Assembly (NCBI GenBank): GCA_037833965.1
Contig: AP031352.1
Coordinates: forward strand, 27,902,501 to 27,966,500
Origin: Marchantia polymorpha subsp. ruderalis
Lineage: Eukaryota > Streptophyta > Marchantiopsida > Marchantiales > Marchantiaceae
Direction: 5' to 3'
Length of the DNA: 64,000 nucleotides
The position numbers and the translations under genes are program-made. The stretch's first letter is position 1. Each line of letters starts with the position of its first letter. Of this stretch, positions 1-64,000 are shown piece after piece. The notes under the pieces are model-generated. The model saw only the letters and a program-made list of their open reading frames with translations. It did not search any database and was not told the origin of the DNA.

Positions 1-650
1 GTTGTTGGCTGGTAACACCAGCCTGCGCGCCTTCTGCTTCGGCCGGCTGTACGATTCGTACAACGGCCGCGGTCGAATGGGAGCAAAGGGTTCTTGATGC
101 TGCTCTTCTTCGGACTCCTCTCTCCATCGCCGCTTCCGCGGCGCTCGTGCTGTAGGAGTATTCCTCCCTTCGTCCCTACTCCTTGACGGAATAGAAGTCG
201 GTGACTCCTCTGCATCAGTGTCGACCTCATTCTCCCGCACATACCTCCCGGGATGGTCGACGGACAACGGCGGAAAACGCGCAAGCTCCGCCGCTGTCAA
301 ACAATTTTGCTGTCGATAAAAATTGATGAGGAAAGGAGAGAGATGGTTTAGAGTTCCCCCCTTCTCCTCAAAAGCGTGCTATCGCATCACCCTGTGCAGG
401 ATGCTCGCCCAGTGAATTGGAGTTCCCTCGATGATGCACTCCACAAAAGAGACCTGCCACAATGTGATGTAGCAGGCGTGGTGTGGCTGTAGTAATTGCA
501 GCAGCGCCGCGGACAAAGTCCGGCGGAATCGATCCTTGTAATCGCGGGTCTTGTACCCATTCTTGGTAGACTTCCCCTTCTTGAACAGCTCCACGAATTG
601 TGCCTCTTCCTGCTTGGTCACCTTGACGCTCTCACTATCGAAGAGGAGGT
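1..650 (-). pseudogene. gag-like ORF of an inverted gypsy copy, partial
   Basis: Read on the minus strand, an open frame runs from the end of the LTR-like repeat (about 650) to the window edge, broken by a single in-frame TAG at 376-378. The first part is lysine-rich and charged (KKGKSTKNGYKTRDYKDRF) and the part after the stop is rich in Arg, Glu and Pro, ending in a basic tail. Because it directly follows the inner end of an LTR-like sequence, it is best read as gag of a gypsy element running leftwards out of the window. No zinc knuckle is visible within the window. Assignment rests on position and composition, not on a recognised domain. Confidence 0.45.
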
Positions 651-1000
651 TGTCGTGCGAATACATATCGCCATACACTCTACATCGCTGACATGCTACT
701 CACATACACATACGCACACACATACACACATATAAGGCGCGAGAAAGTACACACTCAAACGTCACAACTGAAATAGACGGGAGATTCCCCACTGGAATTC
801 CCGTCGGTCAATTACCCTACTGGCAACAAACCGTCACCGTCACAAACATGAGTCAAGCCCAACCCACTCCACACTCGGAGAATCCAGGTCGACGCAAAAG
901 GGAAAGTCACTCTACGCTCCCAACGCTTCCAGGCTCGACTCGAAGAACTAACGTTCTTCGAGCCGTCCCCGACTCTATACACCTCGTGACCCGAACCCTC
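651..1000 (-). repeat. LTR-like repeat, inverted copy
   Basis: This 350-bp stretch is a near-identical reverse complement of 9071-9419. The end toward 651 reads ...TTCGCACGACA on the minus strand, and the same terminus occurs at 9006 and 9419, each time followed by unrelated sequence, as expected for the CA end of an LTR. It contains a microsatellite-like TGTGTATGTGTGTGCGTATG tract. Similarity stops at about position 1000, immediately before the methyltransferase reading frame, so the outer end is missing or recombined. Confidence 0.7.
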
Positions 1001-1005
1001 CGAGT

Positions 1006-1854
1006 TTGATGCCAGTGTTACGTCATCTCCAAGTGCAGCAGACACGTTCTCCAGCATACATTCTGGAGAACGTACCATTGTTGGGTGACACTCGAGCCCA
1101 GTTGATGGCGAGTGTCCATCAAGTCCGAGCATGGATTGGATCAGCAGTACTGTTGGATGCTGCGAGGGTTGGATCACGGGCGCATCGTGCACGTTTGTGG
1201 TGGACCAACCTTTTGCCGCGTGAGATATTGCGTCATGCCTATGATTCGGTGAAGCGTGATACTACACTCACCGTTGACAGTATCTTGGATGTTTCCCGGC
1301 ACTCTCAAGTAGTGAGAGTTGCTAACAGGTCACCTATGGCGTTGGTGAACCGCGTAGGTCAGCCTCGGATGGCTTTACCTACATTTGTCAGTTATCCGGC
1401 ATCACATGCATATCGTGATGGTGGACCTGGACTACTATGGGACAGGACCCTACATCAATTGGTGGAGCCCAACGCTGATGAGAGAGAGTGTGCGATGGGG
1501 TTTCTTACTGGTGTGACCGCGGCTTCTTCAATTTCAGAGGCGTCGCGTCGTCAGGTTTTGGGTCAGGCTATGGACCTTAACTGCTTGACGTGGATTGTGA
1601 GCTTGGGTTTGGCCGAGCAACGCCGTTTGCGCGCAGATTTGGTGGTTGTAACACCACTTATTAGCTCATTGCCTACCGGGGCGGTAGTAGCAATGGCTGG
1701 AGGCGACAGGCGAGATATTCGTTATCCTTGGAGTTTATGGGACGTGACGAAAGGACTTGCCAGAGTTGCAGCCCATGCAGTTGGAGAGGATTCTCACGTG
1801 GAGGTGGCTACGAAGGAGGGTACAGAGAACCCTTCTTTGCAGTGTGTAGCGTAG
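1006..1854 (+). pseudogene. DNMT3-like DNA cytosine-5 methyltransferase, C-terminal half, in gypsy element
   Basis: About 282 codons match the second half of a C5-cytosine methyltransferase. Visible are motif VI (ENVP, near residue 21), the motif VIII block AHRARLWWTNL (about residues 62-72), a motif IX-like segment ERECAMGF, and a motif X-like RRQVLGQAMDL. AHRAR followed by aromatic residues and N-L, and the R-R-x-x-L-G tail, resemble DNMT3-type enzymes more than DNMT1 or CMT. Motif I (SAM binding) and motif IV (catalytic PCQ) would lie upstream of 1006, where the sequence instead becomes inverted LTR, so this copy cannot be active. It ends at an in-frame TAG and the same frame continues into RT, suggesting one polyprotein in the intact element. 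DNMT3-like subtype is my inference from motifs. Confidence 0.72.
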
Positions 1855-2694
1855 CAACCATTGACAGTGTCGCCTCCCTCTAGTGTGCCTATGGAGGAGG
1901 AATGGGAGCCATTGATTGGTTCCCAGATCACAGGAGGAGAGAGGCGACGATTGACACAATTCCTACGAGACTATAGGAGTTGTTTTGCTTTCAGTATGAA
2001 GGAGTTGGATGCGTTGATTGGACCCGGTATACGGATAGAATTGGCTAGTGATACGCCAATCTTCCGTCGTCCTTATCGATACAGTGAGATGGAGAGAGAT
2101 TTGATTCGGAGTAGGACGTTGGACCTACTGGAGGCTGGACTAGTGGAGTTATCGCATGGTGAGTATGCGTCAGCCACTGTCATGCCGGTGAAGAAGGATG
2201 TACATGGCAACTACACGGATAGGCGCATGTGTGGAGACTACCGTCCTATCAATCGGCAGACGAAGTCCGATAAGTATGCCATGCCTACACCTGAGGAGAT
2301 CTTCAATGTGGTGGGACATGCGAGGATTTTTAGTACTTTGGATCTTCGGGCAGGATACCATCAGTTGCCAATTCGGGAGGAGGACAAAACCAAGACAGCG
2401 TTTTGGGGCGTCAACTCCCACGGCAAGGATTGTTTGTATCAGTGGCGATTCTTACCCTTTGGGTTGAAGAATGCACCTGCCGAGTTTCAGAGGGTTATGG
2501 ACAGAATCCTGGCGGGGCTGGATTTTGTCAGATGTTACATTGATGATATCTTGGTGTTTAGTGACACTGTGGAGCAACACCAGATACACTTGCAGATTGT
2601 GTTTGAGCGATTGAGGGCTCATGGTTTGAGGTTACATCTGGGGAAGTGTAAGTTCTTCCAGGAGAAGGTTGAGTACTTGGGTCATGTGATATAA
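1855..2694 (+). pseudogene. gypsy reverse transcriptase
   Basis: The frame encodes a typical Ty3/gypsy reverse transcriptase. Visible blocks are MPVKKDVHGNYTDRRMCGDY, FSTLDLRAGYHQLPI, FLPFGLKNAPAEFQRVMD, the catalytic YIDDILVFS, and LGKCKFFQEKVEYLGHVI. RT copies element RNA into cDNA in the cytoplasmic particle. It opens in frame directly after the TAG that closes the methyltransferase fragment and is closed by a TAA at 2692-2694, after which the same frame continues with the RT connection region. Both stops look like single-base decay. The aspartates of the active site are intact. Confidence 0.93.
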
Positions 2695-3581
2695 CCAGGT
2701 GGTTTAGGAGTTCAGCAAGCAAAGGTGGAGGCTATTGCACGCATCCCTCGTCCCACGGATGTGAGTAGAGTTCGTGCATTTATGGGTTTAGCGAACTACT
2801 ACCGGAGGTATGTGAAGGGGTTCAGTGCTATAGCCAAGCCTTTGAACCAGTTGCTGAAGTCAGATCAGGAGTGGCAATGGGGAGATGAGCAGGAGAGAGC
2901 TTTTGTTGAGCTCAAGGCCAGGTTGGTGGCCGCTCCCATCTTGAGGAGACCTATCAGAGGTCGTTCATACCAATTGCACACTGATTGGAGTATGTTGGGA
3001 CTTGGAGCGGTGTTGACGCAGCGTGATGATGAGGGCAAGGAGTTTGTGGTTGCGTACGCTAGTCGTTCGAACAATGCAGCGGAGTCGCGGTATAGTTCTT
3101 ACGAGAGAGAGTGCTTGGCAGCGGTGTGGACTGTGGCGCACTTCAGGTGTTACTTGTTTGGTACGCAGTTCACCCTTGTTACTGATCATCAACCGCTCAA
3201 GTGGTTGATGGAGTCCGACAAGCTTACAGGGAAGCTTGCACGGTGGGCTCTCATCTTACAGGAGTATGACTTTCAGGTGGTGCATAGACCTGGAGTTGCG
3301 AACCTAGATGCCGATGGTTTGAGTCGAAACCCATGCATTAGCCAGCAGGATGACACTGGAGCTAGATGGCATGGTGAGGTTGACGAGGAGATGGTGCCTG
3401 GTTGGCATGCATCTGCCTTCATGTGTTGGTTACGTGGGAACTCCAGCAGAGAGTATCATTTGACATCTTACTCTAGTCAGAGAGTAGATGGTCGATCTCC
3501 AGATCCTGAGGTTGAGGATGGTGGTGTGGATCAGCGTGATGTACACGATGATGCATTGGTGTTGGAGTTCCTACGGACCAA
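2695..3581 (+). pseudogene. gypsy RT connection and RNase H domain
   Basis: In frame with the RT, this part starts with the connection region (VRAFMGLANYYRRYVKGFS) and continues into an RNase H domain: HTDWSMLGLGAVLTQ, ASRSNNAAESRYSSYEREC with the catalytic glutamate, and VTDHQPLKWL with the third acidic residue. The domain end is marked by VVHRPGVANLDADGLSR, the usual gypsy RNase H terminus. RNase H removes RNA from the RNA:DNA hybrid. The frame is interrupted at 3581 by solo LTR-A1 and resumes in frame at 5444. Beyond RNase H the spacer (about 3330-3580) has no recognised domain. Confidence 0.9.
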
Positions 3582-5438
3582 TGTGAGCCGAACCTTCCAC
3601 CCTTCAGCGTTTGTAGTCCAGGTGGGGGTTCGAGCTCCCATAATCTAACTTCGCTGATCACAAGCCATGTACTCACAGTGTATCCAAGACAACGAGATCA
3701 TGAACACTTGCTCTTTCACAGACAAATTATCCAAAACTGAAAATAATAGCTTGCTTTCTGCGATTTTAACAAGAGCATCAGACAAGCTCTTTGTTACATA
3801 AAGATCTAACCCAACTCTGGGTGACTTCCTCAACACTACAGCCGCTGTGGGCTTTCCTAGATCCCAGTCCCACTCCCAATTCCTACTCAGATTTCAGTAT
3901 CGATTTCTCAGCTTTCACCTTTAGACCCCACCAGATTCCTCTCTTGGATTCAACTCTCCCTTTCCAGTTTCCCATTCAGATCCCGACTGTCAGAGTTCAG
4001 TCTCAGATTTCACTTCACTCTTAGCTCCCATTCTCAGATCTTCCACTATGATTTCAGCTCCCACTCACAGATTTTACACTTCAATCTCAGATCCCACTTC
4101 AACTTCACTCTCAGATACGACTCTCCACCCACGAGAGTCTGCTTTCTCCTACTTCGAACTCTCCACACTCTGGTACACCACAAGCTCTCGCACACTGGTA
4201 CACTACAAGCTCTCCGTTACCAGGCCGAACTCCCCACTTCCAAGTCCAAGGCCGAGACACCCACAGCCCGCCTGAAATGCAACACTCGCAATGATGGGTA
4301 GTAGCCTACTCCCCTTGCGCGACTACATGCACCGCCGCCACCGCACCTGCACATTCTACATTCCTGACCACCCGATCTCCGCCCGAGGGAATCTTCTTCC
4401 GCGCACCGCCGAAGGCATCCACCCGCCGAAGACGCACGACCACACCTTTGCTTATCCATAACAGTCACTCCCGACATCCATAACTCACAGATCCTAGCTC
4501 CGTTTCACAAGTTCGTGGGCTCGTTGGAACGAGCAGGTTGAGCTCTTTCCAACGAGACCCTAACTGGGTCAAACCGTTATGAATTGAGAAAGTTATGCCT
4601 GTTTTACCCTTCGCCGAAGGCACACCGCCGAAGGCCTGTTACCTGTTATCGCCGAAGGCGCCGGCACGATGTTCGCCGGTTCAATGTCTTCCGGTTCGAT
4701 GTTGTCCTACCCTATCCGCCGCTTTCGACGCTCATAACTCAGTGACGCCTTATCCGTTTGAAGAGTTCTTGGTCTCGTTGGAACGAACGTCGCGAGCTCT
4801 TTTCAACAAGACCCTAATCAAATCAAACCGTTAACAAATGAAAAAGATATGCCGAGTTTACTGTTTCGCCGATGGCCCTTGCACGATGTTCACCGGCTCG
4901 GAGTTCGCCGAAGGCCTGCTCGCAGTTGTCGCGAAGTCCTCCGAAGCCGGAGATGTTCGCAGCCGGAGACGTCCGGAGCCGAAGACGTTCGCAGCCGGAG
5001 ACGTCCGGAGCTGAAGACGTCCGGAGCCTAAGGTGTTCGCAGCCGGGCTTGCCTCAACCCTTCCCATCAGTAACTTCCGACACTCACAACTCAATGATTC
5101 CTCATTCGTTTGAAGAGTTATTGGTCTCGTTGGAACGAGCGTTGCGAGCTCTTTCCAAGGAGACACTAACTGAGTCAAGGCGTCACACATTGAAAACGTT
5201 ATGAGGGTTTCACTGTTTCGCCGAAGGCCTTTCCCCGAAGGAACTTCACCGAAGGCTCTTCGCCGGAGACCCTGCCCTGAAAGCCCCGTTCCGGACCTTT
5301 GCCTACTAGCTATTACACCAACTCCTAATCTTACCAAAACTTCCAGAAAACTCCGAGCATAATTTTGCAAGAGCTTAAATCTAAAACTTTAACTCTCACA
5401 AGGTTAAAAAGACATGTGAGCACAGTTTTGTGCTCACA
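3582..5438 (+). mobile_element. solo LTR, family A (copy A1), inserted in gypsy pol
   Basis: A 1,857-bp unit starts TGTGAGCC and ends GCTCACA, so it has the TG...CA ends of an LTR with 7-bp terminal inverted repeats. It is flanked by ACCAA (3577-3581) and ACCAG (5439-5443), a 5-bp target duplication with one difference. Removing it restores the host pol frame. Inside are a CT-rich half with short tandem TCAGATCCCACTCACAGATT-type repeats (about 4020-4110) and a second half with three copies of a roughly 250-300-bp module carrying an inverted repeat around CTCGTTGGAA / TTCCAACGAG, plus many CGCCGAAGGC palindromes. No ORF with a recognisable product is present. Confidence 0.88.
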
Positions 5439-5443
5439 ACCAG

Positions 5444-6128
5444 CATGGTGCCAGGCATAGTGGGTGCCAAGGAGCGAGATCGTGTTCTCCAACGGGCCAA
5501 GAGGTACCGATTGGAGGGATCACATGTTCTCCGAGTATGGGAGGACGGTAAGGTACGAGTAGTACCACATCTAGCCCAGAGAGCACGCATTGTGAGGCAT
5601 GCTCATGAGGAGTTGGGACATTTTGGAGTGAAGCGTACATACAGCTTACTCCTTGGTCAGTATTGGTGGCGTGGTATGCATACTCAGGTACAGCAGTTGG
5701 TATCACGTTGCATGGTTTGTGATCGAGTGAGGGCATCATTCAATGCCCCGACACAAGTGTTACATCCATTACCCATCATGGGGTTGGGTTACCGTTGGAG
5801 TTTGGACTTTGCTGGACCACTACCTTTGACTGTACGACATCATCGGTATGTGTTGGTGATGGTGGAGCATTTCTCCAAGTGGATTGAGTTGGTGGCATTA
5901 CCTGACAAGGCAAGTGAGGGAGTAGCGTATGCTTTTCTTGACAGAGTGCTTAGTCACTATGGTGCACCAGCTGAGGTGTTGACCGATCAGGGAATGGAGT
6001 TTCAGGGTGAGTTTCAGGTCTTGTGCGACAAGGCACTGATTGATCATCGGACCACGTCGCGAGATCATCCAGAGGCGGATGGTTTAGCTGAACGTGTTGT
6101 ACAGACGGTGAAGAGGGCGTTGCGCAAG
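5444..6128 (+). pseudogene. gypsy integrase, N-terminal zinc-binding and catalytic core
   Basis: The host element resumes after LTR-A1. An HHCC zinc-binding region is visible (HAHEELGHFGVKRT followed by CMVC), then the catalytic core with D in SLDFAGPLP, D in VLTDQGMEF and E in HPEADGLAERVVQT, the D,D-35-E pattern. Integrase inserts the cDNA into chromosomal DNA. The frame is then cut by solo LTR-A2 at 6128, and codons resume in register at 8003 (RALRK followed by YGLQNG). The core residues are intact in this copy. Confidence 0.9.
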
Positions 6129-7997
6129 TGTGAGCCAAACCTTCCCACCCTTCAGCGTTTGTAGTCCGGGTGGGGGTTCGAACTCCCATAATCTAACTTC
6201 TCTGATTGCAAGCCATGTGCTCAAAGTGTATCCAAGACAACGAGATCATAAACACTTGCTCGTTCACAGACAATTTATCCAGAACGGAAAATGATAACTT
6301 GCTGTCTGCTGTCTCCACAAGGGCAGCAGACAAACTCTTTGTTACATAAAGATCTAACTCAACTCTGGGTGACTTTTTCAACACCACAGCCGCTGTGGTC
6401 TATCCTAGATCCCAGTCCCACTCCCAATTCCTACTCAGACCTCAGTGTCGATTTCTCAGCTTCCACCTTCAGACCCCACCAGATTCCTCTCTCAGATTCA
6501 ACTTTGCCTTTTCAGTGTCAAATTCAGATTCTGACTGTCAGATCTCAGTCTCGGATTTCACTTCACTCTCAGCTCCCATTCTCAGATCTTCCACTCTGAT
6601 CTCAGATCCCACTCACAGATGTTACACTTCAATCTCAGATCCCATTCAAATTTCACTCTCTAATACGACTCTCCATCCACGAGAGTTTGCTTCCTCCTAC
6701 TTCGAACTCTCCACACTCCCCTCCTAATTCTCACCACTTCCGTCTCCACACACGCACACCACCAGCTCTCCGTTCCCAGGCCGAACTCCCCACTTCGAAG
6801 TTCAAAGCCGAGACACACACAGCCCGCGTGAAAATGCAACACTCGCAATGATGGGTAGCTGCCTACTCCCCTTGCGCGACTACATGCACCGTCGTCTTGC
6901 CTCCCCCACTTGACTTCAAGCCGCCGCCGCTGCCACACCTGCACATTCTACATTCTTGACCACCCGATCACCGCCGGAGGGAATCCTCTTCCGCGCACCG
7001 CCGAAGGCATCCACCCGCCAAAGACGCACGACCACACCTTTGCTTATCCATAACAGTCACTCCCGACACCCATAACTCACAGATCCTAGCTCCGTTTCAC
7101 AAGTTTGTGGGCTCGTTGGAACGACCAGGTCGAGCTCTTTCCAACGAGACCCTAACTGGGTCAAACCGTTATGAATTGAGAAAGTTATGCCTGTTTTACC
7201 CTTCGCCGAAGGCACACCGCCGAAGGCCTGTTACCTGTTATCGCCGAAGGCGCCGGCACGATGTTCGCCGGTTTGATGTCTTCCGGTTCGATGTTGTCCT
7301 ACCCTATCCGCCGCTTTCGACGCTCATAACTCAGTGACGCCTTATCCGTTTGAAGAGTTCTTGGTCTCGTTGGAACGAGCGTCGCGAGTTCTTTCCAACA
7401 AGACCCTAATCAAATCAAACCGTTAACAAATGAAAAAGATATGCCGAGTTTACTGTTTCGCCGATGGCCCTTGCACGATGTTCACCGGCTCGGAGTTCGC
7501 CGACCCCGAGTTCGCCGAAGGCCTGCTCGCAGTTGTCGCGAAGTCGTCCGAAGCCGGAGATGTTCGCAGCCGGAGACGTTCGCAGCCGGAGACGTTCGCA
7601 GCCGGACTTGCCTCAACCCTTCCCATCAATAACTTCCGACACTCACAACTCAGTGATTCCTCATCTGTTTGAAGAGTTCTTGGTTTCGTTGGAACGAGCG
7701 TTGCGAGCTCTTTCCAAGGAGACACTAACTGAGTCAAGGAGTCACACATTGAAAACGTTATGAGGGTTTCACTGTTTCGCCGAAGGCCTTTCCCCGAAGG
7801 AACTTCACCGAAGGCTCTTCGCCGGAGACCCTGCCCTGAAAGCCCCGTTCCGGACCTTTGCCTACTAGCTATTACACCAACTCCTAATCTTACCAAAACT
7901 TCCAGAAAACTCCGAGCATAATTTTGCAAGAGCTTAAATCTAAAACTTTAACTCTCACAAGGTTAAAAAGACATGTGAGCACAATTTTGTGCTCACA
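6129..7997 (+). mobile_element. solo LTR, family A (copy A2), inserted in gypsy integrase
   Basis: This 1,869-bp unit is highly similar to 3582-5438 along its whole length, with the same TGTGAGCC start and GCTCACA end. It is flanked by a perfect 5-bp target duplication GCAAG (6124-6128 and 7998-8002). The perfect duplication against the one-mismatch duplication of A1 fits a somewhat younger insertion, though a single base is weak evidence. Both copies sit in the same host element in the same orientation 690 bp apart, so each arose by a full insertion followed by LTR-LTR recombination, or by gene conversion between them. Confidence 0.9.
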
Positions 7998-8002
7998 GCA
8001 AG

Positions 8003-8719
8003 TATGGCCTGCAGAATGGTCATCTTGGGGACTGGGATATCCAGTTACCGTGGTTGGCCATGGGATATCGGTTCAGTCGGCAGGCATCCTTGGCTTCCTT
8101 CTCACCATATTTTCTATTGTACGGCCGAGATCCAGACTTGCCAACATCGATTCGTCGTGAGTCTAGCGAGGTGGTGAACCTTGATGACCCGAATATGTGG
8201 GTGAGAGTATGTTCTCAACATGCAGAGCTCTTTCGGAAAGTTATGCCTGCAGCGTTTGAGAATCTTGCGATTGCTCAATATAGAGATACGTTGCGGTATG
8301 CAACCATTCGGGGAGGAGGTTATCGACCATCAATTCGTAGATTCCATGTGGGAGACTACGTCTATCTACAGCAGACTGCACCGACGACATTGGATGTGAC
8401 GGCGGGACGCACCATCTTGCGGGTGCGGGAGGTGTTACCTTCTGGAGTTCTCCTGTTGGAGGGTCGTGACGGCGTTGTTTGGAAGGATCATGTGCGCAAT
8501 TGTGCGCCATGCCACCTCCCAAACGTAGATGGCACTATGGACCCAAGCTTAGCGATAGTACGTGCTGGCTTGAGGTGCATGCTGTGTGGGTCGGCTGGTC
8601 AGGCGGCCCGTATGTTGGTGTGTGATAGGTGTTCTAGGGGATGGCACATGTTGTGCCTGACTCCGCCTATCGATGTTATTCCGGCTGGACGATGGGTTTG
8701 TCCTCGATGTACTTCATAG
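8003..8719 (+). pseudogene. gypsy integrase C-terminal region fused to a PHD finger
   Basis: The integrase frame continues with LASFSPYFLLYGRDPDLP and a C-terminal beta-rich region (FHVGDYVYLQQ, then VREVLPSGVLLLEGRDG). About 30 residues later comes a PHD zinc finger (roughly 8573-8716): CMLC, then CDRC, H in GWHMLC, and CPRC, the C4HC3 spacing with the conserved W two residues before the last Cys pair. PHD fingers commonly read histone H3 tails; here the finger replaces the chromodomain of chromoviral integrases and may steer integration (inference). This segment itself has no stops and ends at TAG, 8717-8719. Confidence 0.87.
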
Positions 8720-8889
8720 GGGTAGATGACTTGATCTTCACATGTTATGAATTGCAGATAGGCGACTAACGATGGAGCGACATAGCACCCGGCCTACTGG
8801 TTCGCGCACCCACGAAGGTGTATAGCATGTAGTTGTAGATAGGGCTACCTGGGAGTCAGAGGGACCTGACCGCCAGCTAGGGGTGCGAG
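8720..8889 (+). other. element 3' untranslated stretch
   Basis: About 170 bp between the PHD stop codon and the first LTR-like copy. No ORF or repeat is recognised. It probably holds the polypurine tract, but I cannot place it with confidence. Confidence 0.4.
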
Positions 8890-9006
8890 TTGTGACGTTT
8901 GAGTGTGTACTCTCTCGCGCCTTATATGTGTGTATGTGTGTGCGTATGTGTATGTGAGTAGCATGTCAGCGATGTAGAGTGTATGGCGATATATATTCGC
9001 ACGACA
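8890..9006 (+). repeat. LTR-like direct repeat, first copy (partial)
   Basis: This 117-bp stretch repeats at 9303-9419 with few differences, including the TGTGTATGTGTGTGCGTATG tract and the ...TTCGCACGACA terminus. It is the inner part of the 350-bp unit at 9071-9419, so the element's 3' end carries a partial tandem duplication of LTR sequence. Confidence 0.7.
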
Positions 9007-9070
9007 GCTGTAATGTAGTTACGAGTCGGCTCACGAAGTTTAGACACTTACTATATTTGGCCGTGAAGTT

Positions 9071-9419
9071 AGGGTTCGGGTCACGAGGGGTATACAGTCG
9101 GGGACGGCTCGAAGAACGTTAGTTCTTCGAGTCGAGCCTGGAAGCGTCGGGAGCCTAGAGCGACTTTCCCTTTTGCGTCGACCTGGATTCTCCGAGTGTG
9201 GAGTGGGTTGGGCTTGACTCATGTTTGTGACGGTGACGGTTTGTTGCCAATAGGGTAATTGACTGACGGGAATTCCAGTGGGGAATTTCCCGTCTATTTC
9301 AGTTGTGACGTTTGAGTGTGTACTCTCTCGCGCCTTTTATGTGTGTATGTGTGTGCGTATGTGTATGTGAGTAGCATGTCAGCGATGTAGAGTGTATGGC
9401 GATATATATTCGCACGACA
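9071..9419 (+). repeat. LTR-like repeat of the methyltransferase gypsy element
   Basis: Reverse complement of 651-1000 over its full length, ending ...CGCACGACA. It includes a short palindrome CTCGAAGAACGTTAGTTCTTCGAG near 9109-9132. The start of the LTR cannot be fixed: upstream sequence 9007-9070 has no second copy in the window. Confidence 0.65.
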
Positions 9420-10149
9420 CCGCCCGCTCGCTCATTCTAATTCCGCTCCGCTCGAGCTCCTTTCTTCCTCGGCAAACTCTAATCGCCCTCAATTCCAAAT
9501 CACGCGCACTCACTTCTCCCTCAATCACCAAGAAATCCTCTGCGCGGCGATGTCGAGAATGCTTAGCAGCCAGCAGATGGACGCGCGCAGCTCGCACTAG
9601 AGAATGGAATCGCGAATTCAAGAATGGGACGCTCTCCGCCTCCCGGTCGAAGGTCATGGTCGGCTCTTGCTCGTGGAGGACGACTCAATTGATGGCCGCG
9701 CCGGCTCTACGCTGAAACGGTCTCCGCTCTCACGCGCGGCTTCACGCTCCGCCGTCGCCGATTAAACTCTCACGCTCGAATTGGCGAATTTGAACTCCGC
9801 GAGCGTACTACGCCGCGGACATGGGTGCGCAGCGCCGAAGGCGGATTTTCCGCCTTGCGCGGTACACTCGTTCGTACCGCTCCTCAGCCAATCCTCTTCT
9901 GCCTCGGCGCGTGTGTCCGCATGTCGGACAAAAGTTCAACTCCCGCCTGCGCGCAGGCGGACTCCTCGGCGGATTCTCCGCCGGCGCGGAACTTCACCCG
10001 CCTGTGCACAGGCGAATTCCGTCCGCGTCGATGCGCTGGCGCGGAAGGCGTTGACCGCGGTCAACCAACTCCGTCCAGACTATCCGTTCCTTGTCTCTCC
10101 GTCGGCGCTTTCGCCGCCGCAACTCCGTCCGTCCAAGAGCGCATCCATC
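9420..10149. other. GC-rich spacer without recognised gene
   Basis: CT- and CG-rich sequence with several overlapping open frames in different phases but no recognisable protein. Its CGCCGAAGGCGG and CGCCTGCGCGCAGGCGG palindromes link it to repeat C, which begins near 10,150, so it is likely repeat-derived. Confidence 0.5.
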
Positions 10150-10852
10150 CGTCCCGTCCGTACAGTCCGCACGGTCCGTACGGATTTTACTATTCTTGCG
10201 GCTCCTTGCTTGTCCGCGGCGCTGCGCTGGCGCAGAAGGCGCCGTACAATTTCTACCTCACAAGGCGCATTTCTAGGGCCCAAGGCGGATTTCTCGCCGA
10301 CGCCGAAGCGCATGTGCACAGGCGCACGCCTGTGCGTAGGCGAACTTCGCGCCTACCTCAAAACCCTATTTCGCCTGTGCGAAGGCGGACTTCCTTCGTC
10401 CGCGCATAGGACAAAACTTCTCCGCCTGTGCGCAGGCGAAGAGCTGAGTATCTTACAACCTTCATAACTCCCGGAGTCCTCATCCGTTGTTGGCGTTCTT
10501 GGTCTCGTTGGAACCAGCGCGTTGAGCTCTTTCCAACGAGACCCAAACTAAGTCAAGACGTTTGGGGGTTGACCTAAATATGAAGGATTTCCCTACCGCC
10601 GCGGACGCAGCGCCGAAGGCGGGTTTTGCGCCGTGCGCCGTAGGGATCCTAACTGCAGAGCCCGCAGGGAGGGTGGTGCCCGTCCTTACCGCTGCACCCA
10701 ACTCTTAGATTCTACGAGGTCCCTCGAGAATCTCTGCAATCTTCCGAATTCACTCTGTTTTGATGCACCGAAGGCTATTTACATTGCTGTTGGGGTACAA
10801 TTTTCCAAAAATGTTTTAATTTCCTCAAAATTACCAAAAGTGGGGTACCATA
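10150..10852 (+). repeat. repeat family C, copy C1
   Basis: Shares its order with 19,371-20,064: a GTCCGTACGGATTT start, GC-rich CGCCTGTGCACAGGCG palindromes, one CTCGTTGGAA / TTCCAACGAG module (10,497-10,547), and a common end reading ATTTTCCAAAAATGTTTTAA then CCAAAAGTGGG. The two copies have different sequences on both sides, so C behaves as an inserted unit. Its class is not clear; no ORF is conserved between copies. Confidence 0.6.
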
Positions 10853-11283
10853 GTGGCCATGGTGTCCCGTGACCTCGACAGAAAAGAGTCTAGCTTCTTC
10901 GCCACTCGCCGCCGACTCCGACTATCACCTGTCAACAACCTGGCTGCACGAAGCTCTAACTCGCACAGTGTGAGTTTCTCCTGCGCCGCCACTTCCCAAT
11001 GGGCGTAGCCCCTGAGACAGTGGGTGACTCGCCTCGCCATCTCTTCCTTCGTGCGATCTGCCGTCCGCCGGCGATCGTCTTCAACTACAACCAACTGCAA
11101 TTCGGCCTCCGCACGCTGTGCTCTCAATTCCCCGCACTCGGACTACAGTCTGCGGATTAATTCCTCATTCGCCTGTCGTGCGAGCTGACACTGCTCTAAC
11201 AACCGTGTCTGTCGCAAGAGCTCCTCTGACAAAATTTGATTCTGAGCCTGCTTAGAATCCAGCGCCTCTGTGAGCTTCGCCTT
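10853..11283 (-). pseudogene. coiled-coil ORF fragment, copy 1
   Basis: On the minus strand a frame rich in Glu, Arg, Leu and Ala runs from 11,283 to about 10,853, with one in-frame TAG close upstream of the Met at 11,127. It includes DRRRTADRTKEEMARRVTHC and YAHWEVAAQEKLTLCELEL. The heptad-like Leu spacing suggests a coiled coil. A close copy lies at 19,128-19,370 in the same orientation. It is cut by LTR-A copy A4 at 11,284 on one side and by repeat C on the other. It may be part of a retroelement gag; I recognise no domain, so that is inference. Confidence 0.5.
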
Positions 11284-12180
11284 TGTGAGCCGAACCTTCC
11301 CATCCTTCAGTGTTTGTAGTCCAGGTGGGGGTTCAAGCTCCCATAATCTAACTTCGCTGAACTCAAGCCATGTGCTCTAAGTGTATCCAAGACAATGAGA
11401 TCCTACACACTTGCTCTTTCACAGACAAATTATCCAAAACTGAAAATAATAACTTGCTGTCTGCTATTTCCACAAGAGCAGCAGACAAGCTCTTTGTTAC
11501 ATAAAGATCTAACCCAACTCTGGGTGACTTTCTCAATACCACAGCCGCTGTGGTCTATCCTAGCTCCGAGTTCCACTCCCAATTCCTACTCAGATTTCAA
11601 TGTCAATTTCTCAGCTTCCATCTTCAGACCCCACCAGTTTCCTCTTTGAGATTCAACTCTCCCTTTTCAGTTTCAAATTCAGATCCCGACTGTCAGATTT
11701 CACTTCACTCGCCGCTCCTATTCTCAAATCTTCCACTCTGATTTCAGCTCCCACTCACAGATTTTCCACTTCGATCTCAGCTCCCACTCACAGATTTTAC
11801 ACTTCAATCTCATATCCCACTCATGGATTTGACACTTCTATCTCAGCTCCCACTTTAATTTTACTCTCAGATACGACTCACCACCCACGAGGGTTTGCTT
11901 CCTCCTACTTCGAACTCTCCACACTCCCCTCCTAATTCTCACCACTTCCCTGCGAAAATTACTCACATCCACACTCTATTCCTCCTACTGATCCCACAAG
12001 CGTCTCCGCACAATGGCACACCACACGATCTCAGCTCGCAGGCCGAAAAAAAATCCTCTCCAACGTCCAAGGGCCGAGTCAACCACAGCCCGCGTGAATG
12101 CCGTTCCCGCGATGATGGGCAACGGACTGGTTCCCATGTGCGACTTCATGCCCTGCCGTCCTATTTCTCACGCCTGTGTG
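11284..12180 (+). mobile_element. LTR-A fragment (copy A4), 5' half
   Basis: Begins TGTGAGCCGAACC exactly like A1 and follows its CT-rich half, including TCAGCTCCCACTCACAGATT-type tandem units (about 11,740-11,850). Similarity fades near 12,180 and the GCTCACA end is absent, so the copy is truncated or recombined. Left flank is GCCTT, a candidate target duplication without a right partner. It interrupts the coiled-coil ORF. Confidence 0.75.
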
Positions 12181-12299
12181 GTAACCCACTTTTTGTTTTT
12201 TATCGGAACTAAAACATTTTTGAATAGTAAGTACCGCGGCAGTAGCTGTAAATAGTAATCGGTACGCGAAACCAGAGGATCGAGGACAGTCAAGGGGTT

Positions 12300-13480
12300 T
12301 TGGGCTTAGGCCACAGTGGGACGCTTGGGACGGAACGGGCGGTTCATGCTGCAGGATCCGCTTCGAGCACCTTCGGCGGTGTATCACTCATAACTTTCTC
12401 AATTCGTAACGCTTTGAGTTGCTTAGAGTCTCGTTGGAAAGAGCTCGACGCGCTGGTTCTAACGAGCCCAAGAACTTGTGAAACGTATGAGAGATCACTG
12501 AGTTATGAGTGTCGGAAGTTACTGATGGGGGGGCCTTCGGCGGTAGAGCGACTTTGGCGGTACGCCTTCGGCGGAAGAACCGCCGGAAGATGCGCCTTGG
12601 GCGGTAGACGCCTTCGGTCAACGCCTTCGGGTCAACGCCTTCGGCGATGCGGGAGAGTGCATTCGGCGGAAGAGTGAATCCCTCATAACTTTCTCAATTC
12701 GCAACGCCTCGACTTGGTTAGTGTCTCGTTGGAAAGAGCTCGACGCGCTGATTCTAACGAGCCCAAGAACGCTACGAACGGAGGAGAATTCCGGGAGTTA
12801 TGAAGGTCGCAAGATACTCACCTTTCCGCCTGCGCACAGGCGAAGAAAGTTTTGTCCTATGCGCGGACGAAGGAAGTTCGCCTGCGCACAGGCGTTCGCC
12901 TGTGCACAGGCGCTTCGGCGTCGGCGGGAAATCCGCCTTGGGCCCTAGAAATGCGCCTTGTGAGGTAGAAAGTGTACGGCGCCTTCTGCGCCAGCTCAGC
13001 GCCGCGGACGGACAGCTCAGCGCCGCGGACGGCCAGGTCAGCGCCGCGGACGGACTGTGGATAGGCGAACGCCTTCGGCGGAAGAGTAAAACCGAGATAA
13101 CTTTCTCAATTCTTAGCGGTTTGACTTGATTCGGGTCTCGTTGGAAAGAACTCGACGAGCTGGTTCCAACGAAACCAAGATCTCTTGAAACGGATAAGGC
13201 GTCAATGAGTTATGAGCGTCGAAAGCGGCTGTCATGGTTAGGCGTGAGGCCTTCGGCGTTAACAGTTAGAGGGGCCTTCGGCCCAAGGCGGCCTGCGAGT
13301 AGGCGGCTTGCGTGTAGGACGCGTGGGACCCACAGTCCTCGGATTTTGGAGAAGGAATTTTGGCCTAGGTTCAGAGATCTTGCGGGGCCCATATCTTTGC
13401 GATGGACGGTCGGATGGATCTGAAATTTTGTGGGGCCGTTGATCTCGGCCGGCCACGCCTGCCTGCAAATTTTCAGCCTC
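12300..13480 (-). repeat. inverted LTR-A / repeat-C mosaic
   Basis: Three reverse-oriented copies of the GTCTCGTTGGAA...TTCCAACGAGAC module (about 12,428, 12,724 and 13,136) alternate with CGCCTTCGGCGG palindromes. The section 12,800-12,990 is a reverse copy of part of repeat C (CGCCTGCGCACAGGCG and the GGGCCCTAGAAATGCGCC segment). A short tandem CAGCGCCGCGGACGG triplication lies at about 13,004-13,050. No terminus of a complete element is visible. Confidence 0.6.
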
Positions 13481-13534
13481 AGATCTTGGGTGGGAAGGCG
13501 CTGGCGGCTCTGTACAGTAGGCTTAGGATTCAGA

Positions 13535-13558
13535 TTTAGGGTTAGGGTTAGATTTAGG
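13535..13558 (+). repeat. short interstitial telomere-like repeat
   Basis: About three imperfect TTTAGGG-type units (TTTAGGGTTAGGGTTAG, then ATTTAGG). The unit is the plant telomere type, but the run is too short to mark a chromosome end. Confidence 0.5.
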
Positions 13559-13619
13559 TTGTAAGTTAGAGGGGAAGGCAGCCGCCGACTCCTCAGGTGT
13601 AGGATCTGTTGCGGCTCGC

Positions 13620-14392
13620 ACCATGGCAGTGCAGTGTAGTGCTAGTTAGGACTTGGAAGTTATAAAATAGTTCCAGGCGTTTTGCCTGGGGTTCTTTCCC
13701 ATCAGAAGTGCAGATCAGGAACCCATTTCCTTTGCGTGTTTGTGTCCTTGAGTTCTGTCACCACGCACGAGGAGTTACAACTTAGCGTTCCGCATTTTGT
13801 AACTGAAGGCCTTCGGTCGAATGTTCAGAGCTAGTACATTGGTTAGAGACTTGAGTAGTTCGGAACTGCACCTGCGGGTGACTGCCGATGCTCAGAGCCA
13901 GTGACTAGTTAGATACTTGAACAGTTTCGCCCCTACACCTTCGAGTGTTTCTTTCTGATTGTACTCCTTTGGGATTTTTCCCCTGAATGCCAAAGTGAAG
14001 TTTTGCTACTTCGTGTAAGCCTTGGTTGTAAATTCAGGCCACGCTGCAGCAGGTGCCTTGAGGGTAACCCCTGTAGTATTTCTGGGAATGACAAGTGCCT
14101 GAGAATTCAAACTCTTCAATAGACTGTTGTTGTGTTACTGGAATGTTTCTCAGTGAGTCCTTCAGTGCGGACCTGTGTTCTCTGCGCGTTTTGTGAGTTG
14201 AGAGTGTTGTTCACCGCGTATGAGTGACTTCGATCCGAAGTAGGCAGTCCAAACCGGGTTTCCTACACTAGCAGCAAGCTAGTGGAAGTGTTGTAAAAGC
14301 CGGAGTTGCCGAGTGTGCTCGCGAGAGACTTTCCCCCTGAAATCCTGAAGTAGAGGTCCTAACGGATCTCTCGGTTGTGTTTCTGTAGTTTC

Positions 14393-14427
<35 letters not shown>

Positions 14428-14629
14428 CTGCACTGTGCGACCTCCGAGTGCGCTCCGAGTGGACACTTGCAGTATTTCTGGGAGTGACAGTTGCCTGAGA
14501 ATTCAAACTCCTCAATAGTCTGTTAAAACGTGACACTTTGTACCCTGTGTGTTCCTCTGTCCCTGTGGGTTCGACCTTTCTACCACTATATTGCAGTTTT
14601 AGCCTTTAGTGGGTTATTACAGCCTGACT
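13620..14629 (+). repeat. LTR-like family B, copy B1
   Basis: A unit of about 1 kb ending GGGTTATTACA. The same sequence occurs inverted at 15,653-16,122 plus 18,433-18,967. A TATA-like TTATAAAATAG lies at about 13,660 near its start, as in an LTR U3 promoter. It contains a (TG)n microsatellite (14,395-14,423). At 14,160-14,170 it carries the uninterrupted target (CCTTC) of the A3 insertion. The left end is not sharply defined. Confidence 0.65.
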
Positions 14630-15652
14630 TCACGCCGTCGCCACTGCCACACCTGTACAGTCTTTATTTATGACCATGTCAACATCCGCCATCCGAAATC
14701 TTCTTCCGCGCACCCACGAAGGCATCCTCCCGCCGAAGACACTCTTCCGCACCTTTGCCTATCTATAACAGTCACCCCCGACGCTCATAACTCACAGATC
14801 CCTGCTTCGTTTGAAACATTCTTGAGCTCGTTGGAATGAGCGTGTTGAGCTCTTTCCAACGAGCCCCTAACTAAGTCAAACCGTTTAGAATTGAGAAAGT
14901 TATCACTGTTTTACTCTTCCACCGAAGGCGTTTGCCTATGCACAAGCTTCCTACGCGCAACCCGCCTACGCGCAGGCTTCCTACTTGCAACTCCTTGGGC
15001 CAAAGGGCCTCTCTATCTGTTATCGCCGAAGGCCTTTCGCCTAACTATGACAGCCGCTTTCGACGCTCATAACTCAGTGATGACTGATCCGTTTCAAGAG
15101 TTTTTGAGCTCGTTGGAACGAGCGTCGCGAGCTCTTTCCAACGAGACCCTAATTGAGTCATGGCGTTACGAATTGAGAAAGTTATAATGGTTTTAACCCT
15201 CCGCCGAAGGCTTGCAACCGCCGAAGGCCCTTTCCCCAAGGCCTTGTAACGCCGAAGGCCTCCTATCGCCGAAGGCCCTCCATATCAGTAATTTCCGCCG
15301 CTCCTAACTCGGTGATGCCTTATCCGTTTCAAGAGTTCTTGGTCTCGTTGGAACGAGCGTTGCAAGCTCTTTCCAACAAAATCCTAACTGAGTCAAGGCG
15401 TCACACATTGAAAACGTTATGAGGGTTTCACTGTTTCGCCAAAGGCCTTTCCCAAAAGGGACTTCACAGAAGGCACTTCGCCGAAGACCTTGCCCCGAAG
15501 GCCTCCTTCCGCACCTTTTGCCCCCTAACCATCACACCAACTCCTAATCTTGCCAAAACTTTCAGAAAACCCCAAGCATAATTTTGCAAGAGCTTAAATC
15601 CAAAATTTTTACTCTCAAAAGGGTAAAAAGACATGTGAGCACAGTTTTGTGC
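14630..15652 (+). mobile_element. LTR-A fragment (copy A5), 3' part
   Basis: Corresponds to the second half of LTR-A, starting at the segment GACTTCACGCCG and including three modules at about 14,826, 15,108 and 15,344, and ending ...ACAGTTTTGTGCT just short of the CACA terminus. It is flanked exactly by the inverted ends of B1 (GGGTTATTACA) and B2 (TGTAATAACCC). Confidence 0.7.
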
Positions 15653-18600
15653 TGTAATAACCCACTAAAGGCTAAAATTGCAATATAGTGGTAGAAAGGT
15701 CGAACCCACAGGGACAGAGGAACACACAGGGTGCAAAGTGTCACGTTTAACAGACTATTGAGGAGTTTGAATTCTCAGGCGACTGTCACTCCCAGAAATA
15801 CTGCAAGTGTCCACTCGGAGCTTACTCAGAGGTCGCATAGTGCAGCGTAACACACACACACACACCTGAAACTACAGAAACACAACCCACAGATCCGTTA
15901 GGGCCTCTACTCAAGATTTCAGGGGGAAAGTCTCTCAAGAGTACACTCAGCGAAGCTGCGGGTAGTGATTCCCAACTCCGGCTTTTACAACCCTTCCACT
16001 AGCAGAAAGCTAGCGTAGGGAACCCGGTTTGGACTGCCTACTTCGGATCGAAGTCACTCATACACGGTGAACAACACTCTCAACACATAGAATACGCAGA
16101 GAACACAGGTCCGCACGGAAGGTGTGAGCACAAAACTGTGCTCACATGTCTTTTTACCCTTATGAGAGTTAAAAGTTGGGATTTAAGCTCTTGCAAAATT
16201 ATGCTTGGGGTTTTCTGAAAGTTTCTGCAAGATTAGGAGTTGGTGTGATGGTTAGGGGGCAAGAGATGCGGAAGGAGGCCTTCGGGGCAAGGTCTTCGGC
16301 GAAGTGCCTTCGGTGAAATCCCTTCGGGGAAAGGCCTTCGGCGAAGGAGTGAAACTCTCATAACGTTTTCAATGTGTGACGCCTCGACTCAGTTAGGGTC
16401 TCGTTGGAAAGAACTCGCGACGCTCGTTCCAACGAGCCCAAGAACTTATGAAACGGATGAGAGGTCACTGAGTTATGAGTGGCGGAAGTTTCTGATATAA
16501 AGGGGCCTTCGGCCTGTGCACGGGCGAGCCTCGACGGACGGGCGAGCCTCGCAGAGCGGACGAGCCTCGACTGACGGACACCTGCGCACGGACGCGGACG
16601 CTCATAACTTTCTCAATTCTTAGCGGTTTGACTTGATTCGGGTCTCGTTGGAAAGAACTCGACGAGCTGGTTCCAACGAGACCAAGATCTCTTGAAACGG
16701 ATGAGGCATCACCGAGTTAGGAGCGGCGGAAGTTTCTGATATGGAGGGCCTTCGGCGCTAACATTTAGAGGGGCCTTCGGCGTTAACAGTTAGAGGGGCG
16801 GCTGACGACGCGGACGGCTGACGACGCGGACGCCTGTGCACAGGCGGGTTGCAAGTAGGCGGCCTGTGCACAGGCAGGCCTTCGGCGGAAGAGACGGGCG
16901 AGCCTCGACGGACGGACACCTGTGCACAGGCGGACGGCCTGTGCATAGGCGGGTTGCAAGTAGGCAGCCTGTGCACAGGCAGGCCTTCGGCGGAAGGGTA
17001 AAATCGACATAGTGTTTTCAATTCTTAATGGTTTGCGGTGATTAGGGTCTCGTTGGAAAGAACTCGCGACGCTCGTTCCAACGAGCCCAAGAACGCCTGG
17101 AACGGATGGGAATTTAGGGAGTTATGACTTTTGGAAAATCCGCCTTCGGCCCTAGATGTTCGCCTTCGGGGTTACGCTTCCGGGAATTCCGCCTTCGGAG
17201 GTAGAGAGTTCAACTTTTGTCCGATGCGCGGACGGACGCCTTCGGCGGTTGCAGGCCTTCGGCGGAAGAGTAAAACAGTGATAACCTTCTCAATTCTTAT
17301 CCGTTTGACTTGGTTAGGGGCTCGTTGGAAAGAGCACAACACGCTCGTTCCAACGAGCCCAAGAACGTTGCAAACGAAGCAGGGATCCGTGAGTTGTGGG
17401 CGTCGGGGTGACTGTTAGAGATTGACAAGGTGTGGAAGTGCGTCTTTGGCGGTTGGACGCATTCGGCGGTGCGCGGAAGGAGATTTCCTCCGGCGAGGAT
17501 CGGGTGGTCATGAATGTAGAATGTTCAGGTGTGGCAGTGGCGGCGGCGTGAAGTCAAGTTGGTGTGGCAGAGACGGCGGGGCATAAAGTCGCGCATGGGA
17601 AGTAGGTGTGACCCATCATTGCGGGTGGGGCATTCAGGCAGGCTGTGGTGTGTTCGGCCTGGAAGCTGAGACCTGGTGGAGAGTTCGGCCTTGGGGCGGA
17701 GAGCTGGAGTGTACCAGTGTACCAGTGTGCGCGTGCTGGGATTGTGTGGTGTGCCATTGTGTGGAGACGCTGGTGGGATCGGTAGGAGGATAGAGTGTGG
17801 AGAGTTCGAAGGAAGAGGAAGCAAACTCTCGTGGGTGGAGAGTTGTTTCTGAGTGTGAAATTAGATCGGGATCTGAGATTGAAGTGTAATCTGTGAGTGG
17901 GAGCTGAGATTGAAGTGTAATCTATGAGTGGGAGCTGAGATTGAAGTGTAATCTGTGAGTGGGATCCGAAATTGAAGTGACATCTGTGAGTGGAAGACCT
18001 GAGAATGGGATCTGAGATTGAAGTGTAATCTGTGAGTGGGAGCTGAGAGTGAAGCGAAATCTGAGACCGAAATCTGACAGTCGGGATCTGAATTTGAAAC
18101 TGAAAAGGGAGAGTGGAATCTGAGTAGGAATTGGTAGTGGAACTCGGAGCTAGGATAGACCACAGCGGCTGTGGTATTGAGAAAGTTACCCAGAGTTGGG
18201 TTAGATCTTTATGTAACAAAGAGCTTGTCTGCTGCTCTTGTGGAGATAGCAGACAACAAGTTATTATTTTCAATTCTGGATAAATTGTCTGTGAAAGAGC
18301 AAGTGTTATGATCTCATTGTCTTGAATACACTTTGACCACATGGTTGAGATCAGAGAAGTTAGATTATGGGAGCTCGAACCCCCACCTGGACTACAAACG
18401 CTGAAGGGTGGGGAGTTTAGGCTCACAGAAGGACTCACTGAGAAACGTTCCAGTAACACACCATAACAGTCTATTGAAGAGTTTGAATTCTTAGGCACTT
18501 GTTATTACCAGAAATACTACAGGGGTTACCCTGAAGGCACCTGCTGCAGCGTAACCTGAATTTACAACCAAGGCTTACACGAAGTAGCAAAACTTCACTT

Positions 18601-18967
18601 TGGCATTCAGGGGAAAAATCCCGAAGGAGTACAATCAGAAACAACCACTCAAAGGTGTAAGGGGGAAACTGTTCAAGTATCTAACTCGTCACTGGCTCTG
18701 AGCATCGGCAATCACCCGCAGGTGTAGATCCGAACTAGTCAAGTCTCTAACCAATGTACTAGCTCTGAACATTTCGGCCGAAAGCCTTCAGCTACACGAT
18801 GCGGATCGCTAAGGTGTAGCTCCTCTTTCGTGGTGACAGAATTAAGGACACAAACACGCAGAGAAAATGAGTTCCTGATCTGCACTTCTGAAATTGGGAA
18901 AGATCCCAAGGCAAAACGCCTTGAACTACTTTATACCTTCTAAGTCCTAACTAGCACTACACTGCAC
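15653..18967 (-). repeat. LTR-like family B, copy B2 (inverted, split by LTR-A3)
   Basis: Begins TGTAATAACCCAC and runs as the reverse complement of B1. It is interrupted at 16,122 by LTR-A3 and resumes at 18,433 to about 18,967. Joining the two flanks reproduces the order seen in B1 at 14,140-14,180, so B1 is an in-window empty site. Confidence 0.75.
16123..18427 (-). mobile_element. solo LTR, family A (copy A3), inverted and expanded
   Basis: Starts TGTGAGCAC and ends GGCTCACA, with a perfect 5-bp target duplication GAAGG (16,118-16,122 and 18,428-18,432). At 2,305 bp it is about 440 bp longer than A1 and A2, because it has four rather than three CTCGTTGGAA modules (16,399, 16,645, 17,047, 17,320) and more GCCTGTGCACAGGC units. 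Tandem GTGAGTGGGAGCTGAGATTG-type units occupy 17,870-18,050. A long open frame covering much of it on the minus strand is low complexity and not conserved in A1, A2 or A4. Confidence 0.88.
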
Positions 18968-19370
18968 TACGCTACATGCCGGCACGGAACCACGCTACAC
19001 TACACTCCGCGGAACCTGTGCTTTGCCTCCTGCGCGACGGACTGCCGCGCACTAATTCCCTACCCTGCCAGTCCTCAGCTCGACAGCGCAGTCCCAACCG
19101 CCGCAACACCGCGGAAACCTCCGTCTCACGGGTGGCCATGGTGTCTCGCGCCTTCGAAAGAAAAGAATCCAGTTTCTTCGCTACTCGCCGCTGACTCCGA
19201 CTGTCACTCGTCAACAACCCGGCTGCACGAAGCTCTAACTCACATAGTGTGAGTCTCTCCTGCGCCGCCACTTCCCAGTGGGCGTAGCCCTTGAAACAGT
19301 GGGTGACTCGCCTCGTCATCTCTTCCTTCGTGCGATCTGCCTCTCGTCGGCGATCGTCTTCATAATCCCG
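18968..19370 (-). pseudogene. coiled-coil ORF fragment, copy 2
   Basis: On the minus strand this repeats the protein of 10,853-11,283 (DRRREADRTKEEMTRRVTHC; VAAQERLTLCELEL) and extends beyond it with RETEVSAVLRRLGLRC and a Ser/Arg-rich tail. Repeat C is inserted on its upstream side near 19,371 and family B on the other. The extra 3' part shows where C1 cut the first copy. Function unknown; likely retroelement-encoded. Confidence 0.5.
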
Positions 19371-20064
19371 ACCGGCTGAAGGCGCACTCGTCCGTACAAT
19401 CCGTACGGTCCGTACGGATTTGCTACTCCGTTGGGTCCTCACCTAACCGTGATGCGCTGGCGCCGTAGGCGCCGTACAAGTTCCAACCCCGAAGGCGGAT
19501 TTCTAGGGCCGAAGGCGGATTTCCCGCCGAGACGAAGTGCCTATGCGTAGGCAAAATCCGTCCGCTTATGCGTAGGTGCAAGTCCTCCCGCCTATGCGTA
19601 GGCGGCACTCTCGGTGGACTTCCCGCCGACGTCAAACTCATTTCGCGTATGCGTAGGCGAACTTCCCTCGCCTATGCGTAGGCAAAAATCTTTGTATCTT
19701 TCGACCGTCACAACTCCCTGATTCCTGATCTGTTCCAAGCGTTCTTGGGCTCGTTAGAACCAGCGCGTCAAGCTCTTTCCAACGAGACCCTAATCAAGTC
19801 AGGGCGTTTGGAAATTGTATAGATTTTGAGGGATTCCTCTAGCGCCGAAGGCGTACCGCCGAAGGAGAACTCCTTTAGAGCTCATAATTCAGGGAGACGC
19901 CTGTTCCGGACATTGCGTCCAACTCCTGGATTCTACGAGATTCTCCAAGATTCTCCAATTTCACTCTATTTAAATGTACCGATCGTTATTTACACTGCTG
20001 CTGCGGTACAGTTTTCCAAAAATGTTTTAAATTCCGCATAAATACCAAAAGTGGGTCACCATAG
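19371..20064 (+). repeat. repeat family C, copy C2
   Basis: About 690 bp parallel to C1. It has several CGCCTATGCGTAGGCG palindromes where C1 has CGCCTGTGCACAGGCG, one CTCGTT...CCAACGAGAC module near 19,748, and the shared end GTTTTCCAAAAATG...CCAAAAGTGGG. Its right end joins the truncated gypsy element at 20,066. Confidence 0.6.
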
Positions 20065-20065
20065 A

Positions 20066-21484
20066 GGATCAACCGGGAAAGAAGCATGCTAATGCGGATT
20101 TCTTGTCAAGAGCTTATGATGAGGGAGGAGATCAATCTGTGGAAGACACTTTTCCGGACGAAGATTTGTTGGTCATGGACACGGTGACATTGGTACCAAA
20201 GGAGTACAAGGAGATTTGGGAGTTCATCTTCAAAGGAGAATTTCCTCAAGGCATGCATTCAAGAGAAAGGAATGCATTGGTAAAAAGATGTCAACCCTAT
20301 ATGATCATTGAGAAGGTGTTATTTCATCAATGAGCTGACGGTCTGCTACGATGAGCTGTTGGAAGAGGCGAAGCATTGCAACTCATGAAGGAGTTTTGCG
20401 AAGGTGCAGTGTGTGGAGTACATTTTGCGTGGAAGGTAACAACTTTCAAGATCCTTGATGCTGGATATCATTGGAAGTGTATTTTCAAAGATTGTGTGGA
20501 ATTTTGCAAGAGTTGTGATGTGTGTCTAAAAAGTCCATGAAAACCCCTCCTTTGATTTCAGTTCCAATGTTAGGTCCTTCTGAAAAATGGGGAATAGATT
20601 TTGTAGGTACTTTGAATCTTACTCCTCGGAGAAATAAGTTCATTGTGATAGCTACAAATTATCTTACCAAGTGGGTAGAGGCAAGGCCACTAAAATCTAC
20701 CAATGAGAAGGAGGTTGGTAGGTTTTTGTATGAGAGAATCAGAACCAGATTTAGTTGTCCTTTGGAGTTAGTGTCGGATAGAGGAGGAGAGTTTGTGGGA
20801 AGTATAATCCAAGCAATGTTAGATCATTTTTCTATCAAGTCTCGAGTGACCACTTCGTACAAACCCAATGCTAATGGGTTGGCGGAGCGGACCAACTACA
20901 CTCTTTGTATGATGTTGGCCAATGATGCAGACATGGACGGAAGCATGCAAAACTGGGACAAGAGGTTGCATGCTATCTTGTGGGAGTATCGAACGACTTG
21001 GAAAACATCTACCGGATAATCACCTTTTCGGATGGTGTATGGAGTTGAGTCAAAGCTCCCAATACAATTTGACTTGACTACTTTCATGACAATCCAGCAA
21101 AGGTTGAAGAAATCAAATGGAGCAGAAGCCATCAAGTCTCGCCAACAACAATTGATGGAGTTGGAGGAAGCTTGAGCACTAGCCATGGTACGAGTGGAGC
21201 GGACTCAACAGTTGCAGAAGAAGTATCACGTAAAACGAAGTGAAAACCAGAACTTGAAGCTGTTCAAGGAAGGTGATTGGGTGATGCTCTTTGATACAAT
21301 TAGATACAAGAGAGCTAGGAAAAAGTTTTTTCCTAAGTATTTTGGACCTTTCATAGTTGAGAAGGTGTGGGGAAACTTTACTTATGATATCAAGGAGTTA
21401 GGAGTACGTCACTTCGATCGACTCAACCATGACAAGTTGAAATTATTCCATCGAAGATCAGATTCTTTCACTCCGAGGGCGTAG
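20066..21484 (+). pseudogene. gypsy RNase H end and integrase, broken
   Basis: After the RNase H terminus a degraded HHCC region (EAHEGV..., CKSCDVC, about 20,350-20,525) spans several frame breaks. The core has D in KWGIDFVGTLN, D in LVSDRGGEFVGS and E in NANGLAERTN. The C-terminal region 21,185-21,484 includes KEGDWVMLFD and KFFPKYFGPFIVEKV. Stops or shifts lie near 20,333, 20,520, 21,017 and 21,175. DDE residues survive but the chain is not expressible as one protein. It integrates element DNA in intact relatives. Confidence 0.85.
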
Positions 21485-21507
21485 TGAAATCTTGGTCCAG
21501 GGATAAA

Positions 21508-22380
21508 TGTAAGACCGGATATTGCATGTGTGAAATAAAACTAGAATTAGCCAAGGAGTTAATCATGGTTAGGATAGTTATGACTAAATCTAGCTAGTTA
21601 TGACTAAGTCTAGCTAGTTTAGCTATAATGTCTCTACTTGGCGGAATAACTAGAGAAGTTCTAGAAGATTTGAGTGAGCACTTCTATTTTTCTTGTGCAA
21701 AAGTCTAGATTCCAAGAGAAAAGACTTTTGGACTTCATATTTAGTTTTGATTGGTTTGACTAAAGTAAGTAGTACTTCATTGGTTAGACTAAGTCTAATG
21801 TTGACTTAGTGGAAAGTGGAATATCTAGAAGTTGGAAAGGCACAAATGGCATGTTGCCACCTCAATCTAGGGATTAGTAAACATCTAGAAGGTTTAGGAG
21901 GCCAATGGCATGTTGCCACATATTGATAACTAGTCAACCTTACTATGATTTATCTTTGTAAAAGTAAGTTAGATAGAAATTACCATTTGTTACTATGGTA
22001 AATTCTCAAGTAGCATATATAGAGAGGTAGGGAAGAGCCTTGGAAGCAAGTTTGAAGAATTCATATGTAGAGACTTGTTTCATATATGAAAGAGTGACGA
22101 ATTTTCAGTACCTCGGAGTGTCAATGAGTGTGTGAGTTGGAGTGATACCTTGAGAGATTGTGTGAGAGTGTGTTTAGGTTATGAGTATGATGCGGAATCC
22201 TAGTCTTCTAGAATCATGATGAGCTATCGAAAAGCCATCTGAGGTAAACCCGAGTGAGAGTCAGCCCGGAGGTTGCAGACCTACGCATATCTCAGACACT
22301 TTTCTATCTGCGGGAGCATAATGAATTTAGTGATTAAAGCACTTGCGCTTTATGTGTGTATTGTACGACAATCTCAACAT
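21508..22380 (+). repeat. probable 3' LTR of second gypsy element
   Basis: Starts TGTAAGACCGG shortly after the integrase stop. It is AT-rich, with short duplicated segments such as AGTTATGACTAA (twice near 21,588-21,610) and GGCATGTTGCCAC (near 21,848 and 21,906). The right end is not certain; a CA terminus at 22,379 is a candidate. No partner LTR is in the window. Confidence 0.45.
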
Positions 22381-22439
22381 AAACCTTCTCGTTGATTACT
22401 AGCAAAACGGATTACTAAATAGATTATGATATTGTCCAC

Positions 22440-23285
22440 CTTCATATCTCCCAACTCAAGATTCTTCCTGCCGTACTCTCTGAAAACCACATCAAATAGA
22501 CCATCAGCATCCGCACCTAGAAGCTTTGCAGCTTCTCACAATCGTCGACGAGAAATATCCGCGTTAGTTGTGGCGAAAAAGGCAGCTGAGTAATCAATGA
22601 TCTTGACTTTCTCAGATTGGGAATTTTCAAAGTTTGAAGTGTTAACGACGCGACCGTAGGTGAAGGCCCGGTCATCTCCGTCTTCTAGTAAAGCCTCGCG
22701 AGGGGCCTGTACATGGGCCCTGAGAAAGCTCCTTGTCACTACAAGGTCCGAGTCGATGAAAACAATAATGGCACCACTAGCGTGCTTTAGTCCGAGATTC
22801 CTGGCCGTCGTGGCACCTGCATGCTTCTGCCTCACAAGTTTTACATGAGAAAATCGTCTGCTCTGCTGAGCAAACGGCCTGCTGCATGCCCCTGTTTCTT
22901 GACCATGCACTCTACAATTTCTTCTGTTTCTCCCCGAGTCTTCATCTCTCGTCTCGTCTACCTGACTATCCACATTTTGACAACCCTCATGAGCTTCATC
23001 TCTCTCACTTGTAAGAAATTTGACAGTCATGTCTGTGGAGCCATCATCAACAATGATGACCTCAAACCTGCCAACTCCGCCAAGCTCGTAGTCCACCTGC
23101 TCCTCCAGGGCTTGCAAGCCCTTGGTCAAGATGAACAGCCGATTATAAGTAGTAATCACACCACTCCATAGTCCATCCTCCTTATTTTCACTGCCGAAAC
23201 TCGCTCATGCACCATCGCAATTTGACTCTGCATCCCTAATGAGCTTTCCCTCTCCTCGACTACTAAACCACTGCTGTCCCCCACC
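22440..23285 (-). pseudogene. family-2 glycosyltransferase, broken gene or retrocopy
   Basis: On the minus strand a GT-A family-2 glycosyltransferase is clear: VITTYNRLFILTKGLQALEE, the nucleotide-binding VIIVDDGSTD, HVKLVRQKHAGATTARNLGL, and the DxD-type FIDSDLVVT. Such enzymes transfer sugar from a nucleotide donor. Two lesions are visible. A 2-base shift near 23,158-23,162 separates MDYGV from VITTYN. A TGA at 22,536-22,538 interrupts the run ISRRRL / EAAKLLGADADGLFD, which continues in frame into an EYG-x-x-x-LELG block like the family's ED-motif but with the acidic pair lost (RKN). No introns are seen, so it may be a retrocopy. The 3' end is lost at the gypsy boundary. A one-exon live gene with odd splicing is possible but less likely. 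Confidence 0.75.
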
Positions 23286-26131
23286 AAATTTTCTGGAGTT
23301 TCGAAGCTCCCGCGTAAAAGGCCATGTCATTCCCAAAATACTTTCTTAAAAATACTGTCACACAACCTATGTGCAGAACAAAGCCCTCCACACAAAAGAC
23401 TCCTAAACAAATTTCAGCTTGAGCTCTCAACCCCAAAATCAGCTGGCAATTCTCTTGACTTATCACTCGAGGATATATCAAAACATCTACATATTTGTGG
23501 GACTTTTTACTCTGAACGTGGAGAAAAAAAAACTATCTACTGAAAAAACCAAAACAAACTGCTACTTTTTTTTTTTTCTAAAAAATATCCACTTCACATC
23601 CTCGTCAACAAATCAATCTATGATCTCAAACATTATAAGACGAAATGATACGAGGAGATTGACTATTCGCTTTGATCAATTGGATGGGCTCGAAGCAATC
23701 CTGATCCCAACCATTATTTTCTAGAAAAGTTAGAATCATCACTTTGTTACTTTATAATGTTGAAGACCTTCTATTACTATGAAGTTGTAGTGCATGCGTT
23801 GTAGTTGTTTTTTGGAGTGCGTGCAAAGATCAACTACATCAGCGTTAAAGTATGAAATACCTAGGGACTATCTCTCAGTTCTTGGTGTTGACTTCCGCCG
23901 GCTGCAAATTGCAATCTATTTTTTCATCAATACAAGTGTATAGCGTAGCTCCTAGACAAATGTATTTGTGTGGATAACTCAAGCTTTGGATAGCTCCTTG
24001 TATTTGTGTATTTGATATTCTCCAAAGATAATGGAGTTATATCTCACTTGTAATTAGTAATTAAAATTAGGTGTGAATTGAGTAGGTTAATTCTAGGTTT
24101 AATTTAGTCGTTATGTATCAGTGCAGTCACTTAGTGTCATGTCACGTTTTATCCATCAAGCTATTTAGCTATGTCTCACAACAACTTTGTTTACCCGATT
24201 CTCATTAATCAGAAAAAGATCACCCCGAGTAGAAAAGCGAGGTAATAGGTTTCATGACTGAGGTCCTGTAATGGCACAAAACGAGATGTGGGTAGGGGAA
24301 GCACCACGAAGGTAAAGAGGTGACTGACTTGAGGCGGCATTCCCGCAATGGAATTGAATCAAGTATGACGGCTGATCGGCCCAAGCAGACTGACGAAAAA
24401 TCAAAATAAAATGTCAGCGATTGCGAAGAGCCGATGGTCGTGGCATGAAGGTCGTGAGACGTTAACAATGCTACAAAGTCCTCGCGCATTTCTCTCCTGG
24501 CAGTAATTATGGTGCCCGGGTGTAGATGGTGAAAATTGCAGCAAAAGAAGAATGAAACAATTCCATCTGCAGGTTCTTACGTAAAAAGAACTTTTCTAGT
24601 CATCCAGCAGTTCGAGGAGCTATGCTCATGGAAATGACGAGAATTGGGGTTCCTAATTGAATAATTATGCACTAAGACGGCTGATTGCCACGAACTGAAA
24701 GTGCGACGCTTTGCATGCTATGATCGCTGGGTCAAATCGCGCCGACCTCGTAAAAGGCAATCCAAGGCGTAAGCAAAAGGTCATTTGGATGAAATATCGT
24801 TGGTTTTATATTGGAATGGTTGGTATCCCGAGCAGGAACCCCGCCGTATCTCCGATTTTGATATCACCGTGCGTTAACATTTCCATCGGCGTATTTTGAG
24901 GGGCTTCCTGTTGAGACTAACGGTACATCGGGCGGAACTTTGTAAACCGGTATCGCTTCTTTCGGGAGGCTCTGTGTAATGCATAGTAAGGCAACGCGGC
25001 TAGAGGACAGCTCAAAAAGGAAAAGCCCTTATAAACTCTTCGAGTCGAGCCGTTTCTTTAGTATACGCCTCATGAAAAGTAATGGGACGCAGCTATATTC
25101 TTTTGCTGTGTTGAATTCGTAAGGTGGAATACATTTACAATTAGCTTCATCAAATGTGAGTTCTAGTGCCTCTCTTTCTGGAGATCAAGCTTTGGAAAGC
25201 TACAATGGATCACCGTTGAACTTGGTATCCCTCCCTCCAAGACAGACCTTCACCACTTGTGACGTCGAGGTACACGAGAAAGTCATTGACAAGTCGTTTG
25301 CACATCTATAAGTCAGCCCAACCATACTTTGAAATTGTTCTTCAAGCTTCCACTCTTACTTGACCGTGTAAAAAACGCCATGAGGTCCTTCTTGTACATT
25401 ACAGCGAAATTCAAAAGTCCTCTTACTGAAATCGTACCCACGTTTGCCAAAACTGCTTATCTCATTTTCCTAGACTGAGTTGACTTTTGACAAGTTGACA
25501 GATCACAGAACCTGTATCCTGACCCCTGACCAGAAGGAGCAAAAGTACAAAGTTTTAGAAATTTCTCTGCGCTTTGACATCGGCCAGATGAAAGACAAGA
25601 AAATTTTAGGACTGGTACATCAACGGCGCTGTGGCCAAGAAGGCAGTAGCTACTGACAAGCTACAAGTAATCTGAGTTCGTTGCATTTGCAAACAGAGTA
25701 CACGGAGAGGATTTCTCGATTTGGGGGCAGTATGTGCAAGAGTAAGGACATTGACTTGTGAGTCCTTAGTGACCGGTATGGATGATCATGAATGATGATC
25801 ATCGATACAAGTCACTGCCTCAAAGTCTTCAGATACAAAAGTCCGCCTTCTTAGAACTTGCTACGGACTCCTAAACAATGGTTGCAGCCGCACGGCGCCA
25901 CAGACGACTAAAATTCTCAGTCCAGACTTTCGGTGGAGGTGTCAACTCCGAGCTGAACTTCAAGTTAGTGGTTGCCAATGGTGCTCATAAGTCCTCGTGA
26001 ACTCTACGCCTGTGTCTCCATTGGGACCTAGTTCAAAGTCTAATCTGGGCTGCGAGGTTTTGAATAGACGGGTGCTTTTCAAACCTGCCATTGCTCCTTT
26101 TCTGATAAGCGTGAACGTTCACTCTTTACCA
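23286..26131. other. gene-free stretch
   Basis: AT-rich sequence with poly-A/poly-T runs (about 23,520-23,585), no ORF with a recognisable protein and no clear repeat termini. Any downstream UTR of the EPFL gene would lie at its right end. Confidence 0.5.
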
Positions 26132-26988
26132 TCATGTCCGAGTGCTGGCAAGGTACGTCACCTTCTTGCAAACACATGCCCAGTGTTCATACTTGTAGTC
26201 AACTGACGAAACGCTGACCATGTGCGGTATCACAATGGGCTGTAAATCACAAGGAGTACAACCCTGGCATTTACCCTCACAATTTGGTGGAGTTGAACCT
26301 GGCCTGAAGGTGAAACCTTCAGCTTCCAAAAACCTTCGTGCAGGACTAAACGCACGACGTCCTCTCCCAAGCTTCACATACTCCTGATCATGAAAATAAG
26401 ACATATACACGCTAATTAATGAAGTATTCTGCCTTAGTGTCTCTTCTGATCAGATTTGAGTGCATGGTCTACTAGGTTTGAGCAGATCTTGAGTAATCAG
26501 ACTCCTTAATCCTTCAGTTCCTGCAAATCGTAGTCATACTTGAAATCATCGAAGTTCCTTGGGGTATGGATGCAAAACACTTGTACATGGAGAAATGTCC
26601 ATCAGATTTGAATCGGTACGTACCTTCTCAGATTGCTTGTAATTAAATGATGGGGACGTGTTCAACTTTATATCAATAGGCTCAGATTGACTTTGAGAGG
26701 GCAGCGTGACATGAGCATTGTCTTCTTTATGTCCAAAACCTGCTCACCAAGATGGCTATCAGCTCTATGTGGATTTAAAGCAAAGCCTTGCAACTGCCCT
26801 TAAGATGAAAATGCACGAAGCCAGTTGGATCAGATCAAATGAACAACGATCAGTCAAAAGCAAAAGAACGACTGTAAATGAATCAATTTCTTACCAGGAT
26901 GACCTGAAATCACGAATGCCTTCGAAAGAACGATCATGATGAAAAACGCCGCAACATGGAGACTGGCAATCCCAGCTACGGGAGCCAT
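26132..26988 (-). CDS. EPIDERMAL PATTERNING FACTOR-like secreted peptide
   Basis: Three exons (26,895-26,988; 26,624-26,739; 26,132-26,383) joined by GT-AG introns give 153 residues and 462 bp, a whole number of codons. Exon 1 encodes a hydrophobic signal peptide (MAPVAGIASLHVAAFFIMIV). Exon 2 encodes a polar propeptide. Exon 3 holds a basic processing-like stretch (GRGRRAFSPARR) and the EPFL signature: GSTPPNCEGKCQGCTPC, then VIP, and EHWACVC, with six cysteines. EPF/EPFL peptides are secreted ligands of ERECTA-family receptors and control stomatal or other epidermal patterning. The C-terminus after CVC (KKVTYLASTRT) differs from the usual short tail; a further intron after CKK is an alternative. 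No individual orthologue can be assigned. Confidence 0.85.
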
Positions 26989-27740
26989 TCTGAGATAAAA
27001 TTTGAATGGCGGTGGCTGGTAACGTTACACGCATTATATATGAGATTACGTGATACATTTTTATCGAACGATCGCAGTATCATCTAACAATATACATCCT
27101 TGAGTACAAAGCCTATCTAGAAGCAAATATGTCAAGTGTGAGATGAAGTATAGAAAGCATAGCATGTCTATTCATAATGTACAGAAAAAGCACATCTTCC
27201 ATACTGAAGTCCACAATCAGTGATATCTGCAACTGAAGGAGCTGACAGCCATGGAGAATGGTTTGTACTCGGCTGCCGAATTCACTTACCATAGATTTCG
27301 AACTTTCAGTGGTCGAGTGAATGATCAGTAAAGCCTTGTGCTGAGAAAGAAGGGGAGATTAGGAAAAGCAGAAGTGAATCATGATTGCAAAGTGACAAAA
27401 ACTCAGTATGAGCCAAATGGCAGCCCAGGGCCTGAACATCGATCACACTAAATCACAAGTGCCACGAAAAGAGCGAGGCTACTAACAATAGGCGTCCAAC
27501 TAGCAAATCCACACACTTGGGAATGTGGCATAGTACTGGTACGAACCAGCAGCAAGGAAACAAGCTATACTGGTCAGGAATACTTTTCCAACTCAGGTAG
27601 CCATGCTAGGCTTTGAGCTGTTCCGTTGGAGCTATTAGAGCTGAACTGCTAAGGCTGATCTCCGAATCTAACAGCTCCACTACTTTGCACTGGCTTCTCG
27701 CGGACAAACAAAGCCCACCTTAGAATTCAGTAGAGGTGAT

Positions 27741-27760
27741 TATATATATATATATATATG
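27741..27760. repeat. (TA)n microsatellite
   Basis: An uninterrupted run of about ten TA units. Confidence 0.85.
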
Positions 27761-30578
27761 GTAGCAGAGCCACCTGAACATTTTGGACACTACAGTCCTG
27801 TCATGTAAGGGACTTCAGTTGACATTTTTTTCTAAATTCAACCGACCAAAAAGCAATATTTGAATCAGATTTGCACTTTCAATCAGATGCTCGTATCCTG
27901 GCCATTACGGTAAATGAAGCATGGGGTGTCAAAGTAAACAAACAAAATGAGAAGTATTTCTAAATTTTCATTCTTGTTTTTAGCCACAACTTTGTAAATT
28001 ATCCATAACACATAATTTCCATTTAGTATGGTGACCTTTCACATTATATATTGCTTTTGTCTCTTCTGTTTTGGATCTGCTTCTTCCCTGCACCTCATTT
28101 TATCCATATATACTCTGAAGTCCTAATTATGAATACAAGAGCTAATGTTATCTGCAATTCCAATTGAAAGATGTTTATCTTGGAGCATCAGTTCTTGATT
28201 TATTAGTTCTAGCCAATTCACGATGGCTCTATTTGTGTTTTTAGATTCATACTCAAGTTGATACGTTCCACTGAAGGGAGATGAAAAATTTGAAGATCTT
28301 ATCTCCAATTACACATCTTCACGCTAACTAATATAAACTCAACATGGAAACAAGGCTACTGAAAAATGTACAAAGTTCCGTTTTTTACTTACTTCAAAAA
28401 TATCCCACCAAACGAGTTCTTGATGGAGATACTTACTTTGCTTCACTAAGAACTTTGTTCTCTTGAGACTCACCAAAACCCGCATAAGCTTCTCGGAACC
28501 AATAAAAAATAAAATCCACAACTACAAGACCTGTATTCATGTCCAGTCAAGTAGCTTCAGGTCATGAATGGTTCATTCCATATCTGATTGAAAAGATAAA
28601 TTAGGAATGGAGTCTGAAGCTGAATTCTCTTACTGTTTAGTACACAGTAGGAGATATAGAGGTAGACAGTGTGTACCTCTATAGCTTCTGCCTACGGGAC
28701 TATTCAGGACGATTATATGGTAGTCTGTCCTGTAGTGGCAGACATACATTCTATTTTTGTCTTTTTATCCAAGGTTTCGCTCCTTATGTGGAAAGTCATT
28801 CCCGCACCCTCTTTTCCTGTATGGATTGTACAGCATGGAAACTGCTAAACTCCAAAGGCATGAAGGAGTAAATTTCAATCATTGCAAACACGTAGGGTAT
28901 CTTGTTGAGACTCGATCTTCTCGTCCTGCTTTGATCGTGAGTTTACCTTGAAGACAGGGAAAAGCAAAAACTACAACGCAAAAGTCTAACCCACTGAACT
29001 TGTCATATGACGTCGATGGTGAGACTTCAACTCAATGAGGTACAGGTTTTAGTCTACATGGAGAAGAATCGGATTGAAGTCTCGCGCAGTCTCTCTAGCT
29101 TATGTCAGAAAATAAGTACTGTAAAATTTTGTAAAGGCTGGCCCAAGTAATAACCTCACAGTCAAAATGCATTCGCTACTTTCAAAATTATGCATGACAG
29201 TTGGATGCTCTTTTTAACTATGTTTTCTCATGATATTTTGAAAGCCGGAGTATGTCTCGATCACGAGGTTTTGGAAGTGGTTTGAAACAACTTTAAAGCT
29301 TTTTCGTTCAGAACCTAGGCCGTCGTGTTTGTTATGATCCCTGCTCGTTTCTGCTCAGTCGTAAATAGGCTCTTCTGTTGGTGTTTCATGTTTACGTCAC
29401 ATCCCAAAAATCGAACTGACATATCTCTCCCTTGAATGATGTAAAGTATGTCTAAAGGCACGTAAACTCACTGAAAATATTATTATGTTAAGATATAGGA
29501 CTTATCAGATAAACAATTAGTAGTGAGATTACGAGTACACTGAAGAGAAATAGGCTCACGGCGTTGGATGAAGACTTCAAGCAGTCTTGGCCTTCATTAA
29601 TGATTCCAAGTTTCATTTTTCTCTAATCCGAATATTGCAAAACTTAGAATACATACCCGTGCATATTCTTAGATACTCACCTCAAAGACACATGTTGGTG
29701 AAAATGTTGAGACGACGTCTGACTCATCCCGCTAGGAAACTTGTCCTTTAAATGATCAGACAAGAATCGAACCTTTCACCCGGAGGAGATATATGCCGGC
29801 ATGATTAGTCTAGTCGGGCACCTAAATTAGGTTAATTTAGTCGCACCAGAATAACTTAGTTTAGGAGGTGTGTAAATGCGAGCTTTATTAAGCATTTAGA
29901 GAGTGTAAAATGGAGCCATGTGCAGTTCATGGGTAACAGAATTTTCGTTCAATCCATACCAGGCCTTTATTCAGGTTGTCAATCACCTTGTTTTGAAATC
30001 ATTCCGTGAAATTACCCTCCTGTTCAATATTACTGTACTGTTCTCCAGAACGGATAGTAGCCCAATTTTATTTCTGTAATTATCAGCAATCAACCACTAC
30101 GAAGAAACTCTAATTTGCCATCCGAAGAAACTTTATATATGACTGAACCCTTCAGGTTATCTCTATAAAATCCAGCACCCTTATTTGTCTAGATCCACCA
30201 GCTCAGGGTGCACCTAAAAAATGTCCTTGAATCTTCGCAATAATCCTCGAGGAGAAGTTTCGGTTCTCTTTAGGTTCTTAATGTGTAAATTTAGTTACAA
30301 TCAAGGAGTCACCTGCTCTTTTTCAGAATAACTTCATCAACATGCTTCATACTCAAAGGGAAGTCATTTGCAGGCTTAAAAACGATAGAACACCTCCCAC
30401 TCCTCTCTATAATCAACCACTCAATTCATCACATCCCCTGTTACACTGCAATGGAGTTCAATATCCACTCGATTCATATACGCTAGCGCAATAGGTAGTT
30501 TAGAGAAACGTTTTGGTGGCATCTCATATGCTTGGTCTAATATGCTCCAGGTTTTGATAGAAAATGAACGTGTCTCCA

Positions 30579-30763
30579 GCTACGTTACTGTTATTTAGAT
30601 TGGAGAGGAAAGAAGACATTGTAAATTACACATGTTGCGTAAGTGAAGGGTAGCTTAAGTAGGCGTGCCCCGCTACTTTACTGTTATTTAGATTGGAGAG
30701 TAAAGAAGGCATTCTAAATTACACATGTTGCTTAAGTGAAGGGTTGGTTAAGTAGGCGTGCCC
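30579..30763 (+). repeat. tandem duplication, about 92-bp unit
   Basis: Two adjacent units (30,579-30,671 and 30,672-30,763) share TACTGTTATTTAGATTGGAG at the start and AAGTAGGCGTGCCC at the end with scattered substitutions. Confidence 0.8.
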
Positions 30764-30844
30764 GACGTAATCTAGTTTAGGTAGTTTACTCGTCTTGGAA
30801 TACAGTCGCCTACATAAAGCTATTCTGGATATATGATTCTGTCC

Positions 30845-31019
30845 TTGACGTATGTTCATGTCAACATGTGGATTTATATAACCTACCCATCCAAACCACT
30901 TTCTTTTGAGATCTGGTAAACTAGGACCGAGTATTGACATATGTTCATGTCAACATGTGGATTTATCTAACCTGAACACCCCAACCACTTTGTTTTGAGA
31001 TCTGGTTTACTAGAACCGC
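30845..31019 (+). repeat. tandem duplication, about 88-bp unit
   Basis: Two adjacent units starting TTGAC(G/A)TATGTTCATG and ending ACTAG(G/A)ACCG(A/C)G (30,845-30,933; 30,934-31,019), lying 80 bp from the previous duplication. Confidence 0.8.
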
Positions 31020-31589
31020 GTAGTAATCAATGTTCGAATCACAACCCAGAGAAAAGACGGATATTATTCTCTGAGCCTCATATACTTGGCAAGGTTACAG
31101 TCCTCCGAGTTTTACAAGCTCTAGGTTGGTTCTTAGCCATTCAGCTATTTATTATAAAAATAAAACAAATGCCTCAAACACAAATAAATATTTTCAAAAA
31201 ATATTCTTCATTTTGATTACAATTCACTATATAGTAAAATATTTTTCACAAAGCAGATTTTTTAAATTAGTATATGTAAAATTCTTATTATGAATCTCGT
31301 TTTTGAATTTAGTAAAAGACGAACCCTAGATACACACCAAAATTTAGATATAGAACGATACATAAAGTTATGGATTTTCGATATTAGATTACTAAAATCA
31401 AATAATTGACATTTGTTCTCATGACACAATGCACCTAATTATATCCAAAAAGAAAGTTGAGGAATACTTTAACCTTAAGTGATTAGCATAAATGTATAAT
31501 TTCCTGATTAAATGCAAACAACAATACTGATAGATAAATTAATGATTTCGAAATATAATAAATTCCGATCACTCATTTCTATTTAATAG

Positions 31590-32259
31590 TTACTTGATGG
31601 GATCCCATTGAAACCTAAACTGTTTTCTGGACCCTTTGAGTTTCGTTTTACCCCATAGGACGCCATCTAATGTACACTTCGCACGAATGTTCTAGTATGA
31701 ACAGATGGTGAAGTTACATTGCACACTACAACCCCATTCTTCTGGCAGGGAGTGGAACTGTGATAGCTAGAATTGCATTCGTCCTCCATCATTGAAGCTT
31801 TCAAATCTCCATTCAATGCGATGGGACCCGAATTCTTCCGAGACTTTCCCATGGCACTACAATTTGTTAAACTATCAAATCCTCCGTTTCTCTCCTTGTG
31901 GAGTCAATTCAGAGAGACTCCACAAATTCCACACGGCTGGTGCTCACATAGTCGAATTTCCGACAATTCAAAACACAAAACCCCTGTGCACTTGTGACAA
32001 TGTTTGTCCCAATTCATCGTTTGGCGATCGCATAGATCCACTAAAGCTCGCATATGATGCAAGCTTTAGCGCACAAGAACAACTTCTACAAGTTGTTCTT
32101 GTGACGTAGGTTAATACGGTATGACATCAGCTAAAACGAAACTTGATGTGTTCATGCAGCAATCTACGTTCCGGTTGGATCCCATCAAATAAATAACTCC
32201 ATTCAGTATAGATGCTAGACGTCACAATATCTCAACAAGGTTGGGATCCCATCAAGTAA
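31590..32259. mobile_element. possible non-autonomous terminal-inverted-repeat element
   Basis: TTACTTGATGGGATCCCA at 31,590-31,607 is repeated exactly inverted at 32,242-32,259. The right end is duplicated: a related GGATCCCATCAAATAAATAACTC segment stands about 75 bp before it. The inner 630 bp has no recognised protein and contains a strong hairpin. Target duplication is not clear. Confidence 0.4.
32072..32103. other. perfect 14-bp inverted repeat (hairpin)
   Basis: CACAAGAACAACTT and its exact complement flank a CTAC loop. A second inverted pair (CTAAAGCT / AGCTTTAG, 32,041-32,069) stands just upstream. Confidence 0.75.
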
Positions 32260-33734
32260 ATAACTCTATTTTGTGTAGATTCTAGACTTCGCAATATCAC
32301 GATGACGTCATAAATCATAATCACGGTGAGAGGCAGAGGCTGGAATGGTCCCGAAAATTTGTTTGAAACTGAGTACTGGTTGTAGGAAGTGGAAACATTT
32401 CGAAAAATTAAGTATTAGAACTTTTCACGGGTGGGTCTTCACAATAATTCCAAGAGAAAGTGCTTGGTGGTTACAGAGGTTAGGAATTATAAAAGATTGC
32501 ACTGGTCATTGCTTTGTATGGAGGTTATTTTCATGGATTTACATCTACAATCGTAATCTTACCTCATCTTCTCCTTGGTTAAACCATACTCCGTAAAACT
32601 CACAACAAACAGTTAGTAAGATCGCTCCCTACTACAATCTGAGATTTCGTCTTTGCGAGGGTGACAAGGAAAGTGTTAAATCTTCTTCGGGTAATTTGGG
32701 CAGGATTTGCGATTCAGGAGGAGCTCTGCTTTGTTTGGTCTGTGCAAAGGCTTTGTTGACTTAAACCTCCGAAAAAGCTACAAATAGACGAAACATCGTT
32801 AAGACCATGATCAGATGTATAGATGGGAGGTGACCAAAATGTACATATGAGCGAGGATATCGGGGAGAAATCGGGTCCGAAGTAAATACATTACGTAGAA
32901 GGACATCAAGTTCTCCAGGGGGCATCTACATAGGCTACAAATCGCCAAAGTGAAAGCAAAAAAGACAAATCCATATCATCCGACCGACAGAAGTGCTCAC
33001 AAAAGCAAGTTGACGATTCTGAGCTCATAGTTAAACATCAAATATGTGAATGAAACATAGCCAACGTAATTCTTCCAGCATTACAAACGTGGAACCGAGA
33101 TGATTTATCTGACATTCTCGGAACCAATCCGGTAGTATACAAGGTGTCAGCAACCCGTGAAAATCAAACCTACCAAGGGGGCAGTCCGGTGCATTTCGTT
33201 GTACTAATGTACATTCCGACTTCTCGAGAGATCTTTTTTTCTCTTCAAAAGACTCGGACTCCCACAAGGAAAATTGTCCTACGCTCTGTAAATATCTTCG
33301 GCCACAAAGCTGATCATTTTCAGCAACATCAAATGACTAGCGTTTTCTCGTGCCGCAGTCAGAAGACTATTATCAAGCACCCACGACAAAAGCTAAGTCA
33401 CAACATGCTGAATTAGACCCAAACCGAAAACACGTTATATTGACTGCCAACTTCTTAGCTCTCGGATCAAGGCGGACGTTTTGTAGTCCGCCACAGAATT
33501 TCACCTGAACTAGCGCTGTTGATTACAACTTCGTCCAAGAATTGGGCAATTCGGCGTCATTCCAAAAATGAGCATAAGCCAGAGCAGCTTTCATATCCAG
33601 CCATTGTGTAGTCACCCACAGTGTGTTTAACCACCAATCCGTATCACTCGTGAAAAGAAGGTCCAGTATGGCCGTAGAAAGAATTTGAGCGCGCAAAGGG
33701 CGGCATGAAGACTAGCGTTAGAGAACATTTGTAA

Positions 33735-36629
33735 CTATTGTGGTGGTGGAGGAGGTGGGGGTCTATGCATCATCGGTTGGCCCATGTTTGGTGGTGGAGG
33801 TGGTCTCATACCTGGAGGCTGAGGGGGGCCAGAAAATCCTTGCGGCGGCCGAGGACCCATATTGACTGAATTAGGAGGACCAACTGGTGGACCGGATTGA
33901 AAATTACGAGGACCTCCCATACCTATAGGGCCGCCACTCATCTGAGGTGGTGGTGGTGGTGGAAAGCCTCCTCCCATCGATGGTGGAATAGACCTTGGGG
34001 GTCCATTCATAGAAGGGGGTGGAGGGGGTAAAGATCCCATTGAAGGGGGGCCGTTCATCGGTGGTCCACGATTTAATCCTCCCACACCACCTGGTGGAGG
34101 ACCGGGAGGAGGTGGACCAGGCATGGCACCGCCTTGAGGTGGTGCAGGTCGGGGTGGAGGCGCTCCTGACGGTGGAGGAGGTCCACCGGATGGAGGCGGA
34201 GGGCCTCCTTTGCCCGGTTCTTGCGATCGAGGTTTGAAATGCAGTTGCAGCTGCCACAGCACGGAAGAGAGACAGTCAGTTACATGAACACAGTTCTCGT
34301 TATTTTTTGTCTGTCGTACAACGAATACAACTGTGAATGTGACCCGGCAGAGCAATGGTAGGAGTAACACACTTCGGAAGTAGTAGATGGGACAAGGAGG
34401 GCGGCAAAAGAAAAGACACAACCCATGTAAAAAAGTAAGTAACAAACTTACTAACAAAACACACGATAATAAGCATGAAGTTAACCAATAACAATGCTGT
34501 TTGGTTAAGGACCAAGACTGTATTCCACAAGCTCTAATGAAATGGAGACTAAGATAAACCTCGACAAAGCAACATTTGGAAGACTAATGTGGTCAAAAAT
34601 TTTAAGCCCCGAGCGAAAACACAGGTACATCATGAGTATAATAGGTGAAGAACACACCCGACGCAAATCCCTACAGAGTTTCTACTCATGAAAAAAGCAG
34701 CAGGTGGAGAATGGCATACCGTGAACATCTTTGAGTCAGGATCCCAATGTGTGAAGAACTTGTTGGGCACCTTGTCAATTTCTGTACTTGGAATCTACCA
34801 AAGGACAAAAGACAACACTTATTCTATCACTAATTTTCCGCCAGGCAATATCCATCAAAGCTCTGAATCAGGTTCAAGAACAGCAACTAAAACCTACTGT
34901 GCACGGTGTTTTCACGATTAATAACTACCACCTGACATTACAATTTGAGAACTTTGAAAGAGATAACCGTGGGCAGTTTAGGAACCTTAAACGCGATAAT
35001 TTCATATGGTTCCGCCGCAAATAGTAGATACTGGTATCGTTTATCCCAGGCTTGCACCCTCTGAAATACAAAAAATGCGTAAGGAGAAGACAATTGCAAT
35101 CCAGGATGCATTGACAAGGCCTTTCACGAAAGAGGCTATGCTACTTGCAATGAAGTAATAGATCCGCTTGAGTAAAAGCTTAGATCCTAGCTTCTCTCCT
35201 CGCTCAACCCAAGCCTTCGGACTCATACTTCAAACTTTACGCCTTTCCCTGAAGATCGATGAAAACGATGTTCGAAAGGGCATTCGTTTCCTCCCGTCAG
35301 AAACCAGAAGCCTTGCATTTGTTGATGAATTTCGTGTTGTTTCTAAGAGAATGAAACCAGCTAAAATTCGGTTCAAACAACATAGGTTTTGCAGTACCTG
35401 CTCGTACGAAGACATAAACCGATGTCGTGGCTTTGCTCCATCTTCGATCTCAGGGTACTCAATCTGAAAGTTCACAGGAAAATTAGCAAGCTGATATTTG
35501 AAGAGATACAGTAGAGTTTGAGAAGTTACTTCTACATGAATATCTGTAACACTGATTTTCCTCTTCGAGCAAGCTTGTGAATTCCTTTTGAAGGATTACA
35601 ATAGATATATTGAATGGAAAACATACCTGGAAGAGCAAGGAACGTTGATGAGCTTCGGATTCATACTGCTTTGTCACTCGATATCCAGGTCTCCCAATTT
35701 TCACTGACAAAACATATGACAAGCGTCAAATCTGATTCAGCTAATAAAATACCCCCATTTCATACTGCCGCAACAATTTTTGATCAGGCATGAAGGCATA
35801 CCCACGTGATTGTAGACAGCTCTCTCAGCAAATATAACAAAACGTGGGCATTTGACCACAAGCCACCACTTGCAGGTCAAGTAAAAATATATCTAATAGA
35901 ATGAAGTATTTCAAGTTTACCTGTCTTGCGAGGGTTAACTTTTCGTTTATTGGGCTGTGGTTGGGCAGGGGCATCCTTAGCCTCCCTGGCTGCTCTCTTC
36001 GCCAAATTGGTCTGATGGCGCTTTCCTTGAGTGTGAGCAAGATAATTCCCTTCATTGTTGTGAAGAGTGAGACACAATTTGCATTCATAGCTGCAATACA
36101 CATTCACAAAACTTGATCAGTAAATGAGACTGCACTGAAAGTACAAACTTACTAACATACCAAAATCTAGCTAAAAAAGCTATGGGCAGCTCTTACTCAT
36201 GAGAACAGTTTAGCACCAATCACTTTCGTCCAGTCGAATTAACCAATGAGCGATAACCAGCACCTTCAGGACCAGGCGATTCCCCTCAGGCGACTTCCTT
36301 GAAGAGAGAAAAATCTACGTTTCTTGCAATTAGGACGTTAAATGTACGCAGAGTTTACATAAAATTCCTAACCCCCAAGCTCCAAACAGTTTACCAATTA
36401 TATTTTGTGAACGCAACGAACAAATCGCATCAGAGTGTTTTGGTCATGGGAGTACAAGTAGACAATTCTCAACCCACCTGCCAAGATGATTTCGCATAAA
36501 GTATGGGTCCTTAGCCAGGTCGATGGTCTCGAGCGCAAGCCTACGCAACCGCTCTCGACGATCGATGGCTTCATTTTGAGCGGTGGCAGCTCCTCCACTG
36601 CCGGGCTTACTACCCCAATCCCGATCCAT
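33735..36629 (-). CDS. SF3A2: splicing factor 3A subunit 2 (SF3a66 / Prp11 homologue)
   Basis: Seven exons on the minus strand (36,478-36,629; 35,921-36,090; 35,627-35,703; 35,398-35,463; 34,986-35,060; 34,720-34,794; 33,735-34,250) total 1,131 bp, 376 residues plus stop. The start MDRDWGSKPGSGGAATAQNE and the order of blocks match plant SF3A2. Residues about 50-80 hold the matrin-type C2H2 zinc finger (YECKLCLTLHNNEGNYLAH, then H). The core follows (KIGRPGYRVTKQY, RHRFMSSYEQ, YQYLLFAAEPYEIIAF, FFTHWDPDSKMF). The last exon encodes a long Pro/Gly-rich tail with PPPPPP runs. SF3A2 is part of SF3a in the U2 snRNP and helps place U2 at the branch site. All introns are GT-AG. The upstream ORF stretches into introns are not coding. 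Confidence 0.95.
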
Positions 36630-39600
36630 CCTTCAACCCAATTCCAGACACACCTCCCTCGCGATGTGATAGCACACCACTCCACCCACCGAGACCAGCT
36701 TCGACGAGAGATTCAAACCAAAATTCCCGACACTTCCCTCTCGTGTCGACGCGAACCCTAAGCTCAGACCGCGAGCTCACGGTACGAGAGCCCTGGTCGA
36801 TGACACGAGAAAAACAGCGAGCGTCTGCACGTTCATTACAATGACGACCGGAAAGCGACGCAACACAGTCTCCGTATGTCGTACAAGAACTTCCCACCAT
36901 ATTTCAGACGCGGACAAGAGAGGGGACGGCAGTTACGGGAAAGTGACGGCCGTGACGGCGCAAGGGACCAACCGTGGGTCGGGTCTCTCTGCTAGCCCTG
37001 GGCTACCGTGGTAGCCCACCGTCGTAGACTGCGGTGTGTCTGGGCGCGGGTCAGGCTGTCATCAGCAGGTGCAGCCTTGTTCCCTCCTTGGTGTGGGTCC
37101 GCTGCAGTTGCTACCTACTCGCAGCCCTCGCCCTCGTCCATTTGTCTTGGCCGCCAGGCCCTTTCTTTCTTCCGTGCTGCGCGACTTCGCGAGCAGTCGT
37201 CTTCTTCGAAGCTTCAGGACCCGATTTCGACCGCGACCGAGGCCTGGGATGCAAGACTGATGCTCGGGCTGGCGAGAGCTCGAGCGTTACATGTCTCGTC
37301 TCCTCATCATTCCTTTACTGAAGTTCATCCATCCATCCATTCTTGTTCAGCATGTACTTACAGTTTTCCGCTTCGGTAACGTTCTTCCCATGCATTCATG
37401 CGAGCAAGTACGTGGGTACCTTGCCCATTCTTGGAGTACAATGTTTATTTTGCAGATTTTATTTCCTCGTATATTTTAGCGTCCCACTGTGTTCCAGGGT
37501 GTAGACAATCTATCCAGCATAGAAGTGTTTCATAGCACGGTAAATGTCCACATCTTGGAACTGCTCCAGTTACGGAGCCTGCAAGTTATCATTGGTGAAC
37601 AAATTCTCCACGACGACGTAACCAGAATGTACGACTGGAAGAAGAGAAAAAACAATTTGAACACAGATTAGAGAAGTGGATATATTTGTGGTTCGAAATT
37701 TTTGAACAAACGTACATCTGGTAGGCAGATCGGATTTAGGTACGATAGGGGTCACCCTAGAGAAGAAAAGCTTTGTCATGCAGAGCTTCTTGAATGACAA
37801 GCCACCATGGGTTTCAACCGTTGAAACAGTGGATGGAATCAACATGTCCAACTATTAGTTTTTAAACGAGGAGGTGGTGACCATTTTGTCAACTGAAAGC
37901 AGCTGTATTTTAGACCGTGATTTCTTGTGGTGGGGATTTCGTTACCTACTCACAGTTCCTACTATCTTTTCGTACTCAGATTGTCCATCAAATTTTTCAT
38001 TTGTGAAACCAAACAACTGAAAGGCGACTTAGGCCCACCAATTGGAAAAACATAAATATGGTGAAACGTCAAGAACAAGGATTACGATGTCTTCCAGTGT
38101 ATCATAATGTCTTCACTTGAACGACGACGTACATTCGTGCTTTTGTTTGTTAATGTTTCAAATTCATCACTGCACCAATCATCGATCGATGCCTAGACAA
38201 AAAGTTACATCCACTAGTTTGAAGACTTCGAGTTTTTCCTGTGATGGAACATTACTAAGTTGTTGATGGATGGATAAGTGCCACTAGCAGATCCCGCGGG
38301 GAGCCCTTCAAAATGCGGTCTTAACGAGCGAGCTTGCATCACAAGGTCATGTGCCGCATCGACGTAGACACGCATATGCAGAGTGACCCCCACACCTCGA
38401 CAAGGAGGTTGTAATCCGCGATGCCGAACCGTGTTGCAGAAGTAGAGACTCAACCAATTAACTGACTGTCCTTGGACAATCTCTGTAACGGACAGAATTC
38501 ACGCACACACCGAGAATGACATATCTAGCATGGGTATATATTCCAAAAGTCCAAGATCCGAAAGTCAAATGTTCTTTTGATGCGACTACATTGAAGACAA
38601 CAAACAGGTTGACAAAGGGAACACTCCCTTGTTGACCCTTAACGTTTGTGGGATAAATAGAGGCTTAGTTGATTTCAAATTTATGACAGTTTTTTCAACC
38701 GGTCTGACACATGAAACTCTGCACCTCTGAAACTCAATCGGAGCCGACGTCATTCGCATCTTACCTGCAGAGACGCATGTCGCGTGGTCACTTTTTTTTC
38801 GTCTAGATCATAATTTAAGAGCCAAATTTTCTCGTACTTCGAGTGAGTTGGAGTGAATTCTAAAGAACTCCGCCGTGATCACTGTGAGTTTTAAAAAAAC
38901 TGTCAATACATTTTTTTTCCTTCGCATATCAAATACCGATCAAACCAATGACAGGAATATTACATGGTGGGTGATAGCTCGGGTTATACGATTTACCGAC
39001 CAGAAAAATATTAAAATCGTACGTGCTCATGCCATCTGGTACTTTACTGATATGGAAAGATCTATGATACAAGATCTATTCTCATCATAGCTTTGTATTG
39101 GACCTCACTAACTCATAAGAAGAAAAGAACGCTTGTGCTCTTTACAAGAAAAACACGAACATGCAATGATGGCGAATTTCTATGTCATCTCCCATATGAT
39201 AATTTAATTTCATACAACCCATCCTTTCCTTTCGTGTCACGCAGACAATCTACTAAAGGAAACGTTGTCATGAATACACATTACTAACGGTTGAAAAGAG
39301 TGAATATTTTTAAGAAAAATATATCCTGTAAAAAAAATGAGATGCTCCCTACATTAAAGATTTATATATAATGATAACCAAGGTGAGATGATCGATGATT
39401 AACCATCCCCACCCAAAAAAGAAGAAGTCAAATATGAAAGAAAAACGTCCGCTAGTTCAAACGATGGTCTTTTCAGAACTTCCGGCGAATGCTCCAGCCG
39501 ACAGTTTAATACTGTATGTGCTTGCCGTTCAGTATACTGTACTTTTACTCACGACTTTGTGTACCAAGCGCAGCCTTCAAGCTCAAGAAGCGTGAGGCAT

Positions 39601-40179
39601 GCGATCAGTCGACGAGAAGAGCGCGTGGTTTGCATCATGCTCGGTATATGCTGGGCACGCGGCCGATATTTCAAATAATAACGTGAAATCGGTGCACCGA
39701 TTGGGAAGCAAAGCGAATGGAGCGAGCTTACGAAATTCGAGCCGCCCACAAAGCCTAGGCACACGAAAAGAGACTACAGTCCGGCTCCACGTTTTATCTC
39801 TAGCAGCAGAGAACGGGTTTCTATTTTAATGTCCGCGATATTTGAGGTGCTTGACTTTGAGGCCACCGCATAACGAAGTTGCTCCCAAAATCGGTACCAA
39901 ATCTTGCGCACTAACCAACCCTTGGTTACACCTCCCACTGAAGATCAGGAGGTTGACGACCGGGAGGAAGTTCTCGGAACGTAGTGAGACGTCAGACCGG
40001 TCGAAGATGCTGCAAACCAAATCGTGGATGAGGTAGGCGATTGTTGTCGGAAATGGAGTTGCAGCGGCGAAAAATGTGCCCCAATAGTACGAAATGGAGG
40101 CCTTTTTCGATGACCAGCGGGACAGGGACGCCGAAATTCCACAGCAAGGGAGGGAGCTAGGGAGGTAGAGCGAGAGAAT

Positions 40180-40187
40180 TATAAAAG
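40180..40187 (+). promoter_or_regulatory. TATA-like box, possible PA200 promoter
   Basis: TATAAAAG stands just upstream of the CT-rich presumed leader, about 1.2 kb before the PA200 start codon. No other promoter element was identified, so this is only a candidate. Confidence 0.3.
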
Positions 40188-40505
40188 TATAGAAAGAAGA
40201 AGCGCCAACAACTCCGACTGGCATGAGATCGTGTGTAAATAGGCCCCTCTGAACCCTACCCAAATGGTCGATGGGCATTACATGGTGTTACTGAGTCCAC
40301 CTGCACAATTATCTGTACCACCACTGCGCCTCTCACTCCCTCCATCGCCGAGTTTACTCTCGCTCGCGCTCTTCACTCTCGGATGCGCTCTGGTTGCTTC
40401 CCGGGCTTTCCTCGGCACCCTACCAGAGCCACCCACCACTACATAAACTCGAGCATTTTCGGATGGCAATCCGATCGGATCACTTCGCGCACTCCGGCGT
40501 CGGAC

Positions 40506-40548
40506 TGACTGACTGACTGACAGACAGACAGACAGACACAGAGGAGAG
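40506..40548 (+). repeat. GACT/GACA microsatellite in presumed PA200 leader
   Basis: Four-base units GACT then GACA repeat about nine times in all, followed by GAGAG runs. TTCC and CCCT repeats at 40,615-40,645, GAA repeats near 40,905-40,920 and GGTC repeats near 41,145-41,160 follow. Confidence 0.8.
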
Positions 40549-41390
40549 GGAGAGAGAAGACTGGACCCGAAGCGTTCCTGTGGACTGGGCCTCATTCACT
40601 CCACACTCCCTCACCCTCCCTCCCTCCTTCCTTCCTTCCTTCCTGGCGCCGTTCTTCTGCTTCGTCGGGGGCACCATCCATCACCACCATCAGCATCCAT
40701 CATCTATTGGCGGAAACAAACAACAACGGAAGCTTGTTTTTACTCTCCGGTCTTCTGCCGTGCCTGGCTGGGGCTCACTACCACATTCTGTTCTGCTCGC
40801 CTGTGTCAAACGACGGACTCTGGAGTCAAAACAATACCTGTGCGCTCTCGTCCCCACCCTCCCCCCTCGCGCACGGTCTCCCAGATTCCGGTGAGGAAGA
40901 CGAAGAAGAAGAAGAAGAAAACATGTTATGATTGCCTGCCTGCATTTAAATGCCTCGTCCGTAAGGCCAGCGGAGGTTGTTGGTTGTGGTAGCTGTGGGA
41001 GAAGAGACGTAGGACGGGAGGGGAAAGAAGTTGTCGCTGGTTTCAGCGACGCAGGCCGAGGCCAAGGCAGGCACAAGCTCCAGCTCAAGCTCAGTCACGC
41101 CGTCTGGCTGGCTGGCTGTCAGCGACTCGACATCAATCGTCCGGTCGGTCGGTCGGTCGATGCTCGGCTTCGACAGTGTTGACGACGGGCACCGATGTTG
41201 ATGCCGTCGTTGCAAGCCGTGCTCAGAGCTGCCTGGGCTTCACTCAAATAAAGTCGGATCAAATTGGTAGTGAGGGTTGCCTGGATATCATGTGCACTGG
41301 ATCTCAGAGCAACCGAGAAGATTGATGTCAATAGGTGAGGGTGACAAAATGAAGGACGGGGGCAATATGAAGGAAGGTCGGAATAGAAAA

Positions 41391-44300
41391 ATGAACCTTC
41401 ATAACAAATGGCTGCCACCCCCAGTGGCCGAGCTGGTTTCGGTTGAACGGCGTCGATTTTCACAAATAGTTCAGAGAGTCAAGGAGGAATGGCAACCCGA
41501 TGATCACCTCAAACGGCTGGACACAGTCCAGTGGTGCTCACTTATCAACACGTCAGTTCCATCCCTTCAACCTGTACTCTGGTGGAAAGTTTTAGTTTTG
41601 ATGAAAGCTGGTAATAATTTGCAGAAGGAACGTCACGTGGTTTCCCAAGACAACCCCTCTGGTGTTGGTGGTTGTGACACCACATTCGATGCATTCTCCT
41701 TATCGTCATCGTCCGTGATAAGCATTGCTGCAGTGAATTCCTTGAATCTTAAAGTGAACGGGTTTCTGAGGGTCGAATGTACGTTCCTCCTGATTTTATC
41801 AGTTTAAACTATGTGGCATATTTGCATAAACTGGATGACTCTCATGTTGCTCATGTTACAGGTTGGAAGATGACTGGCTCTTAGAGCTCAAGTAGAACCG
41901 GTCTTCTCATGGAAATTTGCACCTAATACTATTTGGCAACGAAAAATTTCATTCATTGTTTATTTTTTTGGAGTATCAACAATATGACAACAACTCTTAA
42001 GCAGGATACAGGGTTACCAGTAATGGAGGACTGTACGTGAGTACAGTCCTCCATTTACTCTGACATGTTTGAATTTTCATAAATCATTTTTCCGAGTGAT
42101 TGCAACTCTAGGATTCAGAAGTTTGTTCAGGAATCCCTGATAGACCTGCTAATCTGGTGAAAGTCATCCCGTAGAAATCAGAATTAGTTGTACAATGTTT
42201 CTCTTCTCTGTTTTGTTGATTGGAAGTGGGTAATCGCATGTGTTTCACGTCCATTGCCTCTTTTGCTTCTTTCGCTCTAACTGCCCTTTCACGGAATATT
42301 CGATTTTTGTTAATGTGGTTAACTTCAGTTGTAAAGGCGGAGCAGTTCATAACCAAAGAGAACTTACTTCAACTTCGGACTTGAATTTCTTAATTGTACA
42401 TTTGGAAACCTCGACTGAGTCTGCAGAGAAATGACTCAGACTTTCGAAGCATTATAGGATAATGTATTATTTCTCTTTCATGTAGCCTTTCTCTTTTATG
42501 TAGAGAACGTTTGTGTTTGTTGAGGTAGATTGTCATACAGAAGAAGGAGGACATGGTCTGGCGATTACAACAGAAACAGAACAAGAGTTGTCATTTTAAG
42601 TAGTGGAGTTGCGTACACATACTTTGGGAGATCCATGATCGTTTATAGTTTCCAACTTCCAGCTGGTTTTGAGGAACACCACACAAAAAAGTCATCATCA
42701 AGTCAGGTTAGGTTGGAACACACTCTTTCCATACGGATTCACCTCCAGGTTTTAGGTGGTCGGTTGGAACGCAGGCCATAATGAGGATAGCAGACCATGT
42801 TTTGCTCAATCTGAACATGCGATCCTCTTCCTTCCCGGCTCAAATTAAAGTGGGCAATCAGTTGAAGTACATTTGTCCTTAACGTTTAGCATAGGCTATA
42901 CTCTCACAGAAGGATAGTACGCAAGTTTTGTCGATTACTATCAAGGATATCAGTTGGCCAAGCTGAGTGGTTTAGAATGGATTTTGCTTGCATCTTGATC
43001 TAGTTTCATGCTCATACATAATTTGAAGAATTGTCAAGAACATAAAAGGAGGGAAGTCAAACGATTCTGGTAACTGATGTCGCATCATCCCTGTTACAGG
43101 ACCTGTCCAGATCGTTGGCTCTTTATAAGTTCATCCGATTTGAACACTTCCTGGAGCCTCTCGCGGGTAAATCTGGTGCCATTCTACTCCTGATGCCATT
43201 ATACTCCTGACATGGCTTATTCCGCTACTTCTCCTTAAGAATGAACTTCCAGCTGGGTCCCAAATTTTGATAGGGACTTGTTGTTCGAGGAGAAGGACAA
43301 TGAAGATCTCTATAAGAACATGGAAGTAACAATCAAATAGGAGGTAGAGTGCTTTTAGCCTTATATGCACGGAAAGCTCCCAAATCTATGATTTTTTGAG
43401 ATAATCCACTTTATGAAAGGCATTCACATGAGGCCCAAATCACCACTTACAACTGCTATTGAGTAAAGACGTTGCGATGTACATGACTAAGTAGCGCAAG
43501 TGACAGGAGAACGAAACAGACCCATTAGATCAAAAGAATACACATAGCAGATATGTGTCCATTCATCAGCAGTCTTCATATGCACATACTTCTGATAGCT
43601 GCGCCAGTTTTGTCTTCTATTTGCCGTTGAAAGTATGTTTTTCTTAGTCAACTGCTTCGTTCTCTATTGTTTCTCTTGTTTCATTCTCGTGCTAGCCAAC
43701 GGGATTTTTTGTTCGCAAGTAACGGGACGGGAGAGTTTACTGCAGTAAACGTTGAAAGGAAAATAGTTCATTGCTACCGATGAAGTTATAGGGGAGTGGT
43801 GTTGTCTTGATGCTCACCTGTACACGGTTGTTGATTGTTCCTGGATCTCCGTAACCATCTAGACACATACTAGTCCGCAACGCACTTGTCTTCCTACATG
43901 TATTACATTGTTACAATTCTCAGTGATTGAAACGTGGAATTTATGTTTACTATACTCCACTCTTCACATTACTTTTCTTGTGTACTTACATCACAACATT
44001 GTTTCATGCATGTTACTCGGACTGTTCGTTATACGTGCTTCTGCTTGCTTTTCTGCATACTGCGTTTGCTAACCTCGTGGTCTATGCAGGTTCTACTTTT
44101 GTTACCAGCCTTTTTCACGTTCTGGAATGTAACCTCTAAGAACTGTGTTGGGTTCGTACAATGCCTTGTCCGAAACAGAACACATTTTAGATCTGCTCAA
44201 TATTGGAGCTTGTCAGATTTCTTCCCTTTGAAAGTCTTCATTGGAGTTGTGCTTATCATGATCAATCATCTTCACCCCTATACATGTTGTCATGAAGAAG

Positions 44301-47300
44301 GCCTTAGTCGCCGAGAAAGGCTCGTAACTAATTTCAAGTTTTCAAGGCTTTTTGCTGTACCTAAAATTATCTGGTGGATGCAGGGTCCTCTTCTTACAAA
44401 TTGTGTGAAGTCAAGGAACGTCTGTCTATATCTGTCGATCATTCCAACGTTTGAAAGTGCTCGATTTGGCAATCGTGGGTCGGTCTCGTAAAACCTGTTC
44501 TGAACTGTACTGTGGTATGGCCTTTAGATACTTGAAGGTTAAGAGCGACATTGCCATTGAGGATCTGGAAGACCTAACGTCAGTGGTTCTCAAGTTGATA
44601 CTGTGCTCATCTGACAGTCTCTACGTTCAGGTAAAACTTTGTCGTATATCATTTTTTCTTGTATTCATTGTTCTCAGATGATATTGAGATCTTCTTCTAA
44701 AAAAATTCGTTTCAACTGTCAATGAAGTCCATCAATGTCAATCAGTCAATCCTTCGAGTATTCTATAGCGTTGAACTTGTATTGGTGATAAAAAGACACA
44801 TTCTACGCATGTTCCTGTATTGGTGACGGATCAGATTGTAATCAACCGTCGATTACTTTACAGTACCGTTGGGGCAGTTGCTTGACGAGGATATTGAGAA
44901 AATTCCGTCATAAGCTTACATTGAATATTGAGTGGCGTCCACTGTATGAGTTACTCCTCAACGTACATTTTGAAAGGTACTCCGCTCTGTTGCAACGGCA
45001 CCTACATCTTCGTTTCTCTTTTTCTCTTTGGCCTTTTTATGTTCTGTATTGAAGAACTTCTTTATGGTATAGTTCATTTATTTGGCGACAGTTCCTGCTA
45101 ATTTGTGCTAGGAAAATAGTTTGGTGATTGCATTTCCATTCGTTTTATTTAAATTGCTGTTTTGGACTTACAGAATTTGCTGACGCCGTTTGTTTTGCTT
45201 TTGCAGGCGGCATTCATACGAGGGTTGGGTTCTGAAAAGAAATCATTTGACCACTATAACTCACCTGATTCGAAGTTGTCGAAGATTCTTTCCCCCAGGA
45301 TCTTCAGCAGAAATTTGGAATGAATTCAGGTGCGAGCGTTTTGTCTCAAATTGTCAATTTTAGTGGTCTACTTTGAATCACTTTCAAGTGCACCTCGGTT
45401 TTTGAATCGAAAGGGTGGCTACTCAATTCCGATTCATGAATGTCAGTGTTAGTTGTTTCCGGCAGTTTGGATGGCTGTTACTGCTAATACTCGACTGCCA
45501 CAATGAGCAGGAGTACGAAGCCTGAACTGTGGTTTTAAACGTAATGTATTGGATTATCCTTTGCTTTTTTTGCAGACCAGCACTGGAGCATATGTCACAC
45601 AATTCAGCCCTCGAAGCCGCGGGTTTTCTTTCTCTTTTCCTCCCTACTGCTCAGCATAAGCTAGAGAGGAAACCAAGTCTATTCAACAGGTACAGTTTCA
45701 AGTACTTTCATTGCTTTTTATACCGATTTCTTGAGTTAGAAACAATCACGGCTTCAAATTTCCGGCACTATGACTTTAATTTTACTTCCCTAAATATTGA
45801 GATATGCTTGCAGTGAGTGGGTGAAAGAGTGTATCGATTTTTGGGAGAAGTTGCCTTATTCCAACTATTGGAACATGCAATGGGGTTCATTACTGAGTCG
45901 CTGCATCAAGCATCAAGTAATAAAGACGTCAGAGTGGGAGCTGTTCTTGCCTTCAATGTTTATGCTCTTTTTGAGAACATTTGAGGTAGGTTATTGAACC
46001 GCTCTCCTCTTGCGAACCACTTGTACCTTAAGCAGCGAACTTGAGTATTGAAATTTTAGTTTGTCTGTGTAGTGGTGGGGACTTAAGTTCCAGAGGGGCA
46101 TCCGAGTATTCTAAGTTTTGAGCGTTAATACTTTCAATGTATGTGAACGTATTCTCCTTCTTATAGGTACCTGTGGGGAAGTCTAGTCAGTGGGCTCCAA
46201 TCTATCGAAGATTGCCTCGTGAAGTGGCAGCTGCATTCTATACCCTCTCGATGCCTTCCAGTCCGGATATTGTTGCCAGGTCTATTGTAAGTTAACCGAT
46301 TTCAGTCTACGAAATGATTATTTATGGTTTGGTTCTCTCATGTGATCCCGAACTACTCGGTTTTTCGCTAGTCGGTTGCTACTGTTGATTCTTCTCTACA
46401 ACAGATCTATCAAAGTATGAAGGGTTTTGCAATGTTACAGGTGTATATGATCATCCCTGGCGGGTCTACTCTTAGGCATTTGGAATGCCTAGTAGATTAC
46501 TTGGAGCAGTAAGTGGCCTATACTCTGTAGCTGCCTTCTTGTCGGTTTCCTGATTTTACCCGAAAAATATACTTATTTTTCTTTATCCTTTCGGCAGTAC
46601 CATTACACCAGGATCAATATTAAAGTGTCGTTTCTCATCCAGGTATTATCATCCGTCGAATGGAGGGTCGTGGACTACCTCCCTTGAAAGCTTCTTGCGG
46701 AATCTGGTGTTTTACTTCATGAAGCGCTTAGCTAGTGAACATCTGTACGTGTCTCCCATAAACTGGGCCTACACCTTACCACGTCGCGTTGGTTTTCTTC
46801 CGTTTTCCGGGGCGTGCATTTTTCACAGTTATTTCGTGGTTTTGTAGGTGTTTTTGTTCTCAATCTTCATTCTCCTTCTTACTCAATTAGATGCAGTGGT
46901 GTGCAGACTCAGAGTCAGGGATGAGGATGCAGTGGAATGCTCACATTTTCTGGGGCCTGAAGAAAGAGTGGCTTTCGTGAAAGTGGTCATGCGCTTAGTA
47001 GAAAGGGGGCAATATAGCAAGAATGTGTCTCTTGCAGCCTGTGCTGCCAACGTGGCAGCTCGACTGACTTACTTGGAACCATACGTAGTTCTCCCACTTA
47101 TTGTGTCTTGCTTCCAAATGGCCATGGACACTGTAAGTATATTCCTCAAGTTTTTTTATCCATGAGATGGTTAGGGGCTTTGTTAAAAGCATGTGGCACT
47201 ATTTCTTCAAAATTCCACCCCTCTGAAGTGGATATGTGCTTGTTTCTGATATCTTGCTCACTTCTTTCACAGATAACTGCGACGCATCAGTTAGAATCTT

Positions 47301-50300
47301 CATTGACAACTCTTGCTCTCGCGGCGCGAGCCCTGTTAATTGCATCTGCCGAAGAAAGTTCATCGATGGTATTTTCTGCTGAGATAGACACCGCAGTTGA
47401 TAAGGTCATGTCCGGCCTTGACGTTTCCCTGAAAGAATGTCGGAGTACCTTGGCTGTCGCAATGTTTACAACGCTGTTGGGACTCGACGCCAATGACCCA
47501 CCAAAGACCTTGGCAACCCTACAACTGTACTGCTCAGTTGTTTCGAGTGTAAGTTCCGACGTTAGGAAACCCATCAATTCCTCGTGTTAAAGTCAGCGCG
47601 TATGAACGTCTAAGCTGCTTGGATTTGCATTTGGATACGCGACTGATTTGAGAACATAGCAATAATGAATATCTCTCAAGTCTTCATCCCTTCACTTCCT
47701 CTGCAGATTACTGTCTTGGGAAGCAATGACTCCGGACCAGGTGGAACCCTCCCTATTGACTGGTCGGAGTGGGTAGGTAATTTCCTTGAACGTCTCTTCA
47801 CGCTCCTCGTCAATCTGGAACCAATCTCTCAATCTGCGTAAGTATATCTGCTCTTAGACCCGATTGAAGAAGATTCTCTCTCTGAAGTTGACACGACTTC
47901 TTGAATGGTGCTTCATTTCATTGTGTAATCTTAGTGTGTATTGTTGGAATGTTAGTGAGGTGGAGCCCGACCTTGGATTTCTGATGGAAGAAGGATCACA
48001 TTACTCATCTCTTCTGATGCTATTATTCCAGAAAGTAACGACTTCTGTCTATAACGAGGTTGACACTTTATTCCCGTACCCAACTGTACGACTGATATGA
48101 AACAGAATTTTTCTGCTTAATTCAGTGTTCCATCTTTTACTGTAGGATTGAGAAAGATACAGACTTCTGCTGTGGTATACAACCTGATATTTTTGATATT
48201 TTGTACACATCAGAAAGTGAATAAACGCTGATTGGATGTCATGTTGAAGCATCACTCGTTGTAGTTTGAGGAGCTAACAGTTACTTTGTATAACAGGCCC
48301 TCAAAAAGGTGGCTAAATTTGTTAACAGCAACATTCTCCCTGGAGCTGTTGACGAGATCGGAGCCCTCTGCTCTTGTGCATTGATCGGAAACCGTTCTCT
48401 GGCCCTTCCGCTGCTTTCTAAACCACTCATGAATTCCATCGTTTCTTCCCTTACCGAAACCCCGTGTACTGGCTTCAGTGCAAGCAGTAATAAGAAATCT
48501 TATGAGAATTTCAAGGTAAGCTTTCAAACCTATACTCAGGAGCTTGTTAATAATTGTTAATTTACATGATGCTGATCCACTTGTCTAGTTGATACTATCA
48601 TTGATACTAAATTACTGGGTGCGGGACGCCGGGCACGGACGTTGTTGGTCCAGGCGGGGCTTTCTCCAGCGCTTGAGATAACCTTATGCTATCAGTTAAA
48701 TGTTCTATCAATGTCTCTCTTGTACGGAGGAGCAGCATTAACGCAGTATAAGCATCTTCTATTGCAAGTGATAGGAGCTTCGTTTGATGCACCTAGCTCA
48801 AAGGTAAAGACTTAAGCTTCCATACTTACCTAGATCAATTCGGAGAACTTCTCATTTGCTCTCATTTCTTTATTTCTTTATTCTTTATTTTTTCTCATTT
48901 TCGTTTTATATGAACTCACTGGTATCGTTGCTTTATTGTATGCAGTTTCAGTTACTGTGTATTGAACTTCTTGTTTCAATCTTTTAGGTCGCTTCATCAT
49001 GGTAGTATAGCTCTCCGGACAGCAGTGCCACTTGCCAAATAGTGATTACATTGTCACCTGTGGAAGCTATATACAGTTTCTAACTGCTTTATTGTCATGC
49101 TTCTCGCTCAGGTGAATGAAGCAGGAAATCTTCTAGTGAGCTCCATTCTAGCAAGCTTGCTTCACTACTATCCAGAACATTTCTGCAGGTGTGTCATATT
49201 TGCCCAAGTTACACGTTTGAAAGGTTTCATACATACACCCAATGCAAGAAGCTTTTTTTGAATGTTTTCTGAAATGAGTGTGAATGTGATCCATATGGAT
49301 CACTTCTAGATCTGCAGGTCCTGTGCACGGTCTTGCACTTGCCCCACTCCATCTAATCCTCAGGTAGATCTTGAGCAATGCTCCTGAGGTCAGAACTCTC
49401 AATGAACCACTCACCACCATGAACCAAGCTTCAACTTGAATTCATCTAGATTGCTTTTACCACCCCCAGATCTCAGTGATCCAACAGCTCACAGGTGTGA
49501 TCGGTGTGGTCAGTCGGGGGAATGATCACTGGCAAGATTTTCTCTCTGACTTGATTGCTTTGCCGACTGAACAGCAGTATAAACAGGTTTCAGGTTCAGC
49601 TTTTAGCCTGCACGCATAAATTTGAAACCCTAACCGTAGAGGCTTCGGACTCCTTAGCCACAAATGTAAACCTAAAGGTAGATTACTAGATGTAATCTTC
49701 AATCCAGTTGCATTTTACAAGTAGCTTTCAGTGAATGAAATTGTACTATAAGTGGGCTACAGATGTGGTCTGACTCTGAGTTTAAATCACAACATTTACA
49801 TAAATGACAGTAAGAAACAGATTAGCATCCCTTTGGATATCTAATCTTTGGGAATTGTTTTGCAAGTTTCTAAGTTTGGACTGATGCCTCTTCACGCAGA
49901 TCAAATCCCAGCACAAAATCTCGTTTTGACATCGAGGAATGGTATAGTACGAGCGGAAGCGATGCTCCAGAAGAGGGAAGCGGTCCTACATGGCACATTA
50001 CAAACGCTGACGAGGTGGCATTCGTGGAGGAGATATTGAACCTGCACCTGAGGGATTCCCTAGCTGATCTGAGATCGATTGTCAATGATGCTGTCCGATC
50101 CAAGCCGTCTGGTAATTGATCTATCAAGCGTTTCTGTTGGTTTCTGTTGATAGTTATTCGGCTTTGTCAGGCTCTTATGTGCCAAAAAAACTCATTTCTT
50201 CATGAGATTAGTGAAGCTTATTTGTATTTTATTGACTATTTCAGGGCAGGAGCGGGAGCAATTACGGGTAATCGCTCTGCGCCTTGGAGGATGTCTGAAC

Positions 50301-53300
50301 GGAGTCGGTTCCTGCCTCCCCGATTTTGAGATTCCCCCAGACACAATCGACCATTCTCTTAGCAAGGGGATTGACTTGAAGTCCTTGAGTGTTGTTGGAG
50401 CGGAAGGCACGGTTGTTGGTTCTTCCAAGTTAAGAGAAGAGATTGCGGAAACACTGCACAAAACCTGCGAGTAAAAGTCCTACCTTTTGAGTTCTTTTTC
50501 TCTCGCCTGATTGAAGTACCTAGCTTCACATTTCCCACCGTTATAATGGCTCGTAGTTCTCGGGCTAACTTAGGCTAAACTTCGGATCGACTGAGGATGG
50601 TGATTGTTGGTGTACAGGTACATGCTAAAGGAGAGAGCCGATGATACGATTCTACTGAAGTTGCTTGTTGGGTTGTTGGACGTTACGGGCAATTATGGTA
50701 AGGCTCGCATAGAGTTCTCAATCCAATCATCCGCCGTCATTTGCTTTTGGCATTATGACTTTGGAGTCGGCAAGTGCTACATGAGGTTAACCTTTCCTTA
50801 TCTGCAGGATCAATGACTTACCAATCTTGGCTCCAAAGCTGTTCCTTATGGAACGCTGAGGATAAGACTCTCAGGGAACCCAAAATCAACCTCATCACAG
50901 GTGCAGACGCGACCAGCAGGAGAAGGTGACATGCTTATGCTTGAATCAGCCACACTTTGTGATAAAAAATATACAGCATATAATAGATTCGTCACTTATT
51001 GAGACTAGATTTTCTTCGTGGCTTTCTTTATAGTCCTTCGACTAGGCTTAGTGTCTCTTGCTGATAGGGTAGGTCGTGTAGTGAGGCTTTTTAATTTTGA
51101 TCTAAAGCAATCATGAATCGTTCGCATCTTTGATTTCACAGACCATGGTGGATGCTTGTTGAAAAGACCAATCTTCACAATTTCTTGCGAGCTTCACAAG
51201 CAGGATATCATCGTTACTACAGAGGGTTAAATGCACCATATCATTTGATTCTTTTATCCAAAGACCTTCTCAAACTCTCATTGCACAGCTACCGTGCTGT
51301 CCGGTTGTAAGAAACTTTTAACTTACATCAGCATGCACCGAGTACAGTGATTTCAAGTTCTTACTTATTCATGTTTCAATTGCTCTGTTCCACGTAGTAT
51401 TCATAATCGAAACAAATGTTTATTCTGCACCTTGGAATGTTAAATGTAGAGATGACGGCCAAAGACATATTCGTTTGTAATTCGAGTTCCATTGCACTAA
51501 ACATTCCAAGTAATTCTTTTGAGAGAAAAAATTGCATGGACTTGGAATGCTCTGTTTACTTTAGGCAAGTCATGAAGCTGCTGACTGGGTTGATGTCCTC
51601 GAATTTCGATTGGATCAATTGCAGAGTTGCCGTAAACAAGCTCGGGAGGATGCTAAAGCGCTATCCCTCATTAGTCAAAGAATGTATGCCGTTGTTGACA
51701 ACAAGCCTGCAAGATGTGCAAGCTAAAGAGGAAACTGCCTTGGGCGCTTGTAACGTTCTCAAGTCTCAACCAGTCATGAGACATCTTAGGCAGGTTGGTC
51801 CCTGTTTTGTATTGAGTGTTGCAATGCTTTAAGCTTCGTACCAAGGTACAGTCTCGGATGCCTCATAACAGTTAGACATTTACAGACCTGGTACTTGTAA
51901 CTGTATAATCAAAACAGTGTGTGTCAAATGCGTTTTGACACACACTGTGAAGCAGAGCTTTAGCAAGACTAGCAACAACTGCGAAGTCAGAGCTCTCGGA
52001 TTCAGCAAGATTTCTGTTACCATCCCACTTCTGAGTAATAGTTTCGTTTGGTCACTACCGGAGGAAAGTATCACTGGTTAACGGTACCTGAGTGCTCTCA
52101 TATATGGGTTTTGTACAGATTTGACTCTCAAGTGTGAGCCTGAGTCTCAAATCCAAAAGCTTGGCTAAAGGTGCCTGCTGGCCGCTAAGCCCTAAAGAAC
52201 TAGTATTTTCATCAAGTAATCAGCAATAAACACACTTTAGAATTTTCAGATATCAACCATTGTTGTGGACTGAAAGCTGACTTTGAGAATTTTCCCACCC
52301 GTTATTGGCTACATTTGAGAAGAAGCTGTCAAACAGTAAATACCTTATTTAGGCAGTAATTTATATAATTCTGACTTCTTGAGGACTTTTCACTTCAGGA
52401 TTGGAATGCTCTGGCTTCTTTCTTATTGGCGCTCCTTCGTAGGTGAGGTTCCTTGCTTCTTTAATAATGTTCGATGCAAGATCACTTTTTTCTGCTTTGG
52501 GATGTTAAGACATTCCACTGAACATATTATGTCTAGAGCAATATGCACTGGTTGATTGTCATATCGTGACTGATGATCTCCTGGATCTTGTTAACTCACC
52601 AGCTCTCATCACGAATCAGTCAAAGCTCAAAACGCCATTAATGAGGTTCTTGTCCTTACATCTTTGTTTTCATCTTTAATATGCTCTGTGTAGTGGAGGA
52701 CTTTGTGCAGTTGTATTCTGAAAGTAGAAAATGGTATAGTTGTGGAATCTTGTTGCATCTGTAACAGCGCAATACTGTTTCAAACCTGCATTCAATCGCC
52801 ATGCAGTTGTGAGGATATTTTTATATTTGCGCATGTGGCGTCTACCATTCTGATACATGGCTGTGTGCACGTTTGTCAATTTTGTTTTCAACTTTTTCAC
52901 ATATTTCGGTTTGACTTTTGTAAGTGTGGGCTTATATTTTCGTGAGCTCAAACTGACATTCTGTATGTTTTTTGTTTCAGCTTTTTCTCGTCTTCAACAT
53001 TCTGTATGGGGGAGTTCCCTTCAGCTCCTATGCAAAAGTAGGAGAAAGTTTACAAGACTTGTCATACAGTAAGATGATTACGCATATTCAAGACCAAGTT
53101 GTTCCTAGTGGTGGAGGAACAGTTCCTGTTCATTGGCGGTAAGGTTCCAAGTCGCCTTGACCAGTGAAGTATGCGTAGAAAGTAAGTAAGCAAGCAAGCA
53201 TTATAGAGTCGAAGTCGTAAGCCAGCAGTTTCCCTACATTGAGCACTGAAGTTGAGCAATGAATATATCCACAGGTACAACTTGATGGCCCATGGAATAC

Positions 53301-56300
53301 TTCTCTTTTTGGTACTGCCCCCTCCATCGGATGAACATTCTTTTTATGCGGGAAGCGTTTTAAAGTCAAGAGAGAACATTGCAGGTAAAAAATTTCGCGG
53401 TTGATTGTTTTCTAGTAAAGGGATGTTTTTACTTACGCTGCTACTGTCCTACACGAGGAAACGTGTTCATTCCTATTGGCGAGTTTATTTATATCAGAAT
53501 GAGAAGAATATTGGTTGGCATTTCATTGGCATTGACCTGTGACTATTCGGCTGCGTAGGTGGGTTCATGGCGAACCTTCAGAGTGAACTGCCAGCGCTCA
53601 GACCGTTGTCCGTGATTGCACTTCTTTTCCTCCTCCAAGCAACGTCATCGAAAGCTTTCTACGGCGAAAAACCGTCTTGGCTGAAGAATGGAAACGGCAC
53701 AGAATATGCTGTATCATTAAAAAGCGCAATCATATCCATTTTGCAACGGCAAGGTTTTGGGCAGAAAGTCATTACCAATTTGGCTGCCGACCATCACTAC
53801 TTTGAAGGTCAAAACTCCTATAATCCTCAGCAGATGTCGGATGTGGGATTAACTGCATTGATGCCCACCTTTATGCGTGATTGGCCTCGAACACTGACAT
53901 GGGATTCTAAGCTAGAAGGGGAGGCCTTCTTACCAACTTTTGCGAGACTATTTCAATATCTGCTACAAGAATGTGGGTCACCTGTTCTTGATGCCCTGCG
54001 AGTTCCCTTGGAGGACGCTTGCAATGACGTGGAGGAAAGGGGAAAACAGTGTATAGCTGCTGAGATTATGGCTGGTCTCCTACATTCAGATGTCGAAGGC
54101 ATTGTAGAAGCATGGGATGATTGGATGAAGCCTTTGCTTCACAAAGTCGTGTTGCAATCCACATTGGAATCAGCGGCTGAGTGGGCAGCCTGTGTACGTT
54201 TTGCGGTGGGTGGGGAGGGCAGAGATGGGCGGGAAGTTCCCAAGCTTCGATATAAGATCCTTGACTGTCTAGCAGAGCCACTGCCAGATCGGGCTTCAAC
54301 TAGCTTGCTTACGAAACGCCTCACTCTTCTTCGTGCAGCCGTCAGTGAATTACTGCCCATGTCAAGGCTAGACTGCGATGTCAAATTTCAAATTAGTCTT
54401 TTAGATGAAATCATGACATACATGTCGCACAGTGCACCTCAGGTAACTACACGGTCAATGGAAAGGGTCCCTCAATGTGTCAGTATTTGCATGCAGCACA
54501 AAGTTGGGGCCATCTTGATAAAACTCATTTGCTGGGTGTCGCTCTGTATCGTTTGCATCACAGACTGGAACGGAGAGGGAAATGAACTTGGTTCCGTTCT
54601 AATATACATGTGGGCACATGTGGTAACTGTAGGTTCGTCAAGGGGTGGGTCGGTTAATGTCTATCATTTGTGCCAACCTACAACTAGCAGCTGAATCAGG
54701 CTCACTATCTTCAACCGAGAAAGATGCTCCTCTATCGCCTACTGATTCGCCCATGTCTCCGGAAGTAACCGATGCGAATGGAGACTGCAAAATGCCATTG
54801 GACTGGAGGGCAGCACTAGTGAGTGGTGCACTGTCGGCTGCTGAAAAAATTCAAAGTGCAGGTGGGCCGGATCTTAGCGGCGATGCTTCTACTTTCGAAG
54901 GAGTATACAGTAAAGAAAGCAAAGAGGCGGTTCGGTGGATGGAAACGGTGAGGTCATTTGGTCACTTTGGATTTTATTCTAATGATTACTCATCTCTACG
55001 AAGTACTTTAGTGGTTCATTTTTAACCGGGTTTGTGTTATGATGGTTTTTACAGTTTTGTTTCACTTATTCAGGCGAGGGGAAACTTTTCTTCAAGCTCG
55101 GACAGGCAAAACCAGCGAAACAGTCCATCTGCTAGTTCTCTTGCGCAGAAAATATGCACGTCACGTTCTGATGCTGTGGACTTTCTTTGACAGGCTTTGC
55201 ACTTCGTTATCGCGAGTGTCAGATCAGGCAGTGGCCATGTGCTTTTGAGCGTCACAAGGGAGCTGCTACACCCGATTCTTTCTGTGCAGGTTTGCCATCT
55301 CTGCCTTCTATTGACCCTGCTACCCTCAATGGAGACAGGAAATTCCGGAAGCAATTAGATTTCCACATCGTTGTAATTGGATATTTCGTGTACCAAACCG
55401 TAAGATATGTTTGCCGATTATGTTTCTATACAGGAAACGTGGAATAAAGAGCTGGCAAAGTTGGCAAAGTCAGCTATGCATCTTCTACGATGGCAGCCGT
55501 TCGGAAGTGTACACTTAGGAACAACAATTGCCACTGCTCTAGCTGCTTCGACAGATAGTATATGGCACACGAGAGTAGCTGCTTTGAAGTTTATGCAGCC
55601 GGTGGTATACAGGTAAATATCTGTGGTTTCTATTCCTGTTTCATGTTTTACAGTTTGTTGGAGACTACAACTGAACTAATTTTGGGAGTTTCTGTTCTAC
55701 TCTTCACGGATTCACGTTCAGGCACACGTACATCATGTCGGATAGCGACATGAGAGCTTTGTGGGACCGTATAAGGGAGCTGCTATCAGATAATCAGCTG
55801 GAGGTACTTCAAATATGTAAATCATGTTCTCCTGTATGGTTTTTTTCTTCTTTTGCTAAGCTAAGGTCAATCCAGCAAAGCGGGTCGCTGAAGTCGATGA
55901 TCTAACTCACAGGTGAGGATATTGGCGGCAACGACATTGACCGGTATGATGAAAGGACCTGGAATCAGGTTTGCCGAAGAATTTAGAAACACCATACTTG
56001 AAAAAGCCTTGGTGCAACTCGGCCAAAGAACAAAAAACAGGTCGAAAACAGGAATTCTTTACCTTTTCAATGTTCTGCCAATTTGAGTCTTCTCACTAGG
56101 TAAAGTAAAATGACGTGGAAACAAACAATCAACCATAACCTGCTAGCCTGTGTTTCATTATCGGATCGACAGAAAGAAGTCTTCTGCAATCATCCATGCC
56201 TTTTTTTTAGCACAGTCCTCAAGTACATCATCTTGCCTCTACACACATGGGCATTCAATCGAGCATCACTAACTGTATGCGAATGAGTTGTAATCCGTGA

Positions 56301-57015
56301 ATGACGAATGCGAGCAGGTTAGTGTATTTGAACCACAAATACAACTACATCGAATACGTGAAGCTAATTTTATAACGTTGAGCTAACATCAGTGTACTTG
56401 ATTCACAGGAAGACCAAGACGAGAACGAATTGCGCTTTAGCCACCACTCATGGACTCGTGCTTGGCCTTGCTGCTTGCATATTATCTGTCCCTTACGACA
56501 TGCCTAGGTAAACCTTCTTAGAAGAAAAGTTTTAAGAGTTTGGATACACCTCAAACACTACCATATGTGTTGTGTCTATGTATCTGTGCTCAATGTTTGG
56601 CTCGACTCGTCTTGTTCAGAGGAATTTTTGTGTACTATATTAGCGTGTAAGCGTGCTGTGTCTAATTGACCACTGAGAGAATAACTGTTTGTGTCGAAAC
56701 AGATGGTTGCCAAACATGGTGATAGCTCTCGCTGGGTTTAGTCACGAGCCATGGCCCATCAAGGCCACTGTAACAAGGACTATAGCTGACTTCAGACGTA
56801 CACACATGGATACTTGGGACATTCAAAAGGAGGCCTTCAGTGAAGACCAATTAGAGGTTTGTTCGCTCTTCATACTCTAATTCTGTTCTTTATAGATGAG
56901 GTCAGTTTTTAAGCATTGAAAAGTCCCGTCCTGTGCACTACTTCTGATGCCCGTATCAATTTGTTCAACGCAGGTTCTCTCTGACCTTACATCATCTGCT
57001 TCTTATTTCGCGTAG
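41391..57015 (+). CDS. PA200: proteasome activator subunit 4 (PA200/Blm10 homologue)
   Basis: I model 35 GT-AG exons, 5,619 bp, 1,872 residues, close to the roughly 1,800 of plant PA200. Exons: 41391-41551, 44528-44630, 44864-44976, 45207-45329, 45576-45689, 45814-45985, 46167-46286, 46441-46508, 46643-46744, 46907-47132, 47273-47548, 47707-47837, 47956-48058, 48297-48515, 48654-48803, 49112-49188, 49900-50111, 50245-50470, 50618-50697, 50808-50925, 51142-51303, 51565-51793, 52399-52442, 52603-52645, 52981-53138, 53275-53384, 53559-54442, 54633-54947, 55194-55289, 55434-55612, 55722-55803, 55913-56040, 56409-56507, 56703-56856, 56974-57015. Blocks typical of plant PA200 include MNLHNKWLPPPVAE, YYHPSNGG, LLGLDANDPPKTLATLQL, SPALEITLCYQLNVLS, ILSVPYDMPRWLP and the end SSASYFA. 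PA200 caps the 20S proteasome and its C-terminus docks in the ring. HEAT-like helices fill the chain. An in-frame ATG at 41,277 would add 38 residues; the 41,391 start fits the family. The exon 9/10 junction is least certain. Confidence 0.93.
41552..44527 (+). other. PA200 intron 1, 2,976 bp
   Basis: GTCAGT...TTTAG joins Thr codon halves AC and A between VQWCSLIN and YLKVKSD, matching the conserved protein order. It is at least four times longer than any other intron of the gene (about 80-720 bp) and contains a 15-bp hairpin. Open frames inside it (for example 43,934-44,491) have no recognisable product. Confidence 0.8.
42022..42055. other. perfect 15-bp inverted repeat in PA200 intron 1
   Basis: AATGGAGGACTGTAC and its exact reverse complement flank a GTGA loop. 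Confidence 0.85.
51914..51948. other. perfect 15-bp inverted repeat in PA200 intron
   Basis: ACAGTGTGTGTCAAA and its exact reverse complement flank a 5-base loop (TGCGT) within the intron 51,794-52,398. Confidence 0.85.
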
Positions 57016-59449
57016 AAGATTTTCAGAATTTAAGTCTACCTGCTCGAAAAATTGGATTTGTTTAGGAACTTTAGTTTTAGATATGCCTTCCGTTTAGAAG
57101 ACCCTAGGTAGAGTTCAGAATCTAGGCACATTATTTATATTAATAAATTTCTTCATGATTATAACAGTTACCGTAGCCAAATTCTATTTTCACATGCAGC
57201 AGTGATAGATCACCAGTGAAAGTCATCAAATCCTTTTTCAGGCTGACCGGCTGCTTCGTGGATTAGATATTTTGTAGACAGTGCAGAAAGTTCATTCTCC
57301 ATCAGTCATAGAACTTAGGCTTTATGAGATTGACAAGACTTGGGGTTATGATTCTGAGAAATATTTTTTCTTTCAATGGAAGTTGTTGTAGATCACTGCG
57401 AGTAAATTATCTCCGTCTCAGACGCTCATTGGATTTTAGAACATTCTGACATTGCGCAAGATGCAATTTCCTCCTTTTTTATGCACTCGGGTTTTCTTCT
57501 ACATTCTCTGTAGTGTCGCACTCTAAAGAGCAAGCATCAAGTCATCACATTCTTCTGAATGCTTCAGGAAGGTGATTTTTGAGGGAATCCGGAGTGAATA
57601 GAGACGTTGTTTATGAGACAGGTCGATGCTCTAGGGTCCTATTGAGCTGCTTTGATCCTCACGTAGCTCAAAATTTGTCCATAATGCCCAGCTTTTTTAC
57701 TTAAGCTCAATCCGTCAATTAGAGCGACCTAGATGATTTTTTCTGTGGACATATTTCCTCTGAAAGAACCAGATGGATGTCGTGGAGCCCGACGTTACGA
57801 TTTCTCTGAAGATGAGTTTTGTGAAGCCGTGTGTTTCCTGCTTCCTCTGTCGTCCTGACCTCTATGATGCTGCTGAAGTTACTTTCTTCCGTCAATACAA
57901 ATAGCAAAGAAGGAAAGGTAGAGATCAGGGAGATACAGGCACAGTATGGGTTGGAGCGGACGTATTTCGAACCTGGACGAAGGAAAGATTTTGTTCCATA
58001 GCGAGTCTCTGATAAGGGAGGAAGTTTCTCGCCGATGCACAAGGTTGCTTCATGCTCTATTAACATCGGAGTGCGCGGTTGGCTCTACCTTTACGACTCT
58101 TCCGAACCACCGCAGGCAGGCCCGAAACTCTTACCGACCAATGCTTCGCTGCAGCAGTTATTAAAGTGGCTTTTTAAAAACGTTTATGGGAGAGCTTTCA
58201 TTTCTTTGTGCAGGACACAAGTTTGGCCCATCATGCTCTTATCTGTTGGTCTTCTGGCAATAGGGCAACCAGTGTTCCAAAGCCCTGTGCTTCTTCTGCT
58301 TCTGGGTCTGTCTCGGCATGGGATGGAGGGGGATTGTGTCCGCCCACAATTCACTGAATCAATCTGCCAAAACCATGTTCGAACATAAGACGGAGTATAT
58401 TTGTCGGGTCAGGTTTAGCTATTCAAGGCCATCGGGGCTTCTTGCCTGGACCTAATGATCTCAAAAGAAATTGTATGCCACTTGGAATCCCAGTTATGCA
58501 AGCATGTAATAAGCATGTAGCAGTCGAATAGCCAAGGCGTATGGGAGTAAATCCCTTATGCCGTGTTCAATAAAAGGGTTACCAGTGATTCTTTACTCTA
58601 ATTGTTTGTGGTCGACTCGACATCAAGAAGATGTGCTGTGCGTGTGCAATTCTAGCCCTGTGGGGGGACACACTACGTCACAGTCCTCCCTTGGTAAGGT
58701 GTTTCATTTCCATTTCCTCACGGAGCTTGACGACAATATATCCTGTGGTTGATCAGATCGTGGTTGGCCGTATCTCGCTTCACGCAATTGTTTTGCACGA
58801 AGTCAATGGAATGATTCAAAACGAACTTTTACATCGTCACTTTTACTCGTCGGGACGAGCGTAGAAAACCTCAACAATTATGAACAGAGTCATGAGATTG
58901 ACTAACGTCGATGAGTCCACAATCATGGCAAAATCATGAACTCACTTGTTGCACTATACAGTTACAAGTTCCATTAGTAGAATACTGCTTGCGATGACAC
59001 ACCACCCATATCCTGGAATCTTCGTTCCTCGTACCTCAGCCTCGACATCATGCCCAAAAATCCAAAGAATAATATTTGAAGGACCATTGAAACCATTCTA
59101 CTATCCGATTGTGAAAGATGTATATATTTCAACTGAAACATCAGAAAATTATACCAAAATGGCCATTGCTCTGAGTGTTGTGAGTTACTCCTATCCTCTA
59201 TCCTGCCATTGCTTCTGAGTGCTTATGAGTTACCCTGCATCTCTCTATTTGACACAAGTTCATTACTATCATGAACAATTTGTGCATTGAATCTTACCTC
59301 TGAAGTGAATTGTTTTTATTTGTAGTCAAAAAATTTACAACTTGAAGTATTCGTTGTACAGAGATTGCAACCACTAAGTTTGGGAGAGGAGGGTATAACA
59401 AAGTCAAATAGGACGAAGGTGATGACTATCTGCTATAGTAGAGACAAGC
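57016..59449. other. PA200 3' flank and gene-free stretch
   Basis: Begins with the presumed PA200 3' untranslated region. Two modest open frames (57,719-58,066 minus; 58,035-58,388 plus) overlap each other and show no domain. I see no repeat termini here. Confidence 0.5.
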
Positions 59450-60759
59450 GAAGATAAAGGCCAAAACCACCCACATACAATGACGACAATTGGAAAGATA
59501 TCCATCAACATTAAGTGAGTATAGTCATACTTCATTTCCAATCTTTGTTTTTGAAGCAAGTAGATGAATATAACAAGTGTAATCTTTTATTTTGAAACTC
59601 TTGAGCAACATTTTTATTGCAAAAAATTATCAACTGGATTATATGAGTCTTTGAAGTTGATGAGACTCAAAATGAAAGTTGTGGCATAAAAATCCAAGAT
59701 CACATTCATGTTAGATGATCTTGTAATGAATCTATAGATTCTTGAAGAAGACATGACTGTTGAAAGAAAAGCTCTTCATCTTCTGAATTGATATCATGCA
59801 TCTTACCCATCACTATTACATGTCTTATTTCATCATGATTGACAGACAATAACTTGCAACAAGGCTGTACGTGCTCTTTCATCTGATGATGATGTCGATA
59901 TTATCCACGGAATGATAAAGATGGTATAAGTTTTGGATCTAAGTGTAGATCAAAGTCTAGTGATAAATCACTAGAAAGAAAAAGTTGATGTGTTAATGAT
60001 GTGACAAGAAATGTCATGTCAAGAATCACAGCCGCGTGAAGATCAAAGGTGTTGATTCTCCTTTAGCCAATGTGGCTTTGAATTTTGATCTTCATGAGAA
60101 TGACTAGCTAAAAAAATGGATTATGATGCGAGAGGTATGCCCTATGCAACTCAAAGGTTGTTGGTGAGCAGTGGATTTTAGATTGTGCTTAATCTTATCA
60201 CATTTGTTGTACTTTTGAAAGTTGTTTTGAACTTTTGAAACACATTTCAAAAGTTCCAGTTGATACTCAGATTAGACACAAGATGAGATATTTACGCATG
60301 GATAATGACGAGAAGTATAATTTTAAAACTTTTTTAAGTTACAACTCAGAGAAGTGAATTATTTGCCATCTCATCATGATTTATATGTTGCAGAATATAA
60401 ATCATTAGTGACACACTGACAAGCTCTAACACAAATGAAGCAATAGTAAAAATTAGAGGAGCATGTAATCTTTGACAAACCTCAAGTATTTGCACCAGAC
60501 AATAAAAATCAACCAAAATCTTTAGCTATGACATCAAATTAGTAGATCTCTTGCAAATTATGGATTATGGATAAACTCATCTATTTTTTAAAATCCTGAT
60601 ATTACAAAGGATGATAATATCATTGTATTGATCTTAGAAGAAGTATAATCTTCTTCTTATGAAGAAGTTCAAGCCTCTGTCAATCTTCAAGCTTCAGTGC
60701 AATGTTGATATGAAGATTGAGATGTAGTTGTGAATAGATAATGAGATTTGAGGTTTAGT

Positions 60760-61720
60760 GGAATTATCAATGAATTAAGTTTAATTGATTGCAAATGGAT
60801 GTACAATCTGAAAGACAATTTAGCTTATGATGAGAATAATTTTTTCAAATTCAGGGTGATGTTTAGAAGTTTCATGCAAGAAAAAAGTGTGAACTACAAC
60901 AAACTTTTTTGACCAGTATCAAAATATGCTAAGAATTGGTTTGATCTGTGCACTTGCTGCAATATTTGGTTTTGTGATGGATTAGATCAACATAGTTACA
61001 TTATTTTTATATAAATCTCTAGAGGAGTATTTTTACATGTAACAACTAGTTGACTTTGAAAAATAAATTCAAGAAAAGCTGATTTGTAGATTGATGAAAT
61101 TGTTATTTAGATTGAATCAAGATCATAGTTAGTTGAATGCACAATTTGATTAGTTCATGAAAGCACAAGGTTGTTCGCGGAGTGTGTATGATTCTTGTGA
61201 ATGATAAAATCTTCAATTTAATTATTTTAATAGTCTATGTGAATGACATTATCATCTTGTCAAAGAATCAATACCATGCTAAAAAATGCAACAATCAATG
61301 AAAAAGCCTAAGATTAAATATAGTAGGGAGAAATATTCATATGGAATTGGTGAAAAAGAAATTGTGGTTGAATCAAGACAAATACATTCAATGTGTGTTT
61401 GAAAAGTTTAACATGATAGATTGTAAAGAGTATGGATTCATTTGTCAACACATTTCAAACTTTCCGCATGTCAATATCCAACCAATGTCATTGAAAAGAA
61501 AAAGATGACATTTGTTTATCATGACAAAGTTCTGAGCAACATCACGTATTTCATTATATGCATCACGTATTTGATAATGGTTCAATCTTGACTATGATAT
61601 CCAAAATGCTTTACATCTTGCTGCAAATCAAACAAAAAAGAAGAAAATGAAAAATATCAACATCATGAATCATTTGATCGTACATGTTGTTCATAATTAG
61701 AGTATTAAGCTAGTTAAGAT
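60760..61720 (+). pseudogene. copia reverse transcriptase and RNase H remnant
   Basis: The legible pol core of the decayed copia element. The RT active-site block reads YVNDIII, with N in place of the first catalytic Asp of YVDD, and numerous stops and shifts break the frame. Substitutions such as TAA, TAG and TGA where Gln, Trp or Arg codons are expected fit C-to-T decay on either strand. It ends in ALHLAANQTKKKKMKNINIM, near the usual end of RNase H. Confidence 0.75.
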
Positions 61721-62000
61721 TGACGTTAAATTCAATCCAATTGATGGTTTGATTCGTTTGGAGAATTTTGATAAATTTTGTGCTACTATGCAAAATTTGC
61801 ATGAGTAGCTAAAGTAGAATTCACTAGCAATTTTTTTAAGCTTTATATATTTTTACTCTACCATGTTTTGGTTACGGCTTAGTTATAGTTAGCTTTAGTT
61901 TTAAAAAAGTACTTTGTTGTATTTCCTCTATGACATCTTGCAAAGTAATTATATAGTTTAAGTAGGTTGATGTGCTTCCAACATGTGTTAAGGGGAAGAT

Positions 62001-62410
62001 TGTTAAGTGTAACAATTGTTGATGATGGATTTTTTATGATAGTGTTGGGTTGATGACGCACTATTGATGACCATCGGTTCAAGGTATTGAAAACATGGCT
62101 TCTAGTGATTATTGCATACTTGAGACAGTGAGCAAAGTTTCATTGCCTTAAAAACTGTAAACATTCCTGTAAAATACTATGTGAATGATTGTGACAGTCT
62201 TTGCGAGAATTTACCAACAAAGATCATTTTGTTAGTTAAACTTCCATTATTATATAAGAATCTTCATTAGTGATTACTTAAAGTCAAAAACACATGTTTC
62301 ACCAAGTCTGAACAATTCTCAAGATGTATTATCTTGTATTCTACATGTTGTTACTCTTTTAAAAGTCAAAATCTTTAGATTGAACTATTTATTTCTATAA
62401 TCTTTTACCT
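62001..62410 (+). repeat. probable copia 3' LTR
   Basis: Starts TGTTAAGTGTAAC immediately after a purine tract at 61,990-61,999, the standard place for a 3' LTR. The end is a guess from falling resemblance to LTR composition; no second copy is in the window. Confidence 0.4.
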
Positions 62411-64000
62411 ACATAGAAATTATATGTATATCTTGTTAATCATTTGATTTTAAGATCAATTATTTTTATTCTCTTTCCTCCCATCTTAGCGAAAAATTTT
62501 TTAAATGTATATTAACAACTTCTTATCTTATATTTTTTTTGGTGTCTCTCTAGAAGCAAAAAACGCATCCCCAATATTATCAGAATCAATGAAATAGATT
62601 AGGTTTTGTAAGTGAAAAAACCTCGCTAAAAGGCTTGATGTTGGCACTTTATGAACATCCTTAGTCTTAGGAAGTCCCGATTACTTTCCTATAAGGTAGT
62701 AATGTTATGCTTTCATGGACTAGCGCAATTAATTACAATTTGAATAGCAAAATGATCATACTTTTCACTCACACTTGAAATTTGCGCAGCCCTCTACAAA
62801 AGGCAGTACTACCACATCACAGATAACAGGTTTGCACCTGAAATCTTTACTTAGCCCACCAAATGTTGTGAAATAAATTCTCCAGTGGAGCCAACTTTTT
62901 GACTCATGGTTTACACATGAGAAACTCCAGGTTACAATATTCCACATACATGATACTGTTCATAAAACGTCGACCCTGCGCAGAGCCAACTTCTTAGGAG
63001 TAAAGCCAAATAGTGGGTTCTGACACATGAACTCACCAAAGGTGCAGCGTGTCTTCTTGCATACACCACCCGAGGGGAATACCCTTATGAAACTAAACAC
63101 GTCGGCTATGTCCCAACACCATGTCCAAACTAACTGGATCATATGGTTTACATACAACATAATCATCCAACGAAACAATTCTATCTAAAAAATTAACTAC
63201 TAAAATATTTAGAACAGTAAATTACTAGGCTAAACCAATAAAATTAAAGCGAACCCCCCTCTGATCTAATAAGACAGGCTTTGACAGTATTAAATGACTG
63301 ACTCCTTAAATTTAACTTGGTTTTTGGCATACAATATCAGTAAATCTGATTTTCGTAATTTTTGTTCTACATCACGTTCTAAGATATGATGTAGGTTAAA
63401 ATCTTGACTGCCCTCGTATTAAGCATCATTGCACTCCTTGACATTGATCCGAGCGAAGAATGTGTCCGACAATCTCCGGCTGGATCACCGAGGATGGTAT
63501 TGTTCCATTGTGGAGTTCATGCAGACGGTATCGAAGGATGGGATCATGTTAGCTCTGGCTCCATGTGGACACGTTCCGTCTCGCGAGGAAGGTGAAATCA
63601 TTGCGAGAATTTGGTCCCACTGTAAAATTTGTCTCCATCGTAACATGAGGGCATAGTCGACCGATCATGCGAATCCTGTTCACCGATAGTCGCAGTATCT
63701 AAATATGTACATCTCTTGAAGAGGAAGTGATCTGCGCCCTAGAAATCTCGGTGCCCACTTTAGCACTCGGGTTATGTGTTTTGAGTTAGGTCTACCTTAA
63801 ATCTTTAGTATCTGCTCTGCAAGTCTACGATTTATTCCATTTCCGAGCTGTGGTGTTTTTGAACGCTTTAGGGTTGGAGTTGGTTTGATTGATTGGGTCT
63901 TCGTGAAAATTTGCGAGACTGCGTTCAATGCTCTCCAATGATGTGATCTTATTCGTTGTTGCTCTAAATTGGGATTTCCTACTCCATCGCATTTTTGCCT
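62411..64000. other. right edge, no recognised gene
   Basis: Short open frames only, none with a domain I recognise. Parts of a neighbouring gene could start beyond the edge. Confidence 0.5.

Follow-up and report, generated by a model that had tools for sequence, protein, structure and literature searches.

The window, a 64,000-nt stretch of contig AP031352.1 from Marchantia polymorpha subsp. ruderalis, holds near its left end a single broken Ty3/gypsy-type retrotransposon copy (1007–8719) with a DNMT3-like cytosine methyltransferase (MT), reverse transcriptase (RT), RNase H, integrase, and a C4HC3 PHD finger. The initial annotation had read MT motifs VI to X, a TAG, and then RT in one frame, followed by RNase H, integrase, and PHD, and both the arrangement and the domains were confirmed (Table 1). 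Its proposed span of 1006 to 8719 holds for the coding part, but position 1006 is a breakpoint and the element continues to its 3′ limit at 9419. Upstream of the breakpoint lies an inverted piece of the 3′-end type, 96.8% identical to 9071–9419. That this left piece is the 5′ terminus of an intact element was considered and rejected, as no target-site duplication (TSD) pairs it with the right end. Two solo-LTR-like insertions of ~1.86 kb split the coding region. Pfam gave no match for the MT piece of this copy alone. The window copy is dead, as had been annotated.

Table 1. Features of the window copy and its borders.
Feature	Position (nt)	Strand	Evidence or remark
Inverted fragment of the 3′ end type (B2 with most of A2), joined to the MT fragment	651..999	-	Window self-BLAST
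DNMT3-like cytosine MT, C-terminal part (motifs VI, VIII, IX-like, X)	1007..1851	+	Motif I absent in this copy
In-frame UAG (TAG, 1852–1854), then CAACCA	1852..1860	+	Same in 30/30 best-scoring loci and L034
RT core (RVT_1)	2215..2691	+	Pfam 2.3e-34
Nonsense TAA closing the RT core	2692..2694	+	Frame open in L031–L034
RNase H (RT_RNaseH)	2962..3267	+	Pfam 4.8e-37
Solo-LTR-like insertion, TGTGAGCC...TGCTCACA	3582..5438	+	Flanks ACCAA/ACCAG, 4/5 alike
Integrase: zinc-binding H2C2 and core rve	5577..6071	+	Pfam 5.6e-16, 2.1e-13
Second solo-LTR-like insertion, same family as 3582–5438 (88–93% alike)	6129..7997	+	5-bp duplication GCAAG
PHD finger, C4HC3	8576..8710	+	Pfam 3e-11 and alignment
Repeat B1, 119 nt	8888..9006	+	Self-BLAST
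Repeat A2, about 293 nt, TG...CA form in relatives	9009..9300	+	Sequence comparison
Repeat B2, 119 nt; element 3′ end ...CGCACGACA	9301..9419	+	118/119 identical to B1

The MT is part of a repeated element in the Marchantia genome

An MT query matched at least 138 places in the genome, and for 108 of the 138 MT matches listed, RT lay just downstream on the same strand. The full-length copies that the initial annotation proposed to search for are present, and the element order is gag, protease, MT, UAG CAACCA, RT, RNase H, integrase, and PHD. The upstream motifs to be looked for in the same frame were also there among the 30 best-scoring loci: motif I (DLFGG) in 29, the exception being the window copy, and motif IV (PCQG) in 27. 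Many of the 138 listed matches carry stops inside the MT. The family is young, with recent insertions. Within ORF1, gag and protease were assigned by eye, Pfam giving no protease and gag only below threshold. The best PDB match was Ty3 Gag-Pol (2.5e-100). An rve domain was found in the ORF2 region of L031, the one copy in which the DDE triad was placed by eye, and a chromodomain was not listed for ORF2 by Pfam at E 0.1.

Of 150 listed RT copies, 42 lacked a scored MT partner. Eleven of these 42, including C2:20756255, formed the inspected set; the MT region was present in seven, and four were broken or rearranged within the MT. A version of the element lacking MT, one of two alternatives that the initial annotation had raised against its own reading, was not borne out in this inspected set.

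The termini consist of split direct repeats, A1...B1-A2-B2, with A1 as the 5′ end and B2 as the 3′ end, and the repeat halves are near-identical within a copy. A1 was found in three of four extended left flanks, 2–4 kb upstream of the gag side, and all three copies with both ends found had 4-bp TSDs. A plain LTR model was rejected, as in four 10-kb loci the 3′ end had no counterpart on the 5′ side. The Pol order RT, RNase H, integrase and the DDE integrase with short TSDs are Ty3/gypsy traits, while an identical terminal LTR pair is missing; with split repeats in place of a simple LTR pair, the element is therefore a Ty3/gypsy variant rather than a canonical LTR element. The A...B-A-B repeats are a trait of DIRS/PAT elements, but that assignment was rejected because the element has a DDE integrase and 4-bp TSDs, not a tyrosine recombinase without TSD.

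The MT resembles DNMT3 and is under purifying selection

The earlier call of a DNMT3-like enzyme was borne out by the L031 MT, which matched Pfam DNA_methylase (2.7e-10) and, in the PDB, DNMT3A (3.7e-10); the predicted fold is nearest DNMT3. In L031 ORF1, we located DLFGG at 968, GWPCQG at 1054, ENVPLL at 1100, GSRAHRARL at 1135, and QVLGQAMDLN at 1262, with motif IX lacking a clear placement. The motifs thus run I, IV, VI, VIII, X, and the DRM rearrangement is absent. Among C5 MTs, DNMT3 is the nearest to this enzyme both in sequence and in predicted fold.

Between two subfamilies, the MT core and the PHD are under purifying selection, the MT core having dN/dS of 0.11–0.13 and the adjacent tail behind it 0.74–0.96. 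Within subfamily 1 (L031 or L032 against L033), values were 0.24–0.26 for MT, 0.67–0.68 for PHD, and 0.22 and 2.4 for RT; these are noisy and weaker, as expected with few changes or decay. Across 95 relatives, the EN string of motif VI was found in 92 and the Cys string of motif IV in 85. Motif IV reads EC rather than PC in 62 of the 95, and Marchantia has PC.

The PHD finger of the window copy has kept its full set of zinc ligands in alignment, and the C4HC3 pattern occurs in 81 of the 95 relatives. Several top PDB matches of the PHD are readers of the H3 tail. A single-sequence fold prediction for the integrase C-terminus with PHD was unusable (pLDDT 33.5).

A conserved UAG separates MT from RT

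As the UAG recurs in all 30 best-scoring loci, the window copy included, it is not a lesion. The leaky-stop context of tobacco mosaic virus is CARYYA, which the CAACCA behind this UAG fits, and we infer readthrough. RNA folding 3′ of the UAG gave a weak signal (z = -2.2; 5 of 200 shuffles equally good). The initial annotation was right on domain content and had overlooked that the UAG is conserved, that the repeats are split, and how widely the family extends.

Relatives occur from green algae to liverworts

Relatives were found in liverworts, Sphagnum, Closterium, Haematococcus, and Monoraphidium. No Klebsormidium-named protein was among the relatives listed, two of the three listings comprising the best 120, and a scan of IMG/VR for the MT gave no relative. 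Haematococcus P0205, whose MT Pfam missed at E 0.001, was placed through protein search and custom domain models. D,D35E patterns matched none of the 95 relatives, but their spacing limits were too narrow and missed L031 too, so this count is evidence in neither direction.

The relatives show two domain orders, types I and II. The PHD is absent from eight of 11 type I proteins. Seven type I relatives (P0034, P0036, P0164, P0168, P0170, P0171, and P0187) each have MT and RT joined uninterrupted in one listed protein, and the UAG is therefore not a general feature of this type. The two types are separated both in the MT tree and in the Pol tree, which were built without host DNMT3 and with 34 of 84 type II proteins (4 with the source's name, one of which lacks a species, and 30 random). 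With partial DNMT3A as an outgroup, which formed a very long branch, support fell to 93/90 for type II and 76/82 for type I; P0043 was dropped as a long branch from this rooted tree and from one further analysis of parallel divergence. Across relatives ranging from green algae to mosses and liverworts, the divergence of MT largely parallels that of Pol. Several type II rows were placed differently in the MT and Pol trees.

Discussion

We consider it probable that this young Ty3/gypsy-type Marchantia family, with its DNMT3-like MT between protease and RT and its PHD behind the integrase, packages the MT at a Gag-like dose through stop and readthrough at the UAG and methylates its own new DNA, with the PHD tethering integration and self-priming as a possible addition. 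Most translation would end at the UAG, giving Gag-protease-MT, and occasional readthrough would supply the Pol part. The MT would thereby be made in Gag-like amounts and packaged with element RNA and cDNA, and it could then methylate new element DNA de novo, inside the particle or at integration. Located on the integrase side, the PHD may anchor the integration complex at histone H3 tails in a particular state. Self-priming may start reverse transcription, as a run of 11 nt inside A is complementary to the 11 nt that follow A1.

Instead of silencing copies of the element itself, the two modules might serve counter-defense in trans, acting on host chromatin or methylation targets or marking cDNA as self to evade a DNA-sensing or restriction-like response of the host. 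We judge this unlikely, though far from negligible: self-silencing on its own looks costly for a mobile element, the MT would be present at Gag-like levels, both MT and PHD are conserved between subfamilies, and the young copies indicate that the element is not shut off by its own enzyme, whereas the layout suggests that the MT is packaged together with nucleic acid of the element. That the MT targets RNA, be it element RNA or a tRNA, in the manner of DNMT2 is improbable. It would sit in an RNA-filled particle, and DNMT2-type chains are among its weak PDB sequence matches (0.0023–2.2), but sequence and predicted fold favor DNMT3; DNMT2 was absent among the 50 fold matches listed, which excludes nothing.

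We give still less credence to the MT being a captured passenger devoid of function. The dead window copy, the stops inside many of the listed matches, and the subfamily 1 values for MT would agree with it, but the contrast in dN/dS between core and tail across subfamilies and the retention of motifs VI and IV among the relatives speak against it. The initial annotation had also raised the prospect of an MT in a host gene struck by insertion. Its sole point in favor is that the window copy starts mid-MT. The recurrence of the MT across the genome, mostly with RT just downstream, and its divergence in parallel with Pol leave this reading practically no chance; it is refuted by the copies.

Beyond the packaging of the MT and methylation of new DNA that we favor for Marchantia lies a broader and more doubtful proposal, which we offer tentatively: that a DNMT3-like writer and a PHD reader have been co-inherited in one retrotransposon lineage since around the chlorophyte/streptophyte split, the MT moving once within the polyprotein, and that in the Marchantia branch programmed readthrough of the UAG sets MT output at Gag levels, the enzyme methylating cDNA of its own element ahead of integration. 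If joint ancient inheritance is true, the element would represent a very old selfish epigenetic system, not the product of recent independent captures. Marchantia, as a genetic model plant, harbors a DNMT-bearing element with full frames, recent insertions, and a reader domain, and so offers a tractable host in which to ask why a transposon carries an enzyme of the transposon-silencing class. The element is also relevant to Marchantia methylomes; in the parts of a life-cycle study drawn on here, five host methyltransferases of three classes are described and none is named as transposon-borne (PMC5784723).

Comparison with known systems

The Marchantia element shares traits with several known retrotransposons. 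REM1 of Chlamydomonas reinhardtii is likewise Ty3/gypsy-related with a PHD finger, has its PHD and a chromodomain in a separate inverse ORF, and is not known to carry an MT. Chromoviruses are Gypsy elements with a chromodomain behind the integrase as chromatin-reading module, where the Marchantia element has a PHD. Tf1/sushi elements self-prime through a site behind the 5′ LTR that pairs with a run of the transcript start; the likeness here is the 11-nt complementarity, from which self-priming in Marchantia is proposed, and split repeats, an MT, or a PHD are not known from Tf1/sushi.

Retrotransposon-captured MTs in dinoflagellates and a charophyte alga, mentioned in the initial annotation, are indeed published, and the portions of that source used here interpret them as separate captures (PMC5890265). 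SymbioDIRS-Dnmt3 and SymbioLINE-Dnmt of dinoflagellates are described there as retrotransposon-borne DNMTs, the DIRS type sharing the repeat order, but they use tyrosine recombinase or LINE machinery rather than a DDE integrase. Closest by description, the basis of our comparison, is KnitGypsy-Dnmt3 of Klebsormidium nitens (PMC5890265), presented as an independent acquisition: its Pol is of Gypsy type, and inside the Pol ORF lies a Dnmt3-type MT that has no introns and is under purifying selection; its repeats, given as DIRS-like, are drawn A - coding - B - A - B, as in Marchantia. The main text of PMC5890265 does not mention PHD, Marchantia, or readthrough, and no land-plant or PHD-bearing DNMT retrotransposon was found among the titles and abstract openings listed in searches of open-access literature. 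A DNMT-bearing retrotransposon is a kind already known from Klebsormidium, and the Marchantia element differs in its land-plant host, its MT ahead of a conserved UAG, its C-terminal PHD, and its chlorophyte relatives; within the searches made, the land-plant occurrence, the PHD, and the placement of the MT on the Gag side are new.

Anatomy of the window copy

The initial annotation had placed methyltransferase (MT) motifs in the frame of reverse transcriptase (RT) with a single TAG between them, and this is borne out by the frame and its continuation into RT. It had also described a dead copy lacking motifs I and IV; everything ahead of motif VI is indeed lost, a nonsense codon is present, and the element is interrupted at two sites by solo-LTR-like insertions of a single family (flank repeats 5/5 and 4/5 bases). 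The proposed span of 1006..8719 gave the coding end correctly, though not the end of the element, which has a further tail. On its own, the MT piece of this copy had no Pfam match.

Features of the window copy and its surroundings
Feature	Position	Detail
Inverted fragment of an element tail of this kind	651-999	left side of the window copy
Frame with MT motifs VI, VIII, and X	952-1854	VI, ENV; VIII, HRARL
TAG closing the MT frame	1852-1854	same frame continues into RT
Nonsense codon	2692	
Broken Ty3/gypsy-type element	1007-8719	after RT: RNase H, integrase, PHD finger to the end
End of tail	9419	
Open frame	53543-54694	weak PSME4-like HEAT repeat match (5.8e-6)

Copies across the genome

Across the host assembly (9 contigs, 241 Mb; smallest contig, C1, 5.6 Mb), we found at least 138 MT matches (138 scored out of 601 candidates), many with stops. 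Full-length copies, which the initial annotation had proposed to seek, occur at four other loci (L031-L034; ORF1 of 1355-1365 aa, ORF2 of 1042-1045 aa). Motif I and PCQ lie upstream in frame as anticipated, with DLFGG in 29 and PCQG in 27 of the 30 best-scoring MT loci; motif I is absent from the window copy alone. By eye, ORF1 of L031-L034 also contains two CCHC knuckles and a DSGA protease motif; Pfam found the MT in ORF1, no protease, and gag solely below cut-off (0.0089-0.015). A metagenome relative, P0164, matches Asp_protease_2 (1.3e-5). The MT of a full-length relative matches Pfam DNA_methylase (2.7e-10), and in the PDB it scores best against DNMT3A (3.7e-10), with the DRM 4onj (1.4e-4) and HaeIII (2.3e-4) behind.

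Element copies without the MT had been named as evidence against its belonging to the family, and none emerged: a scored MT lies just upstream in 108 of 150 scored RT copies, and the 11 examined of the 42 unpartnered RT copies either contain an MT (7) or are broken there (4). Contig C1 holds 10 of the 138 scored matches, 1.8 per Mb versus 0.37-0.71 on other contigs (expected 3.2, Poisson P 0.0017), and may be a sex chromosome.

Termini and repeats

The right end is sharp (...CGCACGACA) in 10 of 10 right flanks read. Split direct repeats, arranged A1...B1-A2-B2, mark the element ends; a search with the tail of L031 itself, in which the 40 best of 841 candidates were scored, listed 41 tail matches, 37 of them with B1-A2-B2. 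The left side upstream of gag varies from copy to copy, and A1 (TGTCATG...), a direct copy of A, lies 2-4 kb upstream in three of four copies with extended left flank. Just outside A1 and B2, three copies have 4-bp target duplications (ATCT, AAAG, and TGTG). A1 and A2 agree at 293/293, at 284/285, and at 288 positions with 3 mismatches and one gap. Of 15 tails, 9 have B1 and B2 without any difference and 5 have a single mismatch between them; L031 has a shortened B2. This near-identity within copies indicates that each round of transposition renews A and B jointly and that the copies read, which were picked from among the top matches, are young. At 4/4 junctions A is followed immediately by CTCGAAGAACT, which is complementary to AGTTCTTCGAG, a stretch within A; this suggests self-priming of reverse transcription.

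Between A1 and gag, each of four left flanks (L059, L060, L061, and L062) has a different 2-4 kb sequence; L062:1061-4430 includes an antisense, uninterrupted Sec63-Brl (Brr2-like helicase) gene piece (Pfam 6e-35), and many left ends have a stretch with a poly-A run. This 5'-side sequence looks like captured host or other transcripts. Tandem and nested copies occur at L035, L036, and L038 (C2:20.75 Mb and C3:16.77-16.78 Mb), where all three tails stop at A2, without B2; another copy's 5' end lies ~100 bp beyond the tail of L035.

Relatives and joint descent

The nearest named proteins are from Marchantia polymorpha (95% identity over the MT; database clustered at 90%), with one match from M. 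paleacea (75%) among those listed. Other relatives, among the best 120 of 193 and the best 120 of 130 (lineages of three checked), come from Riccia sorocarpa, Calypogeia fissa, four Sphagnum species, the algae Closterium sp. NIES-53, Haematococcus lacustris, and Monoraphidium neglectum, and many metagenomes. Two (P0074 and P0203) are labelled bacterial metagenome-assembled genomes, probably through eukaryotic contamination.

Strong MT, RT, and integrase matches were found in 95 proteins: 11 of type I, with the MT before RT (named: Marchantia and Closterium; two are Marchantia copies joined from ORF1 and ORF2), and 84 of type II, with the MT between RNase H and integrase (named: Haematococcus and Monoraphidium). 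In P0018, a shortened Sphagnum model, the MT also comes first, but the protein scores below the limit. In the type II metagenome protein P0037, the MT is followed by a G-patch domain (Pfam 1.6e-4, at cut-off).

In trees of 45 proteins, the types separate by both MT (97/86) and Pol (100/97). Type I branching agrees between trees, one pair being weakly supported in Pol (80/32), while several type II rows (e.g., P0251, P0214, and P0189) change partners, some with fair support, leaving room for exchange within type II. MT and Pol distances correlate at r 0.98 in type I and 0.72 in type II (0/2000 permutations as high); these two parts have for the most part diverged in step. The two orders may stem from a single capture with later relocation of the MT or from two separate captures, between which trees lacking cellular DNMT3s do not discriminate.

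Proposed mechanism and known systems

TAG CAACCA separates MT from RT in 30 of 30 fetched MT loci, including the window copy, and also in the diverged subfamily (L034). The hexamer CAACCA conforms to CARYYA, a context for stop-codon readthrough in tobacco mosaic virus and some plant retrotransposons. Thirty database proteins have just the protease and the MT; in 22 of these, including four from Marchantia, the sequence ends 75-144 residues past the MT, though such an end may be that of a gene model or contig. From these sequences we infer programmed UAG readthrough in the Marchantia family, with the MT on the Gag side; seven type I relatives, listed as single proteins that span both MT and RT, argue against its generality.

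Under the mechanism we propose, the UAG stop would cause the MT to be made together with Gag and packaged, the packaged enzyme, by its predicted activity, would methylate element DNA de novo, and the PHD finger would guide integration. Two findings count against it: a C4HC3 PHD occurs in 78 of 84 type II but 3 of 11 type I proteins, and motif IV reads EC in place of PC, Cys kept, in 62 of 95 relatives, which is unusual for a C5 methyltransferase. The sequences show how the element is built, that it is conserved, that the copies read are young, and that MT and Pol descended in parallel; with these, the proposed mechanism is probably the best explanation of the whole. Ancient joint inheritance of an MT writer and a PHD reader, with UAG dosing and cDNA methylation, seems rather unlikely. 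We hold both views slightly less firmly in light of the type II rows that change partners between trees and of type I proteins lacking the UAG, and two rival readings gain slightly.

That retrotransposon-borne MTs were known from dinoflagellates and a charophyte, as the initial annotation stated, agrees with the available text of de Mendoza et al. 2018 (PMC5890265), which describes them in dinoflagellates and K. nitens and suggests de novo element methylation from CG activity; its main text does not mention Marchantia, PHD, or readthrough. A 2025 DNMT survey, in its accessible part, covers streptophyte and dinoflagellate cases alone, and in a moss DNMT3 study Marchantia appears a single time, in the reference list. 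Titles and abstract starts searched gave no land-plant or PHD-bearing DNMT retrotransposon. This kind of element is already published; the land-plant, PHD-bearing form is new within the literature searched. The K. nitens element, as presented in the available text (PMC5890265), combines DIRS-type repeats with Gypsy-type domains, and the Marchantia family has the same combination.
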